The position numbers and the translations under genes are program-made. From contig NZ_PZKE01000001.1 of the NCBI RefSeq assembly GCF_003034965.1, positions 124,001 to 188,000 on the forward strand: 64,000 nt of DNA. Reading direction: 5' to 3'. The notes beneath the pieces are model-generated. The model ran no database searches. It had not been told where the DNA came from and worked only from the letters and a program-made list of their open reading frames with translations. Positions 1-64,000 of this stretch are shown piece by piece. Source of the stretch: Fuscovulum blasticum DSM 2131. Its GTDB lineage: Bacteria; Pseudomonadota; Alphaproteobacteria; Rhodobacterales; Rhodobacteraceae. Positions within the stretch are counted from its first letter, which is position 1. Every line of letters starts with the position of its first letter.

Positions 1-658
1 GGTTTTCGGCCCGCAGATAGGCGTTGATCGACGCCTGATAGGCGCGGTTGCGATACCAGTTCTGATCGTTGTTGCTTTGGTTCGACGCCTGATAGGCGCG
101 GCGGGCATATTCCAGCCAGATCTCTGCCGAATCATCACGGCTGAGGGCAGCCCCCGTATAGGCGGTCGCCATCACCCAATCGCCCGAGCTTTCGGCGTTC
201 GCCGCCGCTTCCATGTGTTCGTCCGCGCTCCACGGGCCGGTGGTGTGGGTACGCCCAAGCGTAAGCGCCATGTCATACGCTGACTGCACGTCCCAATCCG
301 GCATCCACGGCTTCAACTCATCGCGGCGGTCCGCGGCACGGGTGGCCACGGCGGGATCACCCGCCACCATGATGGCCGAAAAGGCACCCTGGAAGAACTG
401 CGGTTCCCCCGCGCCAGCCTTCAGGAAACAACTGCCGTTGCGGGTGTTGAACGTATAGGCCTCGCAGCGCGTGTTGGTCAGACAGGCACGTTCGCAAGCC
501 TCGTGCGAGGTGTCGAAGATCGAGGAAATGTCGCCACCCGGAAGGTCGGCATCCTGCGTGACGATCGCCCGCCGTTCGGGGATCAGATCCTCACCCATCG
601 CCAGAGACGGGACACCAAGCAAAAGTGCCACCACGGCAGCTCTGGCGAAAACGCGCAT
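1..658 (-). CDS. alpha-2-macroglobulin family protein, N-terminal part with PAN domain (partial)
   Basis: The frame opens at an ATG at 658 behind a GGAGGG ribosome site and runs off the left edge, so only about 219 residues are visible. They begin with a clear signal peptide (MRVFARAAVVALLLGVPSLA), so the protein is exported. A cysteine-rich PAN/Apple-like segment follows at about residues 25-100, with the pattern CERAC...C...FN...CFLK. The remainder is helical and Ala/Tyr-rich. This order matches the long (about 1800 residues) alpha-2-macroglobulin-like periplasmic proteins of Rhodobacteraceae, which are thought to trap proteases. The macroglobulin, thioester and receptor domains lie outside the window, so the family call rests on the N-terminal pattern and recall. 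A generic PAN-domain protein is the alternative. Confidence 0.6.
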   Translation of the reverse strand, partial: MRVFARAAVVALLLGVPSLAMGEDLIPERRAIVTQDADLPGGDISSIFDTSHEACERACLTNTRCEAYTFNTRNGSCFLKAGAGEPQFFQGAFSAIMVAGDPAVATRAADRRDELKPWMPDWDVQSAYDMALTLGRTHTTGPWSADEHMEAAANAESSGDWVMATAYTGAALSRDDSAEIWLEYARRAYQASNQSNNDQNWYRNRAYQASINAYLRAEN

Positions 659-836
659 GAAAAACCCTCCTGTCACATGACGGTGAGAGTGCCATGCCCC
701 CCGGCAAGCGGCAAGCAGAGGTTCCCTCATTTTGTCGTTAAGTCTTGGTTCATTCTGCTGGGCGAAGGTAGTCGCGAAAACCGGACGTTGGCCCCGCCAG
801 CGCCGGAGCGGCAGGCAGGATGTCGGCTGGGGCGCG

Positions 837-3404
837 ATGGATCTGAGCGAGAGACTGGCAAAGGAACGCCGGGCCCGGCTGGCGGCCGAACGCCTGCTGG
901 AACAGCGCACGCGCGAACTGTTTGCCGCCAACGAAAAGCTGGCGCTTCATGCGCGCGTGCTGTCGGACCAGATCGTCGAACAGCGGGTTGTGGTGCAGAC
1001 CGCCGTGACCGAGGCCGAGACGCTGAAAGGCCAGAATACCCGCGTCCTGCGCGATCTGGAACGCGCCCATACCGCCGCTGTCATGGCGGAACGGCGGTTG
1101 TGGGATTCGATCGACACCATCCGCGACGGGTTTGCCGTCTATGACGCGCAGCTTCGGCTGATCACCGCGAACAGCGCATTTGCAGCCGGTTTTGGCGGTT
1201 CTCAGATCGAGCCCGGGGTCACCTATGGCGCGCTGTTGCATCTGCTGGCCGATCAGGGGCTGATCGACACCGGCGAGATGCCGGCAGACGATTGGGTGGC
1301 CGGCATGATCGCCCGGCTGGATGAAGACCCGATCCCGCCCGAAACGCTGCATTTCCGCAGCGGCGCCTGGGTGCGGCTGGTCAACCGCCGCGCCCGCGAT
1401 GGCGGGGTGGTCAGCCTTGGCCTGGATATCACCGAACAGATGCGCATCTGGGCCGCCGTCGAGGCGCTGCCCGATGGCTTTGTCCTTTTCGACAGGGAGG
1501 AACGTCTCTTGACCTGCAACCAACGGTATCGCGACATGTTTCCCGACAGTGTTCCGGTGATGGTCCGCGGCACCAGCTTCGAGGATCTGCTGCGCCACGG
1601 GCTGCGCAACGGCCATGTGCCCGCCGCCGTGGGCCGCGAGGAGGACTGGCTGGCCGACCGCCTGCGCCAGATGCGCGAGGCGAACGGCAGCAGCGAATGC
1701 AGGCTGGCCGATGGCCGATGGATTCTGGAAAGCGACCATGTGACACCCGACGGCGGGCGGGTGGGCCTGCGCACCGACATCACCCAGTTGCGCGAACAGC
1801 AGACCGCGCTGGAAGCCGCCCGCCGGCAGGCCGAAGCGGCAAACCGCGCCAAATCGGCGTTTCTGGCCAACATGAGCCATGAGATCCGCACCCCCATGAA
1901 CGGCGTGGTCGGCATGGCTGAACTGCTATGTGACACCAGTCTCAGCGATGAGCAGCGGCTGTTCGCGGAAACCATCCGCTCGTCGGGCGAAGCGCTGCTG
2001 GTGATCATCAACGACATCCTCGACTATTCCAAGATCGAGGCCGGGCGGCTGACCCTGAACCCCGAGACCTTCGATCTGGAGCGCACCATCCATGAGGTGA
2101 CGATGCTGCTGCAGCCGCAGGCCCGGGCCAAGGGAATCGACCTGATGATCGACTATGACATGTTCCTGCCCACCGGGTTCGTGGGCGACCCGGGGCGGCT
2201 GCGGCAGGTGCTGACCAACCTGATCGGCAACGCGGTCAAGTTCACCAACAACGGCCATGTCCTGACCCGCGTGGTCGGCGTCGAGGCGGAAGACGGGCGC
2301 CAGCAGTTGCATGTCACGGTCGAGGATACCGGCATCGGCGTCGCGCCCGAACATCTGGATCACATCTTCGGCGAATTCAATCAGGTCGAGGACGAACAAA
2401 ACCGCAAGTATCAGGGCACCGGGCTGGGGCTGGCCATCACCCGGCGGCTGATCGAACATATGGGTGGCGCGGTCTGGGTGGATTCCGAGCCGGGCAAGGG
2501 ATCGGTCTTCGGCTTTCGCGTCAGCCTGCCCGTGGCCGAGGTGGCTGAAATGGCACGGCCCCCGGTCAAGATACGGCGGGCGCTGGTGGTGGATGACCGT
2601 TTCATCAACCGCACCATCCTGGAACGGCAACTGGCGCCTTGCGGCATCGGGGTGACCCTGTGCCGGTCAGGCACCGAGGCACTGGCGGCGCTGGCCGAGG
2701 GGCCGCCGGTGGACGTGGTGCTGACCGATCACGACATGCCGGAAATGGATGGCGTCACGCTGGCCGGGCGCATCCGGGCGGCGGGGCTGACGATGCCGAT
2801 CCTGCTGCTGTCGTCAAACCCGGCGATGGCGCGGGAACGCGAAGGGGCGGTGGCGCTGGATGCGATCCTGCAAAAGCCGGTGCTGCGGGCCGAACTTTAC
2901 CGTTGCCTGCGCAGCCTGACCGGACAGGAAGAGCAGGAGCCCGCCTCCCCTGCCCCGCCGCTGTTGCTGCTGTCGCCCGAACTGGCGGTAGATCGGCGGA
3001 TGCGGGTTCTGGTGGCGGAAGACAACAGGACCAATCAACTGGTGTTCCAGAAAATGGTGAAGGGGCTGGAGATCGACCTGCGCTTCGCCGCCAATGGCCG
3101 CGAGGCGCTGGCGCTATGGAAAGACTTTCACCCCGACCTGATCTTCATGGACATCTCGATGCCCGAAATGGACGGCAAGGAAGCCGCCGCCGGTATCCGC
3201 GCCGCCGAAGGGCCGGGCGCGCATGTGCCCATTGTCGCGCTGACCGCCCACGCGATGGAGGGGGATGCCGAGGCCATTCTGGCCGCGGGGATCGACCGCT
3301 ACATGACCAAGCCGCTGCGCAAGGCCGCCATTGCGGCCACGCTGGCGGAACATTGCCCCGCCGGAGCGCGGCCTCTGTCGCTATCTGCCGAGGATGCGGC
3401 GTAA
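837..3404 (+). CDS. cytosolic PAS-domain hybrid sensor histidine kinase with two receiver domains
   Basis: This 855-residue orphan hybrid kinase has no membrane segment. An N-terminal coiled coil (about 5-80) is followed by two PAS-like modules (about 85-200 and 204-320). The HisKA box reads SHEIRTPMN with phospho-acceptor His348. The ATPase domain shows the N, G1 and G2 boxes ([24 protein letters not shown]). Two receiver domains follow, with predicted acceptors Asp631 ([11 protein letters not shown]) and Asp772 ([11 protein letters not shown]), the second with the usual ALTAH and TKPL motifs. There is no HPt or DNA-binding domain, so phosphate probably passes to a separate HPt protein. The frame is open from an upstream codon at 732, but the ATG at 837 gives a normal start ([12 protein letters not shown]). 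No cognate regulator is adjacent, and the input signal is unknown. Confidence 0.9.
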
Positions 3405-3411
3405 GGGGCGG

Positions 3412-4212
3412 TCAGGCGGCCTGATCGTCCTGGTCCACCGCGGCGCGCAGGAAGACCGGGCGGTCGGGCGTGGACAGCGCGGGCTGATAGGCATAGCCGC
3501 CGGTGGAAAAGGCGGGCAGATCGGCCGGGTCGGTCAGGTGGTTTTCGCACAGGAAACGCGCCATCGACCCGCGCGCCTTCTTGGCGAAGAACGAAACGAT
3601 CTTGGCCTCACCCGCCCGTTCCTCAAGGAAAACGGGCGAGATCACCCGCAGTTTCAGCGCCTTGCGATCGGCGGCGGTGAAGTATTCGACCGAGGCGCAG
3701 TTGATCAGCACATCGGTTCCCACCTCGGCCGCCTGCGCCACCAGTGCGCGGGCGATGCGGTCGCCCCAGAAGGCGTAAAGATCGGGGCCGCGCGGATTGG
3801 CCAGCCGGCTGCCCATTTCAAGCCGGTGCGGCTGGATCGCGTCCCAAGGCCGCAACAGCCCGTACAGCCCCGACAGGATGCGCAGGTGCCGGTCGGCCCA
3901 GCGAAGGGCATCATCGCCAAGCGTGCGCACCTCGAACCCGGCATAGGTATCGCCGGCGAAGCACTGGATGGCGGGCAACGCCTGACCGGGGCCGGGATGG
4001 CGCTGGAACCCCGCGAACCGGGCATGGTTCAGCCGGGCAAGCGGGTCGGACAGGTGCATCAGCGCGCGCAGGTCGTTCACCAACAGGATGCGGGCGGCCT
4101 GCACCAGCTTCCACGTTTCGGGCAGGAAATCGGGTTGCGTCATCTGCCGCCCTTCGGGCAGCGCCTTCGGCTTTTCATCCAGCCGTTTCGCAGGTGAGAC
4201 AACGCAGAGCAT
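3412..4212 (-). CDS. yaaA: peroxide stress protein YaaA (UPF0246 family)
   Basis: The product is 266 residues. The start MLCVVSPAKRLDE is the conserved YaaA N terminus, and ILSGLYGLLRPWDAIQPHRLEMG and NCASVEYF are family signatures. In E. coli YaaA lowers intracellular iron during hydrogen peroxide stress and has a DNA-binding fold. The frame is open well upstream of the ATG at 4212, but only this start fits the family. It converges on the histidine kinase gene with an 8-base gap. It lies 16 bases downstream of recQ on the same strand and may be its co-transcribed partner. Confidence 0.92.
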   Translation of the reverse strand: MLCVVSPAKRLDEKPKALPEGRQMTQPDFLPETWKLVQAARILLVNDLRALMHLSDPLARLNHARFAGFQRHPGPGQALPAIQCFAGDTYAGFEVRTLGDDALRWADRHLRILSGLYGLLRPWDAIQPHRLEMGSRLANPRGPDLYAFWGDRIARALVAQAAEVGTDVLINCASVEYFTAADRKALKLRVISPVFLEERAGEAKIVSFFAKKARGSMARFLCENHLTDPADLPAFSTGGYAYQPALSTPDRPVFLRAAVDQDDQAA

Positions 4213-4228
4213 GGCAGTTCCCTTTCTG

Positions 4229-6265
4229 TCAGCCGTCCTGCAACACATCAAGAAAGGCCGCGCCGAAGCGTTCGGCCTTGAGCGGGCCCATCCCCTGAAC
4301 CCGCTCCAGTTCGGCCAATGTGCGCGGGCGCCGCTCGGCAATCTGGCGCAGGGTGGACCAGGTGCAGGACAGCGGCTTTTCAGTGCCATCTTCACCGCGT
4401 TGCAGGCGGGCCTGAACTTCGGCCAGCCGGTCGAAGACGGCGCCTTCGGGCCGGCCTGCCAGCGCCATCCGGGCCGGGTGCAGCGGTTCGGCGGCACCCG
4501 CGATCACCTCAAGGAACAGCCGGCCGAAACTTTCCAGCTTCTTCGCGCCGACGCCGGTGATTCCGGCCATATCGTCCAGCGTCTGCGGGCGCTTTTCGGC
4601 CATCTCGATCAGCGTGCGGTCGGCAAAGATGACATAGGCCGGAACACCCGCCGCCTCGGCCAGGGCGCGGCGCTTGGCCTTGAGCGCGGACAGCAGCGGC
4701 GCGTCTTCCTCGGCCACCAGCGAACGGACCATCGCCTTTGCCGCGGGCGCAGTATCCTTGCGGAACAGCATCTGCACCTCGCCCCGCAGCACGGGGCGGG
4801 CGGCGTCTGTCATCCGCAGCGCCCCGTGGCGTTCGGGATCGGGGCGCACCAGATCGCGGCCCATCATCTGCCGGAACAGCGCGGTCCATTGCGTTTTGGA
4901 CAGCTCGCGCCCGACGCCAAAGGTGGGCAGGGCATCATGGCCCCGGTCGCGAACCTTGTCGGTCAGGCTGCCGGTGAGGATGTCGATCAGGTGGCCCGCG
5001 CCAAAGCTTTCGCCGGTGCGCAACACGGCGGACAGCGCCTTGCGGACGGCTTCGGTGGCGTCGAACACCTCGGCCGGGCGGTCACACAGATCGCAGTTGC
5101 CGCAAGGCTCGGCGGCTTCTCCAAAGTAACCCAGCAAGACCTGCCGGCGGCAACCGATCGCCTCAGCCAGACCCAGAAGGGTGTTCAGCCGCCCGTGATC
5201 GGCCTGCTTGCGTTCCAGCGGGGCGGCGCTTTCGTCAATCTGCTGGCGGCGGAAACGGATGTCGTCCGCGCCGTAAAGCGTCAGCGTTTCGGCGGGCGCC
5301 CCGTCACGGCCGGCACGGCCGATTTCCTGATAATAGGATTCGATGGATTTGGGCAGGTCGGCATGGGCGACCCAGCGGATGTCAGGCTTGTCGATGCCCA
5401 TGCCGAAGGCCACCGTCGCCACCACGATAAGCCCGTCATCGCGCTGGAACCGGGTTTCGACAAAGCGCCGGCGGTCCGGGTCAAGCCCGGCGTGATAGGC
5501 CAGCGCGTGATGACCGGCCTCGCACAGCGCCTGCGCCAGCGTTTCCGTCTTGGCGCGGGTGCCGCAATAGACAATGCCCGACTGCCCCTTGCGGGCGGCG
5601 GCGAAGCGCAGGATCTGGTCGCGCGGGCTGTCTTTCGCGGCAAAGGCCAGATGGATGTTCGGCCGGTCAAACCCGCGCAGGAAGGTGGCCGGGGCCGCGC
5701 CGTCGAACAGGCGGGTCACGATCTCGGCCCGTGTTTCTTCGTCGGCGGTGGCGGTGAAGGCGGCAAGCGGCACGTTCAGCGTGCGGCGCAGATCACCGAT
5801 GCGCAGGTAATCAGGGCGGAAATCGTGGCCCCATTGCGAAACGCAATGCGCCTCATCCACCGCGATCAGCGACACGCCGGCGCGGCGCAAAAGCGGCAGC
5901 GTTGCCGGCGAGGCCAGCCGTTCCGGCGCGATATAGAGCAGCTTGAGACGGCCTTCGTCGATGGCCGAGAACACCTCTTCCGTCTCATCCTCGGTATTGC
6001 CCGATGTCAGGGCGCCCGCCTCAACCCCGGCCTCGCGAAGGCTGCGAACCTGATCGCGCATCAGGGCGATGAGCGGCGAGATCACAACCGTCACCCCGTC
6101 GCGGCACAGGGCCGGAAGCTGGAAACACAGCGACTTGCCGCCGCCGGTGGGCATGATGGCCAGCGTGTTGCGCCCGGCAAGGACAGACTGGACAATTTCT
6201 TCCTGACCGGGGCGGAACCCCGGAAATCCGAAAACCCGGGCCAGAAGCGTGGCAGGTTCAGGCAT
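4229..6265 (-). CDS. recQ: ATP-dependent DNA helicase RecQ
   Basis: This 678-residue superfamily 2 helicase unwinds DNA 3'-to-5' during recombination and fork repair. Walker A is MPTGGGKS (Lys44) and Walker B is DEAH at 137-140, followed by the aromatic-rich RecQ loop (CVSQWGHDFRPDY). The helicase C domain contains QEIGRAGRDG. The zinc module (CGNCDLC) and RQC region follow at about 380-500. Two HRDC-like domains close the protein, at about 520-595 (TGVGAKKLESFG) and 605-675 (QGMGPLKAERFG); a second copy is present in some alphaproteobacterial RecQ proteins. The ATG overlaps the stop of the YggT gene by one base, so the two are translationally coupled. Confidence 0.97.
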   Translation of the reverse strand: MPEPATLLARVFGFPGFRPGQEEIVQSVLAGRNTLAIMPTGGGKSLCFQLPALCRDGVTVVISPLIALMRDQVRSLREAGVEAGALTSGNTEDETEEVFSAIDEGRLKLLYIAPERLASPATLPLLRRAGVSLIAVDEAHCVSQWGHDFRPDYLRIGDLRRTLNVPLAAFTATADEETRAEIVTRLFDGAAPATFLRGFDRPNIHLAFAAKDSPRDQILRFAAARKGQSGIVYCGTRAKTETLAQALCEAGHHALAYHAGLDPDRRRFVETRFQRDDGLIVVATVAFGMGIDKPDIRWVAHADLPKSIESYYQEIGRAGRDGAPAETLTLYGADDIRFRRQQIDESAAPLERKQADHGRLNTLLGLAEAIGCRRQVLLGYFGEAAEPCGNCDLCDRPAEVFDATEAVRKALSAVLRTGESFGAGHLIDILTGSLTDKVRDRGHDALPTFGVGRELSKTQWTALFRQMMGRDLVRPDPERHGALRMTDAARPVLRGEVQMLFRKDTAPAAKAMVRSLVAEEDAPLLSALKAKRRALAEAAGVPAYVIFADRTLIEMAEKRPQTLDDMAGITGVGAKKLESFGRLFLEVIAGAAEPLHPARMALAGRPEGAVFDRLAEVQARLQRGEDGTEKPLSCTWSTLRQIAERRPRTLAELERVQGMGPLKAERFGAAFLDVLQDG

Positions 6266-6552
6266 CAGAAGAAAGCGGCGGCGTTGTTCCGAAGCACGAT
6301 GCGAAGCGCGATGATGCCAACCAGCACAACCAGCGGTGCGAAATCCAGGCCAGAGACGGCGGGAATGACACGGCGCACCTGAGAATAGACGGGTTCAAGC
6401 AGGCGGTTCAGACCATCCCAGAGCTGGGCCACCAGAGGCTGCCGCAGGTTCAGCACCTGAAAGTTGATCAGCCAGCTCATGATGACATGCGCCAGGATGA
6501 TGAAATAGGCGATGTCCAGGACCAGCATCAGGATCTGGTAGATCGACGTCAT
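6265..6552 (-). CDS. YggT family inner-membrane protein
   Basis: The 95-residue protein has two hydrophobic segments (about 5-28 and 68-90) joined by a polar loop with RLLEPVYSQVRRVIP, the typical pattern of a single-repeat YggT protein. The family is linked to membrane integrity, osmotic tolerance and cell shape, but its biochemical role is unsettled. It is the first gene of a leftward unit with recQ and probably yaaA, and its stop overlaps the recQ start by one base. Its promoter must lie in 6553-6683, shared with the divergent thioesterase gene. Confidence 0.9.
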   Translation of the reverse strand: MTSIYQILMLVLDIAYFIILAHVIMSWLINFQVLNLRQPLVAQLWDGLNRLLEPVYSQVRRVIPAVSGLDFAPLVVLVGIIALRIVLRNNAAAFF

Positions 6553-6683
6553 TTCGGCCTCATGCGTGCAGGGTTGGCCGTTTCGTAACCCGCGCCCCCC
6601 GGAAGGGCAATGGTCTACGCCGGGTCAGGCTTGACGCCGGTCGCCGCACGCGGCAGGCGAGGGGCAGTTTGCCGGAGGCGCCG

Positions 6684-7217
6684 ATGTATCCCTATCTGCG
6701 GATGATCAAGGAAATCGTGAAGTACCGGAATGCCCCGCCGCTGGGGGCGTTCGAGACGCATGTCAGCCATCACATCTGCTGGCCCTGGGACATTGACCCC
6801 TGGCTTGAGCTGAACAATGGCCGCACGCTGACGCTGTATGATCTGGGGCGTATCCCGATGGCCACGCGCACTGGCCTGGACAAGATCGCCCGGGCCAAGG
6901 GCTGGGGGCTGGCGGTGGCCGGCGCCTCGGTCCGCTATCGCAAGCGGGTCAAGACCTTTGACCGGATAGAGATGCGGACACGGCTTCTGGGGTGGGACGC
7001 GCGTTTCGTCTATATGGATCAGTCGATGTGGGTGCGCGGGGAATGCACCTCGCAGGCGCTGCTGCGGTCAGCCATCACGCAAGGCAAGCGCGGGATCGTG
7101 CCCCCGGCCGAGATGGCGGTGGCGCTGGGGCTGGCCCCGGAAAGCCCGCCCCTGCCCGGCTGGGTAACGGCCTGGTCTGACGCAGATGCGCAACGCCCCT
7201 GGCCGCCCGTCGCGTGA
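6684..7217 (+). CDS. thioesterase family protein (hotdog fold, 4HBT type)
   Basis: The product is 177 residues. After a short amphipathic leader, HHICWPWDIDPWLELNNGRTL matches the active-site region of hotdog acyl-CoA thioesterases, where an Asp/Asn in the D-x-x-x-H/N region acts in thioester hydrolysis. VRYRKRVKTFDRIEM and FVYMDQSMWVRGE are the strands typical of YbgC-like proteins. An in-frame TTG at 6669 extends the frame, but the ATG at 6684 has GGAGG six bases upstream and is preferred. It probably hydrolyses an acyl-CoA; the substrate cannot be read from the sequence. It is monocistronic or linked to the UMF1 gene 56 bases downstream. Confidence 0.85.
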   Translation: MYPYLRMIKEIVKYRNAPPLGAFETHVSHHICWPWDIDPWLELNNGRTLTLYDLGRIPMATRTGLDKIARAKGWGLAVAGASVRYRKRVKTFDRIEMRTRLLGWDARFVYMDQSMWVRGECTSQALLRSAITQGKRGIVPPAEMAVALGLAPESPPLPGWVTAWSDADAQRPWPPVA

Positions 7218-7273
7218 CGCTTGCGCCCCTCCGCGATTGCGGCTTCACTGGCCGCAAAACCGGGGGATGGTGA

Positions 7274-8641
7274 ATGGTCAGCGCGAAGAAACGCATCTGG
7301 GGCTGGTACTTCTTCGACTGGGCAAGCCAGCCCTATAACACGCTGCTTTTGACATTCATTTTCGGCCCCTATTTCGCCGAGGTCGCACGTGGCTATTACA
7401 TGGGCCAGGGCATGGAGGCCGATGCGGCAGCGGCGGCGGCGCAAAGCTACTGGGGCTGGGGTCTGGCCATCGCCTCGATCTTCATCGCGGTAATGGCACC
7501 GCTGCTGGGCGCGGTGGCCGACAGCACCGGGCGGCGGCTGATCTGGGTCTGGATCTTCTCGGTCTTCTACGTTGTCGGGGCCTGGGGCCTGTGGTGGGTA
7601 GCCCCCGGCGGCGAAGGCGACATGCTGTTCTGGGCGCTTGCCAGTTTCGGACTGGGCTTCATCGGGATGGAGTTCGCCACCATCTTCACCAATTCGCTGA
7701 TGCCGTCGCTTTCGGATCATGAGGATCTGGGCGCGATTTCCGGCAGCGGCTTTGCCTTCGGCTATCTGGGCGGGCTGGTGGCGCTGATCATCATGCTGCT
7801 GTTCTTTGCCGAAGGCACCGACAGCGGGCAAACCTTCCTGGGCATTTCGCCCCTGCTCGGGCTTGATCCCGAGGCGCGTGAAGGAACCCGTTTCGTGGGG
7901 CCGTTCACCGCGCTGTGGTATGCGGTGTTCATGGTGCCGTTCTTTTTGTGGGTGAAGGAACCGCGCACGGTGGCGCAACCGCTGCGGCCGGGCCGGGCGA
8001 TTTCGATGCTGACCGACCTGCTGGCCTCACTCCGGTATCGGCGCAGTCTTTCGGCCTATCTTGTTTCATCCCTGTTTTACCGTGATGCGCTGAACGCGCT
8101 TTACGGTTTCGGCGGCGTCTATGCCTCGGGCGTGCTGGGATGGTCGATCACGCAGATCGGCATCTTCGGCATCGTCGGTGCGGTGGCCGCCATGGTGGCA
8201 AGCTGGCTGGGCGGCAGAGTCGACCGCGCCTTCGGGCCGAAGCCGGTGATCGCCTTTTCCATCGTCGTTCTGATCGCGGTCTGCGCCGTGATCGTGGGCA
8301 TGACACGCGAAGGCGTCTGGGGTCTGGCGATGGACCCGGCCTCGGGCCGGCCGGACCAGATCTTCTTTGCCTGCGGGGCGCTGATCGGCGCCGCGGGCGG
8401 CATGGTGCAGGCCGCCAGCCGCACGATGATGGTGCGCCACACTACCCCGGACCGCGCAACCGAAGCCTTCGGCCTGTTCGCCCTTTCGGGCAAGGTGGCC
8501 AGCTTCATGTCGCCGGCACTGATTGCGCTGGCCACCCAGATCAGCGGCAGTCAGCGCATCGGCATTTCACCGCTGATCGGGCTGTTCCTGATCGGGCTGA
8601 TCCTGCTAGTCTGGGTCAATCCCAAAGGTGAGCAGTCCTGA
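7274..8641 (+). CDS. MFS transporter of the UMF1/Atg22-like family
   Basis: This 455-residue membrane protein has about 12 predicted segments. The start KKRIWGWYFFDWASQPYNTLL is the signature of the UMF1 family, whose eukaryotic members include the vacuolar amino acid effluxer Atg22. Further conserved features are AVADSTGRR between helices 2 and 3 and GGRVDRAFGPKP after helix 8. The substrate is unknown; amino acid or small-metabolite efflux is the usual guess. Its TGA overlaps the mepA ATG by one base, so the two are co-expressed, and a link to recycling of cell-wall breakdown products is possible but only inferred. Confidence 0.92.
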   Translation: MVSAKKRIWGWYFFDWASQPYNTLLLTFIFGPYFAEVARGYYMGQGMEADAAAAAAQSYWGWGLAIASIFIAVMAPLLGAVADSTGRRLIWVWIFSVFYVVGAWGLWWVAPGGEGDMLFWALASFGLGFIGMEFATIFTNSLMPSLSDHEDLGAISGSGFAFGYLGGLVALIIMLLFFAEGTDSGQTFLGISPLLGLDPEAREGTRFVGPFTALWYAVFMVPFFLWVKEPRTVAQPLRPGRAISMLTDLLASLRYRRSLSAYLVSSLFYRDALNALYGFGGVYASGVLGWSITQIGIFGIVGAVAAMVASWLGGRVDRAFGPKPVIAFSIVVLIAVCAVIVGMTREGVWGLAMDPASGRPDQIFFACGALIGAAGGMVQAASRTMMVRHTTPDRATEAFGLFALSGKVASFMSPALIALATQISGSQRIGISPLIGLFLIGLILLVWVNPKGEQS

Positions 8642-9537
8642 TGTTTTCGCGTTTTCTTCTGTGCCTGGCCTTGTGCCTTCCTGCCCCTGCCATGGCCGAC
8701 CAACTGGCCAACAAGCTGTTCGGTGCGGTTGACGCCCCCAGCCGGCAGGATTCGATGCCCATAGGTTCCTATGCGCGCGGCTGTGCGGCCGGGTTGGTGG
8801 AACTGCCGCAAACCGGCCCCACCTGGCAGGCGATGCGCCTGTCGCGCGGGCGGAATTTCGGTCAGCCGGTGATGGTCAACTTCCTGATCGAACTGTCGCA
8901 GGCAGCGGCCCAGATCGGCTGGGGACAGGGGCTGTATATCGGCGACATCAGCCAGCCGCGCGGCGGCCCGATGACCAGCGGCCATGCCAGCCACCAGATC
9001 GGGCTGGATGCCGATATCTGGTGGCTGGCGCCGCGCCGTCTGGACCTGAGCGTGAAGGAACGCGAGAATATCAGTTCAATCCCCATGCGGTCGGCCGACC
9101 AGCGGTCGGTAACCGAGAACTGGGGCCCACGGGCGGCAGCGCTGCTGAAAATTGCCGCGTCCGACCCCCGCGTGGACCGCATCTTTGTGGCCGCCGCCAT
9201 CAAGATCGAGATGTGCAAGACCGCCAAGAGGTCGGACAAGAAATGGTTGCAGAAGATCCGGCCCGTTGCCGGGCATGACACGCATTTCCATGTGCGGCTG
9301 AAATGCCCCAAAGGCGCGCGGCTGTGCGAAACGCAGAAACCGACCGTGGCCGATCTGTCGAACGGCGGGGACGGCTGTGACGATACGCTGATGTGGTGGG
9401 TGACCGATTACCTGAACCCGCCCAAGAAGGGTGGCAAGAAACCCAAGGAAGACGACGCGCCCCGCAAGAAGGGGCCGCGCGAATTCACCATGGCCGATTT
9501 GCCCAAGCAATGCAGAGACGTGCTCGCCTCGGACTGA
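8641..9537 (+). CDS. mepA: penicillin-insensitive murein endopeptidase MepA
   Basis: The protein has 298 residues with a signal peptide (MFSRFLLCLALCLPAPAMA), so it is periplasmic. It is an LAS-type zinc metallopeptidase that cuts the D-Ala-mDAP crosslink of peptidoglycan. Zinc ligands and catalytic residues lie in GHASHQIGLDADIWW (about 118-132) and in GHDTHFHVRLKCP (about 210-222). The C-terminal 35 residues are Lys/Pro-rich, which is normal for alphaproteobacterial MepA. The start overlaps the transporter stop by one base, and the next gene starts inside its last 28 bases, giving a tight three-gene unit. Confidence 0.96.
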   Translation: MFSRFLLCLALCLPAPAMADQLANKLFGAVDAPSRQDSMPIGSYARGCAAGLVELPQTGPTWQAMRLSRGRNFGQPVMVNFLIELSQAAAQIGWGQGLYIGDISQPRGGPMTSGHASHQIGLDADIWWLAPRRLDLSVKERENISSIPMRSADQRSVTENWGPRAAALLKIAASDPRVDRIFVAAAIKIEMCKTAKRSDKKWLQKIRPVAGHDTHFHVRLKCPKGARLCETQKPTVADLSNGGDGCDDTLMWWVTDYLNPPKKGGKKPKEDDAPRKKGPREFTMADLPKQCRDVLASD

Positions 9538-10409
9538 CAGCGGCAGCGGTTCTGGTGACAGGGTTGCAGGGGGCCGCGAACCCTTCGGGCCCCGCCGGGT
9601 TCGTGGGTCGCCACACCTGGAAGATGGAAGATCCGCTGTTCGGCGGGTTTTCCGGCATTGAACTGTCAGACGACGGCAGCCGGTTCGTGGCCCTGTCCGA
9701 CCGTGGAAGTTGGACCGAAGGCACGATCCGGCGCGATGCGACAGGGCAGATCACCGACATCGACGCCGCGCCGCCCGAGAAGCTGAAGGCGCAGGATGAG
9801 GCCCCGCTCAAAAGCAACCGGGCCGACAGCGAGGGGCTGGCGATGGCGCCGGACGGAACGCTTTATGTGTCGTTCGAAGGGGCGGCGCGCATCCTGCGCT
9901 ATCCGGCTTTCGGCAGGTCTGCCGAAAACCTGCCCAGCCCACCCGAATTCCGTGACCTGCCGAAGAATGCCGCACTTGAGGCCCTTGCGGTTGATGCGCA
10001 GGGGCGCCTGTACACCCTGCCCGAAGACACGCGGCAGGGCACCGGCGCGTTTCCGGTGTTCCGCTACGATCCTGAAACCGGCTGGAGCCAGCCTTTCCTG
10101 TTTCCGCGCGATGGCACCTTCCTGCCCGTGGGGGCCGATTTTGGCCCGGACGGCCAGCTTTACGTTCTTGAACGGCAGTTTCGCGGCCTTGGCGGCTTTG
10201 CCTCCCGCGTGCGGGCGGTTGATCCGGCATCGCAGGGCATCGCACAAACGCAGACCGTGCTGGAAACGGCGCCGGGCCAGTATGGCAATCTGGAAGGGTT
10301 GGCAGTGTGGCGCGATGCGGCGGGAGACGTCCGCCTGACGCTGATCGCCGACGACAACTTCCTGTTCCTGCTTTCGACCGAGATCGTCGAATACCGCCTG
10401 CCCCGTTGA
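9510..10409 (+). CDS. esterase-like activity of phytase family protein, exported
   Basis: The 299-residue protein has a hydrophobic signal-like N terminus (LGLTAAAVLVTGLQGAANP). It folds as a beta-propeller, seen as repeated short motifs: FSGIELSDDGSRFVALSDRG, EGLAMAPDGTLYVSFEG, LEALAVDAQGRLYTLPED, VGADFGPDGQLYVLERQF and NLEGLAVW. This is the phytase-like esterase family found in many alphaproteobacteria; the true substrate is unknown. The ATG at 9510 lies inside mepA (28-base overlap) and is chosen because it alone gives a signal peptide. Co-expression with mepA suggests an envelope role. Confidence 0.88.
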   Translation: MQRRARLGLTAAAVLVTGLQGAANPSGPAGFVGRHTWKMEDPLFGGFSGIELSDDGSRFVALSDRGSWTEGTIRRDATGQITDIDAAPPEKLKAQDEAPLKSNRADSEGLAMAPDGTLYVSFEGAARILRYPAFGRSAENLPSPPEFRDLPKNAALEALAVDAQGRLYTLPEDTRQGTGAFPVFRYDPETGWSQPFLFPRDGTFLPVGADFGPDGQLYVLERQFRGLGGFASRVRAVDPASQGIAQTQTVLETAPGQYGNLEGLAVWRDAAGDVRLTLIADDNFLFLLSTEIVEYRLPR

Positions 10410-10410
10410 C

Positions 10411-10460
10411 GAAAGACCCGGTTCCGCCGTAAGGCGGCGCGTCCCCTGACCCGGGGGCCA
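10411..10460 (+). promoter_or_regulatory. structured leader upstream of yhhQ (two hairpins)
   Basis: Between the esterase stop and yhhQ are CCGCC-GTAA-GGCGG (10424-10437) and CCCC-TGACCC-GGGG (from 10443). An alternative fold pairs CCCGG at 10417-10421 with CCGGG at 10451-10455, enclosing the first hairpin. There is no U-tract, so it is not a clear terminator. Queuosine transporter genes are often controlled by preQ1 riboswitches, but I cannot match a preQ1 class here. Confidence 0.3.
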
Positions 10461-10486
10461 AGTCTCCGCGACCTTGTCAAAACGGA

Positions 10487-11116
10487 ATGGAAATCATGAA
10501 CCGCCTTCTGCCCGGCATCCTTGCCATGGCCGTCATCGTGATGGCCTCGAACATTCTTGTTCAACACCCGATGGGCGCCTACCTCACTTGGGGCGCCCTG
10601 AGCTATCCCTTCGCCTTCCTCGTTACCGATCTGACCAACCGCATCGCCGGCCCGGCCGCCGCGCGACGGGTGGTTCTGGCTGGCTTCGTTACCGGCATCC
10701 TCTGCTCGTTGATTGGCACGCAAATCGTGGGCGAGTTCGGTCCCCTGGTCACGCTGCGCATCGCGCTTGGCTCGGGCTTGGCCTTCCTGTCGGCGCAGAT
10801 GCTGGACGTGGCGATCTTCGATCGGTTGCGCCGTCACCGTTGGTGGGTTGCGCCCTTTGTCTCAACCCTGGTGTCTTCGACGCTGGACACGCTGATCTTC
10901 TTCACCGTCGCCTTCGCCGGCTTTCTGGTGTTTCTGGAGCCCGGGAATGATGTGTCCTGGGCCGCAGGGCCAACCCCTCTTCTGGGCATCGGGCCGGTCT
11001 TGCCGTTCTGGGTTTCGCTGGCCGCAGCCGACTGGTGCGTGAAGATTGGTCTTGATGCCGTCGCACTTGTTCCTTTCCGCATCATTGCCGGAAAACTCAT
11101 GGCACGGGTTGCGTGA
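10487..11116 (+). CDS. yhhQ: queuosine precursor transporter (YhhQ/VUT family)
   Basis: The 209-residue inner-membrane protein has six predicted segments. PMGAYLTWGALSYPFAFLVTDL carries the family's conserved TNR-region motif (VTDLTNR), and the membrane-embedded acidic and polar residues are typical. YhhQ-type proteins import queuosine precursors (preQ0/preQ1) used in tRNA anticodon modification. Two starts compete. The ATG at 10487 (MEIMNRLL) is the longer; the ATG at 10496 (MNRLLPG) has GGAATGGA just upstream and may be the real one. No other queuosine gene is adjacent. Confidence 0.92.
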   Translation: MEIMNRLLPGILAMAVIVMASNILVQHPMGAYLTWGALSYPFAFLVTDLTNRIAGPAAARRVVLAGFVTGILCSLIGTQIVGEFGPLVTLRIALGSGLAFLSAQMLDVAIFDRLRRHRWWVAPFVSTLVSSTLDTLIFFTVAFAGFLVFLEPGNDVSWAAGPTPLLGIGPVLPFWVSLAAADWCVKIGLDAVALVPFRIIAGKLMARVA

Positions 11117-11122
11117 ATTGTT

Positions 11123-11128
11123 TTGACA
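11123..11128 (+). promoter_or_regulatory. -35-like TTGACA box upstream of the 11.2 kb small RNA/microORF
   Basis: A perfect TTGACA lies seven bases after the yhhQ stop, in an AT-richer patch (ttgttttgacaaacacaaaa). A matching -10 hexamer is not obvious at 16-18 bases spacing. It is the best candidate promoter for the short transcript described next. Confidence 0.4.
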
Positions 11129-11169
11129 AACACAAAATCTGTGCCACGTTTCGCCTATCGGCAACTTTT

Positions 11170-11185
11170 GAAAGGAGGTGATCCA
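11170..11185 (+). promoter_or_regulatory. extended Shine-Dalgarno: 16-base complement of the 16S rRNA 3' end
   Basis: GAAAGGAGGTGATCCA is the exact reverse complement of the alphaproteobacterial 16S 3' end, UGGAUCACCUCCUUUC, as I know it. It ends directly against a GTG codon, leaving seven bases between the GGAGG core and the start. Ordinary ribosome sites in this window match only four to six bases. Confidence 0.75.
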
Positions 11186-11242
11186 GTGTCTAGAGGGATA
11201 TTGGAGAGAGGTGTCGGGACAGTCAGGAGGAGTGTTTTCTAG
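11186..11242 (+). CDS. 18-residue microORF with extended Shine-Dalgarno
   Basis: GTG to TAG encodes MSRGILERGVGTVRRSVF, a short basic peptide. The codons AGA, ATA, AGG, AGG and AGT are rare in this GC-rich genome and cluster here, which could slow ribosomes. A second SD-like AGGAGGAG lies inside the frame, 10-18 bases before the stop. The next gene, arfB, rescues stalled ribosomes, so a translation-sensing role is tempting but unproven. The frame may instead be a by-product of a GGA-rich RNA. I know of no family for this peptide. Confidence 0.45.
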   Translation: MSRGILERGVGTVRRSVF

Positions 11243-11312
11243 GGGCAGCCCCTTGGTCAACAGACCACTGATTGGGCCGCTTTCCTAACTGGCCCATCTC
11301 CTTGGAACTCGG

Positions 11313-11346
11313 AAGGGGTCGCCTCTGCTGGCGGCCCTTTCTCTTT
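11313..11346 (+). terminator. intrinsic terminator of the small transcript
   Basis: The stem GGGTCGCC / GGCGGCCC (11316-11323 and 11330-11337, one G-U pair, loop TCTGCT) is extended by A-U pairs and followed by TTTCTCTTT. It lies 19 bases before the arfB ATG, so read-through may feed arfB. Confidence 0.7.
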
Positions 11347-11364
11347 GGCGCTAGGGTTTTCGCC

Positions 11365-11787
11365 ATGCTGCATGTCACCGAAACACTGGCCATCGCCGAC
11401 TGGGAACTGAGCGAAAGCTTCATGCGGTCGTCGGGGCCGGGCGGGCAGAACGTGAACAAGGTTTCCACCGCCGTGGAGCTGCGGTTCGAGGCCGAACGGT
11501 CGCCGCATCTGGCGCCGCCGGTCAAGGCGCGGCTGAAGCGGCTGGCCGGGCGGAAATGGACAGCGGAAGGCGCCATCGTCATCCAGGTGGAAGATACCCG
11601 CAGCCAGGCCCGTAACCGTGAGATTGCCCGCGAACGGCTGGTCGAGATGATCCGCGCCGCGCTGGTGGCGCCGAAGCGGCGCATCGCAACCAAGCCGACG
11701 CTGGGCAGCCAGCGCCGCCGGCTGGTGGCCAAGACCGTGCGGGGCGAAGTGAAGGCGCTGCGCGGCAAGGTCGGGGACGAGGAATGA
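11365..11787 (+). CDS. arfB: alternative ribosome-rescue factor ArfB (peptidyl-tRNA hydrolase, YaeJ type)
   Basis: The 140-residue protein carries the class I release-factor signature SSGPGGQNVNK, with GGQ at residues 26-28, which hydrolyses peptidyl-tRNA. It lacks the codon-recognition domains of RF1/RF2. The Lys/Arg-rich tail (SQRRRLVAKTVRGEVKALRGK) is the part that enters the empty mRNA channel of stalled ribosomes. The frame stays open to 11272 upstream, but the conserved N terminus begins at the ATG at 11365. That ATG has no strong ribosome site, which contrasts with the very strong one of the microORF upstream. Its stop overlaps the next start by four bases (ATGA). Confidence 0.95.
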   Translation: MLHVTETLAIADWELSESFMRSSGPGGQNVNKVSTAVELRFEAERSPHLAPPVKARLKRLAGRKWTAEGAIVIQVEDTRSQARNREIARERLVEMIRAALVAPKRRIATKPTLGSQRRRLVAKTVRGEVKALRGKVGDEE

Positions 11788-12701
11788 TCCCCGAGGCAGC
11801 AATCCAGGCGGCGCGGCATTGGGGCGGCATCCCGACCCGGCTGATTGCCGCGCGGGAAAACATCGTCTGCGAAATGCGCCTGTCCTCCGGTGCGCGGGCC
11901 GCGCTGCGGCTGCACCGGCCGGGTTATCAACCCGCGGCGGCGATCCGGTCAGAGCTGTGGTGGTGCGCGGCACTGGCCAGGCGCGGCGTGCCGGTGCCCG
12001 CACCACTGCCCACATCCGGCGGCGAGATGCTTGTGATGCTGCCGTCGGGCAGCATGGCCTCGGCCGTGGGCTGGCTGGACGGCGCACCGCTGGGGGTGGC
12101 GCGGGTTCCGTTTGACCGGCCGGTGCCGCAGCTTCTGAACCTACACCACAGCCTTGGCCAACTGTTGCGGCAGGTGCATGACGTAACCGCCGGGCTGATC
12201 TTTCCCGAAGATTTCACCCGCCCCCGCTGGGACTGCGACGGGTTTGTCGGCGAAGCGCCGTTCTGGGGCCGCTTCTGGGATCACCCTGCCGCCAGTGCGG
12301 GGGACCGCTCGGTTCTGCTGGCGGCGCGGGGCTTTCTGGCCAGCCAACTGGGCGCGCTGAGGGCCGCACATCCCATCCACGCCGATGTGCTGCGCGAGAA
12401 TGTATTGGTGAATGATCGCTCGGTTTCCCTGATCGACTTTGATGACGCCGGCTGGGGTTTACCGCTCTACGATCTGGGCACCGCCCTTAGCCAATCGCTG
12501 CAGGAACCGGCCTATGCAGAATTGCGCGATGCGCTGATGCAGGGCTATGGAACCACCGACCGCGCTTTGGTCGAAACAATGGTGCTGGCCCGATGCTGCG
12601 CCAGCGTGGGCTGGATGATTCCGCGACTGCAACCCGGCGATCCGGTGATTGACCTGCACATTCGCCGGGCGGTGGTGTGGGCGCGCCATATCATGGGTTG
12701 A
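11784..12701 (+). CDS. phosphotransferase (homoserine kinase II / APH-like kinase)
   Basis: This is a 305-residue small-molecule kinase of the APH/ChoK fold. The catalytic loop HADVLRENVLVND (about 195-207) contains the Asp and Asn that bind substrate and magnesium, and LIDFDDAGWG (about 212-221) is the metal-binding motif. The substrate cannot be read from the sequence; homoserine, choline, an amino sugar or a fructosamine are all possible. The start lies in the arfB stop (ATGA), so the two are coupled. Confidence 0.85.
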   Translation: MIPEAAIQAARHWGGIPTRLIAARENIVCEMRLSSGARAALRLHRPGYQPAAAIRSELWWCAALARRGVPVPAPLPTSGGEMLVMLPSGSMASAVGWLDGAPLGVARVPFDRPVPQLLNLHHSLGQLLRQVHDVTAGLIFPEDFTRPRWDCDGFVGEAPFWGRFWDHPAASAGDRSVLLAARGFLASQLGALRAAHPIHADVLRENVLVNDRSVSLIDFDDAGWGLPLYDLGTALSQSLQEPAYAELRDALMQGYGTTDRALVETMVLARCCASVGWMIPRLQPGDPVIDLHIRRAVVWARHIMG

Positions 12702-12758
12702 ACCGCCGCAGCGGAATCGGTTGCGGGAGGCAATGTGAACGGATAGTCAGCGCCGCGA

Positions 12759-12798
12759 ATGACACTTTCGTTACGAAGGTGTCACAAGCGCATGACAG
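12759..12798 (-). promoter_or_regulatory. PHO-box-like array of four 11-base-spaced heptamers
   Basis: On the + strand heptamers begin at 12759 (ATGACAC), 12770 (GTTACGA), 12781 (GTCACAA) and 12792 (ATGACAG), spaced exactly 11 bases apart. The outer two match the complement of the CTGTCAT half-site at 6 and 7 of 7 positions; the inner two match at 3 and 4. The array reads as a PHO box on the minus strand, just before the PiT start. In Sinorhizobium, PhoB represses the low-affinity Pit system, so a repressor site is plausible. Confidence 0.5.
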
Positions 12799-12806
12799 GC
12801 CAGCCC

Positions 12807-14285
12807 ATGACCTTTGCCCCCGACCCCAAGCAGAACCGCTGGAAGACGCTGGACAAGGATTTGGGGCGGATCGAGTTATTGAAACAGGCAACGGTCGCGA
12901 TCGGCCGGCCCTCGGTGGCAATCGGCATCTCGCTGGCCTTCATCCTGATCTGCGGATTGGCGGCGGCAATCCTGACCGGCCACCAGTCCGGCACGCTGAT
13001 CATCGTCGCCGCTGCGGTGTTCGGGGCCTATATGGCACTGAACATCGGCGCGAACGATGTGGCCAACAACATGGGCCCTGCCGTTGGGGCAAATGCGCTG
13101 ACCATGGGCGGCGCGCTGATCATTGCCGCCATCTTCGAAACGCTTGGCTCACTGATCGCCGGGGGCGATGTGGTCAGCACCATTTCGGGCGGGATCGTCG
13201 CGCCCGAGGCGGTGGCAGACCCCAACACCTTCATCTGGGCGATGATGGCGGCGCTCATCGCCTCGTCCCTGTGGTTGAACCTGGCCACCTGGCTGGGCGC
13301 CCCGGTTTCCACCACACATGCCATTGTTGGCGGTGTGATGGGCGCGGGCATCGTTGCCGCAGGCTTCGGCGCGGTGAACTGGGCCACCATGGGCCAGATC
13401 GTGGCAAGCTGGGTGATTTCGCCCGTTCTGGGCGGTGTGTTCGCGGCACTGTTCCTGGCCTTCATCAAGGGCTTCATCAACGACGTGCCCGACAAGATTG
13501 CCGCCGCCCGCCGCTGGGTGCCGCTGCTGATTGCCATCATGGCGGGCGCCTTCTCGGCCTATCTGGTGGCCAAGGGCCTCAAGAAGCTGGTGGACGTTTC
13601 GCTGAACCAGGCGCTGGTTCTGGGTCTGGTGGTTGCCGTGGCAACCTATTTCATCATGCGGCCCGTGGTGCGCCGCCAGTCCGAGGGGCTGGAAAACCGC
13701 AAGCGCAGCCTGAAGAAACTGTTCGGCCTGCCGCTGATTGCCTCGGCGGCGCTGCTTTCGTTCGCGCATGGGGCCAATGACGTGGCCAATGCGGTGGGGC
13801 CGCTGGCCGCCATCGTGCACGCGGTGCAGGATATGGGCACCTCGGAAAAGGTTACCATCCCGCTTTGGGTGATGATGATCGGCGCCTTCGGCATTTCCTT
13901 CGGGCTGCTGCTGTTCGGGCCCAAGCTCATTCGCATGGTGGGGCAGGAAATCACCAAGCTGAACCCGATGCGCGCCTATTGCGTGGCCCTGTCGGCGGCG
14001 ATCACGGTCATCGTCGCCTCGGCGCTGGGGCTGCCGGTGTCTTCGACCCATATCGCCGTGGGTGGCGTGTTCGGGGTGGGCTTCTATCGCGAATGGCACG
14101 CCGACCGGCAGGCACGGCGGCTGAACCTGCTGAAAGGCAAGCCCGTGGCCGAGGACGAACGTGTGCGGCGCAAGCTGGTTCGGCGCGCGCATGTGCTGGG
14201 CATCGGCGCGGCCTGGGTTGTGACGGTGCCGCTGACGGCGCTGTTGTCCGCCGCAATCTTCTGGGTGCTGAACGCGGTGTTCTGA
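12807..14285 (+). CDS. pit: inorganic phosphate transporter, PiT family
   Basis: This 492-residue inner-membrane symporter moves metal phosphate with protons at low affinity. The duplicated signature GANDVANNMGPAVGANA (first half) and HGANDVANAVGPLAA (second half) identifies the family, and PVSTTHAIVGG and PVSSTHIAVGG mark the repeated re-entrant regions. It has about ten membrane segments and a central cytosolic loop (about 290-320). Open-frame starts exist at 12759, 12792 and 12807. I chose 12807 because it begins MTFAPDPKQNRWKTLDKDLG, close to the conserved start, and because the upstream ATGs lie in the PHO-box-like array. No phoU homologue is adjacent. Confidence 0.93.
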   Translation: MTFAPDPKQNRWKTLDKDLGRIELLKQATVAIGRPSVAIGISLAFILICGLAAAILTGHQSGTLIIVAAAVFGAYMALNIGANDVANNMGPAVGANALTMGGALIIAAIFETLGSLIAGGDVVSTISGGIVAPEAVADPNTFIWAMMAALIASSLWLNLATWLGAPVSTTHAIVGGVMGAGIVAAGFGAVNWATMGQIVASWVISPVLGGVFAALFLAFIKGFINDVPDKIAAARRWVPLLIAIMAGAFSAYLVAKGLKKLVDVSLNQALVLGLVVAVATYFIMRPVVRRQSEGLENRKRSLKKLFGLPLIASAALLSFAHGANDVANAVGPLAAIVHAVQDMGTSEKVTIPLWVMMIGAFGISFGLLLFGPKLIRMVGQEITKLNPMRAYCVALSAAITVIVASALGLPVSSTHIAVGGVFGVGFYREWHADRQARRLNLLKGKPVAEDERVRRKLVRRAHVLGIGAAWVVTVPLTALLSAAIFWVLNAVF

Positions 14286-14291
14286 GGCGCC

Positions 14292-15584
14292 TCAGACCAC
14301 CACGTCGCGCGCCGTCTGGTCGCCCACACCGAACACCCGCTTGTAACGGGCAATTTCATCCGCCGGGCCCATGGCCTTGTTCGGGTTGTCGCTCAGCTTG
14401 ACGGTGGGGCGGCCATTGGCGCTGATCGCCTTGCAGACCAGGCTGAAAGGGGCAAGCCCGTCTTCGGGCACCAGACCGCGGAAGTCGTTGGTCAGCAGGG
14501 TGCCCCAGCCGAAGGACACCTTCACCCGGCCGTGGAAGCGGGCGTAAAGCTGTTCGATCGTGTCCACGTCCAGCCCGTCCGAGAAGATCACCAGCTTTTT
14601 CGACGGATCTTCGCCCCGCTCCTTCCACCAGCGGATCGCGTTTTCCGCGCCGGTCGCGGGATCGCCACTGTCGATACGGATGCCGGTCCAACTGGCCAGC
14701 CAGTCTGGGGCGCGTTTCAGGAAGCCTTCGGTGCCATAGGTATCGGGCAGCATGATCCGCAGGTTGCCGTCATGCTCTTCATGCCAGTCGGCCAGCACCT
14801 GATAGGGCGCTTGCGCCAGTTCGGCGTCGCTGTCGGCCAGCGCGGAATAGACCATGGGCAGTTCATGGGCATTGGTCCCGATCGCCTCGATGTCGCGGCG
14901 CATGGCGATGCGGCAGTTCGAGGTGCCGGTGAACTTGCGCCCCAGCCCTTCCTGCATGGCCTGAACGCACCAGTCCTGCCACAGGAAGCCGTGCCGGCGG
15001 CGGGTGCCGAAATCGGCGATGCGCAGGTGTTCAAGCTGGCGCAGCCGTTCGATCTTTTCCCAGATCCGCGTCATGGCACGGGCGTAAAGCACCTGCAGTT
15101 CGAACCGGCCCATGCCTTTCAAAACCGCGCGTGACCGCAGTTCCATCAGCACCGCCAGCGCCGGAATTTCCCACATCATCACTTCGGGCCAGGCGCCTTC
15201 GAAAGTCAGCTCATACTGACCATCGACCTTTTCCAGATGATAGGGCGGCAGGCGGAGGTTCTCGAACCACTGCATGAAGTCCGAACGGAACATCTGCCGC
15301 TTGCCATAGAAGGTGTTGCCGCGCAGCCAAGTGCTTTCGCCGCGCGACAGTGACAGGCTGCGGACATGGTCCAGTTGTTCGCGCAACTCGCTCTCGTCGA
15401 TCAGATCGGCCAGACGCACCTTTGTGCTGCGGTTGATCAGGCTGAAGACGACGGTCGTATCCGGCTTGTTGCGAAACACCGACTGGCACATCAGCAGCTT
15501 GTAAAAGTCGGTGTCGATCAGCGACCGGACGATCGGATCGATCTTGAAGTTGTGGTTATAGACGCGACTCGCAATATCAACCAT
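14292..15584 (-). CDS. pncB: nicotinate phosphoribosyltransferase
   Basis: The 430-residue product makes nicotinate mononucleotide from nicotinate, PRPP and ATP in NAD salvage. The conserved N-terminal region is DPIVRSLIDTDFYKLLMCQSVF, and the phosphoribosyl and active-site segments are GTSNCRIAMRRDIEAIGTNAHE, GIRIDSGDP and SFGWGTLLTNDFRG. It begins three bases after the end of pncA on the same strand, so the two salvage enzymes form one operon. It converges on the PiT gene with a 6-base gap and shares its terminator region. Confidence 0.97.
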   Translation of the reverse strand: MVDIASRVYNHNFKIDPIVRSLIDTDFYKLLMCQSVFRNKPDTTVVFSLINRSTKVRLADLIDESELREQLDHVRSLSLSRGESTWLRGNTFYGKRQMFRSDFMQWFENLRLPPYHLEKVDGQYELTFEGAWPEVMMWEIPALAVLMELRSRAVLKGMGRFELQVLYARAMTRIWEKIERLRQLEHLRIADFGTRRRHGFLWQDWCVQAMQEGLGRKFTGTSNCRIAMRRDIEAIGTNAHELPMVYSALADSDAELAQAPYQVLADWHEEHDGNLRIMLPDTYGTEGFLKRAPDWLASWTGIRIDSGDPATGAENAIRWWKERGEDPSKKLVIFSDGLDVDTIEQLYARFHGRVKVSFGWGTLLTNDFRGLVPEDGLAPFSLVCKAISANGRPTVKLSDNPNKAMGPADEIARYKRVFGVGDQTARDVVV

Positions 15585-15587
15585 GGC

Positions 15588-16196
15588 TCAGGCCTCCAGC
15601 GCCACGCCGGCGGCGCGCATCTGATCGCGTGCGGTGGCCAGCGATCCATTCAGGTCAATGGCACGGCAGGCCCCCTCCAGCACCGCGGCTCGGAAGCCAA
15701 GGCGGGCGGCATCCAGCGCCGAATAGGCAACGCAATAATCGGTCGCAAGGCCAACGAAGGTCAGCGCGCTGACACCGCGCGACCGAAGATAGCCGTCAAG
15801 CCCGGTGGGGGTGGTGTGGTCATTCTCGAAAAAGGCCGAATAGCTGTCGATCTGCTGCCGGAATCCTTTGCGGATCACCATCTGCGCCGGGTCGGTGCGC
15901 AGGGCTGCGTGAAAGCCCGCGCCGGGGGTGCCGATCACGCAATGCACGGGCCACAGCACCTGCGGGCCATAGGGCATTTCGGTCAGGCTGAACGGTTCGG
16001 CGCCCGGGTGATTGGCGGCAAAGGACGCGTGGTTCGCCGGGTGCCAGTCCTGCGTCAGCACGACGGTGGCGAAATCCTCCATCAGCGCATTGATGCGGGG
16101 GATGATCGCATCGCCCCCGGCCACCGCCAGCGCACCGCCGGGGCAGAAATCGTTCTGCACGTCGATCACGATCAAGGCTTCGCGCGGATCGCGCAT
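15588..16196 (-). CDS. pncA: nicotinamidase PncA
   Basis: The 202-residue cysteine hydrolase converts nicotinamide to nicotinate, feeding pncB directly downstream. The catalytic triad is visible as Asp12 (IVIDVQNDF), Lys110 (VIRKGF) and Cys155 (LATDYCV), and metal ligands lie in TQDWHPANHASF. The frame extends to 16301, but the ATG at 16196 follows GGGAGGGGGC and begins the family's usual N terminus. The promoter lies in the 110-base gap shared with the divergent trhO. Confidence 0.96.
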   Translation of the reverse strand: MRDPREALIVIDVQNDFCPGGALAVAGGDAIIPRINALMEDFATVVLTQDWHPANHASFAANHPGAEPFSLTEMPYGPQVLWPVHCVIGTPGAGFHAALRTDPAQMVIRKGFRQQIDSYSAFFENDHTTPTGLDGYLRSRGVSALTFVGLATDYCVAYSALDAARLGFRAAVLEGACRAIDLNGSLATARDQMRAAGVALEA

Positions 16197-16306
16197 GTCG
16201 CCCCCTCCCCTTCGGCTTCGGCCATTCCGACCTGCGTAAAGGCTTTGGCGGGATTGCGTCAAGCGAAGGTCTTGATTTCGCGGGGGGCACGGGTCAAGCA
16301 AGCGGA

Positions 16307-17209
16307 ATGCTGACCATTGCCGCGCTGTATCACTTTACCCGCTTTCCCGACCCGGCCGCCCTGCGCGGGCCGCTGCTGCAAGCCTGTCTTGAGCGCGGGG
16401 TGAAGGGGTCGCTTCTGCTGGCGCGCGAAGGGATCAACGGCACGATTGCCGGGCCACGCGCCGGAATTGACGCGGTGCTGGCGCATATCCGCGCCCTGCC
16501 GGGCTGCGCCGGGCTGGTGTGGAAGGAATCCTTTGCCGAGTCCATGCCCTTCGGCCGGATGAAGGTGAAGCTGAAGGCGGAAATCGTGACCATGGGCCAG
16601 CCGGACGTGGACCCGCTGGCCGCCGTTGGCCATTACGTCAGCCCCGCCGACTGGAACGCGCTGATTGCTGCGCCGGATGTGGCGGTGATCGACACCCGCA
16701 ATGATTACGAGGTGTCCTTGGGCACCTTTCGCGGCGCGGTGGACCCCGGCACCCGCAGCTTCCGCGAGTTTCCCGCCTGGTGGGAGGCGAACCGCGAACG
16801 GTTCCACAACAAGCGTATCGCCATGTTCTGCACCGGCGGCATCCGGTGTGAAAAATCCACCAACTACCTGCTGTCGCAAGGCGTGACAGACGTGTTCCAC
16901 CTGCAAGGCGGCATCCTGAAGTATCTGGAAGACATGCCCGCCGAACAGTCGCTGTGGGATGGCGAATGTTATGTGTTCGACGGGCGGATCTCGGTCGGGC
17001 ACGGGCTGGTGCCGGGCCAGAACAGCAGTTGCGGCGGTTGCCGCCGCCCGGTCACGCCCGAAGGACGGGCACACCCGGATTATGAAGAAGGCGTATGCTG
17101 CGCGGCCTGTGTGAGCGAATATTCGGAAACAGACCGCGCCCGTTTTCGCGAACGCCACCGCCAGATGCTGCTGGCCGCCGAACGTGGCACCACGCATCTG
17201 GGCGGTTAG
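16307..17209 (+). CDS. trhO: tRNA uridine-34 hydroxylase TrhO (rhodanese family)
   Basis: The 300-residue protein has an acylphosphatase-like N-terminal domain (GSLLLAREGINGTIAG), a rhodanese domain with the catalytic Cys175 in FCTGGIRCEKS, and a C-terminal Cys-rich segment (CGGCRRPV...CCAAC). TrhO (formerly YceA) uses prephenate-derived hydroxyl groups to make 5-hydroxyuridine at tRNA position 34. Its stop overlaps the stop of the convergent luciferase-like gene by three to four bases. Confidence 0.94.
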   Translation: MLTIAALYHFTRFPDPAALRGPLLQACLERGVKGSLLLAREGINGTIAGPRAGIDAVLAHIRALPGCAGLVWKESFAESMPFGRMKVKLKAEIVTMGQPDVDPLAAVGHYVSPADWNALIAAPDVAVIDTRNDYEVSLGTFRGAVDPGTRSFREFPAWWEANRERFHNKRIAMFCTGGIRCEKSTNYLLSQGVTDVFHLQGGILKYLEDMPAEQSLWDGECYVFDGRISVGHGLVPGQNSSCGGCRRPVTPEGRAHPDYEEGVCCAACVSEYSETDRARFRERHRQMLLAAERGTTHLGG

Positions 17210-18237
17210 GCCAGCATATCCCGCACCATGGGAATGACCTTCTCGCCATAAAGGCGGATGCACTCCATCAGCGCACCATGCGGCACCGGGCCGGTGGAAT
17301 ACTTCATGTCGAACCGTTGCAGACCCAGGTCGCGCACCGTGGCGGCAATCTTCTTCGCCACCGTTTCGGGGCTTCCGACATACAGCGCGCCGTGCTGCAC
17401 TTCGGCCAGGAACCTGTCCTTGGTCACGGGCGGCCAGCCGCGTTCACGGCCCAACCGGCCGAACATGTCGGCGTAATGCGGCCAAAGCGTTTCCTGCGCC
17501 TCTTCGTCCGTGGCCGCCACGAAACCGGGGGAATGTACGCCAACCGGGCGGGGCGTGCGGCCCATCTGGACACAGGCGCGCTGATACAGCTCGATATAGG
17601 GCAGGAAGCGGCGGGCATCGCCCCCGATGATGGCCAGCATCAGTTGCAGGTCATGGCGCACCACGCGCACCACGCTTTCCGGGCTGCCACCAACCCCCAC
17701 CCAGACCGGCAGGCCCTGCGGCCCAAGCGGCGGATAGACGGTCTGGTTCACCAGCGGGCTGCGGGTCTGCCCCGACCAGGTAACCGCCTTTTCGCGAACA
17801 AGCCGGGCGAAAAGGTCAAGCTTCTCTTCAAACAACTGGTCGTAGTCGGCCATGTCATAGCCGAACAGTGGATAGCTTTCCGTGAACGATCCCCGGCCCA
17901 GGATCACCTCTGCCCGGCCGTTCGACACGGCATTCAGCGTGGAAAACCGCTGGAAGACCCGCACCGGATCATCCGACGACAGCACCGTAACCGCCGTGCC
18001 CAGATGGATGCGGCTGGTGCGCCCGGTAATCGCAGCCAGCACGATTTCGGGTGAGGAGATCGCGAAATCGGGGCGGTGGTGTTCGCCCAGGCCGATGAAA
18101 TCCACGCCGGTCTGATCGGCCAGAACGGCCTGTTCCACCACGTCGCGCAGGGTCTCGTCCTGCCGCTGCATCCGGGCATCGGCGGCCAGCGCCACGTCAC
18201 CGAAGGTATCAAGCCCAAGACTTACCGCGTTTGTCAT
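17206..18237 (-). CDS. LLM class flavin-dependent oxidoreductase
   Basis: The 343-residue product is a bacterial-luciferase-like TIM-barrel monooxygenase that would use FMNH2 from a separate reductase. GVDFIGLGEHHRPDFAISSPE and FQRFSTLNAVSNGRAEVILGRGSF are the hallmark segments for this atypical LLM group. The frame extends to 18288, but the ATG at 18237 follows GGAGACACAG and begins MTNAVSLGLDTFGD, the common start. The substrate is unknown and no sulfonate or nitrilotriacetate genes are nearby. Confidence 0.9.
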   Translation of the reverse strand: MTNAVSLGLDTFGDVALAADARMQRQDETLRDVVEQAVLADQTGVDFIGLGEHHRPDFAISSPEIVLAAITGRTSRIHLGTAVTVLSSDDPVRVFQRFSTLNAVSNGRAEVILGRGSFTESYPLFGYDMADYDQLFEEKLDLFARLVREKAVTWSGQTRSPLVNQTVYPPLGPQGLPVWVGVGGSPESVVRVVRHDLQLMLAIIGGDARRFLPYIELYQRACVQMGRTPRPVGVHSPGFVAATDEEAQETLWPHYADMFGRLGRERGWPPVTKDRFLAEVQHGALYVGSPETVAKKIAATVRDLGLQRFDMKYSTGPVPHGALMECIRLYGEKVIPMVRDMLA

Positions 18238-18339
18238 CTGTGTCTCCGTTTCCGGCGCCAAACATATGCCGCGGATTCCGGACAACAAAGTGCGGCGGCG
18301 CGCGGTCGATTGCGCAATCGCGCACCGATGCGGCGCGGA

Positions 18340-19092
18340 TCAGGCCTTGTCGCGCACCAGAAGCTGGTTGCCTTCAAGCCGCACCTCGAACCGGGGCAGC
18401 TTGCGGATCAGGTCCGACAGCTTGGCAGAACCATAGGTGCGGGTGTCGAAGTCGGGGTTGCCCTGGGTGATGAACTGGCCGATCTGGCCCAGCGAATACC
18501 ATTCGCCCTCGGGGTCGATGGCGCGCATCGCGGCGGCGATCAGCGGAATGGCCTTCGCCGGCGGCTCTTTCCCGCCGGGGCGCGGGGCAACGGGTGCTGC
18601 GGGCTCGGCCTCGCCGCGGGCGGGGCGGGGGGCCGCCTCTTCCGGCTCGGTTGCCCCCAGGTTTTCAACATAGATGAACCGCTTGCAGGCCATGCGGAAG
18701 GCCTCGGGCGTCTTCTTCTCGCCGATGCCATAGACATCCAGACCCTGCTCGCGCACCCGCGCGGCAAGACGGGTGAAATCACTGTCCGACGACACCAGAA
18801 CGAACCCGTCGAACAGGCCGGAATGAAGGAAATCCATCGCGGCGATCACCAGCCCGATGTCGCTGGCGTTCTTGCCCTTGGTGTTGGAAAACTGCTGGTC
18901 CGCCACCAGACCCAACGCCGCCACCTTCTTGGCCCAGGCGTTCAGCCGCTGCGCGGACCAGTCACCATAGATCCGGCGGACCGAGGCTTCGCCCAGCGCG
19001 GCGATCTCTTCAAAGATCGCCTCGGCATAGCCGGCGGGCACATTGTCGGCGTCAATCAGCACCGCAAGACGGGGCGCGCGGGGGTCGGGCAT
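18340..19092 (-). CDS. NYN-domain putative RNase with C-terminal OST-HTH/LOTUS domain
   Basis: The protein has 250 residues. The NYN (PIN-like) nuclease domain at about 5-145 shows the acidic metal site: LIDADN, KGKNASDIGL and LVSSDSDF. After a Pro/Ala/Glu-rich linker (about 150-185) comes a winged-helix LOTUS domain (IPLIAAAMRAI...WYSLGQIGQF...LSDLIRKLPRFEV...LLVRDKA). Bacterial NYN-LOTUS proteins are predicted structure-specific RNA nucleases, and bacterial LOTUS domains have been reported to bind G-rich or quadruplex RNA. The ATG at 19092 follows AAGGAGG. The target RNA is unknown. Confidence 0.9.
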   Translation of the reverse strand: MPDPRAPRLAVLIDADNVPAGYAEAIFEEIAALGEASVRRIYGDWSAQRLNAWAKKVAALGLVADQQFSNTKGKNASDIGLVIAAMDFLHSGLFDGFVLVSSDSDFTRLAARVREQGLDVYGIGEKKTPEAFRMACKRFIYVENLGATEPEEAAPRPARGEAEPAAPVAPRPGGKEPPAKAIPLIAAAMRAIDPEGEWYSLGQIGQFITQGNPDFDTRTYGSAKLSDLIRKLPRFEVRLEGNQLLVRDKA

Positions 19093-19154
19093 CTGGGCCT
19101 CCTTGATGTTGGCGCCACAATGGCAGGTTGCCACAGCAGGCGAAAGCCCGACCG

Positions 19155-19625
19155 TCAGGCCACCAGCGGCAGGGCGCGGGCCGACAGCACGACCAAAGCC
19201 TTGTCTGGCGCGATTCCCAAAAGCAGCCCGCGGGCGCCGGCATTGATCCAGACCTTCGGCGCGGTGCAGGCGGTCACTTCGATTGCAGTCGGAACCGCGC
19301 GCTTCTGGCCAAAGGGGGAAATGCCGCCAACATGATACCCGGTCAGCTTCTCCGCCTTGGGGGGCGGCATCATGGCAGCGGCCTTGCCGCCAAAGGCCGC
19401 TGCCACCCGTTTCATCGAAAGCTGGCGGTCCGAAGGGATAACGCAGCAGGCGGGTTTTCCGTCCACCTCGACCATCAGGGTTTTCAGCGTCAACGCCGGG
19501 TCCAGGCCCAGCGCCTGCGCAGCGGCCAGACCAACGGCATCGGCGCGCGGGTCATAATCATAGGGGTGAAGCGTCACCTCTACCCCGTGCAACTCCAGAA
19601 ATCTCAATCCGGGGGTGGCGGCCAT
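19155..19625 (-). CDS. ybaK: Cys-tRNA(Pro) deacylase YbaK/EbsC
   Basis: The 156-residue protein of the YbaK/ProX editing fold removes cysteine mischarged on tRNA-Pro. The conserved elements are LKTLMVE, the catalytic lysine region (SDRQLSMKRVAAAFGGKAA) and TGYHVGGISPFG. It lies downstream of frmA on the same strand after a 3'-end hairpin element, so it is probably transcribed from its own promoter or by read-through. It precedes the NYN gene by 63 bases. Confidence 0.93.
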   Translation of the reverse strand: MAATPGLRFLELHGVEVTLHPYDYDPRADAVGLAAAQALGLDPALTLKTLMVEVDGKPACCVIPSDRQLSMKRVAAAFGGKAAAMMPPPKAEKLTGYHVGGISPFGQKRAVPTAIEVTACTAPKVWINAGARGLLLGIAPDKALVVLSARALPLVA

Positions 19626-19643
19626 GTCTGCGCCCCTGCCTCA

Positions 19644-19697
19644 TTCATCTTTCCCAGAATATCCTCGGGCGAAGGCCGCGGGGGGCAGACAGCCCCC
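19644..19697. repeat. 3'-end cassette: GC hairpin plus GGATATT...AGATGAA box (copy 1)
   Basis: Read on the minus strand after the frmA stop, a GGGGGC/GCCCCC hairpin (loop of five, 19681-19697) is followed by GGATATTCTGGGAAAGATGAA (complement of 19644-19664). The same order occurs twice, head to head, at 25.8-25.9 kb. It probably marks a transcription end. Confidence 0.55.
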
Positions 19698-19708
19698 GGC
19701 AGCCCCTG

Positions 19709-20839
<1,131 letters not shown>

Positions 20840-20919
20840 GGGTGCTCTCCTTCCCTCTTTTCGCGGACCCCAAGGCTGTGCCAAGTTCCCGCCAAACGCA
20901 ACGCGGAAAGCAAGACAAG

Positions 20920-21243
20920 ATGCGCCGATTCCTTCCCCTGCTGTTCCTGGCCGCCACGGCCTGCACCATGACCAATCCCGAACCTGCGGTTCCGGTCGAT
21001 GACTGGGTTCCGCCCGCCGATGTGACCAGCGGCTTCAACGAGCGTGAGCCCGACACCTGCAAGGCCAGCACGTTGCAGGCCTGGGTGGGCCAGCCGGTGG
21101 CCATGCTTGATACCTCGGGCGCGCCCGGGCCGGTGCGGATCATCGCGCAGGATGAGGTCGTCGATCAGGAAGAATACCGCTCGGCCCGGATCAACCTGCA
21201 TGTGGACCGCCGCGGCACCGTCCGCCTGCTGACCTGCGGCTGA
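20920..21243 (+). CDS. I78-family peptidase inhibitor lipoprotein (copy 1)
   Basis: The 107-residue precursor carries a lipoprotein signal ([14 protein letters not shown], lipid-modified Cys15). Its mature part has the I78 inhibitor pattern: [13 protein letters not shown] near the N terminus, [27 protein letters not shown] in the middle, and a terminal LTCG cysteine likely bonded to the first. I78 proteins resemble the Aspergillus elastase inhibitor and block serine proteases. A paralogue follows 126 bases later. The frame is open to 20842, but the lipobox fixes the start at 20920. Confidence 0.88.
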
Positions 21244-21368
21244 AGCAACGGAAGGGGGCGGCAGGAACCTGCCGGTCACGCGGGCCTGACTGGACGGCGG
21301 GCGGCCAAGGCGGGATGCTTTGCCCGTCGGCCGACCCGAGCAGCGGCCCGAATGATGGAGGACTTGCA

Positions 21369-21662
21369 ATGCCCCCTGTTGCCCCACGTTTCCTGTTGAC
21401 CATGGCCGCGTTGGCGCCGCTGGCGCTGGCCGCCTGCGTGATTGAGCAGCCCGGCACCCCGATTCCGGCAGAACAGACCTGCGGCGCCGAAGGCCTGCAA
21501 GGGCTGGTCGGGCAATACCGCAGCGTGCTGGCCTCGATGACGTTCAAGGGGCCAGTGCGGGTGATCGAACCGGGCATGGCGGTGACGATGGATTACAACG
21601 CCACCCGACTGAACGTGGAACTGGACGGCGCGGGCAAGATCACCCGTCTGACCTGCGGCTGA
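21369..21662 (+). CDS. I78-family peptidase inhibitor lipoprotein (copy 2)
   Basis: The 97-residue precursor has a signal ending LAPLALAAC (lipid Cys24) and the same domain as the gene before it: CGAEGLQGLVGQY, GPVRVIEPGMAVTMDYNATRLNVELD and terminal LTCG. The ATG at 21369 follows GGAGGACTTGC. Sequence identity with copy 1 is modest, so the duplication is old. The two may act on different proteases at the envelope. Confidence 0.87.
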   Translation: MPPVAPRFLLTMAALAPLALAACVIEQPGTPIPAEQTCGAEGLQGLVGQYRSVLASMTFKGPVRVIEPGMAVTMDYNATRLNVELDGAGKITRLTCG

Positions 21663-21674
21663 CGCCATGAGAAA

Positions 21675-21697
21675 GGCCCCCGGCAGAACCGGGGGCC
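21675..21697. terminator. bidirectional terminator hairpin
   Basis: GGCCCCCGG-CAGAA-CCGGGGGCC is a perfect nine-pair stem between two convergent genes. On the minus strand it is followed by TTTCTC, so it best serves the cytochrome gene. Confidence 0.8.
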
Positions 21698-21724
21698 CCC
21701 TGACCGAAACGCTTGGTCACACCG

Positions 21725-22168
21725 TTACATCTTCATGGTGCGATAGGTGGTATGGCAATCCTTGCAAGCCCCCCCCAATGCGCCCATTGAAGCCTTGATC
21801 GCGCCAACCGAACCGACATCGGCCGCCCCGGCCGCCGCTTCCAGCGCGCCGGCCTTTTTCAGGAAATCGTCCCAGCCGGTCCAGATTTCGGGCTTGGCCT
21901 CCGACTCGGGGTCGGCGGCACCTTCGGTCTTGAACGCTTCGGGAATGGCGGCGGCATCGGCCACCAGCTTGGCCTTGGCCGCTTCGGCCGCGGCGGCATC
22001 ATAGGCGGTCTTGCCACCGGCAATGTCGCCCAGAACCTTCATCGCGCCCCCAATGTCCTTCATCACATTGGCGCGCAAAATCGCGTTGGGATCGGTCGGG
22101 TCGGCCTGAACCGCAGCCCCCCCGGCGCCGATCAGGGCGGCAACTATGGCAAGTCTGGCAAACTTCAT
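21725..22168 (-). CDS. cytochrome c' / c556 family protein
   Basis: The 147-residue precursor has a signal peptide (MKFARLAIVAALIGAGGAAVQA) and is therefore periplasmic. It is a four-helix bundle with a single heme site near the C terminus, CKDCH (about residues 137-141), as in cytochrome c' and c556. These proteins bind NO or CO or move electrons; the exact role cannot be read. The frame extends to 22210, but the ATG at 22168 starts the signal peptide. It is transcribed away from rnr. Confidence 0.93.
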   Translation of the reverse strand: MKFARLAIVAALIGAGGAAVQADPTDPNAILRANVMKDIGGAMKVLGDIAGGKTAYDAAAAEAAKAKLVADAAAIPEAFKTEGAADPESEAKPEIWTGWDDFLKKAGALEAAAGAADVGSVGAIKASMGALGGACKDCHTTYRTMKM

Positions 22169-22249
22169 CGGTCTGGCTCCCTGGCTGGCACTCTGTCGAA
22201 AGTAGAGCATGCAATTCCGAATTTCAGAAAACGGATTTGCATCCCCCGC

Positions 22250-22265
22250 TTCACAGTGCCGTGAA
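22250..22265. repeat. small inverted repeat in the cytochrome c'/rnr intergenic region
   Basis: TTCAC-AGTGCC-GTGAA sits 49 bases before the rnr start and 82 bases before the cytochrome start. It could be an operator for either gene or chance. No regulator gene is adjacent. Confidence 0.25.
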
Positions 22266-22313
22266 ACACAAAGGCCGGTTTGCGCGCCGGGGCGGGCATG
22301 CTAGGGCTGGCGC

Positions 22314-24551
22314 ATGACCCAGCTTCCCTCGAAAGACCAGATCCGCCAGTGGATCGCCGAAAACCCCGGCCTGACCTCAAAGCGCGACATCGCCAAGGCC
22401 TTCGGGTTGAAGGGCGACATGCGGTCCGAACTGCGCCGCCTGCTGCAAGAGCTTGAGGCCGAGGGCACCGTCACCAAGGCCGCCCGCCGGTTCCGCCCCA
22501 AGGGCGACCTGCCGCCGGTGGCGCTGCTGAGGGTGCTGAAGCCCGATGCCGCGGGCGACCTGTTCGCCGAACCGATGGAAGATGGCGTCGACACCGATGT
22601 CGGGCGCATCCTGATCATTCCGAAAAAGGGCGACCCGGCACTGGCCGAGGGCGACCGTTTGCTGGGCAGGCTGACCAGGGTGGACCTGGACGATTACGTC
22701 TGGGAGGCGCGGCTGATCCGGCGGATCGGGTCGAATCCGCTGAAATTGCTGGGGGTATTCCGCAAGGGCAGCGAAGGCGGCCGGATCGTGCCCATCGACA
22801 AGGGGCAGGACAAGGAATGGCGCGTGGCCGCCGACAGCGACATGGGCGCCCGCGATGGCGAGCTGGTCGAGGCCGAGGCGGTGGGCAACCGCCGGCTGGG
22901 CCTGCCGCAGGCCCGCATCGTGGAACGGCTGGGCGACCCGAGTGGACCACGCGCGGTGTCGCTGATCGCCATTCACCAGCATGGCATCCCCGACCAGTTC
23001 CCCGATGCCGCCATTGCCGAGGCCGACACTCCGCGCCCCGTCACGATGGACCATCGCGAAGACCTGCGCGATCTGATGCTGGTGACCATCGACCCCGCCG
23101 ATGCGCGCGACCGCGACGATGCGGTGCTGGCCCTGCCCGACACCGAGCCCGGCAACCCCGGCGGCCATGTGCTGTGGGTGGCCATCGCCGATGTGGCGCA
23201 TTACGTCCGCCCCGGCGGCGCGCTGGACCGCGAGGCGCGGCGGCGCGGCAATTCCACCTATTTCCCCGACCGCGTGGTGCCGATGCTGCCCGACGTGCTG
23301 TCGGGCGACCTGTGCAGCCTGCACGAACATGTTGACCGGCCCTGCCTGGCCGTGCGGATGCGGATCGACGCGCAGGGCCACAAGCTGAGCCATCGCTTCC
23401 TGCGCGGGCTGATGCGGTCGAAAGGGTCGCTGGAATACGTCCAGGTGCAGCGCGCCGTGGATGGCGAGCCGGACGAAAAGACCGCCCCCCTGCTGGAGAC
23501 GGTGCTGAAGCCGCTTTACGCCGCCTATGCCAGCCTAAAACTGGCCCGCGGCCTGCGCCAGCCGCTGGAGCTGGATCTGCCCGAACGGCAGATCGTGCTG
23601 TCGGACGAAGGCAAGGTGCTGTCGGTCGCCTTCAAGGAGCGGGTCGATGCGCACCGGCTGATCGAGGAATTCATGGTGCTGGCCAACGTCGCCGCCGCCG
23701 AGGATCTGCAACGCCTGAAACAGCCCTTCCTCTATCGCGTCCACGAAGAACCCAGCCCCGACAAGCTGGACGCGCTGCGCGAAGTGGCCGAGGCGTCGGG
23801 CTTCACCCTGGCCAAGGGGCAAGTGCTGAAGACCGCGCATCTGAACCGTCTTCTGGCGCAGGCGCAGGACAGCGAATTTGACGAGCTGATGAACATCAGC
23901 ACGCTGCGCAGCATGACGCAGGCCTATTACAACGCCGAGAATCTGGGCCATTTCGGGCTGGCGCTGCGCAACTATGCGCATTTCACAAGCCCGATCCGGC
24001 GCTATTCCGACCTGATCGTCCATCGCGCGCTGGTGCGCGGGCTGAAGGCGGGGGACGATGGATTGTCGGCCTGGGACATCGAGAATCTGGACGAAACGGC
24101 CAAACTGATTTCCGATGCCGAACGCCGCAGTATGGCGGCGGAACGCGATACGGTGGACCGCTACCTTGCCGCCTATCTGTCCGACCGCGTCGGCAGCACC
24201 TTCTCGGGCCGGGTGTCGGGCGTGCAGCGGTTCGGGCTGTTCGTGAAGCTGGACGAAACCGGGGCGGACGGGCTGGTGCCGATCCGCAGCGTCGGACGCG
24301 AATTCTTCCACTATGACCAGAACAGCCAGACCCTGATGGGCGCCGATACCGGGCTGACCATCGGCCTCGGCCAGCGTGTCACCGTGCGGCTGGCCGAGGC
24401 CGTGCCGGTGACCGGCGGGCTGATGCTGGAACTGCTGGAGATCGAAGACCGCGCCCTGCCCGGTGGCCGCAGCGGCCCGCGCGGCAAGCCGCCCCGGCGC
24501 GGTGCCGCCAAGGCCGAGATCAAGCGCCGCGTGGTGCGGAGGCGCAAGTGA
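22314..24551 (+). CDS. rnr: ribonuclease R
   Basis: This 745-residue 3'-to-5' exoribonuclease degrades structured RNA and acts in rRNA quality control and trans-translation. An N-terminal winged helix (IRQWIAENPGLTSKRDIAKAF) precedes cold-shock domains (about 75-220). The RNB catalytic domain has its acidic site in TIDPADARDRDDAV (about residues 260-273) and the conserved HFTSPIRRYSDLIVHRAL. An S1 domain (about 620-705) and a basic tail (GKPPRRGAAKAEIKRRVVRR) end the protein. Its stop overlaps the transglycosylase GTG by four bases. Confidence 0.97.
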   Translation: MTQLPSKDQIRQWIAENPGLTSKRDIAKAFGLKGDMRSELRRLLQELEAEGTVTKAARRFRPKGDLPPVALLRVLKPDAAGDLFAEPMEDGVDTDVGRILIIPKKGDPALAEGDRLLGRLTRVDLDDYVWEARLIRRIGSNPLKLLGVFRKGSEGGRIVPIDKGQDKEWRVAADSDMGARDGELVEAEAVGNRRLGLPQARIVERLGDPSGPRAVSLIAIHQHGIPDQFPDAAIAEADTPRPVTMDHREDLRDLMLVTIDPADARDRDDAVLALPDTEPGNPGGHVLWVAIADVAHYVRPGGALDREARRRGNSTYFPDRVVPMLPDVLSGDLCSLHEHVDRPCLAVRMRIDAQGHKLSHRFLRGLMRSKGSLEYVQVQRAVDGEPDEKTAPLLETVLKPLYAAYASLKLARGLRQPLELDLPERQIVLSDEGKVLSVAFKERVDAHRLIEEFMVLANVAAAEDLQRLKQPFLYRVHEEPSPDKLDALREVAEASGFTLAKGQVLKTAHLNRLLAQAQDSEFDELMNISTLRSMTQAYYNAENLGHFGLALRNYAHFTSPIRRYSDLIVHRALVRGLKAGDDGLSAWDIENLDETAKLISDAERRSMAAERDTVDRYLAAYLSDRVGSTFSGRVSGVQRFGLFVKLDETGADGLVPIRSVGREFFHYDQNSQTLMGADTGLTIGLGQRVTVRLAEAVPVTGGLMLELLEIEDRALPGGRSGPRGKPPRRGAAKAEIKRRVVRRRK

Positions 24552-25780
24552 GAGCGGCGGCGCTGGCGCTGCTGCTGGCGGTAATGCCGGCCGGCGCGCA
24601 GACCATCGAAGACCCGGAGGGAACGATCTTGGGCGAAGGGCGCAAGGACGCATCGGAAGCGGGATTCCGGCAGTGGGCGACCGGGTTCCGCCCCCGCGCG
24701 CTTGAGGCCGGGGTTCCGGCGGCGGTCTATGACCGCAGCCTGCGCGGCGCGACCTATCTGCCCGATGTGGTGGCGCGCGACCGCAAGCAAAGCGAATTCA
24801 CCAAGACGATCTGGGACTATCTGGATGTCGCGGTGTCAGACGACCGGGTGACACTCGGGCAGAAGGCATTGGCCGCAAACGCCGCGCTGCTGGACCAGAT
24901 CGAGACGCAATACGGCGTCGAGAAAGAGGTGGTCGCGGCGATCTGGGGGCTGGAGTCGGCCTATGGCACCTATCGCGGCAACACCGACACGATCAGCGCG
25001 CTGGCGACGCTGGCCTATGACGGCCGCCGCGCCGCCTTTTTCGAGGGGCAGTTGATCCAGGCATTGAAGATCCTGGACGAAGGCCATGTTCAGCCCGACG
25101 CCCTGGTTGGCAGTTGGGCCGGCGCGATGGGACATACCCAGTTGATGCCGTCAAGCTGGGCTGAATTCGCGGTGGACTTCAACGGTGACGGCCACCGCAA
25201 CATCTGGGGCGATGATCCCGCCGACGCGCTGGCCTCGACGGCGAACTATCTTGCGCACTGGGGCTGGACCAAGGGCCAACCCTGGGGGCTGGAGGTGCGG
25301 CTGCCGCCGGATTTCGACTATGACCAGACGACCGAGCGGGTGAAGAAGCTGGTGGCCGACTGGCAGGCGATGGGGGTTCGGCCGATGGCAGGGGGCGATC
25401 TGCCGGCCGGCCCGCAGGCCAGCATTCTGCTGCCCGCCGGCCATACCGGCCCGGCGTTCCTGATCTTTCCCAACTTCCAGGTGATCGAGAAATACAATCT
25501 GGCTGACGCTTATGTCATCGGCATCGGTCACCTGTCCGATCGCCTGCAAGGCGGCCCGCCGATCGCCGCCACATGGCCCCGCCAATGGCGCGCGTTGACA
25601 CTGGAGGAACGCAAGGAACTGCAGGTGATGCTGGTCGCGCAGGGGCTGGATACCGGCGGCGTCGATGGCCGGGTGGGGCCCAAGACGATTGCGGCAGTGA
25701 AGGCCTGGCAAAAGGCGCGCGGCGATGTGCCAGACGGCTACCCCAGCCCCGATGTTCTGGCTGCGCTGCGCGGTGGCTGA
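24548..25780 (+). CDS. lytic murein transglycosylase (MltB/SltB type) with peptidoglycan-binding domain
   Basis: The 410-residue protein has a signal peptide (MRAAALALLLAVMPAGA). The MltB-like catalytic domain spans about 35-330, with the catalytic Glu in AAIWGLESAYG (about residue 137) and the supporting GAMGHTQLMPSSW motif. A peptidoglycan-binding domain 1 ends the protein (about 345-405, QGLDTGGVDGRVGPKTIAAVKAWQ). It cleaves murein to 1,6-anhydro products in the periplasm. The GTG start overlaps the rnr TGA by four bases. Confidence 0.95.
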   Translation: MRAAALALLLAVMPAGAQTIEDPEGTILGEGRKDASEAGFRQWATGFRPRALEAGVPAAVYDRSLRGATYLPDVVARDRKQSEFTKTIWDYLDVAVSDDRVTLGQKALAANAALLDQIETQYGVEKEVVAAIWGLESAYGTYRGNTDTISALATLAYDGRRAAFFEGQLIQALKILDEGHVQPDALVGSWAGAMGHTQLMPSSWAEFAVDFNGDGHRNIWGDDPADALASTANYLAHWGWTKGQPWGLEVRLPPDFDYDQTTERVKKLVADWQAMGVRPMAGGDLPAGPQASILLPAGHTGPAFLIFPNFQVIEKYNLADAYVIGIGHLSDRLQGGPPIAATWPRQWRALTLEERKELQVMLVAQGLDTGGVDGRVGPKTIAAVKAWQKARGDVPDGYPSPDVLAALRGG

Positions 25781-25787
25781 CCGGGCA

Positions 25788-25915
25788 AGGGGGCGCTGCC
25801 CCCTCGGCCTGCGGCCTCACCCCCGGGATATTTGGAGACAGATGAAGGGCAACGATTCTTCCCCGTTCATCTGTCCTCAAATATCCCACGGGGGTGCGGG
25901 GTGTGAAACCCCCGC
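25788..25915. repeat. two head-to-head 3'-end cassettes forming a large inverted repeat (copies 2 and 3)
   Basis: Between the convergent transglycosylase and GNAT genes lie two facing copies. Left: an AGGGGGC/GCCCCCT hairpin (25788-25804), then a GGGATATTT...AGATGAA box (25825-25846). Right, on the minus strand: a GCGGGG/CCCCGC hairpin (25896-25915), then the same box (25866-25887). The 22-base boxes pair with two mismatches around a 19-base loop, so either transcript ends in a long stem. Confidence 0.7.
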
Positions 25916-25930
25916 TTGCGACGGCGTAGG

Positions 25931-26350
25931 TCAGAACATCAGCACCATGTCGCGGTGCGGGATGCCGGCATCCATGTATTCGGGCCCCGTGGCGGTGAAG
26001 CCCAGCCGTTCGTAGAAGCCAAGGGCGTGGGTCTGCGCGCCGAGCTTGGCCTTTACCACGCCGCGCTGACGGCGCAATTCGTCCAACGCGGTGCGGATCA
26101 GGGCGGCGCCAAGGCCGGTGCCGCGCGCCTGCGCCAGAACACAGACACGGCCGATCTTGCCGGTGTCGCCCTGCACCAGCAGACGCGCGGTTCCGACCGG
26201 CTCACCCACCACCCGTGCCAGCAGGTGGATCGCCACATCGTCCAGATCATCCACCTCATCGGCCTCGCTGACGCCCTGCTCCTCGATGAACACCGTCCGC
26301 CGCAGGGCGCGGCAAGTGGCGACATCAAGGGTGGGGGCGATCTGGATCAT
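25931..26350 (-). CDS. GNAT family N-acetyltransferase
   Basis: The product is 139 residues. The acetyl-CoA pyrophosphate loop is [15 protein letters not shown] (about 71-85), and [24 protein letters not shown] is the ElaA-like C-terminal region. The acceptor is unknown. Its ATG overlaps the dapE stop by four bases, so it is the last gene of the dapD-orf-dapE unit and may act on a related amine. Confidence 0.9.
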
Positions 26351-27492
26351 GCGAAATAGTCGCGCAGGATGCGGCTGTAGATCGCCTTGAGCTGGCCGAT
26401 CTGCGCCACCTCGACCCGTTCATCGACCTGGTGCATGGTCTTGCCGACCAGCCCGAACTCAACCACCGGGCAATGGCTTTTCACGAAGCGCGCGTCCGAA
26501 GTGCCGCCGCTGGTGGAATAGGCCGGCGCGACGCCGGTCTCGGCCTGCACAGAGCGTTTCACCAGTTCCGAGAACTCGCCCGGCGGTGTCAGGAAACTTT
26601 CGCCCGAGATCGACACGCGCATCGTGATCTGCACGCCGGTCTCGGCCTCCACCGCCGCAGCATGACCCTGCATCCAGTCTGTCAGCGAAGCACCCGAGTG
26701 CAGGTCGTTGAAGCGGATGTTCACCGTGGCCGTGCCACGCGCCGGGATGACGTTGGTGGCCGGGTTGCCGCAGTCGATGGTGGTGATGGCCAGGGTCGAG
26801 GCATCGAAATGGTCTGACCCCTGATCCAGCGGCGCGGCTTCCAGCCGGGACATCAGCCGGACCAGCGCGCTCATCGGGTTCTTCGCCCGATGCGGATAGG
26901 CACTGTGGCCCTGCACGCCCTGCGCGGTGAACCAGGCAGTCAGGCTGCCACGGCGCCCGATCTTCATCATGTCGCCCATACGCTCGGGGCAGGTGGGTTC
27001 GCCCACCAGGCAATGCGTCATGCGTTCGCCGTTTGCGGCCATCCAGTCCAGCAGCGCGGTCGTGCCGTCAACCGAATCGCCCTCTTCATCGCCGGTCACG
27101 GTGATGATCACAGCGCCGTCGGGCGGGGTGTCGCGCACGAAATCCACAGCCGCCGCGACAAAGGCCGCCACACCCGATTTCATGTCGGTCGCGCCGCGGC
27201 CATACATCCAGCCGTCCACCACGGCGGCGCCGAACGGGTCTTGCGTCCAGGCGGCAGCATCGCCCACCGGAACCACATCGGTATGGCCGTTGAAGCCGAA
27301 GCTGCGGTTGGCGCCCCGGTTGCCCCAGCGGGCAAACAGGTTGGGCACGCCGTTGCGGTCAACCCGGGTGCAGGCAAAGCCGGCCTGCGAAAGCAGGTCT
27401 TCCAACAGCACCAGCGCCCCACCTTCGACAGGGGTGACCGAGGGGCAGCGGATCAGGCGGGCGGTCAGGTCAACGGGATCGACGGGGGTCAT
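26347..27492 (-). CDS. dapE: succinyl-diaminopimelate desuccinylase
   Basis: The 381-residue M20 metallohydrolase frees LL-diaminopimelate from its N-succinyl form in lysine and peptidoglycan precursor synthesis. The di-zinc ligands lie in [21 protein letters not shown] and the catalytic TGDEEGDS. The second ligand set includes LVGEPT, and SGGTSDARF and [16 protein letters not shown] complete the site. A TTG at 27513 would extend it and overlap the upstream gene; the ATG at 27492 is preferred. It belongs to the dapD operon. Confidence 0.97.
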
Positions 27493-27505
27493 GGGCAATT
27501 GGCTT

Positions 27506-27847
27506 TCAGTCAAAGAAGGGGGTCATCTGGGCCACGATGACCGAGTTTTCCTGAAGGGCCCGGTCCATGAGCGCTTCTTCCTCGGCGTCGATCTCCTCGC
27601 CCGCCTTGCGGCGTTCGTCCAGCGTGCCCAGGCCCTGCACCTCAAGCGGGGCCAGGTCGGCTTCTTTCAGGATGGCGACGGTTTCGCGGACGGCTTCGGC
27701 CTCATCCACGCCACTGGCATAGCACATCAGCGCCGCGCCCTTGGCCTTGTCGGGCAGACCGTCGCCGGTCTTGCGGCCCACCTCGACGATCAGGGTATAA
27801 ACCTGCTGCGGGCGCTTGGGCTTGTCCGGGGTTTCGGGCGTGGTCAT
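27506..27847 (-). CDS. conserved protein of unknown function between dapD and dapE
   Basis: This is an acidic, cytosolic 113-residue protein with no signal or membrane segment. I do not recognise a domain. [12 protein letters not shown] looks like a first beta strand, [34 protein letters not shown] looks like a small alpha-beta unit, and the C-terminal half is Glu-rich ([17 protein letters not shown]). The layout resembles a small ferredoxin-like alpha-beta fold. It is flanked by two enzymes of the succinylase lysine pathway on the same strand, with short gaps of about 14 and 49 bases, so an accessory role there is the natural guess. Confidence 0.75.
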
Positions 27848-27896
27848 CGCAGGTTCCCTTTGCTGGTCTGGCCGGGCGGCAGGGCGCCCTGCCCGG

Positions 27897-28721
27897 TCAG
27901 TCGCGCAGCAGTTCGTTGATCGAAGTCTTGGATCGGGTCTGCGCATCGACCTTCTTCACGATCACGGCGCAGTACAGGTTGATGCCGTTCTTCGACGGCA
28001 TCGAACCGGCCACCACAACCGAACCGGCCGGAACCTCGCCATACATGACATCGCCGGTTTCACGATCGACGATCTTGGTCGATTTGCCGATGAAGACGCC
28101 CATGCCCAGAACGCTGCCCTCGCGCACGATGCAGCCTTCCACCACCTCCGACCGGGCCCCGATGAAGCAGTTGTCCTCGATGATGGTGGGGCCGGCCTGC
28201 ATGGGTTCCAGCACGCCCCCGATGCCGACACCGCCGGACAGGTGCACGTTCTTGCCGATCTGGGCGCAGCTTCCGACGGTGGCCCAGGTGTCGACCATGG
28301 TGCCCTCATCGACATAGGCGCCCAGGTTCACGAAGCTGGGCATCAGCACCACGCCCTTGGCGATATGCGCCGACTTACGGACGATGCAGTTCGGCACGGC
28401 GCGGAAGCCGGCGGCGCGGAACTCGGCCTCACCCCAGCCGTGGAACTTGCTGTCCACCTTGTCCCACCAGTTGCTGCCCTGCGGGCCGCCGGATTGCAGG
28501 CCCATGTCCTGCAGACGGAACCCCAGAAGGACCGCCTTCTTCGCCCATTGGCTCACATGCCAGTCGGCGCCGCGTCTTTCCGCAACCCGCAGCGTGCCCG
28601 CCCCCAACGCGGCCAGCGTCGCCTCGATCGCGTCGCGGGTTTCGCCGCGGGTCGCGGGGGTGATGCTGTCGCGGGCGTCCCACGCGGCTTCGATGGCGGT
28701 TTCCATCGCGGCAAATGACAT
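27897..28721 (-). CDS. dapD: 2,3,4,5-tetrahydropyridine-2,6-dicarboxylate N-succinyltransferase
   Basis: The 274-residue enzyme transfers succinyl from succinyl-CoA to tetrahydrodipicolinate. The N-terminal helical domain is followed by a left-handed beta-helix of hexapeptide repeats (about 105-235: [24 protein letters not shown] and onward). [25 protein letters not shown] is the signature segment. The ATG at 28721 follows AGGAGG. It opens the leftward unit dapD-orf-dapE-GNAT, whose promoter lies in 28722-28877. Confidence 0.97.
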
Positions 28722-28877
28722 GTGCAAGCCTCCTGCTGGTTGTCGTCGGTTCTAGCGGCTGCGGGGGCCAAGCGCAACGCGGCCACAGGCGGCAAGTCTG
28801 GCCAAGCGCGCCGGTCAGGCCTAGATTGGCGGTCCGGTCCGGGGGATTTCCCGGTTCAAGAGTGAAAGACAGCCGAC

Positions 28878-29693
28878 ATGCCCGAGGATACCCCCCGCAG
28901 CCACCCGTTCCGCTACAGCCGGCAGGACATCGAGGCGGCGAACAGAATTCCCGATACGCCGCAGACGCGGGCTGCATCCTACCGGCTGGCCTTTGCCGAC
29001 CGCGATTTCCTGATGCGCGACGAGATGCGCGCGGTGCGCCTGCAGCTTGAACTGATGAAGCCGCAGCTCATCATGGATGAGAAGGGCATCACCTCGACCG
29101 TGGTGCTGTTCGGCGGCGCACGGATTCCGGCCCCCGAGAACGCGGAAAAGGCGACAACGCCAGAGCTGGCCGAACTGTCGCGCTATTATGACGAGGCGCG
29201 AAAGCTGGCGCAGATGCTGACCGAGCGGTCGCTGGAATCCTACGGCAAGAACTGGGTGGTCGTCACCGGCGGCGGGCCGGGCGTGATGGAGGCGGGCAAT
29301 CGCGGCGCGGTCGATGCGGGCGGGCAATCGGTCGGGCTGAACATCGTGCTGCCGCACGAGCAGGCCCCGAACAGCTATGTCACGCCGGACCTGTCGTTCA
29401 ACTTCCACTATTTCGCGATCCGCAAGATGCATTTCCTGATGCGGGCGGCGGCGATCTGCGTTTTCCCGGGCGGCTTCGGCACGATGGACGAACTGTTCGA
29501 AAGCCTGACCCTGATCCAGACCAAACGGATGAAGCGGATTCCGGTGGTGCTGTTCGGCTGCGACTGGTGGGAAAGCGTGGTTGACTGGAACCGGCTGGCC
29601 GAGGCCGGGGTGATTGCCCGCAGCGATCTGGAGCTGTTCCGCATGGTCGAGACCGCCGAAGAGGCGCTGGAAGCCATCGACACCTGGGAATGA
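28878..29693 (+). CDS. LOG family protein (TIGR00730-like Rossmann fold)
   Basis: The 271-residue protein has the LOG-type phosphoribohydrolase motifs GGGPGVMEAGNRGA (about 134-147) and PGGFGTMDELFE (about 198-209). Plant LOG and related bacterial enzymes release cytokinin bases or other nucleobases from nucleoside 5'-monophosphates. This longer form has an N-terminal extension of about 75 residues before the core. The real substrate here may be a damaged or non-canonical nucleotide. Confidence 0.88.
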   Translation: MPEDTPRSHPFRYSRQDIEAANRIPDTPQTRAASYRLAFADRDFLMRDEMRAVRLQLELMKPQLIMDEKGITSTVVLFGGARIPAPENAEKATTPELAELSRYYDEARKLAQMLTERSLESYGKNWVVVTGGGPGVMEAGNRGAVDAGGQSVGLNIVLPHEQAPNSYVTPDLSFNFHYFAIRKMHFLMRAAAICVFPGGFGTMDELFESLTLIQTKRMKRIPVVLFGCDWWESVVDWNRLAEAGVIARSDLELFRMVETAEEALEAIDTWE

Positions 29694-29719
29694 GGGCTGC
29701 CGCCCGCTGAAACGAAACG

Positions 29720-29745
29720 GGCCAAGCCTTTTCAGGGGCTTGGCC
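29720..29745. terminator. bidirectional terminator between LOG gene and ETF-QO
   Basis: GGCCAAGCC and GGCTTGGCC form a nine-pair stem with an eight-base loop. On the minus strand the stem is followed by CGTTTCGTTT, so it mainly ends the ETF-QO transcript. Confidence 0.7.
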
Positions 29746-29780
29746 GCTTATCGTCACAGTTTGGCCCCTTGGGCCTTGCG

Positions 29781-31430
29781 TCACATGTTCGGATAATTCG
29801 GCCCGCCGCCGCCTTGCGGCGTGGTCCAGGTGATGTTCTGCGACGGGTCCTTGATGTCGCAGGTCTTGCAGTGCACGCAGTTCTGGAAGTTGATCTGGAA
29901 CCGCGGTTCCTTGCCCTCTTCCGAAATCACCTCATACACGCCGGCCGGGCAATAGCGCTGCGCGGGTTCCGCGTATTCAGGCAGGTTGACGCGGATCGGG
30001 ATGGTCGGGTCGGTCAGCCGCAGGTGGGCGGGCTGGGCTTCATCGTGGTTGGTGAAGCTGTAGGCCACATTCGTCAGCCGATCAAAGGACAGCACGCCAT
30101 CGGGCTTGGGATAGTCGATCGGCTTGAAATCCTTGGCCTTGCCGGTGTGCTGCGCGTCCGATTTCTTGTGGCGCAGCGTGCCGAATGCCGTCAGGCCAAA
30201 GGTGTTCAGCCACATGTCCAGACCGCCGCCCAGCAAGCTGGCGGTCAGTCCGTAATGCGACCACAGCGGTTTGACGTTGCGGACCTTCTTCAGATCCTTG
30301 CCGATGGCGCCGGTGCGGACCGTGATTTCATAATCGGCCAGTTCATCACCCGAACGACCGGCCTTGATCGCCGCGACAGCGGCTTCGGCGGCGGCGATGC
30401 CCGACAGCATGGCGTTGTGGTTGCCCTTGATGCGCGGCACGTTCACCAGACCGGCGGTGCAGCCCAGCAAAGCGACACCCGGCGCCACCATCTTGGGAAT
30501 GGACTGCCAGCCGCCTTCGGAAATGGCGCGCGCGCCATAGGCGATGCGCTTGCCGCCTTTCAGCAGATCAGCCACCAGCGGGTGATGCTTGAAACGCTGG
30601 AATTCCATGTAGGGGTAGAGATAGGGATTCTCGTAGTTCAGGTGAACCACAAGGCCGATGGCGATCTGGTTGTTTTCCAGGTGGTAGATGAACGATCCGC
30701 CGCCCGCGTTGCCGCCCAGCGGCCAGCCCATGGTATGGGTGACCGTGCCTTCGCGGTGCTTCTCGGGATCAATCTCCCAGATTTCCTTCATGCCCAGCCC
30801 GAACTTCTGCGGGCACTTGCCTTTGGACAGGTCGTATTTCGCGATCACCTGCTTGGCGAGCGACCCGCGCACGCCTTCGCACAGGAAAACATACTTGCCG
30901 CGCAGTTCCATGCCGGGTTCGTAGGCAGGGCCGGGTTCGCCGGTTTCGGGATCACGGCCGAATTCGCCGGCCACCACACCGGCCACGCGGTCCCCGTCGA
31001 ACACCAGTTCCGAAGCGGCCATACCCGAGAAAATCTCGACCCCCAGACCTTCGGCCACCTGTGCCAGCCAGCGGCAGACGTTCGCCATGGACACGATGTA
31101 GTTGCCATGGTTCGACATCAGCGGCGGCATCGGCCAGTTCGGGATGCGCATCTTTCCGGCCGGGCCAAGTACGACGAAACTGTCGGATTTCACCGGAGTC
31201 TTGATCGGAGCGCCCATCTCTTTCCAGTCGGGCAGCAGCGCGTTCAGGCCAACGGGGTCAAGAATGGCGCCAGACAGGATATGCGCACCGACTTCCGAGC
31301 CTTTTTCCAGCAGAAGCACGCTGAGATCGGGGTCGAGTTGCTTGATCCTGATGGCGGATGCCAGGCCGGACGGCCCCGCGCCCACGATTACAACGTCGTA
31401 GTCCATCGACTCGCGCACAATCACGGACAT
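29781..31430 (-). CDS. electron transfer flavoprotein-ubiquinone oxidoreductase
   Basis: This 549-residue inner-membrane-associated enzyme passes electrons from ETF, reduced by acyl-CoA and other dehydrogenases, to ubiquinone. The FAD site is VVIVGAGPSGLASAIR (about 12-27). The quinone-binding region includes GWPLGGNAGGGSFIYHL. The C terminus carries a 4Fe-4S cluster module: YCPAGVYEV plus NCVHCKTCDIKDPSQNI. The ATG at 31430 follows GAAGGAATCCGT. It fits functionally with the acyl-CoA dehydrogenase at 36-38 kb. Confidence 0.97.
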   Translation of the reverse strand: MSVIVRESMDYDVVIVGAGPSGLASAIRIKQLDPDLSVLLLEKGSEVGAHILSGAILDPVGLNALLPDWKEMGAPIKTPVKSDSFVVLGPAGKMRIPNWPMPPLMSNHGNYIVSMANVCRWLAQVAEGLGVEIFSGMAASELVFDGDRVAGVVAGEFGRDPETGEPGPAYEPGMELRGKYVFLCEGVRGSLAKQVIAKYDLSKGKCPQKFGLGMKEIWEIDPEKHREGTVTHTMGWPLGGNAGGGSFIYHLENNQIAIGLVVHLNYENPYLYPYMEFQRFKHHPLVADLLKGGKRIAYGARAISEGGWQSIPKMVAPGVALLGCTAGLVNVPRIKGNHNAMLSGIAAAEAAVAAIKAGRSGDELADYEITVRTGAIGKDLKKVRNVKPLWSHYGLTASLLGGGLDMWLNTFGLTAFGTLRHKKSDAQHTGKAKDFKPIDYPKPDGVLSFDRLTNVAYSFTNHDEAQPAHLRLTDPTIPIRVNLPEYAEPAQRYCPAGVYEVISEEGKEPRFQINFQNCVHCKTCDIKDPSQNITWTTPQGGGGPNYPNM

Positions 31431-31686
31431 ACGGATTCCTTCTCTTCGCACTGGACGGCTTGTGTTGCCCCATGGCCCCGGCAAGGTCAACCGTGACGCA
31501 ACAGCACAATGATTATCGGGGCTGCAAACGAAATCTTATTGCCCGGCGGCGACAGATTGCGCACAGCGCCCGCCATTCTGCTTGCAATTCCCCAGGGGTT
31601 CGGGTGTCTTGGCAACGATGTAGACAGGGGGTCATGGACCGGGAAACCGGCCCGTGGCTTCTTATTTTGACCGGAACGGTAGACCG

Positions 31687-32157
31687 ATGGAAAAGATCCC
31701 GATGACGCGGCGCGGCTTCGATGCGCTGGATGAAGAACTGCGGCAGTTGAAATCCGTCGACCGCCCCGCGATCATCAAGGACATCGCCGAAGCCCGGGCG
31801 CATGGCGACCTTTCGGAAAATGCCGAATACCATGCCGCCCGCGAAAAACAGGGCTTCATCGAAGGCCGCATCAAGGAGCTGGAGGCCGTGATCTCGCTGG
31901 CCGAGGTGATTGACCCGACCAAGCTGTCGGGCGCAGTCAAGTTCGGCGCAACGGTGACCCTTGCCGATGAAGACAGTGGCGAGGAAAAGACCTACCAGAT
32001 CGTCGGTGAGGTTGAGGCCAAGATCGAGGCGGGGCTGCTGAACGTGCGATCGCCTCTGGCGCGGGCGCTGATCGGCAAGGAGGAAGGCGACAGCGTCGAT
32101 GTCGTCACCCCGGGCGGCACCCGCAGCTATGAAGTGCTGTCGGTCAGGTTCATCTGA
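31687..32157 (+). CDS. greA: transcription elongation factor GreA
   Basis: The 156-residue protein has an N-terminal coiled-coil that enters the RNA polymerase secondary channel, with the acidic tip around [17 protein letters not shown] (about 38-54). The FKBP-like C-terminal domain is at about 85-156. It stimulates cleavage of backtracked transcripts. The frame is open to 31654, but the ATG at 31687 begins the conserved [18 protein letters not shown]. The 256-base gap before it is shared with ETF-QO and holds the divergent promoters; I see no other gene in it. Confidence 0.97.
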
Positions 32158-32162
32158 TCGCC

Positions 32163-33191
32163 ATGGCCCGCCCCCCGGAATTGCCCCCCGATCTGCTTGG
32201 TCTGGCCGCAAAGCCGGAAACGGGCGGATCAAGGCGATCAACCGAGGTGATCGGCGGGCTGCTGAGTGTGGTCTGGGTCGTTGCGGTTCTGGCCTATCTT
32301 CTGATTTCGCCCCCCGGCACCGACGTACAGACGCTGGGCCTGGCCATGACCCTGCTGATCGTTTTCCTGCCGCTGGCGCTGATCTGGGTGGCCGTGATCA
32401 CGCTGAGATCGCTGCGCGACCTGCGCGCGGAAGCGGCCCGGTTGCAGGCCGCGGTTGATGCGATGCGGGCCAGCTATGTGCAGACGCAGGCGCAGGTGCA
32501 GGCGGCTGCAATCAAGCCCTCGGTGGAAAAGCGGCTGGATGAGATTGCCGCGGTGACCAAGGAAACCGGTACCGTCCTGGCAACCTTCAGCACGCGGCGC
32601 GACAGCAGCCTGTCGGTGCCGTCAGCCGACCGCAAGGCCGCGCTGGCGCCGCCGAAACCCGATCTTGAGGCCGAACAGCCCGGCCTGGCGCTGGGAACCC
32701 CGGCCGATGAGATGCGCCCGCCGCTGAGCGTGGCCGATTTCATCCGGGCCCTGCAGTTCCCCGAAACGCCGGAAGACAAGGAAGGCTTCCGCGCGCTGCG
32801 GCTTGCACTTGAGGACCGGACAGTCGCCCGGCTGATCCGCGCGGCGCAGGACGTGCTGACGCTGCTCAGCCAGGAGGGCATCTATATGGATGACCTCAAG
32901 CCCGAAATGGCGCGGCCCGATCTGTGGCGGCGCTTTGCGGCAGGCGAACGCGGCCGGACGATTGCCGCGGTGGGCGGGATCCGCGACCGCGCTTCGCTGG
33001 CGCTGACGGCGGCGCGGATGCGCGAAGACGCGGTGTTCCGCGATGCGGCGCACCATTTCCTGCGCACCTTCGACAAGGTGTTCCAGATGTTCGAAAGCAC
33101 CGCCAGCGATGCCGAACTGGCCGACCTGGCCGATACCCGCACCGCCCGGGCCTTCATGCTATTCGGCCGGGTTGCCGGCGTCTTCGACTGA
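32163..33191 (+). CDS. conserved membrane protein of unknown function, greA-linked
   Basis: The protein has 342 residues and no recognised domain. Two hydrophobic segments (about 30-50 and 58-82) form a hairpin, followed by a long coiled coil (about 85-130, SLRDLRAEAARLQAAVDAM onward). A Pro/Ala-rich linker follows, then a helical C-terminal region of about 150 residues (ADFIRALQFPETPEDKEGF to the end). Both ends are probably cytosolic. It starts five bases after the greA stop, so the two are co-expressed. Possible roles are a membrane-anchored scaffold or a division or transport accessory, but none is supported directly. Confidence 0.8.
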   Translation: MARPPELPPDLLGLAAKPETGGSRRSTEVIGGLLSVVWVVAVLAYLLISPPGTDVQTLGLAMTLLIVFLPLALIWVAVITLRSLRDLRAEAARLQAAVDAMRASYVQTQAQVQAAAIKPSVEKRLDEIAAVTKETGTVLATFSTRRDSSLSVPSADRKAALAPPKPDLEAEQPGLALGTPADEMRPPLSVADFIRALQFPETPEDKEGFRALRLALEDRTVARLIRAAQDVLTLLSQEGIYMDDLKPEMARPDLWRRFAAGERGRTIAAVGGIRDRASLALTAARMREDAVFRDAAHHFLRTFDKVFQMFESTASDAELADLADTRTARAFMLFGRVAGVFD

Positions 33192-33197
33192 AGAACG

Positions 33198-33794
33198 TCA
33201 GGCGTCCGCCTCGGTCAGCGGGCGGACCATGGTGATGGCGGCGGTAAAGCCGAAAAATGGCCGCAGCAGGCCCAGACGGGCGGTGTGGGTGGCGACGAAG
33301 CCCAGCCGTTTGTACAGCGCCCTTGCCCGCCAGTTGCTGTCGATCACCTCAAGCCGGATCTCGGGGTAGCCACGGGCGCGGCCCTCGGCGCAAAGCGCGG
33401 CGACAAGGGCGGTGCCGATGCCCTGCCCGCGGGCAGCATGGGTGACGGCGATTCCGTCGATCAGGAAGCGCCGGTTGTCCACGTCATCCAGCAGCGCCTC
33501 AAGCACAAGGCTGCGCCAATAGGCCCCGAAGCGGCCATAGATCACCCGCAGATCGGCAGGGCCGCCGCCGGCAAAGCTGCCCAGCGGCGATTTGAAGCCG
33601 GCGATGCCCAGAAGGGTGCCATCTGCGGACTGCGCGGTGAAACAGTGGTCTGCCCGGATGACGCGGGCAAGATAGGCCAGCGCCCGGTCGTCGGGGCCCA
33701 TGACGGTGCCCAGCTTTGCCCCGAACGCCTCCCAGTACAGGCGGGCGGCGGCGGGGTGCTGCGCGGCGGGCAGGCCCTTGCGGATGCTGACCAT
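33198..33794 (-). CDS. GNAT family N-acetyltransferase
   Basis: The 198-residue protein has an acetyl-CoA-binding loop GIAVTHAARGQGIGTALVAALCAEG (about 113-137) and the typical LEVIDSNWRARALYKRLGFVATHT region. The target is unknown. The ATG at 33794 follows GGAAAGGGGGGC; an upstream TTG at 33815 is less likely. It ends six bases from the convergent membrane-protein gene and follows the lipoprotein gene on the same strand. Confidence 0.88.
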   Translation of the reverse strand: MVSIRKGLPAAQHPAAARLYWEAFGAKLGTVMGPDDRALAYLARVIRADHCFTAQSADGTLLGIAGFKSPLGSFAGGGPADLRVIYGRFGAYWRSLVLEALLDDVDNRRFLIDGIAVTHAARGQGIGTALVAALCAEGRARGYPEIRLEVIDSNWRARALYKRLGFVATHTARLGLLRPFFGFTAAITMVRPLTEADA

Positions 33795-33823
33795 CAGCCC
33801 CCCTTTCCGCGGCAACGGCGGGG

Positions 33824-34435
33824 TCAGTTCACCCGGTTGCCGTCCTTGTCCACCATGATGACGCCGTGGGTATTCGGCACGTCGGCATCCCGAAGATAGC
33901 GTTCGGTCACGCCCGGGATGGTGGCGAATTCGCGACGCAGCGCCTTGGGGAACCAGGTCGACTTGATGGATTCAAAGCCCGGAACCGTGCGCAGGATGCT
34001 GGAGATCGAATTGGCGCAGCCGGCCTTTGGCACGGCCCCATAGGCCTGAATCTTGTTCAGGACCAGTTCCGCGACTTCGGGGGATACGACAATCGTCTGC
34101 TCGACCACATCGAAATGATCCCGCGTGTGATAGTCGAGGAAGAACAGCAGCATCCGGTCCGTGATGCCGTAATGCACGTCATTGCGAACCGGCACCGAAG
34201 CGTGCTGCCAGGTGCCGGCCGGATCGAACAGCACCCGCTGCGAACCGTTGACCATTAGGGCGGAATGGGCGCCTGTGCCGTTCTGGGTGTTGATCCCGGT
34301 GAACAGCGTGATCGTGGCCGGAGGACCGGCAACATAGCGCGCCGAATCCACCCTTTCTTGCGAATCATAGGTCCGATCGGCACCGCAAGCCGCAAGAAAC
34401 AAGGCAGCGGCAAGGGAAATCAACAGGCGCAGCAT
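33824..34435 (-). CDS. conserved lipoprotein, possible permuted NlpC/P60-like hydrolase
   Basis: The 203-residue precursor has a lipobox (LAAALFLAAC, Cys17). The mature part holds GTGAHSALMVNGSQRVLFDPAGTW with His57, and later AGCANSISSIL with Cys140. A His first and a Cys later is the order expected in circularly permuted papain-like (YiiX/P60) folds, so a cell-envelope cysteine hydrolase is possible. This is inference from motif order only. No homologue name is recalled with confidence. Confidence 0.7.
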   Translation of the reverse strand: MLRLLISLAAALFLAACGADRTYDSQERVDSARYVAGPPATITLFTGINTQNGTGAHSALMVNGSQRVLFDPAGTWQHASVPVRNDVHYGITDRMLLFFLDYHTRDHFDVVEQTIVVSPEVAELVLNKIQAYGAVPKAGCANSISSILRTVPGFESIKSTWFPKALRREFATIPGVTERYLRDADVPNTHGVIMVDKDGNRVN

Positions 34436-34464
34436 TTGGAATTTCCGGTCAGGGTGGCACAGGG

Positions 34465-34614
34465 TCAGGAGTTGACGAGGCCCATGAAGATCAGGATCAG
34501 GATGGCCGCGGTCGCCACGAAAGTCGACATGCGGATAAATCCGGCGAAGGTCTTTTCCTGGGCGCGGATGTCCATCGAGCCGTGGACGTATTCGCTATGG
34601 GTATTGTCGGCCAT
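34465..34614 (-). CDS. aa3-type cytochrome c oxidase subunit IV (49 residues)
   Basis: This short gene encodes a 49-residue protein. A polar N terminus (MADNTHSEYVHGSMDI) leads to RAQEKTFAGFIRM and a single membrane helix (STFVATAAILILIFMGLVN). This is the small bacterial subunit IV first seen in the Paracoccus and Rhodobacter aa3 oxidase. It binds alongside subunits I and III. It is not next to other cox genes here, which is common for this subunit. Confidence 0.88.
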   Translation of the reverse strand: MADNTHSEYVHGSMDIRAQEKTFAGFIRMSTFVATAAILILIFMGLVNS

Positions 34615-34651
34615 CGTTGCAGAGTCCCTTTCGGTGTCACATGTGGCTTAG

Positions 34652-35101
34652 TTAGCCTAATCCTCTGGCCCTGTCACGCGGCGCGGCGGGGCGTAGTGCA
34701 TGATCCGTACCCTGTGCCGATCCATCGCCGGATTCGCCCCCCGCCCAGCCCGCCGGCAGATGAAACCCGATGCGCCGCGGCGGTTCTTCCGGGGCCAGCT
34801 TGGGCACGGCGCGCAGGATCACCGACAACTGGCTGACATGCTGCACAAGCTGGGTTTTCAGCCCGTCTTCATCACGGCCATAGAAGGTGACGAGATCAGG
34901 GTCGTAATAGCCCAGCCCCTCGATCTGCAGCACGCCGGCTTCGCTTCCGGCGAAGCCCATGGCAATTTCCTGCGTGGCATCAAGCTGGCTTTCGAAGTTG
35001 CGGATATACAGCACCAGCCGGTCGTAGGCCCATTCGGCGGGGCTTTTCTCCTTGGCCGCGGCCCTTGACCGGGCTTTCGCCGGCGCCTTCCGCGCGGTCA
35101 T
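34652..35101 (-). CDS. DUF6173 family protein
   Basis: The cytosolic product is 149 residues. A short basic Ala-rich leader (TARKAPAKARSRAAAKEK) is followed by a compact domain: EWAYDRLVLYIRNFESQLDATQE, AMGFAGSEAGVLQIEGLGYYDPDLVTFYG, and KTQLVQHVSQLSVILRAVPK. This domain recurs in Rhodobacteraceae as DUF6173 with no known function. The ATG at 35101 overlaps the metallo-hydrolase stop (ATGA); an ATG at 35119 is an alternative. Translational coupling suggests a shared pathway with that gene. Confidence 0.8.
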   Translation of the reverse strand: MTARKAPAKARSRAAAKEKSPAEWAYDRLVLYIRNFESQLDATQEIAMGFAGSEAGVLQIEGLGYYDPDLVTFYGRDEDGLKTQLVQHVSQLSVILRAVPKLAPEEPPRRIGFHLPAGWAGGESGDGSAQGTDHALRPAAPRDRARGLG

Positions 35102-36126
35102 TCCTGCGTCTTCTGCCATGTCCAGGCCCCCGTTTCCGTCAGCGAACGGGAAATCATGCCGCGGCGCAAGAGATGGTTGATATGCGCCACCGCCTCGGCC
35201 AGGGCAAGGCTCAGCTCTGCCGGCCCGATGTCGCGGCGGAACAACGGCGGAAAACACTCAACGGCGCTGCGCGGAACCGCCAGATGGTCCAGCAGCCGGG
35301 TCAACGCGGACTGGTGATTCTCGGCCATCTGCACCAGACGGAACGGCAACCCGGTGAAGGGCAGCTTGTGGCCCGGCAGGACAAGCTGGTCATCCCGGGC
35401 ATGGGCCGCCAGCCGGCCACAGCTTTCCAGCCAGTCGGCCAGCGGGTCATCATCGGGTTCAGAGGGGTAAACCCCGATATTGGCCGAGATTCCCGGCAGA
35501 AGCTGATCACCCCCCAGCACAAGGCCCTCGGTCCAGAGGGTGGCGTGATCCGGCGCGTGACCGCTGCCAAGGCGGACGGTCCAGGTTCGCCCGGCCAGGC
35601 GCAGGGTCTGGCCTTCGGTCAGGCGGGTGAACCCCACCGGCATCGGATGCACGACATCGGCAAAGTTGAACGGCCGTTCCACGGCGCGACGGTCCAGATC
35701 GGCCTGCGACAGGCCGGCGCGGCGCAGGAAGGTCAGCGCCTGCGGCGTGGGCAGGGGCTGTTCGTCCAGCGTCAGCATCCGGGCGTAAAGCCAAGCGGTG
35801 CGGGTCGTCATCAGCTCTGCCCCGCGGGCCTGAAACCAACCCGCCAGACCAACATGATCGGGGTGGTGGTGGGTGACGATCAGCCGCCGCACGGGGCGGC
35901 CGGCCAGCGGCCCGGCAAGCAGCGTTTCCCACAGCGCCACCGTGCGGCGGCTGTGAAGGCCGGTATCGACAATGGTCCAGCCATCGCCATCGTCCAGCGC
36001 AAAGACATTCACATGGTCCAGCGCCATCGGCAGCGGCAGACGCATCCACAGGATGCCGGATGCAACCTCGGTCGCGGTGCCTTCGGCAGGCGGATCGGGA
36101 AAGGGATGGTAAATCGCATTGGCCAT
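35098..36126 (-). CDS. MBL-fold metallo-hydrolase
   Basis: The product is 342 residues. The di-metal motif VTHHHPDHVGLAGW (about 122-135) and a later GHAPDHATLW plus LVLPGHKLPF supply the zinc ligands of a metallo-beta-lactamase fold. A C-terminal winged-helix-like segment follows (about 275-335), as in LACTB2-like proteins, some of which cut RNA. The frame extends to 36240, but the ATG at 36126 begins the conserved part. It precedes the DUF6173 gene with a 4-base overlap. Confidence 0.88.
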   Translation of the reverse strand: MANAIYHPFPDPPAEGTATEVASGILWMRLPLPMALDHVNVFALDDGDGWTIVDTGLHSRRTVALWETLLAGPLAGRPVRRLIVTHHHPDHVGLAGWFQARGAELMTTRTAWLYARMLTLDEQPLPTPQALTFLRRAGLSQADLDRRAVERPFNFADVVHPMPVGFTRLTEGQTLRLAGRTWTVRLGSGHAPDHATLWTEGLVLGGDQLLPGISANIGVYPSEPDDDPLADWLESCGRLAAHARDDQLVLPGHKLPFTGLPFRLVQMAENHQSALTRLLDHLAVPRSAVECFPPLFRRDIGPAELSLALAEAVAHINHLLRRGMISRSLTETGAWTWQKTQE

Positions 36127-36202
36127 GCCGCCAGTCGTGCGACAGGCGGCGGGCAGGTGCAAGGGCGGCCACCGCTTTGGTGGCCGTGCGGCAGGTCCGC
36201 CG

Positions 36203-37909
36203 TCAGGCCGGGGCGCCCAGGTCGGCGGGGCTGAGGGCATAAAGATCGGCGGCGCCGGTCAGGGCCCGGTCAATCAGCCCGGCATGGGCCGGCAGCAGGC
36301 GGCGGATCATCACGGCGGCCAACGGTGTGCGGGCAGGGTCGGCACCGGCGGCCTTGAGATGCGCATCTGCCCCCAGCACCAGCGCGAAGGCGCGCAGATA
36401 GGGCACGGCGCCGGCAAAGCGGTCCTGCGGCGCCATGGCCAGAAGGGCCTCGGTCGCTTCGCGCAGCGTTTCGGCGGCTTGCCAGACCTCACCCGCCAGA
36501 TCGGGCAAGGCGGCGCGGGCGGCCTTGGCATTGGCCTCGACCTCACCGATCAGGCGGAAGGCGGCGTCGCCGTTGTCGGCCAGCTTGCGGCCGACCAGAT
36601 CCATCGCCTGGATGCCGTTCGTGCCTTCGTAGATGGCGGTGATCCGGGCATCGCGCAGGTATTGGGCGGCCCCGGTCTCTTCGATGAAGCCCATGCCGCC
36701 GTGGATCTGCACGCCGGTATCGGCGACCTCGATCCCGGTGTCGGTGCCGAAAGCTTTGGCGATGGGGGTCAGCAGCGCGGCGCGGGCCTGCCATTTCGGG
36801 TCAGCGGTGGCGGTGGCCATGTCGATGGCCTTGGCGCAGGCCAGACCGATGGCGCGGGCGGCAAAGACCTGGGCGCGTGCCTCGGCCAGCATGCGGCGCA
36901 CATCGGCATGGCCGATGATCCCGGCCTCGGCGGTGCCGGTCGGGCCCTGCACGCGATCCACCGCGAAGGTGGCGGCCTTTTGCAGCGCAGCCTCGGCCAC
37001 GCCAACGCCCTGCATCCCGACGCCAAGGCGGGCGTTGTTCATCATAGTGAACATGGCCGCCATGCCCTTGTGCGGCGCGCCAACCAACCAGCCGGTGGCG
37101 CCGTCGAACTGCATCACGCAGGTCGGGCTGCCGTGGATGCCCAGCTTGTGTTCCAGGCTGACAACGCGAAGGCTGTTGGCCACGCCGGGATTGCCGGCAG
37201 CGTCGGGCAGGTATTTCGGCACCATGAACAGGCTGATGCCACGGGTGCCGGGGGCACCATCAGGCAGGCGGGCCAGGACCAGATGGCAGACGTTTGACAC
37301 CAGATCACTGTCGCCCCAGGTGATGAAGATCTTTTGCCCGGTCACGGCATAGCTGCCATCGCCGTTCGGTTCGGCCTTCGACTTCAGCGCGCCCACGTCG
37401 CTGCCGGCCTGCGGTTCGGTCAGGTTCATGGTGCCGGACCATTCGCCGGAAATCAGCTTGGGCAGATACAGCGCCTTGATCGCATCATCGGCATGGTGCT
37501 CCAGCGCCTCGATCTGGCCCTGGGTCAGTAGCGGCTTGAGCTGCAGCGACAGGCAGGCCCCCGACAGCATTTCGTTCACGCAAGTGGCCAGCGTATGCGG
37601 CAGGCCCATGCCGCCCCATTCGGGGGCCGCCGATACACCGATCCAGCCGCCTTCGGAGATGGCGCGATAGCCGCGATCATAGCCGGACGAGGAGCGGACG
37701 ATGCCGTTTTCCAGCCGGGCCGGGTGCTTGTCGCCGTCGCGGTTCAGTGGCGCGACAACATCGTCGCACATCCGCGCGGCCTCGGTCAGGATGGCGGTCA
37801 CGGTGTCGGGCGTTGCTTCGGCGAAACGGTCGGTCGCGGCGACTTCGGCAAAGCCCACGACGTGATCGAGGATGAAGCGTTGATCGGCGGCGGGGGCGCG
37901 AGGGGACAT
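36203..37909 (-). CDS. acyl-CoA dehydrogenase with C-terminal extension
   Basis: This 568-residue flavoenzyme of fatty acid oxidation donates electrons to ETF. The FAD and substrate region is MNLTEPQAGSDVGAL (about 160-174), with ITWGDSD nearby. The base-bearing region reads YLRDARITAIYEGTNGIQAMDLVGRKL. A C-terminal helical domain of about 120 residues (after residue 450) marks the long FadE-like bacterial subgroup. The frame stays open to 38026 upstream; the ATG at 37909 fits the family's length. Confidence 0.94.
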   Translation of the reverse strand: MSPRAPAADQRFILDHVVGFAEVAATDRFAEATPDTVTAILTEAARMCDDVVAPLNRDGDKHPARLENGIVRSSSGYDRGYRAISEGGWIGVSAAPEWGGMGLPHTLATCVNEMLSGACLSLQLKPLLTQGQIEALEHHADDAIKALYLPKLISGEWSGTMNLTEPQAGSDVGALKSKAEPNGDGSYAVTGQKIFITWGDSDLVSNVCHLVLARLPDGAPGTRGISLFMVPKYLPDAAGNPGVANSLRVVSLEHKLGIHGSPTCVMQFDGATGWLVGAPHKGMAAMFTMMNNARLGVGMQGVGVAEAALQKAATFAVDRVQGPTGTAEAGIIGHADVRRMLAEARAQVFAARAIGLACAKAIDMATATADPKWQARAALLTPIAKAFGTDTGIEVADTGVQIHGGMGFIEETGAAQYLRDARITAIYEGTNGIQAMDLVGRKLADNGDAAFRLIGEVEANAKAARAALPDLAGEVWQAAETLREATEALLAMAPQDRFAGAVPYLRAFALVLGADAHLKAAGADPARTPLAAVMIRRLLPAHAGLIDRALTGAADLYALSPADLGAPA

Positions 37910-37998
37910 CGAAAACTCCGGCTTGTCTGACGCGGACGCGTCGCTTATGCGCCAAGCTAGCCCATGCGGCACCCCCTGCAACCCGGACGCTGCGTCAG

Positions 37999-38952
37999 AT
38001 GGAAGAGACCAAGACCCTTGCCGCAACCGACGCGGGCATCTTGCAGGCCGCGAACCTGCTGCGGTCCGGGCGGCTGGTCGCGTTCCCGACCGAGACGGTC
38101 TATGGTCTGGGCGGCGATGCGCGGCAGGATGAAACCGTGGCGAGAATCTTCGCGGCGAAGGGTCGGCCCCGGTTCAACCCGCTGATCGTGCATGTGCCAT
38201 CGCTGGCCGCAGCCGAACGGGTGGCGGTATTCGATGCCCGGGCGCGCGCCGTGGCCACGGCGTTCTGGCCGGGCCCTTTGACACTGGTCCTGCCGCAGCG
38301 CAGCGGGGCGGGATTGTCTCCACTGGTCACGGCTGACCTGCCCACGGTAGCAGTTCGGGTGCCGGCGCATCCGGTGGCGCGGGCTTTGCTTGAGGCGTTT
38401 GGCGGCCCGCTGGCAGCACCTTCGGCCAACCCTTCGGGGCGGGTGTCGCCCACACGGGCGGCACATGTGCTGGCCGGGCTGGCGGGCCAGATCGCGGCGG
38501 TGCTGGATGGCGGGGCCTGCGCGGTGGGGGTGGAAAGCACCATCCTGGGGCTGGACGGCGACAGCCCGCGTCTGCTGCGGCCCGGCGGCCTGCCGCTTGA
38601 GGCGCTGGAGGCCGCGCTGGGGCAGCAGATCGCCAGCGGTGGCAGCGCCGCCAAGCCGAACGCACCGGGGCAACTGGCCAGCCATTACGCCCCTGCGGCG
38701 GTGGTGCGGCTGAACGCCCATGCCGCGGAAACGGGCGAGATTCTGGTTGGCTTCGGCCCGGTACGGGGCGATCTAACACTCAGCGCGGCGGGCGATCTGG
38801 TGGAAGCCGCGGCCGCCCTGTTCCACCTGCTGCGCGAGGCGGATGCGCTGGCCGGCCCGGGCGGGCGCATCGCCTTTGCCCCGGTGCCGGAAACCGGCCT
38901 TGGCCGCGCGATCAATGACCGGCTGCGCCGCGCGGCTGCCCCCCGCCCCTGA
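37999..38952 (+). CDS. sua5: L-threonylcarbamoyladenylate synthase (Sua5 type)
   Basis: The 317-residue protein has an N-terminal YrdC domain (about 8-200) with [31 protein letters not shown] and the active-site [12 protein letters not shown] segment. The C-terminal Sua5 domain (about 225-315) marks the longer Sua5 form and not TsaC. It makes the threonylcarbamoyl-AMP used for t6A at tRNA position 37. It is divergent from the acyl-CoA dehydrogenase across an 89-base gap. Confidence 0.95.
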
Positions 38953-39086
38953 CATCCTTCGGAACATCGCGACACGATTTTCCCCGTGCGAAACCAAACG
39001 GCCTTGGGCATAGTTTGCCTACCCCGGACACCGCAGAACAGCGGGCCGGTCGGCAACAACAGCGGGCAGAACAAGGGAACCGTGGA

Positions 39087-39458
39087 ATGCTGAACGAATT
39101 CAAAGCCTTCATTTCAAAGGGCAACGTCCTTGACCTTGCGGTCGGGATCATTATCGGGGCGGCCTTCACCGCCATCGTCACCTCTCTGGTGGACGATCTG
39201 GTCAATCCGCTGATCGGCATGATCGTCGGCGGGATTGATTTCTCATCCTGGGGCTTCTCGATCGGCGAAGCGAAATTCGCCATAGGCAGCTTCGTCAACG
39301 CCGTGATCAAATTCCTGATCGTGGCCTGGGTGGTGTTCCTGCTGGTGAAGTTCATCAACAAGCTGATGCCGAAGAAAGAGGCCCCCGCCGCAGCGCCGGC
39401 TGGTCCTTCGGAGGCCGAACTTCTGGCGCAGATTCTGGCCGAGCTGAAGAAGAAGTAA
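39087..39458 (+). CDS. mscL: large-conductance mechanosensitive channel MscL
   Basis: The 123-residue pentameric channel releases solutes under hypo-osmotic shock. The N-terminal amphipathic helix and first membrane helix are in [34 protein letters not shown]. The second helix is in [26 protein letters not shown] short periplasmic loop and a charged cytosolic C-terminal helix ([15 protein letters not shown]) complete it. The ATG at 39087 gives the standard start. Confidence 0.96.
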
Positions 39459-39483
39459 GCGGACCAACCATCCTTCCCAACAG

Positions 39484-39515
39484 AACGGCCCGCGAGAATA
39501 ATCTCGTGGGCCGTT
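39484..39515. terminator. strong bidirectional terminator between mscL and ald
   Basis: Fourteen base pairs (AACGGCCCGCGAGA with TCTCGTGGGCCGTT, one G-U pair) close an ATAA loop, followed by TTT on the plus strand. It lies between convergent mscL and ald. Confidence 0.85.
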
Positions 39516-39536
39516 TGCCGTTCAACAGGGGCGGGT

Positions 39537-40655
39537 TCAGATTTTCAGCGCCTCTTCGGCCGAAATGCTGGGCAGCCCCAGTGCAACGCCGACGGCTTCA
39601 TAGGTCAGCTTGCCCGCGTGGACATTCAGACCGGCCAGAAGGTGACGGTCATCGGCACAGGCCTTTTTCCAGCCCTTGTTCGCAAGGGCCAGCATGAAGG
39701 GCATGGTCGCGTTGCCCAGCGCCTGGGTCGAGGTGCGGGCAACGGCACCGGGCATGTTGGCAACGCAGTAATGCAGCACGCCGTCCACTTCGTAGATCGG
39801 GTCCTGGTGCGTGGTGGCGCGGCTGGTCTCAAAACAGCCCCCCTGGTCGATGGCCACATCCACCAGCACGGCGCCGGGCTTCATGTCCCTGAGCTGGGCG
39901 CGCGAAATCAGCTTGGGTGCGGCGGCACCCGGAATCAGGACGGCACCGATCACCATATCGGCCGTGCGGGCCAGTTCGGCCAGCGCGGCAGCGCTGGAAT
40001 ACTGGGTGACCAGCTTGCCGTGGAAGATGTCATCCAGATAGGACAGGCGCGGAACCGAGCGATCCAGCACGGTGACACGCGCGCCCATGCCCACGGCCAC
40101 CCGGGCCGCCGCGGTGCCAACGACGCCGCCGCCAACGATCACGACATTTGCCGGGGCAACGCCGGGCACGCCGCCCAGCAGAACACCGCGTCCGCCATTG
40201 GCCTTTTGCAGCGACCATGCGCCGACCTGCGGCGCCAGACGGCCGGCCACTTCGGACATCGGCGCCAGCAGCGGCAAGCCACCCCGGGCATCGGTCACGG
40301 TTTCATAGGCGATGCAGGTCGCCCCCGAGGCCAGCAGATCGGCGGTCTGTTCCGGGTCGGGCGCGAGATGCAGATAGGTGAACAGGATCTGCCCCGGACG
40401 CAGGCGCTTGCGCTCTACCGGCTGCGGTTCCTTGACCTTCACGATCATGTCGGCCCGGGCGAAAATCTCTTCCGCCGTATCGACGATGGCCGCCCCGGCC
40501 GCGCGATAATCATCATCGGTAAAGCCGGCCCCAAGACCGGCCTTCGTCTCGATCAGCACCTCATGGCCAGCGGCAACCGCCTCACGCGCGGCGTCGGGCG
40601 TCATGCCCACACGGAACTCCTGCGGCTTGATCTCTTTCGGGCATCCGATTTTCAT
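39537..40655 (-). CDS. ald: alanine dehydrogenase
   Basis: The 372-residue NAD-dependent enzyme interconverts L-alanine and pyruvate plus ammonia. MKIGCPKEIKPQEFRVGMTP is the canonical start, KVKEPQ holds the pyruvate-binding lysine region, and VVIVGGGVVGTAAARVAVGMGA is the NAD fold. LVDVAIDQGGCFETSRATTHQDP is the signature. The frame is open to 40844, but the ATG at 40655 is clear. The divergent Lrp-type gene is its probable regulator. Confidence 0.97.
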   Translation of the reverse strand: MKIGCPKEIKPQEFRVGMTPDAAREAVAAGHEVLIETKAGLGAGFTDDDYRAAGAAIVDTAEEIFARADMIVKVKEPQPVERKRLRPGQILFTYLHLAPDPEQTADLLASGATCIAYETVTDARGGLPLLAPMSEVAGRLAPQVGAWSLQKANGGRGVLLGGVPGVAPANVVIVGGGVVGTAAARVAVGMGARVTVLDRSVPRLSYLDDIFHGKLVTQYSSAAALAELARTADMVIGAVLIPGAAAPKLISRAQLRDMKPGAVLVDVAIDQGGCFETSRATTHQDPIYEVDGVLHYCVANMPGAVARTSTQALGNATMPFMLALANKGWKKACADDRHLLAGLNVHAGKLTYEAVGVALGLPSISAEEALKI

Positions 40656-40753
40656 GGCTCTCTCCCTGTCGGCCCGTTGCGGCCTTGTAAGGCCAGCGTC
40701 GGGCATATCGGGCGGCGATGCTTTGAAATCTGGTTGGCCCGGGCACGGCTTTC

Positions 40754-40778
40754 CGGTAGATTCTTCGGCAGAATACCG
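40754..40778. promoter_or_regulatory. candidate operator between ald and the Lrp-type regulator
   Basis: CGGTAGATTCT and AGAATACCG flank a TCGGC centre, an imperfect inverted repeat whose core is ATTCT/AGAAT. It lies 20 bases before the regulator start and about 100 bases before ald, and could serve autoregulation. Confidence 0.35.
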
Positions 40779-40798
40779 TGGCCGCAGGAGATTTCTTC

Positions 40799-41263
40799 GT
40801 GTCAGACGAACTGGACGCAACCGACCGCCGTATTCTTGCTGCATTGCAGAAGGAAGGCCGCATCACCAACGCGGAACTGAGCGAACGGGTGAACCTGTCG
40901 CCCTCGGCCTGCCACCGCCGGGTGCAGCGGCTGGAGGAGGAAGGCTTCATCGCCGCCTATGTCGCGCTGCTGGATGCGCGGCGGCTGGGCAAGCCGACCA
41001 CGGTTTTCGTGGAAATCACGCTGGAAAGCCAGGCCGAGGATCTGCTTGACGCCTTTGAACGCGAAGTGGCGCGGGTGCCCGACATTCTGGAATGTCACCT
41101 GATGGCAGGAACGGCGGACTATCTGCTGAAGATCGTGGCCGAGGACACCGAGGATTTCGCCCGCATCCACCGCCAGCGGCTAAGCCGGTTGCCGGGCGTG
41201 CGGCAGATGCAATCCAGCTTCGCGCTGCGCGAGGTGCTGAAGACAACGGCGCTGCCCGTGTAG
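40799..41263 (+). CDS. Lrp/AsnC family transcriptional regulator (probable ald regulator)
   Basis: The 154-residue protein has an N-terminal winged helix (LDATDRRILAALQKEGRITNAELSERVNLSPSACHRRVQRLEEEG) and a C-terminal RAM ligand-binding domain (about 65-150, DILECHLMAGTADYLLKIVAEDTEDF). The GTG at 40799 has GCAGGAGA eight bases upstream and is preferred over the GTG at 40778. Divergence from ald suggests alanine-responsive control of that gene, as for AldR/BkdR-type proteins. The ligand is not shown by the sequence. Confidence 0.92.
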   Translation: MSDELDATDRRILAALQKEGRITNAELSERVNLSPSACHRRVQRLEEEGFIAAYVALLDARRLGKPTTVFVEITLESQAEDLLDAFEREVARVPDILECHLMAGTADYLLKIVAEDTEDFARIHRQRLSRLPGVRQMQSSFALREVLKTTALPV

Positions 41264-41352
41264 CAGCCGACGCTTGCTCTTGCAGGAAACGCCCGTCAGG
41301 ATGCGATCCCGCTGCGGTGTGCAGGTAAGCGTTTCAAGACAGGTGACACAGA

Positions 41353-43143
41353 ATGGCAGACCCGGTTTCCCACGCAGCAGAATCCGCCCACCATGGGTTT
41401 GACCTGCTGCCGATCGTGGTGCTGCTTGCCGCGGCCGTGATCGCGGTGCCGGTCTTCCGCCGCATCGGCCTTGGGTCGGTTCTGGGCTATCTGGCCGCCG
41501 GCCTTGCCATCGGGCCGTTCGGCCTTGGGTTCTTTGATGACCCGCAGGCCATCATCCATGTGGCCGAACTGGGCGTGGTGCTGTTCCTGTTCATCATCGG
41601 GCTGGAAATGCAGCCCAGCCGCCTGTGGGCCATGCGGGGCGAGATCTTCGGCATCGGGCTGGCGCAGGTGGCGCTGGCGATGTTTGCCTTGGTCTGGGTA
41701 GGCATCCTTCTGGGCTATCCGCCCGAGGCCAGTTTCGTGGCCGGCACCGGCTTTGTTCTGACATCGACCGCCATCGTGATGCAGATGCTGGAAGAGCGCG
41801 GGCAGATGGGCCTGCCCAAGGGGCGACGGATCGTGGCGATCCTGCTGCTTGAGGATCTGGCCATCGTTCCCCTGCTGGCGCTGGTGGCCTTTCTGGCGCC
41901 GGGTGGGCAAGAGGCCACGCTGGCGGACCGTCTGCAAGGCGTGGCGATCGGGCTGGCGGCGATTGTCGTGCTGGTGCTGGCCGGGCGCTATCTTCTGAAC
42001 CCGATGTTCCGCCTTCTGGCGCGGTTCGGCGCGCGCGAGGTGATGACGGCCGCCGCCCTGCTGGTGGTGCTGGGGGCCGCCGTGCTGATGCAGGCGGGCG
42101 GGTTGTCGATGGCGATGGGGGCGTTTCTTGCCGGCGTGCTGCTGTCGGAATCCAGCTTCCGCCACCAGCTTGAGGCCGATGTCGAACCCTTCCGGGGGCT
42201 GCTGCTGGGCCTGTTCTTCCTGGGCGTCGGCATGGCGCTGGACCTGAATGTCATTGCCGCCAACTGGGTGGTGATCGCGATTTCCGTGCCCGCCTTCATC
42301 ATCCTGAAGATGCTGGTGATCTATGGCGTGGCGCGGCTGTTCAAGGCGGAGCGGGCCGAATCGCTGGAACGTGCGGTGCTGATGGCGCAGGGGGGCGAAT
42401 TCGCCTTCGTGCTGTATGCTGCCGCCACGCAGTTCGGGATTCTGGAACCCGAATGGAACGCCAATCTGGCCGCGATCATCATTCTGTCGATGGTGCTGAC
42501 ACCGCTGATGGTCATCCTGCATGACCGGCTGCGACCGAAGTCCGGCGTGAACATGGACGGGGTCGAGGATGTCACGGGCGCTGGCGGCCTGCGTGGCAAC
42601 GTGCTGCTGATCGGCTTTGGCCGCGTGGGGCAGATCGTCGGCCAGCCGCTGCTGGCGCGGGGGCACAGCATCTCGGCCATCGACAATGATACCGAGATGA
42701 TCCAGGCGGCGGCCTCGTTCGGGTTCAAGGTCTGGTATGGTGACGGGGCGCGGCTGGACATTCTACATGCCGCAGGGGCCGGAAGCGCCGATCTGGTGGT
42801 GGTGGCCACCGACAAGGCCGAGACGACGACGCGGATCGTCGAGATGCTGAAGCATGAATTCCCGCTGGTGCCGGTGCTGGCCCGCGCCTTTGACCGGGGC
42901 CATGCGATCGAGCTGATCGCCAAGGGGGCCGACTACCAGATCCGCGAAACCTATGAGAGCGCCGTTGCCATGGGCCGCGAAGCGGTGCTGCGGCTGGGCG
43001 CCACCGAGGAGGAGGCGGACGAGCTGATCGCCGATGCCCGCGCGCGCGACCGAGACCGGCTGGCGCTGCAATCGGTGGACGGCATCTATGCCGGGCGCGA
43101 CCTTCTGCTTGGCAACCGGGACATGCCGGCAACCGGGCACTGA
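41353..43143 (+). CDS. CPA2 family cation:proton antiporter with TrkA-N domain (Kef type)
   Basis: The 596-residue inner-membrane protein has about 12 segments in the first 390 residues, including the family's IGLGSVLGYLAAGLAIGPFGLGFF and LLLEDLAIVPLLAL. A cytosolic RCK/TrkA-N domain (about 415-540) has the nucleotide fold VLLIGFGRVGQIVGQPLL. It would exchange potassium or sodium for protons, gated by a nucleotide or glutathione adduct as in KefB/KefC. No ancillary KefF/KefG protein gene is adjacent. Confidence 0.93.
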   Translation: MADPVSHAAESAHHGFDLLPIVVLLAAAVIAVPVFRRIGLGSVLGYLAAGLAIGPFGLGFFDDPQAIIHVAELGVVLFLFIIGLEMQPSRLWAMRGEIFGIGLAQVALAMFALVWVGILLGYPPEASFVAGTGFVLTSTAIVMQMLEERGQMGLPKGRRIVAILLLEDLAIVPLLALVAFLAPGGQEATLADRLQGVAIGLAAIVVLVLAGRYLLNPMFRLLARFGAREVMTAAALLVVLGAAVLMQAGGLSMAMGAFLAGVLLSESSFRHQLEADVEPFRGLLLGLFFLGVGMALDLNVIAANWVVIAISVPAFIILKMLVIYGVARLFKAERAESLERAVLMAQGGEFAFVLYAAATQFGILEPEWNANLAAIIILSMVLTPLMVILHDRLRPKSGVNMDGVEDVTGAGGLRGNVLLIGFGRVGQIVGQPLLARGHSISAIDNDTEMIQAAASFGFKVWYGDGARLDILHAAGAGSADLVVVATDKAETTTRIVEMLKHEFPLVPVLARAFDRGHAIELIAKGADYQIRETYESAVAMGREAVLRLGATEEEADELIADARARDRDRLALQSVDGIYAGRDLLLGNRDMPATGH

Positions 43144-43159
43144 CCCCGGAAATGGAAAA

Positions 43160-43181
43160 CCCCCGGCCTCACGGACGGGGG
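43160..43181. terminator. bidirectional terminator between the antiporter and rpsU
   Basis: CCCCCG and CGGGGG enclose a ten-base loop. The minus strand continues with TTTTCC and the plus strand with CTGACCTTTT, so it can end both convergent transcripts. Confidence 0.75.
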
Positions 43182-43224
43182 CTGACCTTTTCGGACCGTT
43201 GCCGGCCCCAGTGTCGCTGACGTC

Positions 43225-43431
43225 TTAGAGACCGCCTTCGCGCTGGGCTTTCTTGCGGGCGAGTTTACGGGCCCGGCGGATTGCCTCGGCCTGTTCGCGC
43301 GCTTTCTTGACCGACGGTTTCTCGAAATGTTGCTTGAGCTTCATTTCGCGGAACACGCCTTCGCGCTGCAGCTTCTTCTTCAGGGCCCGAAGGGCCTGTT
43401 CGACGTTGTTGTCGCGGACGCTGACCTGCAT
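43225..43431 (-). CDS. rpsU: 30S ribosomal protein S21
   Basis: The 68-residue basic protein is [20 protein letters not shown] followed by the conserved [20 protein letters not shown] and an Arg/Lys-rich tail. S21 binds near the 16S 3' end and helps select initiation sites through the anti-Shine-Dalgarno region. A GGAAGGTGG ribosome site lies upstream. It is monocistronic and divergent from the COQ9 gene. Confidence 0.97.
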
Positions 43432-43461
43432 GTGGTTGTCACCACCTTCCTAAGTTAGAGT

Positions 43462-43476
43462 TGCACAAGATGTGCA
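43462..43476. repeat. palindrome in the rpsU 5' region
   Basis: TGCACA-AGA-TGTGCA is a perfect six-base inverted repeat 31 bases before the rpsU start. On the minus strand a TATAGG hexamer lies just upstream (43480s), so the palindrome is probably in the 5' UTR as a small hairpin or operator. Confidence 0.4.
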
Positions 43477-43540
43477 GGCCGGCGCCCTATAGCAAAGGGG
43501 GGCGGGTGTGTCTACCTTTGCGGCAGCAACGGAGGGAACG

Positions 43541-44215
43541 ATGGGCGAAGACGAGCGGAAAGAGCGGATTCTGGACGCGGCGCTGGTGCATGTGCCCTTT
43601 GACGGCTGGTCTGACGCCACGCTGCGGGCAGCGGCGAGCGATTCGGGGGTGCCGCTGGCGCTGGCCCGCGCGCTTTATCCGCGCGGTGGGGTCGATCTGG
43701 CGCTGGCCTACCACCAGCGCGGCGACCGCGAGATGATACAGGCGCTGGCGGTGGCCGATCTGTCGGCGCTGCGGTTCCGCGACAAGGTGGCCCAGGCGGT
43801 GCGGCTGCGGCTGGTAGGGGCCGACCGGGAGCTGGTGCGGCGCGGCAGCACCCTGTTTTCCCTGCCCCACCACGCCGCCGACGGGGCGCGGGCCATCTGG
43901 GGAACGGCGGATGCGATCTGGACAGCCCTTGGCGACACGTCGGACGATCTGAACTGGTATTCCAAACGGGCCAGCCTTTCGGCGGTCTATGGATCGACCG
44001 TGCTGTTCTGGCTGGGCGATGACAGCCCCGATCATCAGGCGACCTGGGATTTCCTTGATCGCCGGATCGAAGGCGTGATGCGCTTTGAAAAGGCCAAGGC
44101 GGCGTTTCGGGAAAATCCGCTGGGCAAGGCACTGATGGCTGGGCCATTCAGGATTCTGGACCGGATTCACGCGCCCAGGATGCCCGAAGACCTGCCCGGG
44201 ACCGGCGCGAACTGA
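43541..44215 (+). CDS. COQ9 family protein (ubiquinone biosynthesis)
   Basis: The 224-residue protein has a TetR-like N-terminal helical fold (ERKERILDAALVHVPFDGWSDATLRAAASDSGV) and the COQ9 C-terminal lipid-binding helices, including YSKRASLSAVYGSTVLFWLGD and the final amphipathic helix. COQ9 supports COQ7-type hydroxylation in ubiquinone synthesis. The ATG at 43541 follows GGAGGGAACG; an upstream GTG at 43508 is less likely. It lies 13 bases before a quinone oxidoreductase gene. Confidence 0.93.
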   Translation: MGEDERKERILDAALVHVPFDGWSDATLRAAASDSGVPLALARALYPRGGVDLALAYHQRGDREMIQALAVADLSALRFRDKVAQAVRLRLVGADRELVRRGSTLFSLPHHAADGARAIWGTADAIWTALGDTSDDLNWYSKRASLSAVYGSTVLFWLGDDSPDHQATWDFLDRRIEGVMRFEKAKAAFRENPLGKALMAGPFRILDRIHAPRMPEDLPGTGAN

Positions 44216-44228
44216 AAGGCTGCAAGAC

Positions 44229-45242
44229 ATGAACCTGTCGCATTCCATGCTGGCGATGGAAATCGTCGCCCCTGGTGGGCCGGATGTGCTGAAACCGTGC
44301 TCGGTGCCGGTGCCGGTGCCCAGCCATGGCCAGATCGTGATCCGGCTGGCCTGGGCCGGGGTGAACCGGCCCGATGCGCTGCAACGTGCCGGGGCCTATG
44401 CGCCCCCGCCCGGCGCCTCGGCCCTGCCGGGGCTTGAGGGATCGGGGACCGTGGTCGAACTGGGGCCGGGCGTCACCCGCTGGTCGATCGGCGACAAGGT
44501 CTGCGCCTTGCTGCCGGGCGGCGGATACGCGGAATACGCCGTCTGCCATGAAAGCCACGCCCTGCCGGTGCCGGCGGGCATGGGCCTGCGCGAAGCGGCC
44601 TGCCTGCCGGAAACCTGTTTCACCGTCTGGTCGAACGTGGTGATGCGCGGCGGGCTGAAGGCCGGCGACCGGCTTCTGGTGCATGGTGGCACCAGCGGCA
44701 TCGGCACCACGGCCATCCAGATTGCCCGGGCACTTGGCGCGCGGGTCTTCGCCACCGCCGGATCAGAGGAAAAATGCAAGGTCTGCACCGACCTTGGGGC
44801 CGAAGCCGCCTGGAACTACCGCACTCAGGACTGGTCGCGCCTGATGCAGGCCGAAGGCGGGGCCCATGTCATTCTTGACATGGTGGGGGGCGCCTATATC
44901 CCGCGCAACATCAAGGCGCTGGCCGATGAGGGGCGTCTGGTGCAGATCGCCTTCCTGCAAGGGGCCAAGGCCGAGGTGAACTTTGCCGAGGTGATGATGA
45001 GGCGGCTGACCGTCACCGGATCAACGCTGCGCGCGCAAAGCGACCTGTCGAAGGCCCGCATCGCGGCCGAGGTCGAGGCGAATGTCTGGCCGATGATCGC
45101 GCGCGGCGCGTTCAAGGTGGTGATGGACAGCGAATACCGGCTGGACCAGGCCCCGCAGGCGCACTGGCGGATCGAGACACCGGGCCATGTGGGCAAGATC
45201 GTGCTGAAGATCGAGGATCAGGCGACCAGCCACGGCCCCTGA
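44229..45242 (+). CDS. NAD(P)H quinone oxidoreductase, PIG3/zeta-crystallin type
   Basis: The product is a 337-residue zinc-independent medium-chain reductase. VNRPDALQRAGAYAPPPGASALPGLEGSGTV is the typical PIG3 N-terminal segment, and LLVHGGTSGIGTTAIQIARALGARVFATAGS is the NADPH fold. No zinc-binding cysteine set is present. It probably reduces small quinones by NADPH. The close downstream position suggests co-transcription with the COQ9 gene. Confidence 0.93.
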   Translation: MNLSHSMLAMEIVAPGGPDVLKPCSVPVPVPSHGQIVIRLAWAGVNRPDALQRAGAYAPPPGASALPGLEGSGTVVELGPGVTRWSIGDKVCALLPGGGYAEYAVCHESHALPVPAGMGLREAACLPETCFTVWSNVVMRGGLKAGDRLLVHGGTSGIGTTAIQIARALGARVFATAGSEEKCKVCTDLGAEAAWNYRTQDWSRLMQAEGGAHVILDMVGGAYIPRNIKALADEGRLVQIAFLQGAKAEVNFAEVMMRRLTVTGSTLRAQSDLSKARIAAEVEANVWPMIARGAFKVVMDSEYRLDQAPQAHWRIETPGHVGKIVLKIEDQATSHGP

Positions 45243-45306
45243 CGATGCGCCGCCAGCATCGGCACCAGGAAGCCGCCGGCTGGCTGATCCCGCCACGTTC
45301 TGCCGG

Positions 45307-46227
45307 TTACACCTCAAGCGCCACGCGAAGCGAGGCTGACATTTCGGCCGCCGCGTCGCGCAGGGCTGCAACGAACTTGTCAGCCTGCACGGTGCGGACG
45401 CTTCGCGCAGGGCGCCAGACGGCAAGCAGGTAAGGCACGGAAACCTGCAACCGGCGGAACACCACGTTGCGCCCGGTATGGCTGGCTGCTGTCAGCGGGT
45501 TGATGATGGATATGCCCACCCCCGCCGCCACCATGGCGCACACGCTGGCCGCGGTTGTGGTCTCGGCCGCGTAGCTGCGCACGACATCGCCCGCGAAGAA
45601 CACCTCGTCCAGCTTGTGGCGATAGGGGTCGTTCTGACCGAAGTAGATGAACGGCTGGCCGGAAAAATCCTCGGGCGCCAGCGCGGCCTTTCGCGCCAAT
45701 GGATGCCCGACCGGCAGAACACAGACCATGTCCCCTGCGGGGATCGTCTCGGTCGTGGCCCCTTCGCGTTCAAACCTGTTCTCGGTCAGGCCCAGATCGA
45801 AGACCTGGGTCGTCATCTCATGGCGCAGCGAAGGCTCTTCATGTGAATGAACCGAGAAATGGATCGCCGGCCGCGCCTTCAGGAACCGCTGGATCACGCG
45901 CGGAATGATCGATTCCGCATGGGCAGGGATACTGGCGATGCGGAAATTTGCGGCATTCCGCGTGCGGATTGAAGATGCGGCGCGGCTGATTTCATCCATC
46001 CCGACAAACGACCTTCGCACCACTTCGTGCAGCAGGGCCGCCTGATCGGTCGGGGTCAGGCGCTTGCCGAAGCGCAGGAACAGTTCAAACCCGATCCGCT
46101 GCTCCATCTCACGGATTTCGCGGCTGATTGTTGGCTGTGACGTGCCCAAAGCAGCCGCCGCGGCGGTCATGCTCTTGTGAACCATGATCGCGTTGAAGAT
46201 GTCGATCTGACGCTGATTGAGCTTCAT
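45307..46227 (-). CDS. LysR family transcriptional regulator of the peptide/D-amino acid cluster
   Basis: The 306-residue protein has an N-terminal LTTR helix-turn-helix (QIDIFNAIMVHKSMTAAAAALGTSQPTISREIREME) and a periplasmic-binding-like effector domain (about 90-300). It resembles regulators of lysine or octopine catabolism in length and start (MKLNQRQIDIFNAI). It is divergent from the decarboxylase-like gene across an AT-rich 131-base gap with a T-N11-A box, so it probably controls the rightward 46-55 kb block. Confidence 0.92.
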   Translation of the reverse strand: MKLNQRQIDIFNAIMVHKSMTAAAAALGTSQPTISREIREMEQRIGFELFLRFGKRLTPTDQAALLHEVVRRSFVGMDEISRAASSIRTRNAANFRIASIPAHAESIIPRVIQRFLKARPAIHFSVHSHEEPSLRHEMTTQVFDLGLTENRFEREGATTETIPAGDMVCVLPVGHPLARKAALAPEDFSGQPFIYFGQNDPYRHKLDEVFFAGDVVRSYAAETTTAASVCAMVAAGVGISIINPLTAASHTGRNVVFRRLQVSVPYLLAVWRPARSVRTVQADKFVAALRDAAAEMSASLRVALEV

Positions 46228-46277
46228 GTGGTCCTCTTGGCAACCGGCCTCCGGCTGCACATCCATATCAGAAACGA

Positions 46278-46292
46278 ATAAGATGTGCGTAT
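46278..46292. promoter_or_regulatory. candidate LysR-type T-N11-A binding site
   Basis: ATA-N9-TAT (T at 46279, A at 46291) sits in a markedly AT-rich stretch (46261-46320) between the divergent LysR and decarboxylase genes. An AAATATTT palindrome follows at 46294. Position and pattern fit an LTTR box. Confidence 0.5.
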
Positions 46293-46358
46293 CAAATATT
46301 TAATCCGCATAAATTCGTCTGGAATGGTCACACAGCCATCACAACACAGCGATATGTC

Positions 46359-47699
46359 ATGCCGGAAGCTCTTGCCCTCTCCTCCGCCCCCCCTGCGATT
46401 GCGCCCCTGTCCACGCCCGGACAGCCGCGCTGGCTGTCGCGGCAAGACGGCGTTCTGCACGCGGAAGGTGTCAGCCTGGCCGACATTGCCCAGTCTGTGG
46501 GAACGCCGTTCTACTGCTATTCGGCATCAGAGCTGCGCCGCGGCTATGCCGAGCTGACCAGTGCCGTCGGGCCGCTGGGGGTTGCGGTCTGTTTTGCCGT
46601 CAAGGCGAACAGCAACCTCAATGTCCTGACCGAATTCGCGCGGCTTGGCTGTGGCATGGACATCGTCTCGGGCGGCGAGATGGACCGGGCGCTGGCGGCA
46701 GGCACCCCGGCTTCGCGCATCATCTTCTCGGGCGTTGGCAAGACGCGCGATGAAATCGGCCGCGCCCTTGAAGCGGGGCTTCACCAGATCAACGTCGAAT
46801 CCGCGGCCGAGCTTGATGTGGTGGCCGAGGTGGCGCAATCGCTGGGCCGCCGCGCGACGGTGGCGCTGCGGGTGAACCCCGATGTCGATGCGGGAACCCA
46901 CGCCAAGATCACCACCGCCCGCAAGGACAGCAAGTTCGGCATCGCCATCGGCGATGTTCCGGCGCTTTATGCGCGCGCGGCCAAAATGCCCTGGGTCGAA
47001 TGTCTGGGGCTTGCCGTTCACATCGGTTCACAGGTGCAGAACCTTTCGCCGTTCCGCCATGCCTGGGCCGCGCTGGCCGGGTTGGTGCGGCAGCTTCGTG
47101 CCGAGGGGCTGACAGTTACGCGGCTGGATCTGGGCGGCGGACTTGGCATCGGTTCGGGGGCAGAACCCGGGCCCGACCTTGCGGAATACGCCCGGATCAT
47201 TGCCGAAACCGTAGGCGATCTGGGCTGCGCGGTGAATGTCGAACCGGGCCGCTGGCTAAGTGCGCGGGCGGGCATACTGGTGACCGAGGTACTTTATCTC
47301 AAGCAAGGGGATGGCGCCGGGTTTGCCGTGGTTGATGCCGCGATGAATGATCTGATGCGCCCCGCGCTTTACGACGCGCGCCATCCGGTGCTGACGGTCC
47401 ATGCGCCGCGCGGCGCGGCCCCCCTGCCCTGCCGCCTGGTTGGGCCGATCTGCGAAAGCTCGGACGATTTCGGCAGTTACGCCGATCTTGGAGAGCTGAA
47501 GTCGGGTGATCTTCTGGCCTTCGACAATGCGGGTGCCTACGGCGCCAGCATGTCCTCAACCTACAACTCAAGGGCACTGGTTCCCGAGGTGCTGGTCGAT
47601 GGCGACCGCTTCCGCGTGATCCGCCAGCGCACGGGCACCGACAGGCTGCTGCAACTGGAACAGCCCGGCCCCTGGACCGGGGCGCCTTCGGCCGGCTGA
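46359..47699 (+). CDS. lysA: diaminopimelate decarboxylase-like PLP enzyme
   Basis: The 446-residue protein is a fold-type III PLP decarboxylase. The PLP lysine lies in VCFAVKANSNLNVL (about residues 68-81), with HIGSQVQNLSPF and VEPGRWLSARAG as further cofactor motifs. The C-terminal active-site segment is GPICESSDDF and GAYGASMSSTYN. The motifs are those of LysA, which makes L-lysine from meso-DAP. But the gene sits with a LysR regulator and peptide uptake genes, away from dap genes, so catabolic use of meso-DAP or another D-centre substrate is a real alternative. No strong ribosome site precedes the ATG. Confidence 0.88.
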   Translation: MPEALALSSAPPAIAPLSTPGQPRWLSRQDGVLHAEGVSLADIAQSVGTPFYCYSASELRRGYAELTSAVGPLGVAVCFAVKANSNLNVLTEFARLGCGMDIVSGGEMDRALAAGTPASRIIFSGVGKTRDEIGRALEAGLHQINVESAAELDVVAEVAQSLGRRATVALRVNPDVDAGTHAKITTARKDSKFGIAIGDVPALYARAAKMPWVECLGLAVHIGSQVQNLSPFRHAWAALAGLVRQLRAEGLTVTRLDLGGGLGIGSGAEPGPDLAEYARIIAETVGDLGCAVNVEPGRWLSARAGILVTEVLYLKQGDGAGFAVVDAAMNDLMRPALYDARHPVLTVHAPRGAAPLPCRLVGPICESSDDFGSYADLGELKSGDLLAFDNAGAYGASMSSTYNSRALVPEVLVDGDRFRVIRQRTGTDRLLQLEQPGPWTGAPSAG

Positions 47700-47832
47700 G
47701 GCGGGGGGCACGGAAAACTGGCGGCCATGCGACGGGCCGGATGCCAGAGCCAAGATCGAGTCGCATTGACAGCCGTGCCTTGACCGGGGGGCCGCTGCAA
47801 AGGAAACCCGGTAACCGACAACGAGGTAAGCC

Positions 47833-49419
47833 ATGAAGAACAAAATGAAACTCCTGCTCGCGTCCGGTCTTGCAAGCCTTGTGCTGATGACGCCGGCACT
47901 GGCAGAACAGATGCTGCGGATTTCCTATCCCGAAGATCCCAAGACCGCTGACGTGCAGAAAACGTCAGACGCCTATATGCTGCCGCTGAACGTGTTCGAC
48001 CGGCTGATCGAAGCCGAAACCACCAGCCCGGGCCAATCGGCGCTGGTGCCGGGTCTGGCCGAGAAGTGGGACGTTTCGGCCGATGGTCTGGTCTATACCT
48101 TCCACCTGCGTCAGGGCGTGCTGTTCCACGACGGCGCGGAACTGACGGCCGATGACGTGGTCTATACCTTCGACCGGATGCTGAACCCGGCCACCAAGGC
48201 GCTTGGCACCGACATTCTGGATTTCGTGGCCGGCGCGCATGAACGGCTTGACGGCACGGCGGACAGCGTGGCCGGCCTCAAGGCGCTGGACAAGTATACG
48301 GTTCAGATCACCCTGTCGCAGCCCTATGCGGCCTTCCTTGCGCTGATGGCCAGCCCGCAGGCCTCGATCTTCAACCGCGCCTTCACCGAAGCCGCGGGCG
48401 ATCAGTTCGGCCTCAGCCCGGAAACCACCAACGGCACCGGCCCGTTCAAGCTGGAAAGCTATGAGCTGAATGACAGCCAGCGGCTGGTGGCGAACGAATC
48501 CTACTTCCGCGGCCGCCCCAAGCTGGACAGCATCCTTGTGCGCGTGGTGTCGGATTCCGAAACGCTGCGGCTCTTGTTCGAAACCGATGAGCTGGATGTC
48601 TTCGATCTGGATTACGCGGTGTCGCAAACGCCGTATTTCTATGGCAGCGACCAGTGGAAAGACCTGATCCGCACCGGCCCGCGCGTGGGGATGTACTATT
48701 ACCACATCAACCAGGCGAACAAGCCGTTCGATGACGTGCGCGTGCGCAAGGCCTTCCAGATGGCGATCAACCGTCAGGAAATCCTGGACAAGAACTTCTA
48801 CGGCAAGGGCGTGCTTGAAAACGGCGTCATGCCGCGCGGCCTGACCTGCTATGAACCGGCCACGCCGATCGAGTTCAACCCCGCCAAGGCCAAGGAACTG
48901 CTGGCCGAAGCCGGCTATCCCGACGGTGTCGAGATCAAGCTGGCGCAGGTGTCGAGCTGGTCTTCGAAATGGTCTGACATGAACCAGATCATTCAAGCCC
49001 AGGCAGCCGAAGCCGGCTTCAAGGTCAGCATCGACACGATGGACGAAGCTGCCTATTTCGACAAGCGCAAGGCCGGCGTGATAGACAACTATACCCAAAG
49101 CTGGTCGGCCGACTTCAACGACCCCGACAACTTCTTCTACACCTTCTTCTCGAAGTCGGGGACGGCCGTCCGCGCCTTCAACAACAACGACCCGGTGGTG
49201 TTCGAGGCGCTGGACAAGGCGCGCGGCATGTCCGACGCCGAAGCGCGCTGTGCGCTTTACCGCGAGATGGGCGAGAAGATCGTGCAGGAAGATGCGGCCT
49301 GGGTGCCGATGTTCAGCCTGGACCACAGCTATGTGGTGCAGCCGCGCGTCAAGAACTTCGTCGTTCCGTGGAACGGCTGGAGCGACATGAACTACTACAA
49401 GATGGAAATCGCGGAATAA
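47833..49419 (+). CDS. peptide ABC transporter substrate-binding protein (DppA/OppA-like)
   Basis: The 528-residue family 5 solute-binding protein has a signal peptide (MKNKMKLLLASGLASLVLMTPALA). LVPGLAEKWDVSADGLVYTFHLRQGVLFHDGAELTADDVVYTF is the conserved start of the SBP_bac_5 domain. The ligand is expected to be a short peptide or similar, captured in the periplasm. It heads the importer genes and is followed by a strong hairpin, which may set a higher level of binding protein than of permeases. Confidence 0.94.
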   Translation: MKNKMKLLLASGLASLVLMTPALAEQMLRISYPEDPKTADVQKTSDAYMLPLNVFDRLIEAETTSPGQSALVPGLAEKWDVSADGLVYTFHLRQGVLFHDGAELTADDVVYTFDRMLNPATKALGTDILDFVAGAHERLDGTADSVAGLKALDKYTVQITLSQPYAAFLALMASPQASIFNRAFTEAAGDQFGLSPETTNGTGPFKLESYELNDSQRLVANESYFRGRPKLDSILVRVVSDSETLRLLFETDELDVFDLDYAVSQTPYFYGSDQWKDLIRTGPRVGMYYYHINQANKPFDDVRVRKAFQMAINRQEILDKNFYGKGVLENGVMPRGLTCYEPATPIEFNPAKAKELLAEAGYPDGVEIKLAQVSSWSSKWSDMNQIIQAQAAEAGFKVSIDTMDEAAYFDKRKAGVIDNYTQSWSADFNDPDNFFYTFFSKSGTAVRAFNNNDPVVFEALDKARGMSDAEARCALYREMGEKIVQEDAAWVPMFSLDHSYVVQPRVKNFVVPWNGWSDMNYYKMEIAE

Positions 49420-49427
49420 TCCCCGAT

Positions 49428-49450
49428 GGCGGCGGGCTTGTCCCGCCGCC
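49428..49450 (+). promoter_or_regulatory. intra-operon hairpin after the binding-protein gene
   Basis: GGCGGCGGG-CTTGT-CCCGCCGCC is a nine-pair GC stem nine bases after the stop of the binding-protein gene. There is no T-tract, so it is probably an mRNA stabiliser or partial attenuator and not a full terminator. Confidence 0.65.
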
Positions 49451-49507
49451 CCATTCGCACGCCCCAGTCACGCCGCCCTATGGCGCCGCCACAAGAGCAT
49501 TTTGCCC

Positions 49508-50446
49508 ATGTTGATGTTCACGGTAAGACGGATTCTGGTCTCGATCCCGGTCTTGATCGGGATCACGGCCATTCTTTTCGTCATGCTGAACGTGGTTCCC
49601 GGCGACCCGATCGCCCTGCTGATGAAGGAACACGCCAGCCCTGATGTGATTGAGCGCGTCCGCGCCCAGATGCACCTCGATGATCCGCTGATCACCCGCT
49701 ACTTCCGGTTCCTGTTCGCGGCACTTCAGGGCGATCTGGGCACCTCGATCAAGCTGAACCGCAGCGTGACCACGCTGATCATGAACGCCTTTCCGAACAC
49801 GCTGTATCTGGCCGGGTGTGCGGCCCTGGTCTCCTGGGTGATCGGTATTCCGGCCGGCATCCTGTCGGCAGTTCGGCGCGATTCCTTTGTTGATCACTTC
49901 TTCATGGGCTTTTCGCTTCTTGGCGTGTCGATGCCGATCTTCTGGTCGGCGCTGCTGATGCAGTACATCTTCGCCGTGCAGTTGAAGTGGCTACCGGTCG
50001 CCGGGTTCTACGGTTTCGAATACGTCATCCTGCCGGCAATCGTGCTGGGGTGGAGTTCGGCCGGCGTCATCGCCCGGCTGACACGGTCCAGCCTGCTGGA
50101 AGTGATGCGCCACGATTACATTCGCACCGCCCGCGCCAAGGGGGCGCGCGAAATCAGCGTGATCTCGCGCCATGCGCTGAAGAACGCCCTGATCCCGGTG
50201 GTCACGATCATGGCGATTCAGGTCGCCAGCCTGCTGTCGGGCGCCGTCATCACCGAAGCGATCTTCGGCATCCCCGGTGTCGGCCGAATCTCGATCAACG
50301 CAATCCAGGCCCGCGACATGCCGCTTCTGCAAGGATCGGTGTTGTTCGCCACGGTTCTTGTGATCCTTGGAAATCTGGTGGCTGACATTCTTTACTCGGT
50401 CCTCGACCCCCGTATCCGTTCCCAGATGAGAAAGGACGCGCGATGA
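49508..50446 (+). CDS. dppB: peptide ABC transporter permease (DppB-like)
   Basis: The 312-residue inner-membrane protein has six segments. The N-terminal region MLNVVPGDPIALLM and the cytosolic EAA loop (YIRTARAKGAREISVISRHALKNALIPV) that contacts the ATPases are characteristic. An in-frame TTG at 49502 is possible, but the ATG at 49508 is preferred. Its stop overlaps the next start (ATGA). Confidence 0.94.
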   Translation: MLMFTVRRILVSIPVLIGITAILFVMLNVVPGDPIALLMKEHASPDVIERVRAQMHLDDPLITRYFRFLFAALQGDLGTSIKLNRSVTTLIMNAFPNTLYLAGCAALVSWVIGIPAGILSAVRRDSFVDHFFMGFSLLGVSMPIFWSALLMQYIFAVQLKWLPVAGFYGFEYVILPAIVLGWSSAGVIARLTRSSLLEVMRHDYIRTARAKGAREISVISRHALKNALIPVVTIMAIQVASLLSGAVITEAIFGIPGVGRISINAIQARDMPLLQGSVLFATVLVILGNLVADILYSVLDPRIRSQMRKDAR

Positions 50447-51333
50447 GCCAGTCCGCCGCTGTCACCAACGACCTGCCCGAGGTGATCGAGGAAGCCAGCT
50501 TCCTGCGCGATACCATGCGCGGCTTCCGCAAGAACCGCATGGCCATGGTGGGGCTGGTCTTCGTCTGCCTGCTGGTGTTCCTGGCCATTTTCGCGCCGAT
50601 CATCAGCCCGCATGACCCCTATCGCGTGGCGCTGGATGAACAGTTGCTGCCGGCGTCCACCACCTACTGGCTGGGAACCGACAATTTCGGACGCGACGTG
50701 CTGACACGCATCCTTTATGGCGCCCGGATCTCGCTGGTGGTGGGAACCGTGCCCAGCCTGATTTCGCTGCTGATCGGCACCTTCATGGGCATCCTCAGCG
50801 GCTATATGGGCGGCAAGACCGATTTCGTCATCATGCGGCTGGCCGACACGATGATCGCCTTCCCCTCGCTCTTGCTGGCGATGGTGGTGATGTACACACT
50901 GGGCGCAAACCTCTTCAACATCTTCATCGCGCTGGCCCTTGTCGGCTGGGCCGGGGTGGCGCGGGTGGTGCGGTCGCAGACGCTGGCGCTGAAGGAAAAA
51001 GAATTCATCGAGGCCGCCCGCGCAAATGGAACCTCCCGCGTGCGAATCATGTTCAGCCACATCTTCCCCAATGTGACGCCAACGCTGATCGTGCTGTTCT
51101 CGCTGTCGATCCCCGAGGCGATCATGTGGGAATCCAGCCTGAGCTTCCTAGGCGTCGGTGTGCAGCCGCCCGAGGCAAGCTGGGGCCTGTTGGTGGCAAA
51201 GGGCAAGGAATACCTGTTTCAGGCGCCTCTGGTGGCAATCATGCCGGGGGTGGCGATCCTGATGACGGTGCTTGCCTTCAATTTCATCGGTGACGGGCTG
51301 CGTGATGCGCTTGACCCTTCCATGAAGGACTGA
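50443..51333 (+). CDS. dppC: peptide ABC transporter permease (DppC-like)
   Basis: The 296-residue protein begins with the soluble extension FLRDTMRGFRKNRMAMVGLVFV typical of DppC/OppC. Then come LGTDNFGRDVLTRILYGARISL and the EAA loop FIEAARANGTSRVRIMFSHIFPNV. It forms the membrane pore with the preceding permease. The start overlaps the dppB stop by four bases. Confidence 0.94.
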   Translation: MSQSAAVTNDLPEVIEEASFLRDTMRGFRKNRMAMVGLVFVCLLVFLAIFAPIISPHDPYRVALDEQLLPASTTYWLGTDNFGRDVLTRILYGARISLVVGTVPSLISLLIGTFMGILSGYMGGKTDFVIMRLADTMIAFPSLLLAMVVMYTLGANLFNIFIALALVGWAGVARVVRSQTLALKEKEFIEAARANGTSRVRIMFSHIFPNVTPTLIVLFSLSIPEAIMWESSLSFLGVGVQPPEASWGLLVAKGKEYLFQAPLVAIMPGVAILMTVLAFNFIGDGLRDALDPSMKD

Positions 51334-51336
51334 GCA

Positions 51337-52353
51337 ATGGCAAACCCTTCGGGCAATGTGCTGAGCGTGCGCGAACTGCGCACCGAATTTCGCGGCGGCC
51401 GTGGCAATGTGCGCGTGCTGGACGACATTTCCTTCGATGTCGGCCGCGGGCGGATCGTCGGTCTGGTCGGGGAATCCGGCTCGGGCAAAAGCATGACGGC
51501 GCTTTCGTTGATGGGGCTGGTGCCCAAACCGCAGGGCCAGGTCAGCGCCAAGAGCATCAATCTTGACGGGATCGAGCTTGCCTCGATCAGCCCGGACGGG
51601 CTGCGCCAGATCCGTGGCCGCGACATGGCCATGGTGTTCCAGGAACCGATGACCTCGCTGAACCCCGTCCGCAAGGTGTGGGAACAGGTGGGCGAACCGC
51701 TGCGCATCCATCAGGGCCTTGGGCGGCGGGCCATCCGCGACCGTGTGCTTGAAATGTTCGAACTGGTCGGCATCCCCGAACCGAAGGCCCGGCTTGACGC
51801 CTATCCGCACCAGCTTTCGGGCGGTCTGCGGCAGCGGGCGATGATCGCGATGGGGCTGATCTGCGAACCGAAGCTGCTGATCGCGGACGAACCCACCACC
51901 GCGCTGGACGTGACGACGCAGGCGCAAATCCTGCGCCTGATGCAGGAACTGCGCGACCGCGTGGGAACCTCGATCATCATGATCACCCATGACCTGGGGA
52001 TCATCGCCGAGATGTGCGACGAGGTGAACGTGATGTATGCGGGCCAGATCGTCGAACAGGCCAATGTCTTTGACCTGTTCGAGAACCCGTCGCATCCCTA
52101 TACGCGTGGCCTGCTGGCCTCGATCCCGAAATCGACCGAAAGCCGGATTGCACGGCGTATGCCCAGTATTCCGGGCATGGTGCCCAATCTGGCAAGGCTG
52201 CCGTCAGGCTGCCGCTTCCGCCCCCGCTGCACCGATGCCATGGCCATCTGCCAGACCCGGGAACCCGCCGTCACCGATCTGGAGAAGGATCATCGCGCCC
52301 GCTGCTGGCTGCACGCCCGGCAGGATGCGATCAGCCAGGGAGAGCCCTTGTGA
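51337..52353 (+). CDS. dppD: peptide ABC transporter ATP-binding protein (DppD-like)
   Basis: The 338-residue protein has Walker A GESGSGKS (about 46-53), signature LSGGLRQRAMIA and Walker B LLIADEPTTAL. The C-terminal oligopeptide-transporter domain (GCRFRPRC...CQTREPA) carries the Cys motif that in Dpp ATPases binds an iron-sulfur cluster. It pairs with the next ATPase to power import. It begins three bases after dppC. Confidence 0.95.
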   Translation: MANPSGNVLSVRELRTEFRGGRGNVRVLDDISFDVGRGRIVGLVGESGSGKSMTALSLMGLVPKPQGQVSAKSINLDGIELASISPDGLRQIRGRDMAMVFQEPMTSLNPVRKVWEQVGEPLRIHQGLGRRAIRDRVLEMFELVGIPEPKARLDAYPHQLSGGLRQRAMIAMGLICEPKLLIADEPTTALDVTTQAQILRLMQELRDRVGTSIIMITHDLGIIAEMCDEVNVMYAGQIVEQANVFDLFENPSHPYTRGLLASIPKSTESRIARRMPSIPGMVPNLARLPSGCRFRPRCTDAMAICQTREPAVTDLEKDHRARCWLHARQDAISQGEPL

Positions 52354-53327
52354 ACGAGATTGTCATTTCAGCCCGAAATCTGACCAAGCATTACCGCGTG
52401 GGTGGCGGCACGCTGGCGGGGCAGGGCAAGGTGGTGCGGGCCGTCGATGGGGTCACACTCGACATCCGCGAACGGGAAACCTTTGCCCTGGTCGGAGAAT
52501 CCGGCTGCGGCAAGACCACCCTTGGCCGCATCATGCTGCGTCTTCAGGAACCGTCGGGCGGCCAGATTTCGTATCGCGGGCAGGACATCACCGCGCTGGA
52601 CGATGCCGGAATGCGCGCCCTGCGCAAGAAGTTGCAGATCGTCTTTCAAGACCCCTACGCCTCGCTCAATCCGCGGATGCGGATCGAGGACATTCTGGCC
52701 GAACCGCTGCGCACCCACGGCTATGGCTCGGCCGAGGTGATCCGTGACCGCTGCGCCGAACTGCTGGACATGGTGGGCCTGCGCCACACCTACCTGCGCA
52801 ACTACCCACACCAGTTTTCCGGCGGTCAGCGCCAGCGCATCGGGATCGCCCGCGCGCTGGCCAACAAGCCGGATTTCGTGGTCTGCGACGAATCCGTGTC
52901 GGCGCTGGATGTCTCGATCCAGGCGCAGGTGCTGAACCTGCTGAGCGACCTGCAGGATGAACTGAAGCTGACCTATTTCTTCATCACCCACGATCTTTCG
53001 GTCGTGCGCCAGTTCGCCGATCGGGTGGGAGTGATGTTCCTTGGCCGCCTGGTCGAGGTGGGCCGCACCGAAGACATTTTCGCCGGGCCGCTGCATCCCT
53101 ATACGATGCTGCTGATTTCGGCCGTGCCCCGGGCCGATCCGCGCCAGCGCACACGCGAACGGCCGCTGATGACGGGCGAGATTCCCAGCCCGATGAACCT
53201 GCCGCCGGGGTGCCGGTTCCACACGCGCTGCCCCTTTGCCAAGGACATCTGCCGCACCCATGACCCGGATCTGCAAGACATGGGTCAGGGCCGCGCCGTT
53301 GCCTGCCATTTTCCGCTGAATTCCTGA
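52350..53327 (+). CDS. dppF: peptide ABC transporter ATP-binding protein (DppF-like)
   Basis: The 325-residue protein has Walker A GESGCGKT, signature [15 protein letters not shown] and Walker [13 protein letters not shown], with the same C-terminal Cys module ([20 protein letters not shown]). The GTG start overlaps the dppD stop by four bases. The importer set (binding protein, two permeases, two ATPases) is complete. Confidence 0.95.
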
Positions 53328-53339
53328 AGGGAGCCTGTC

Positions 53340-53852
53340 TTGGATCTGATCGTGACACCGCATGGCGATGGCTATCAGGCCAGCTATGGGAGCAAGACCT
53401 GGCGCGCCGCCGTGGGCCGGGGCGGCATTGCCGTGAAGGGGGGCGAAGGCGATGGCATCAGCCCGATCGGCTGCTGGCCGATCCGCCGGGTGTTCTACCG
53501 CGCCGACCGGCTGGCTGGCCCGCCGACCTCCGCCTTTCCCTGCACCCCGATCGACCCGGCGGATGGCTGGTGCGACGCGCCGGATCACCCCGAGTATAAC
53601 CGGCTTGTCCGCCTGCCCTTTGCCGCCAGCCATGAAGAGATGTGGCGCGAAGATCACCTGTATGACATCGTTGTCGTGCTGGGGCAGAATGATGATCCGG
53701 TGGTGGCAGGCGCCGGCAGCGCGATCTTTCTGCATGTGGCCCGGGCCGAATATTCCCCGACCGCCGGCTGCGCCGCCCTGTCCCTGACCGATCTGCAAGA
53801 CTTCCTGTCGGAGGCAACGCCCGACACCCTGCTGTGCTTCAAGGCGCAGTAA
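53340..53852 (+). CDS. YkuD-type L,D-transpeptidase-like protein without signal peptide
   Basis: The 170-residue protein has the YkuD catalytic motif: His132 (IFLHVARAEYSP), Ser139 and the Cys144 nucleophile (TAGCAAL). YkuD enzymes form or cut bonds at the mDAP carboxyl of murein peptides. This copy has no signal peptide or membrane anchor, unlike cell-wall L,D-transpeptidases, and lies in a peptide-import operon. A cytosolic L,D-carboxypeptidase or peptide-editing role is therefore possible. The TTG start is supported by GAAGGGAGCC seven bases upstream. Confidence 0.85.
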   Translation: MDLIVTPHGDGYQASYGSKTWRAAVGRGGIAVKGGEGDGISPIGCWPIRRVFYRADRLAGPPTSAFPCTPIDPADGWCDAPDHPEYNRLVRLPFAASHEEMWREDHLYDIVVVLGQNDDPVVAGAGSAIFLHVARAEYSPTAGCAALSLTDLQDFLSEATPDTLLCFKAQ

Positions 53853-53857
53853 CGACC

Positions 53858-55435
53858 ATGACCAAACTGGATCTTGCCGCGCTGGACCATGCGCTGAACC
53901 TGCTTCCGGGCCAGCATCGCGGGCCGGCCGGGGTGGCGGGTGTCGTCAAGGACGGACAGGTGATTGCCCGGCGCGCCTGGGGCTTTGCCGACATGTATCG
54001 GCACCTGCCGATGACCACGCAGACGCGGCTGCCGATCTGTTCGATCTCGAAGCACATGACCTGCGTGCTGCTTCTGGACCTGTTCGATGACCCCGAGGTT
54101 CTGGCCCCGCTGCTGCCCGATCTGCTACCGAACCACGCCGCGCCGCTGCCGACAGTGGCGCACCTGTGCCATAACCAGTCTGGCCTGCGGGATTACTGGG
54201 CGCTGACAGTCCTGCACGGGGCAGAGCCGGAAGGCATTTTCACGGAAGAGGATGGCCTGACCCTTCTGGCGCAGGCCAAGGGCGGGCATTTCCCGCCGGG
54301 CCAGCATTACGCCTATTGCAACGGAAACTTCCGCCTGCTGGCAGACCTGATCCGCCGCGCCACGGGGCGCGACTTCGGCGATCTGCTGCGCGAACGCATC
54401 TTCCGGCCCGCGAACATGGCCACCGCCGCGCTTGCCCCCGACACGCGCAAACCGCTGGATGATGTGGTTGGCTATGAGGGCAATGACGAAGTTGGCTTCC
54501 TGCCGGCCAAAAGCGGTTTGCACTGGTTCGGAGATGCCGGCATCTCGGCCTCGCTTGACGATATGCTGGCCTGGGAATGCCATATCGACGCCACACGGGA
54601 TAACCCCGACAGCCTGTATAACCGCATCTCCGGTCCGGTCAGCTTCACCGATGGCACGCCGGCGGCCTATGGCTACGGGCTGCGCCGCGACGTGCTGGCC
54701 GGATATGAGGTCACCAGCCACGGCGGCGGTCTGCGGGGGTTCTGCTCGTTCCGGCTGCATGTTGCGACCGAACGCCTGTCGGTCGTGGTGATCTTCAACC
54801 ACGAGGCCAGCGCCATGCGCGCCGCCTGGTCCCTGATGGGGGCGACCCTGGGGTGCCGGGTTGGGGAACCCGCCCTGGCTGCCAGCGGGTGGAACGGGCT
54901 GTGGCTCGACGAAGAACAGAAACTTCTGGTCAGGACGGGCGATCATCCGGCCGGCGTCCGCCTGCACTACGCCCCGTCCCCCACGGTTCTGCCGCTGCTG
55001 TCGGGCGATGTGGCCCAGGGCTATGGCATTGAGCTGTGCCGCAACGAGGGCGTTCTGCGGATGGACCGCAAGGCCGAGAACCTGCGGGTTGTGGCCCGGG
55101 CCGTTACGTCGCTTGACTGGGCAGACGGAACCGAGCTGGCGGGACACTACCAGTCGGACGAACTGGGAACCTCGCTTGAGATCCGCTTCCGCGACGGGGC
55201 CGCCTACGTCACCTTCACCGGGATGCTGGGAACCGGCCCGATGGAGCGGATGTATCCGCTTGCCCGCGATCTGTGGACCATCACCAGCCGCCGCGCCATG
55301 GATGCCGCCCCCCCGGGGGAATGGACAGTGCTGATCGAGCGGGACGGCGAAGGCTGCGTCCGCGGTCTGGTGATCGGATGCTGGCTTGCCAGAAAGATCA
55401 GCTATCGCCGAACCGGGGCACCGTCGGGGGTCTGA
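53858..55435 (+). CDS. D-aminopeptidase (family S12, DAP type)
   Basis: The product is 525 residues. The catalytic motifs SISK (Ser62, Lys65), YCN (Tyr153, Asn155) and HGGG (His288) match those known for the Ochrobactrum D-aminopeptidase, including the spacing. C-terminal beta-barrel domains (about 335-520) that block large peptides are also present. The enzyme releases N-terminal D-amino acids, chiefly D-Ala, from peptides. There is no signal peptide, so it would act in the cytosol on peptides brought in by the adjacent importer. Confidence 0.92.
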   Translation: MTKLDLAALDHALNLLPGQHRGPAGVAGVVKDGQVIARRAWGFADMYRHLPMTTQTRLPICSISKHMTCVLLLDLFDDPEVLAPLLPDLLPNHAAPLPTVAHLCHNQSGLRDYWALTVLHGAEPEGIFTEEDGLTLLAQAKGGHFPPGQHYAYCNGNFRLLADLIRRATGRDFGDLLRERIFRPANMATAALAPDTRKPLDDVVGYEGNDEVGFLPAKSGLHWFGDAGISASLDDMLAWECHIDATRDNPDSLYNRISGPVSFTDGTPAAYGYGLRRDVLAGYEVTSHGGGLRGFCSFRLHVATERLSVVVIFNHEASAMRAAWSLMGATLGCRVGEPALAASGWNGLWLDEEQKLLVRTGDHPAGVRLHYAPSPTVLPLLSGDVAQGYGIELCRNEGVLRMDRKAENLRVVARAVTSLDWADGTELAGHYQSDELGTSLEIRFRDGAAYVTFTGMLGTGPMERMYPLARDLWTITSRRAMDAAPPGEWTVLIERDGEGCVRGLVIGCWLARKISYRRTGAPSGV

Positions 55436-55477
55436 CCGGCACAGCGCGGGTTTCCCCCGGCAATCAGGTTCGCGGCG

Positions 55478-56506
55478 TCAGCGCGCGCCCCAGGTATCGC
55501 TCAGCCGGTATCCTTCGGGCCAGGGGTCCGAGGGATCAAGCAGATGCTGATGGATGCCGGTAATCCAGCCCCTGCCGGAAATTTCGGGCAGGATGGCGGG
55601 CAGGTCGCCAACCCGCGTTGTTCCAAGGATGCGCCCGGCAAAGGTGGAGTCAATCAGCGAAACCGCCGTCAGACGATCCCCCACCGCCATTTCGCCGCGC
55701 GCGTGCAACACGGCCATGCGCGCCGAAAGTGCGGTGCCTGTGGGGGAGCGGTCCACCTTTCCGGGCCGGATGGCCACGGCAGACCGGGCGCGCAGTTCGG
55801 TGCCGTCGCGGCTGACAGGGCCGGCGAACAGGCAGAACGAGAAATGCCGCCAATCCGGGTTTTCGGGGTGGTGGAAGCCAAGCTGTTCGGTGCCCGCGCG
55901 GGTGATCCGGGTTCCCAGCCGGGCGATGTCATGCGCCTCATCCGGGGTCAGGGCGAAGCCAAGCGCCCGGGCATCGACAAACACGAAGCTGTCGCCGCCA
56001 TACGCGGTATCAACGGTCAGCGTGCCAAGCCCCTCGACCTCGAGCCGGGCATCCAGACGGGCCGCGAAACTGGGCAGGTTCTGCACGAAGATACGTTCGG
56101 CCTTGCCATTGCGACATTCCGCACGCACGCGCACCAGACCGCCCGGCGCTTCAAGCGTGATCTGCGTCTCGGGTTCCGTCATCGGCAGGATGCCACTGTC
56201 CAGCAGGACGGTTGCCACGCAGATCGAGTTCGAGCCGGACATCGGGGGGGTGTCTTCGGGCTCCATGATGATGAAACCCGCGTCGGCCTGGGGGTGCTTG
56301 GGCGGCACCAGCAGATTGACATGACGGAAGACGCCCCCGCGCGGTTCGTTCAGGACGAAGTTCCGCAATGTCTGGTCCTGGGCAATCCAGCGCGATTGTT
56401 CCCAAAGGGTTGCGCCGGGTGGCGGGGTGACGCCGCCGACGATCACATCGCCCACCTCGCCCTCGGCATGGGCGGAGATCACATGAATGGTCTTGCTTGA
56501 CCGCAT
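55478..56506 (-). CDS. proline racemase family protein with Ser90/Thr256 active-site pair
   Basis: The 342-residue enzyme has the proline racemase fold. The two positions that hold catalytic cysteines in racemases and epimerases are Ser90 ([13 protein letters not shown]) and Thr256 ([14 protein letters not shown]). Known family members use Cys/Cys (racemase, 4-hydroxyproline epimerase), Ser/Cys or Cys/Thr (trans-3-hydroxy-L-proline dehydratase). The Ser/Thr pair has neither thiol, so a plain racemase role is unlikely; a dehydratase on trans-3-hydroxyproline or a new substrate is the best guess. It is the last gene of the leftward hydroxyproline block, downstream of aconitase X. Confidence 0.85.
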
Positions 56507-56516
56507 CGCGTTCCCC

Positions 56517-58193
56517 TTACATCAGCCAGTCGGGCAGTTTGCGCGGCGCGTGGCCCGTGACGGCGGCGGCGGCACAGGCGGCAAGGCTGCCGAAGCGCAC
56601 GGCGCGGCCGGAAAGGCCCGGCCCATAATGGGCGTATTTGCCCGAATTCGTCATCACCGTGCGCGTGGTCGGCGGGAAGACCGGCTCGGAGATGGAGCAC
56701 CAGCACAGGTCGGGCAGCACCTGCACACCGGCCTGCTGCAGCCGTTCCAGCGTGCCATCGGCGCGGGCCCGGGCAATGACGGCACGCCCTGCGGTGACGA
56801 TGGTGGACACCCGGACGCGCCGCCCTTGCAGGGCATCGGCCAGCGCGCGGCATTCATCCAATGAGGCATGTGGGCTTCCGATGGCGATCAGTTCCACCGC
56901 TTCGGGCCCGTCGTTCAGAAGCTGCCAGCCGGCCACCAGATCGGACCTGGCAAGCCGGACCAGATCGGCGTCCGGGGCAATCTGACCGGCCTCGGGCGTG
57001 ATGCAGTCAACGTGCAGCATGGGTGCAGCGGAGGTAGTACCAAAAGCTGCACACAGCGCCTTGAGGTTTTCCGGCACCGGCCCGGCAGGCGCCAGACCTT
57101 TCAGGACGGGAATCCGGTCTGGCGCGATCTTGCCCGCCAGATAGCCGACGAGCGGCCAGAAGGAATCATCCACTCCGGCGGGCAACTCGACCTCGATGAT
57201 CCGCCGCGCCTGACGGTCTGCATCGCGATAGACCCCGGACAGGGGCGCGCGTCCGGTCAGGGCGATGCACAGATCCAGAAAGTCGGGGTGCTTGGCGGTG
57301 CGGGCCCCCAGCACGCTGTTGGCATAGATCACCGCGTTCGATTCAGACCAGGCGATGGCCTCGCCCTCGGTGGGTGCGGTGTCCAGCAGATAGGGCGAAC
57401 AGGTGAAGGTCGGCTGGCACCCCATGCGGACATAGGCATCGGCCAGCCGCTGCGCGGGGCCGCCAAAGGACGGCGGCACACCCTGTTGCCGCCAGTTGGC
57501 ATGATCGACCGAGATGGCGTTCATCGTGGTGGGTATCCGCACGCGGGCGCCCATGTCGGCCATCTTCTCGGCGAAGGTCAGGTTGGCGGGGCTCGCGTAG
57601 ATGCAGCCGTCAATATGGCCCTGGCTGACGGGGATCAGCCGTTCCGCGCCCTGATTGGCCGCCATGCCACACAGGATGCGCATGGCCTGCGCCACCGCTT
57701 CGCCTTGCGAGCCGTCCAGCATGGCGCGATCTTCGGCAGACAGGGCGGGGCCGTCCACGGTGGCGGACACCGCGGGGATGGTCAGCCCGTCTGCCACGAT
57801 TCCGCTTTCGTCGATGCGGGCGGACTGCGCGCCGGAAAGCGCATCAAAGGCGTCCTGCGTCAGACGCAGCACGGGCAGGGTCTTGCCGAACATGCCGGCG
57901 GCAACCATCGCGCCCAGGGTCACCACATCTTCGGGTTCGGCAAAGACCAGCGCGGCCGGGGCGCGGCCGTTCAGCACCATGTCGAGAAGAACGCCCGACC
58001 CGGTGCAAGACCCCCGCGTTCCCGGAATGACCAGAATACGCCCGACCAGGCTTTGGCCGGCCAGCGGGTGATGCACGTCGATCACCCGGCCGGTTGCCGG
58101 GTCAACCCCGCCCCAGAAGCTGATCGGTTCGCGACAGGCCAGAATGGCCCCCTCGGCCAGCCCCGGCAGGATGATCTGCGCCTGCCCCGTCAC
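56517..58193 (-). CDS. aconitase X, fused small and large domains (cis-3-hydroxy-L-proline dehydratase family)
   Basis: The protein has 558 residues. The N-terminal swivel domain (about 1-140, [17 protein letters not shown] and [15 protein letters not shown] with Cys63) is fused to the catalytic aconitase X domain (about 145-558, with [19 protein letters not shown] and [13 protein letters not shown]). Single-chain (type I) aconitase X from Agrobacterium dehydrates cis-3-hydroxy-L-proline to pyrroline-2-carboxylate using an iron-sulfur cluster. Its start overlaps the epimerase stop by four bases. Activity on another hydroxy acid cannot be excluded. Confidence 0.9.
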
Positions 58194-59191
58194 CGGACCA
58201 CGAACCCATGCGCGAAGGGATCGCGGTCATCAATGAAGATGGTGTTGTACCCTGTCATCCGGGCCCAGCCTGCGATTGACGGAATGATGGCCGGGCGATC
58301 CCCGACGCGGGAGGCATCTTCCACCCGGCCCTTGAAGATGGAGCCGATGATGGATTCATGCCAGAATTCATCACCGACCTTCAGCTTGCCCTTGGCGGCA
58401 AGCTGCGCCATGCGCGCCGACGTGCCGGTTCCGCAGGGGCTGCGGTCAATGGCCTTGTCGCCATAGAACACCGCGTTGCGGGCATGGGCGCCCTGAACCG
58501 TGGGCTGGCCCGTCCACTGAATATGGCTGAGGCCGTTGATCGCCGGATGCTCGGGGTGGACGAATTCATACTTGGCATTCAGCGCGGCCCGAAGCCGGGG
58601 CGAGAAGCCGACCAGTTCGCCCGCGGTGAAATCGGCCATGTCGCGGAAGTTCTTTTGCGGTTCGACGATGGCATAGAAATTGCCGCCATAGGCCACATCG
58701 ACCACGATTTCACCCAGACCCTCGACCTCGGCCGTCAGGCCCTCGGCATAAAGGAACGAGGGCACGTTGGTCAGGCGCACTTCTTCGACAAAGCGCCCCT
58801 CTTGCCGATAGGCAATGTCGACCCGGCCCGCCGGCGCCTCGATGGCCAGGCGGCCGGGCGCGCGGGGCGTGATCAGGCCGTTCTCGATGCCCATCGTGAT
58901 GGTTCCGATGGTGCCGTGCCCGCACATCGGCAGGCAGCCCGAGGTTTCGATGAACAGCACGGCGACATCGCAATCGGGGCGGGTCGGCGGATAAAGGATC
59001 GAGCCCGACATCATGTCATGGCCGCGCGGTTCGAACATCAGCCCGGTGCGAATCCAGTCATAGTCGCGCAGGAAATGGGCGCGACGCTCCAGCATGTTCG
59101 CCCCTTCCAGCCGCGGACCGCCGCCCGCCACCAGCCGGACGGGGTTGCCGCAGGTATGACCATCAATGCAGGAGAAGGTATGCGTTGCCAT
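58190..59191 (-). CDS. 4-hydroxyproline 2-epimerase (proline racemase family, Cys/Cys)
   Basis: The 333-residue enzyme has both catalytic cysteines: Cys90 ([11 protein letters not shown]) and Cys253 ([14 protein letters not shown]). The N terminus [18 protein letters not shown] is that of 4-hydroxyproline epimerases. It would turn trans-4-hydroxy-L-proline into the cis-4-D form, the substrate of the flavoenzyme encoded eight bases upstream. The ATG at 59191 gives the standard start; an upstream in-frame start at 59233 overlaps the preceding gene and is not used. Confidence 0.93.
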
Positions 59192-59198
59192 GGGGGCC

Positions 59199-60455
59199 TC
59201 AGAACCGTTGGGGCGAGAAGGGGGCAAGATCAAGGGCGGCGGGTCTGCCGGTCAGCAGGTCGGCCACGATCCGCGCCGTTCCGGCGGATTGGGTCAGGCC
59301 AAGATGGCCGTGACCAAAGGCGTAAAGGACGCGCGGCGTTGCCCGCGATGCCCCGATGGCGGGCAGGCTGTCGGGCAGCGAGGGGCGGAAGCCCATCCAT
59401 TGCGTTCCCCCCGTGGCCCTGAGACCGGGAAGGAAGCCCTGCGCCTTTTTCAGCATCACCTCGGCGCGGCGATAGTTTGGCGGCCGTTTCAGCCCGCCAA
59501 GTTCGACCGCGCCGCCAACCCGGATGCCGGTTGACAGGCGGGTGACCACAAACCCGTGGCCGCCAAAGGTGATCTGCGTGCGCAGGTCAAAGGCATCGGG
59601 CGGAAGCGTGGTGTTGTAGCCGCGTTCGGTTTCCAGCGGAATCCGGTCGCCAAGGCTGCGCGCGATCAGATGCGAATGGGCGCCGGCGGCCAGCACCACC
59701 TTGCCGGCCCGCAGCGCGGGCCCGCCCACGACCGCGATTTCCACCCCGTCGCCCTGCGGGGCCAGCGCCCCGACCTGCGCCAGCACGATGCGGCCGCCCC
59801 GGCCACGGAACCGTTCGGCCAGCGCAAGGGTGTAAAGGCGCGGATCGGCGATGGAATACCAGCCCGGCGTGAAGGTGCCGCGCACAAAGCGGGGGGACAG
59901 GCCGGGTTGCAGCTCGGCCATTTCTTCGGCGCCCATGTGCCGGAAGGCGATGCCATGCGCGGCGCGGACCTGCCAGCCCGGGCGCGCGGTCTCGAACTCG
60001 GCCTCGGATTCATAGACCTGAAGGTTGCCGTCCTTGCGCAGCATCGGCAGGGTGCCGGTTGCCTGCAGGAAGGGTTCAAGCTCGGCCTTGGACAGATCCA
60101 TCAGCGCGGTCTGCGCCACCGTGGAGGCCGCCACCTGCGCGGGCCGGCAAGCCCGCCAGAACCGGAACAGCCAGGGCGCGATGGCCGGCGCATAGGCCGG
60201 CGGAATGGTCAGCGGGCCGGTTGCATCCAGCAGCCAGCGGGGCGCCTTGCGCAACATGCCCGGCGAAGCCAGTGGCAGGATGTCGGTGAAGGCGAAGGCC
60301 CCCGCGTTGCCGGCCGATGCCCCGGCGGCGGGGCCTTCCCTGTCAACTACAGTGACGGTCAGGCCACGGTCCTGCAAGGCCAGCGCGATGGAGAGGCCCA
60401 CCACGCCGGCCCCGATCACAAGGGCATCGGTGGCATCGGATTCGGTTTGCATCAT
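59199..60455 (-). CDS. DadA-like FAD-dependent D-amino acid dehydrogenase (probable D-hydroxyproline dehydrogenase)
   Basis: The product is 418 residues. The FAD fold is DALVIGAGVVGLSIALALQDRG with an acidic end (VVDREG). GRGGRIVLAQVGAL and RGYNTTLPPDAFDL are DAO-type segments, and a C-terminal AFGHGHLGLTQSAGTARIVADLL closes the cofactor site. Between transport and epimerase genes, the likely role is oxidation of cis-4-hydroxy-D-proline to pyrroline-4-hydroxy-2-carboxylate. A general D-amino acid dehydrogenase role is the alternative. No membrane helix is seen. It follows the ATPase stop by three bases. Confidence 0.9.
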   Translation of the reverse strand: MMQTESDATDALVIGAGVVGLSIALALQDRGLTVTVVDREGPAAGASAGNAGAFAFTDILPLASPGMLRKAPRWLLDATGPLTIPPAYAPAIAPWLFRFWRACRPAQVAASTVAQTALMDLSKAELEPFLQATGTLPMLRKDGNLQVYESEAEFETARPGWQVRAAHGIAFRHMGAEEMAELQPGLSPRFVRGTFTPGWYSIADPRLYTLALAERFRGRGGRIVLAQVGALAPQGDGVEIAVVGGPALRAGKVVLAAGAHSHLIARSLGDRIPLETERGYNTTLPPDAFDLRTQITFGGHGFVVTRLSTGIRVGGAVELGGLKRPPNYRRAEVMLKKAQGFLPGLRATGGTQWMGFRPSLPDSLPAIGASRATPRVLYAFGHGHLGLTQSAGTARIVADLLTGRPAALDLAPFSPQRF

Positions 60456-60458
60456 GGT

Positions 60459-61181
60459 TCAGTGCGTGGCGGCCAGGAACTTTTGCAGTTCCGGGTCTTT
60501 CGGCGCGCCGAACAGTTGTTCGGGCGGCGCGATTTCCGCCATCACCCCCTTGTGGAAGAAGGCCACGCGGTCGGACACTTCGCGCGCGAATTTCATTTCG
60601 TGGGTGACGCAGATCATCGTCATGCCTTCCGAGGCCAGCATCCGCAGCGTATCCAGCACTTCGCCCACCAGTTGCGGGTCCAGCGCGGAAGTCACCTCGT
60701 CGAACAGCATGTAGTCGGGCGACATGGCCAGCGCGCGGGCGATGGCCATCCGCTGCTGCTGCCCGCCCGACAGGCGCGAGGGATAGACGGCCAGCTTGTC
60801 GCCCAGACCGACGTGCTTCAACTGGCGCACGGCTTCCGCTTCGGCTTCGGATTTCGGGCGTTTCAGCACCTTGACCTGCGCCAGCATCACATTTTCCAGC
60901 ACGGTCAGGTGCGGAAAGGCGTTCCATTGCTGGAACACGATGCCGATCTTCTGGCGCAGCCGGTTCAGGTCGGTGGTCTTGGCGTGAACCTCGACCCCGT
61001 CAACGACGATGCGCCCGCTGTCGATGGGTTCCAGCCCGTTGATGCAGGTGAGCAGGGTGGACTTGCCCGAGCCCGAACCGCCGATGACGGTCAGCACCTC
61101 TCCTTTGGCGACGGTCAGGTTGATGCCTTTCAGCACCTCGAGCGGGCCGAAGGATTTGCGGACATTCTCGATCTCAATCAT
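60459..61181 (-). CDS. polar amino acid ABC transporter ATP-binding protein (GlnQ-like)
   Basis: The 240-residue protein has Walker A GGSGSGKS (about 34-41), signature LSGGQQQRMAIARALA, Walker B MLFDEVTSALDP and the switch histidine in VTHEMKFA. It powers import by the two permeases encoded upstream, with an 8-base overlap with the second. The substrate is presumably hydroxyproline or a related imino acid, judged from its neighbours. Confidence 0.95.
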   Translation of the reverse strand: MIEIENVRKSFGPLEVLKGINLTVAKGEVLTVIGGSGSGKSTLLTCINGLEPIDSGRIVVDGVEVHAKTTDLNRLRQKIGIVFQQWNAFPHLTVLENVMLAQVKVLKRPKSEAEAEAVRQLKHVGLGDKLAVYPSRLSGGQQQRMAIARALAMSPDYMLFDEVTSALDPQLVGEVLDTLRMLASEGMTMICVTHEMKFAREVSDRVAFFHKGVMAEIAPPEQLFGAPKDPELQKFLAATH

Positions 61182-61827
61182 TGGACCACCGTTTTTCCAG
61201 GTAACCGCCCAGCCGGGCGATCGGGAAGGAGATGACGAAGTAGAACAGACCGCAGATCATCAGCAGGAACAGCGGTTCCTGAAGGCGGGTGATCAGGATC
61301 TGGGTGGATTTCAGCAGCTCCACCACCTGCACGACATAGACGAGGGCCGAGTCCTTCATCACGCCCAGCGCAAGGCCGATCCAGGACGGCAGAGCGACGC
61401 GGGTCGCCAGCGGCATCACGATGTTGCGCATGTCCTGCGCCCAGGTCATGCCCAGCGACCGGGCGGCGCGGCGCAGGGTGGGCGGCACCGCCTCGATCGC
61501 GCCGCGCACGATTTCGGCGCAATAGGCGGCGGTGTAGAACGACAGCACCGCACAGGCCACCGAGAAGCCCGAGATGCGCCAGCCCAGAACCGTGGTGACG
61601 AAGGCATTGGCCAGCACAAGCTGGATCAGCAGCGGGATGGAGCGGAAGACATCCAGCGCGAAGGTGATGGGGGCGGCCCACCACGGGCCGATCTGGTAAC
61701 GGATCACGCCGAAGGCGATGCCCATCACCGTGCCGAAGAACACGGAAATGGCGGTGACGACCAGTGTCATCCCGGCGCCTTTTGCCAGGAAGATCAGATC
61801 GTTGACGTTAAGGGCCGTATCAAGCAT
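61174..61827 (-). CDS. polar amino acid ABC transporter permease (HisM/GlnP type)
   Basis: The 217-residue inner-membrane protein has about five segments and the EAA loop IEAVPPTLRRAARSLGMTWAQDMRNIVMPLA. It pairs with the permease encoded upstream as the membrane channel. It is spaced 12 bases from that gene and overlaps the ATPase gene by eight bases. Confidence 0.93.
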   Translation of the reverse strand: MLDTALNVNDLIFLAKGAGMTLVVTAISVFFGTVMGIAFGVIRYQIGPWWAAPITFALDVFRSIPLLIQLVLANAFVTTVLGWRISGFSVACAVLSFYTAAYCAEIVRGAIEAVPPTLRRAARSLGMTWAQDMRNIVMPLATRVALPSWIGLALGVMKDSALVYVVQVVELLKSTQILITRLQEPLFLLMICGLFYFVISFPIARLGGYLEKRWSND

Positions 61828-61839
61828 CGCAGACCCCCC

Positions 61840-62505
61840 TCAATACCGGAACAGCCGGGCCGCAAGCAGGCGGGCCGAAAGGGTGATGGTCTTGGTGATC
61901 AGGTAGAAGATCACCGCGGCGATGGCGAAAAGTTCGAAGGTGCGGAAGGTGCGGGCGTTCAGTTCGCTGGTGACACCGTAAAGATCGGTGTTCATGGCAA
62001 CCACGGCCCCGAGCGATGTCATCAGGATGGCCCAGACCATCTGGTTCGTCATGGGCAGGAAGGAAATCCGCAGCATCTGCGGCATGATCACGTTGCGGAA
62101 GGCCTGAAAGCCGCTCATCCCAAGCGAGCGGGCGGCGCGGGTCTGGGTTTCGGGTATGGCCTTGAGGGCGCCCCGGAAATTCTCGGCCAGATAGCCCGCG
62201 TTGTTGAAGGCGATACCGATCAGCAGCGAGAGATAGGGCGAAAGATGGACCCCAAACCCGCCCAGGCCGAAGTGAACCATGTAGATCTGGAACAGGGCCG
62301 GCGTGTTGCGCGCGATTTCGACCCAGGTTGTTGCCACCGCACCCAGCAGGCGGTTGCCGGATTGTCGGAACAAGGTCAGCGCCATGGCGATGAGGATGCC
62401 GATCAGCATCGACAGCACCGCGATCTCGATGGTCACAAGCGCGCCTTCAAGCATCTGCGGAAGCGAGTCGAGGGCCTGGCTCCAGCGAAAACGATAGTTG
62501 AACAT
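61840..62505 (-). CDS. polar amino acid ABC transporter permease (HisQ/GlnP type)
   Basis: The 221-residue inner-membrane protein has the conserved start FNYRFRWSQALDSLPQMLEGALVTIEI and the EAA loop LKAIPETQTRAARSLGMSGFQAFRNVIMP. The frame is open to 62562, but the ATG at 62505 begins the standard segment. It is the second gene of the transport unit, 69 bases after the binding-protein gene. Confidence 0.93.
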   Translation of the reverse strand: MFNYRFRWSQALDSLPQMLEGALVTIEIAVLSMLIGILIAMALTLFRQSGNRLLGAVATTWVEIARNTPALFQIYMVHFGLGGFGVHLSPYLSLLIGIAFNNAGYLAENFRGALKAIPETQTRAARSLGMSGFQAFRNVIMPQMLRISFLPMTNQMVWAILMTSLGAVVAMNTDLYGVTSELNARTFRTFELFAIAAVIFYLITKTITLSARLLAARLFRY

Positions 62506-62574
62506 GGCCACCCCAGATCCGTGAACGCCAAGGCGATGCGGGGGGCTACCCCCGCATCGCATCCTGTCTGAAGA

Positions 62575-63384
62575 TCAGCGATAGACGCCCTTGATGGTCA
62601 GGTCAGCCGGTTCGCCTTCGCCCACCCATTTCTTGTAGAGTTCGGCATAGCGGCCGGTGCGGACCTGCTGGTTGATGAACAGGTTCATGTAGTTGATCAG
62701 GCCGAATTCTTCGCGCAGCGTGATCAGGGCCACATAGTCCGGCACCATCGGGGCCTTGTCGGCGATGGTAATGCCCGGGAAGTTGCCCGATTTCACGTTG
62801 GCCTCGGCCACTTCGACGGTCGAGACGGTGGCATCAAGCTGGCCCTGCGACAGTGCCAGGAACACGTCGGCCTGGGTCTGGTAGGGACGGAACTCGCCCT
62901 CGCCCCATTCCTTGACCTTGCCTTCCAGCCAGATCGCCTCATAGGTGCCGGCGGTGGCGCCCACGACCTTGCCCTTCATGCCTTCCCAGTTGGTGATGCC
63001 GGCCTTGTCATTGGCGACGACGGCATTTTCAAAGGCATAGTAGGGGATCGAGAAGCCGACGGTCTTGGCCCGTTCCAGCGTGTCGGAGGTGGAGGCGACA
63101 GCCACATCGACCGACCCCGACATGAGCGCGGGAATACGTTCGGGGAAGGTGGTTTCGACGATTTCCGCCTTCACGCCCAGCGCCGCCGCCAGATCGTTGC
63201 AGTAATCGACATCGAAACCGATGGGGGTGTTGCTGGCATCGCGCGACCCCATGGGCGGGAAGTCCAGCACGACGGCGCAGCGCAGCGTGCCCGAAGCAAT
63301 GATGTCGTCCAGTTTGTCGGCCTTTGCCGGCATGGCCACAGCGGTGGCGGCCAGCAGGCCAGCGGTGAGAAACGCCGTTTTCAT
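62575..63384 (-). CDS. polar amino acid ABC transporter substrate-binding protein
   Basis: The 269-residue family 3 solute-binding protein has a signal peptide (MKTAFLTAGLLAATAVAMPAKA). The domain is recognisable from GTLRCAVVLDFPPMGSRDASN, PIGFDVDYCNDLAAALGVKAEIV and SGSVDVAVASTSDTLERAKTVGFSIPYY. The ligand is not fixed by the sequence; hydroxyproline isomers or betaines are suggested by the neighbouring genes. The ATG at 63384 follows GGGAGGGAAC. It may begin its own transcript from the 162-base gap upstream. Confidence 0.94.
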   Translation of the reverse strand: MKTAFLTAGLLAATAVAMPAKADKLDDIIASGTLRCAVVLDFPPMGSRDASNTPIGFDVDYCNDLAAALGVKAEIVETTFPERIPALMSGSVDVAVASTSDTLERAKTVGFSIPYYAFENAVVANDKAGITNWEGMKGKVVGATAGTYEAIWLEGKVKEWGEGEFRPYQTQADVFLALSQGQLDATVSTVEVAEANVKSGNFPGITIADKAPMVPDYVALITLREEFGLINYMNLFINQQVRTGRYAELYKKWVGEGEPADLTIKGVYR

Positions 63385-63457
63385 GTTCCCTCCCATGGGT
63401 GATGTTATGATTCCGGTATTGTCACTATCGGGCGTGGCGGGGCACAAATCAATTACA

Positions 63458-63477
63458 AAATACACTTAGTATACAAG
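63458..63477. promoter_or_regulatory. candidate GntR-type operator upstream of the binding-protein gene
   Basis: ATAC-N5-GTAT (63460-63472) overlaps the palindrome GTATAC (63469-63474); the minus strand reads TTGTATACTAA. FadR-subfamily GntR regulators often bind TTGTATAC-like sites. It lies about 75 bases before the binding-protein start in an AT-rich patch. Confidence 0.45.
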
Positions 63478-63546
63478 CTATATTCAGCCGTCCGCCGTCT
63501 GCCCTGCGGGGGCAGGGCATCGGGTTCGGTCTGACGCGGGCCTGTA

Positions 63547-64000
63547 TCACAGATCCTTCGGCAAGATCGCCTCGGGCAGGTTCTGGTAGCTGACCGGCCG
63601 CAGGAACCGGCGGATCGACAATGTGCCGACAGAAGTGGCGCCAAAGTTGGTGCTGGCCGGATAGGGACCACCATGCACCATCGCATCGCAGACTTCGACC
63701 CCTGTCGGAAAACCGTTGGCCAGCACACGGCCGGCCTTGTGTTCCAGCACCGGCAACAGGCGGCGGGCAAGATCGGCGTCTTCGTCGTTCAGGTGCAGGG
63801 TCGCGGTCAACTGGCCGGGGAAGCTGCGGGCAATGGCCAGCATCTCCTCGGCGTCGCGGGCGGTCACGATCAGTCCAAGCGGACCGAACACCTCTTCCGC
63901 AAGGGCGTGATCGGCAAGCCAGTCCTGGCCGCGCACCTGAAACAGTTGCGGCGTTGCCTGGCGGGGACCGCAGTCCTGTGACAGCAGGCTTTGCACGCCC
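63547..64000 (-). CDS. aldehyde dehydrogenase, C-terminal part (2-oxoglutarate semialdehyde dehydrogenase-like; partial)
   Basis: About 151 C-terminal residues are visible, and the 5' end is outside the window. EEVFGPLGLIVTARDAEEML, GQLTATLH and GRVLANGFPTGVEVCDAMVHGGPYPAST match the C-terminal half of NADP-dependent 2,5-dioxopentanoate dehydrogenases. These oxidise 2-oxoglutarate semialdehyde, the last step of 4-hydroxyproline breakdown. The catalytic cysteine lies outside the window. It is transcribed toward the transporter genes, 162 bases away, so it is probably in the same regulon. Confidence 0.88.
   Translation of the reverse strand, partial: GVQSLLSQDCGPRQATPQLFQVRGQDWLADHALAEEVFGPLGLIVTARDAEEMLAIARSFPGQLTATLHLNDEDADLARRLLPVLEHKAGRVLANGFPTGVEVCDAMVHGGPYPASTNFGATSVGTLSIRRFLRPVSYQNLPEAILPKDL

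Follow-up and report, generated by a model that had tools for sequence, protein, structure and literature searches.

Layout and neighbourhood of the locus

Between a transporter gene of the Vut_1 family and an arfB-like gene, on the forward strand of the window (the whole 64-kb stretch of DNA that was analysed), lies a compact element with a promoter-like sequence, an extended Shine-Dalgarno (SD) block, an 18-codon open reading frame, hairpins and a terminator (Table 1). The original prediction took it for a stand-alone RNA gene, and comparison with relatives agrees: the element specifies a structured RNA, about 185 nt long and ending in a covarying terminator, and is found in 190 of 196 Rhodobacterales genomes.

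Table 1. Genes and RNA features at the locus, with positions in the window.
Feature	Position	Strand	Basis
Upstream gene, Vut_1 family transporter (PF02592)	10487-11116	+	Pfam
-35-like TTGACA of the RNA's own putative promoter	11123-11128	+	Sequence and relatives
CAAC, probable region of the transcript 5' end	11162-11165	+	Start of the RF01867 match; exact start site putative
Extended SD, 17 nt, complementary to the alphaproteobacterial 16S 3' tail	11170-11186	+	Window and genome search; 16S tail of relatives
Start-codon hairpin, 11182-11191 with 11196-11205, 10 bp	11182-11205	+	Minimum free energy (MFE) fold; consensus
18-codon ORF, GTG to TAG, VSRGILERGVGTVRRSVF	11186-11242	+	Conserved start, length and stop position; little or no peptide conservation
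Long-range helix, 5' arm GTCGG; partner CTGGC at 11289-11293	11213-11217	+	Consensus helix 3
Covarying hairpin, 11220-11226 with 11268-11274, enclosing the stop-codon hairpin, 11239-11245 with 11250-11256	11220-11274	+	
Internal anti-SD CATCTCCTT, pairing with the SD at 11172-11180	11295-11303	+	MFE fold; consensus helix 1
Intrinsic terminator, stem 11311-11323 with 11330-11342, then CTCTTT	11311-11348	+	MFE fold; consensus
Downstream gene, arfB-like, RF-1 domain (PF00472)	11365-11787	+	Pfam; the name arfB fits at domain level

The upstream sequence carries recurrent elements. Of 117 non-redundant Rhodobacteraceae loci, 72 have TTGAC at 60 to 28 nt 5' of the SD block, compared to 3.3 expected from shuffles, and in 68 of these 72 it is placed 48-51 nt before the block; a sigma-70 consensus scan called no promoter at the locus. 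Of the 117 loci, 104 have CAAC or AAAC in the last 16 nt ahead of the SD block. Between TTGACA and the RNA start, at 11135-11146, the window carries a AAATCTGTGCCA-like sequence common to many Rhodobacteraceae-type loci, where TCTGTG (51/117) and TGTGSCA (57/117) are shared upstream motifs. This stretch is possibly an extended promoter or a factor site.

A Vut_1 gene stands upstream of the RNA in 50 of 51 Rhodobacteraceae-type loci. On the downstream side, 41 of the 50 testable loci of this type have arfB next on the same strand (L159 was left out of the 52 rows of the arfB neighbourhood count, and the 51st locus, L156, is too short to tell), with its start 180-325 nt after the start of the SD block in 37 of the 41 and farther away in 4. 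The remaining nine testable loci keep the RNA and have no arfB in the downstream sequence available for them. Among 142 loci of other types, none has arfB downstream; one Hyphomonadaceae locus has it divergent. The association with arfB that had been predicted is thus a local one, holding for Rhodobacteraceae-type loci and failing elsewhere, and on these counts we rejected an arfB leader as the general role of the RNA. The next ORF, moreover, is convergent and Pfam-matched in Brevundimonas (L152), Mesorhizobium (L090) and Pseudolabrys (L172), with ExoD, Tad and HI0933-like matches, so that a co-directional downstream gene is present in the window and is not a class-wide feature. Because arfB is only a local neighbour and the next ORFs of these three loci are convergent, we see no downstream target common to the loci. 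The Vut_1-RNA-arfB neighbourhood (10487-11787) is conserved in most Rhodobacteraceae-type loci; elsewhere the RNA occurs without both genes.

A fixed SD core, start and stop around a variable peptide

The extended SD, GAAAGGAGGTGATCCAG, occurs once in the window, and its last base, G11186, is also the G of the adjoining GTG. Positions 11170-11185 read GAAAGGAGGTGATCCA, the 16-base complement of the 16S 3' tail that had been predicted, and G11186 extends the complement to 17 nt. A search of the window allowing three mismatches returned the SD block as the sole match, with any match at all arising in 12 of 100 shuffles, and the organism's own draft genome contains AAGGAGGTGATC once. The 16S 3' end GCGGCTGGATCACCTCCTTTC was not found in that draft genome; it is present exactly in 2 of the 10 family genomes searched (own included), and the S. 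meliloti 16S oligonucleotide described in PMC6943124 has the same tail. All 17 SD bases can pair with 16S, since the tail of the relatives and of S. meliloti reads GCGGCTGGATCACCTCCTTTC.

The exact 19-mer GAAAGGAGGTGATCCAGTG is present as a single copy in each of 79 of the 196 Rhodobacterales genomes, and its reversed control gave zero matches. We then used a covariance model that spans codon 2 to the terminator, was built from 22 sequences bearing the 19-mer and is blind to the SD and the start codon. It matched in 190 of the 196 genomes and 86 of 88 genera, with 8 of the 190 matches weak (E between 1e-6 and 3e-3) and none in genomes G038, G110, G141, G145, G150 and G184. Across Rhodobacterales the SD core, ORF, hairpins and terminator are conserved, which bears out this part of the original prediction.

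Sixty matches without the exact 19-mer, drawn from the listed, better-scoring matches of the SD-free model, were inspected individually. GGAGGTG is kept in 60/60, AA(A/G)GGAGGTG in 59/60 and AAAGGAGGTG in 57/60, with AAAGGAGGTGATCC kept in only 24/60. Past AAAGGAGGTG the relatives differ, reading GGTCCA, GCTCTA or GCCCA, a variation which shows that 16S pairing need not be maximal. In 7 of the 60, GGAGGTG stands one or two bases closer to the start, and the ORF length nonetheless holds. Conservation of the SD was thus borne out for the core and not for the full 16-base complement, which together with the GTG is exact in the 79 genomes named above. As far as these sequences go, the SD core is fixed, and over-long 16S pairing is common yet not required; the predicted SD:16S duplex is worth about -25 kcal/mol in each of six groups. 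These counts of SD, start and length rest on the 60 inspected matches because a larger, 292-element set had been filtered for AA(A/G)GGAGGTG, a spacing of 4-6, a second residue S, H, I or K and a frame of 12-40 codons, criteria that exclude 3 of the 60.

In the window, GTG (11186-11188) is followed by 17 sense codons and TAG (11240-11242). A legal start codon is present in all 60 inspected matches (GTG in 52, ATG in 4, TTG in 4), and the ORF has 18 codons in 58 of them and 17 and 22 in the remaining two. The stop codon itself varies: TGA ends 26 of the 60, TAG 25 and TAA 9, and among 127 distinct 18-codon ORFs, which come from a set selected for length, TAG ends 67, TGA 38 and TAA 22, and TGG never occupies the stop position in spite of the frequency of TGA and TAG. 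On a tree of 117 elements, which is rough, was built without the start and stop codons and covers a group chosen by peptide pattern and length, stop identity changed at least 44 times while 114 of the 117 keep a stop at codon 19; start-codon turnover was small, with 3 changes.

The peptide itself shows little or no conservation. In Rhodobacterales ORFs pN/pS is 0.50 over codons 2-12 and 1.01 over codons 13-18, and in Sphingomonadales ORFs it is 2.2, from 12 pairs only. The Rhodobacterales consensus is VSRxxLExGVGT, most Sphingomonadales have MSHGS, and Bradyrhizobium, Mesorhizobium and Methylobacterium have VSxxKRCHLAGIAR, MSSDF and VSHC, respectively; judged by eye, peptides of different orders appear unrelated. 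The ratio of 0.50 at codons 2-12 could possibly reflect a conserved peptide N-terminus, and the same codons also lie in helices. Our conclusion from comparing these sequences is that selection acts on initiation and termination and weakly, if at all, on the peptide; because peptide selection is weak or absent, translation itself appears to be selected. The rarity of the AGA, AGG and ATA codons in the 18-codon frame, another point of the original prediction, is confirmed by 39 long window ORFs picked by GC3, where they occur 1.1, 1.6 and 0.65 times per 1000 codons; AGA, AGG, ATA, TCT and AGT each stay below 3 per 1000 in these ORFs.

The layout extends well beyond Rhodobacterales. A collection of named genomes yielded at least 119 stretches, 117 of which have an ORF of 14-36 codons (left out were L159, with a 59-codon frame, and L097, at a contig end); these 117 belong to Hyphomicrobiales (42), Sphingomonadales (35), Rhodobacterales (15), Acetobacterales (5), Rhodospirillales (5), Caulobacterales (4) and Hyphomonadales (1), with no order given for 10. 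The same arrangement, with lineage-specific peptides of 14-36 codons, thus recurs in six further orders. Among 398 genomes of the phylum (class members included), AAAGGAGG had zero matches outside the class; because this pattern was fitted to the alphaproteobacterial 16S end, relatives may yet exist there. The Bradyrhizobium form (L121, L127, L137, L141, L145, L164, L184, L187, L191) has only 14 codons, and its nine peptides are nearly identical overall, all nine sharing KRCHLAGIAR. Genome G207 has two matches to the SD-start pattern, at C1:805113 and C1:2922049, the first of which is the MSHC-type element L050; Sphingomonas abaci (L148) also carries the MSHC type. The two matches in G207 may be paralogues with divided labour.

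Predicted fold and closure of the SD

The RNA from 11162 to 11346 is predicted to fold with -82.8 kcal/mol (z -3.2), a value equally good in 2 of 200 shuffles. RNAalifold on 24 Rhodobacterales members gave a consensus in which 94.7% of cells are paired and 19 of 46 pairs show double changes; every measure exceeded those of 500/500 shuffles and slid versions of the structure reached at most 57.4% pairing and all had less covariation, although the consensus was derived from the same 24-member alignment on which it is scored, which favours it. Of the 19 pairs with double changes, 17 fall in the two hairpins of the stop-codon region and the terminator: the outer covarying hairpin and the stop-codon hairpin (helices 4 and 5) have them in 5/6 and 4/7 pairs, and the terminal hairpin, with 98% of cells paired, in 8/11. 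A consensus terminator scan of the locus called none because the T tract is broken. The start-codon hairpin is paired in 96% of cells with double changes in 1 of 8 pairs in the 24 sequences, and in 92% with double changes in 3 of 9 pairs in 117 sequences. Helix 3 (GTCGG/CTGGC) is 96.7% paired with one-sided changes only and is absent from the window's own MFE fold.

The suggestion that CTCCTT could close the SD fits this fold well for Rhodobacteraceae. Helix 1, which joins the SD to the internal anti-SD, is paired in 95.8% of cells among the 24 relatives, with zero double changes because the SD side is fixed. Of the 117 Rhodobacteraceae-type sequences, 40 were tested for SD accessibility, which falls below that of shuffles in 37; the same holds for 7 of 9 Bradyrhizobium sequences. 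SD accessibility is lower in just 9/38 sequences of the group labelled xSHC, 8/27 of MSS, 13/33 of Sphingomonadales and 13/29 of the mixed group. The duplex between the SD and internal sequence falls at or below the 5th percentile in 57/117 Rhodobacteraceae and 7/9 Bradyrhizobium elements, and in 10/38 xSHC, 7/25 MSS, 6/28 mixed and 1/31 Sphingomonadales elements. A class-wide closure of the SD by an internal mimic of 16S was accordingly rejected: it holds in Rhodobacteraceae and Bradyrhizobium, is weak in xSHC, MSS and the mixed group and is absent from Sphingomonadales. In xSHC the consensus fold does pair the SD with CCTGGATCGTCGCC, with double changes in 4/14 pairs, whereas the accessibility test (lower in the 9/38) points the opposite way. 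In Bradyrhizobium the ORF contains a CACCTC, which the consensus fold pairs with the SD in 100% of cells (9 sequences). That the anti-SD stretch matches the 16S tail at 12/17 positions was discarded as evidence by itself, there being 26 such 17-mers in the window.

The predicted energy of the SD:16S duplex is -24.8 kcal/mol versus -16.4 kcal/mol for the SD:internal duplex. Because 16S pairing is stronger by about 8 kcal/mol, the closed fold may not hold ribosomes off, and the closed state would act mainly kinetically or under ribosome scarcity.

Relation to CC2171 and the proposed role of translation

The original prediction recognised no described family, and here it has to be corrected: Infernal gives one E-value-supported match to the Rfam family RF01867 (CC2171), spanning 11162-11338 (E 4.6e-5 to 4e-4), though its score of 31.5 bits is below the family's cut-off of 75. 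CC2171, a Caulobacter sRNA, is typed by Rfam as an sRNA gene, and is said to stem from the work of Landt in 2008. The 22-nt 5' block GAAAGGAGGUGAUCCAGUGUCU is identical and the middle is unalignable; the family's 5' feature, GAAAGGAGGUGAUCC followed by NTG and UCU, is present at the window locus, and the two RNAs share the terminal hairpin and the length class. In contrast to CC2171, the window form has an SD-closing anti-SD 3' of the ORF and lacks a clear CATTGTC/GACAATG helix, and because the curated score of 75 bits is unmet, we describe the window RNA as CC2171-like and stop short of assigning it to the family.

That helix, which joins codons 3-5 to the strand before the terminator, has a predicted energy of -12.2 kcal/mol with its own partner versus -8.5 kcal/mol across lineages. 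The own partner of the early-codon strand beats those of other lineages in every group's mean, but in only 19 of 117 Rhodobacteraceae elements does the own partner of codons 3-5 beat all 30 partners, and the consensus fold favours SD:anti-SD pairing. At E ≤ 0.01 the RF01867 model matched 69 of 289 class genomes, 9 of which reach the gathering cut-off. Fifty matches were inspected among those listed, and 49 have the SD block followed by a legal start (TTG in 3); the match at L085 is without an SD block and looks false. Of 14 control genomes, Deinobacterium chartae matched at E ≤ 0.01 and 10 matched at E ≤ 10.

MH_s33 of Mesorhizobium huakuii is reported as a 215-nt RNA-seq product annotated RF01867 (PMC5596092), and PMC11701678 mentions one covarying pair added to RF01867. 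Two Caulobacter RNAs earlier taken as non-coding are described as actually translated (Schrader 2014, PMC4117421), and annotated S. meliloti sRNAs are likewise reported to bear translated ORFs (PMC10117765). Neither a functional study of a CC2171-type RNA nor expression or Ribo-seq data on the window's clade were found in the open PMC literature, with the sequence string AGGAGGUGAUCC included in the search. Among known systems, rnTrpL/peTrpL of Sinorhizobium meliloti, a dual-function attenuator sRNA with a 14-aa ORF, resembles the window RNA as an alphaproteobacterial sRNA with a mini-ORF. It is, however, described as leaderless, upstream of trpE and encoding a functional peptide (PMC10117765), whereas the window RNA has an extended SD, no common downstream gene and differing peptides. 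Pos19 (RSs0019) of Rhodobacter sphaeroides, a short coding sRNA of the same bacterial order, is set apart by its description as a 219-nt RNA with a 150-nt sORF (PMC5036791). The CCUCC-loop sRNAs (RSs0680a type, SmelA075/SmelA099) share an anti-SD stretch; they are described with several hairpin loops bearing anti-SD motifs such as CCUCCUCCC (PMC3927594), whereas the window RNA has a single CATCTCC, predicted to pair with its own SD, and reading its sequence and fold did not reveal two or more hairpin loops with CCUCCUCCC.

We consider it fairly probable that the element is a small RNA gene in its own right, representing the CC2171-type RNA in Rhodobacterales, and that its RNA is obligatorily translated. 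It is best read as a small regulatory RNA that is translated and whose folding is governed by ribosome loading; ribosome loading and termination appear to be selected rather than the peptide, and a conserved start and stop around a changeable peptide hints that being translated is the RNA's job. Transcription would begin near 11160 from the RNA's own promoter, the extended SD would pair with the 16S tail and load a 30S subunit, and the ribosome would translate 18 codons and end at the fixed stop within a hairpin. Loading or translation would open the closed fold, in which the SD is paired with CATCTCCTT and the GUG is part of a hairpin; with no ribosome bound, the RNA would reclose. The open form would differ in activity or stability, for example through a freed CUCC segment that pairs with the SDs of other mRNAs, and which fold prevails would depend on how much free 30S there is or how fast initiation proceeds. 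The conserved anatomy supports the putative steps of transcription start, SD loading and 18-codon translation and the predicted closed fold; that the fold switches, and that the open form acts via CAUCUCC on mRNAs or through its own stability, is what we infer. A more specific version would make the RNA a sensor of ribosome availability, combining a 16S complement with an internal competitor (in at least two lineages) such that free 30S sets the open or closed state, the open RNA regulates mRNAs via the anti-SD and the peptide is a by-product; we put this forward tentatively, as a possibility on the doubtful side.

Several other roles would accommodate part of the evidence. The RNA might be a small mRNA whose 18-residue peptide is the functional molecule, with structure regulating only its synthesis, as conservation of start, stop and length, the VSRxxLExGVGT consensus with its reduced pN/pS at codons 2-12 and the nearly identical Bradyrhizobium peptides would suggest. 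This seems unlikely, as pN/pS is close to 1 over codons 13-18 and exceeds 2 in Sphingomonadales, peptides look unrelated by eye across orders, and the conserved codons overlap paired RNA segments. We regard as improbable a ribosome trap, in which the over-long SD would bind 16S and hold 30S subunits, lowering or timing global translation: the strength of the SD:16S duplex in all six groups and the invariant GGAGGTG speak for it, but sequence beyond AAAGGAGGTG varies, AAAGGAGGTGATCC is so often lost, and it is hard to see what a fixed stop would do in a pure trap.

As a cis-acting leader or attenuator, the RNA would control the gene that follows it, here arfB, which would explain the same-strand arfB at 41 of the 50 testable Rhodobacteraceae-type loci and its close spacing at 37. 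This role is nevertheless quite improbable in light of the nine testable loci that keep the RNA without downstream arfB and the opposite-strand, Pfam-matched ORFs in L152, L090 and L172, and no antiterminator alternative came to light on unsystematic inspection. Least probable of all, to the point of being remote, is that the RNA is a non-coding sRNA or sponge which pairs with CCUCC-type sRNAs through its GGAGG-rich 5' part and carries the ORF incidentally. Rfam's filing of CC2171 as an sRNA gene and the reported occurrence of CCUCC-type sRNAs in alphaproteobacteria (PMC3927594) would agree with it, but the legal start in 60/60 matches and a stop position that stays constant while stop codons change argue against it.

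A small translated RNA whose folding ribosome loading controls remains our preferred reading. The RNA is found in the great majority of Rhodobacterales genomes and in at least seven alphaproteobacterial orders, and it has no stated function in the literature searched. Conservation of start and stop but not of the peptide is, in our judgement, an unusual pattern, and it predicts that translation is the function. If this is right, it would correct the annotation of the RF01867 family, whose own cut-off only 9 of the 69 matched class genomes reach, and would provide a tractable model for the sensing of ribosome supply in bacteria.
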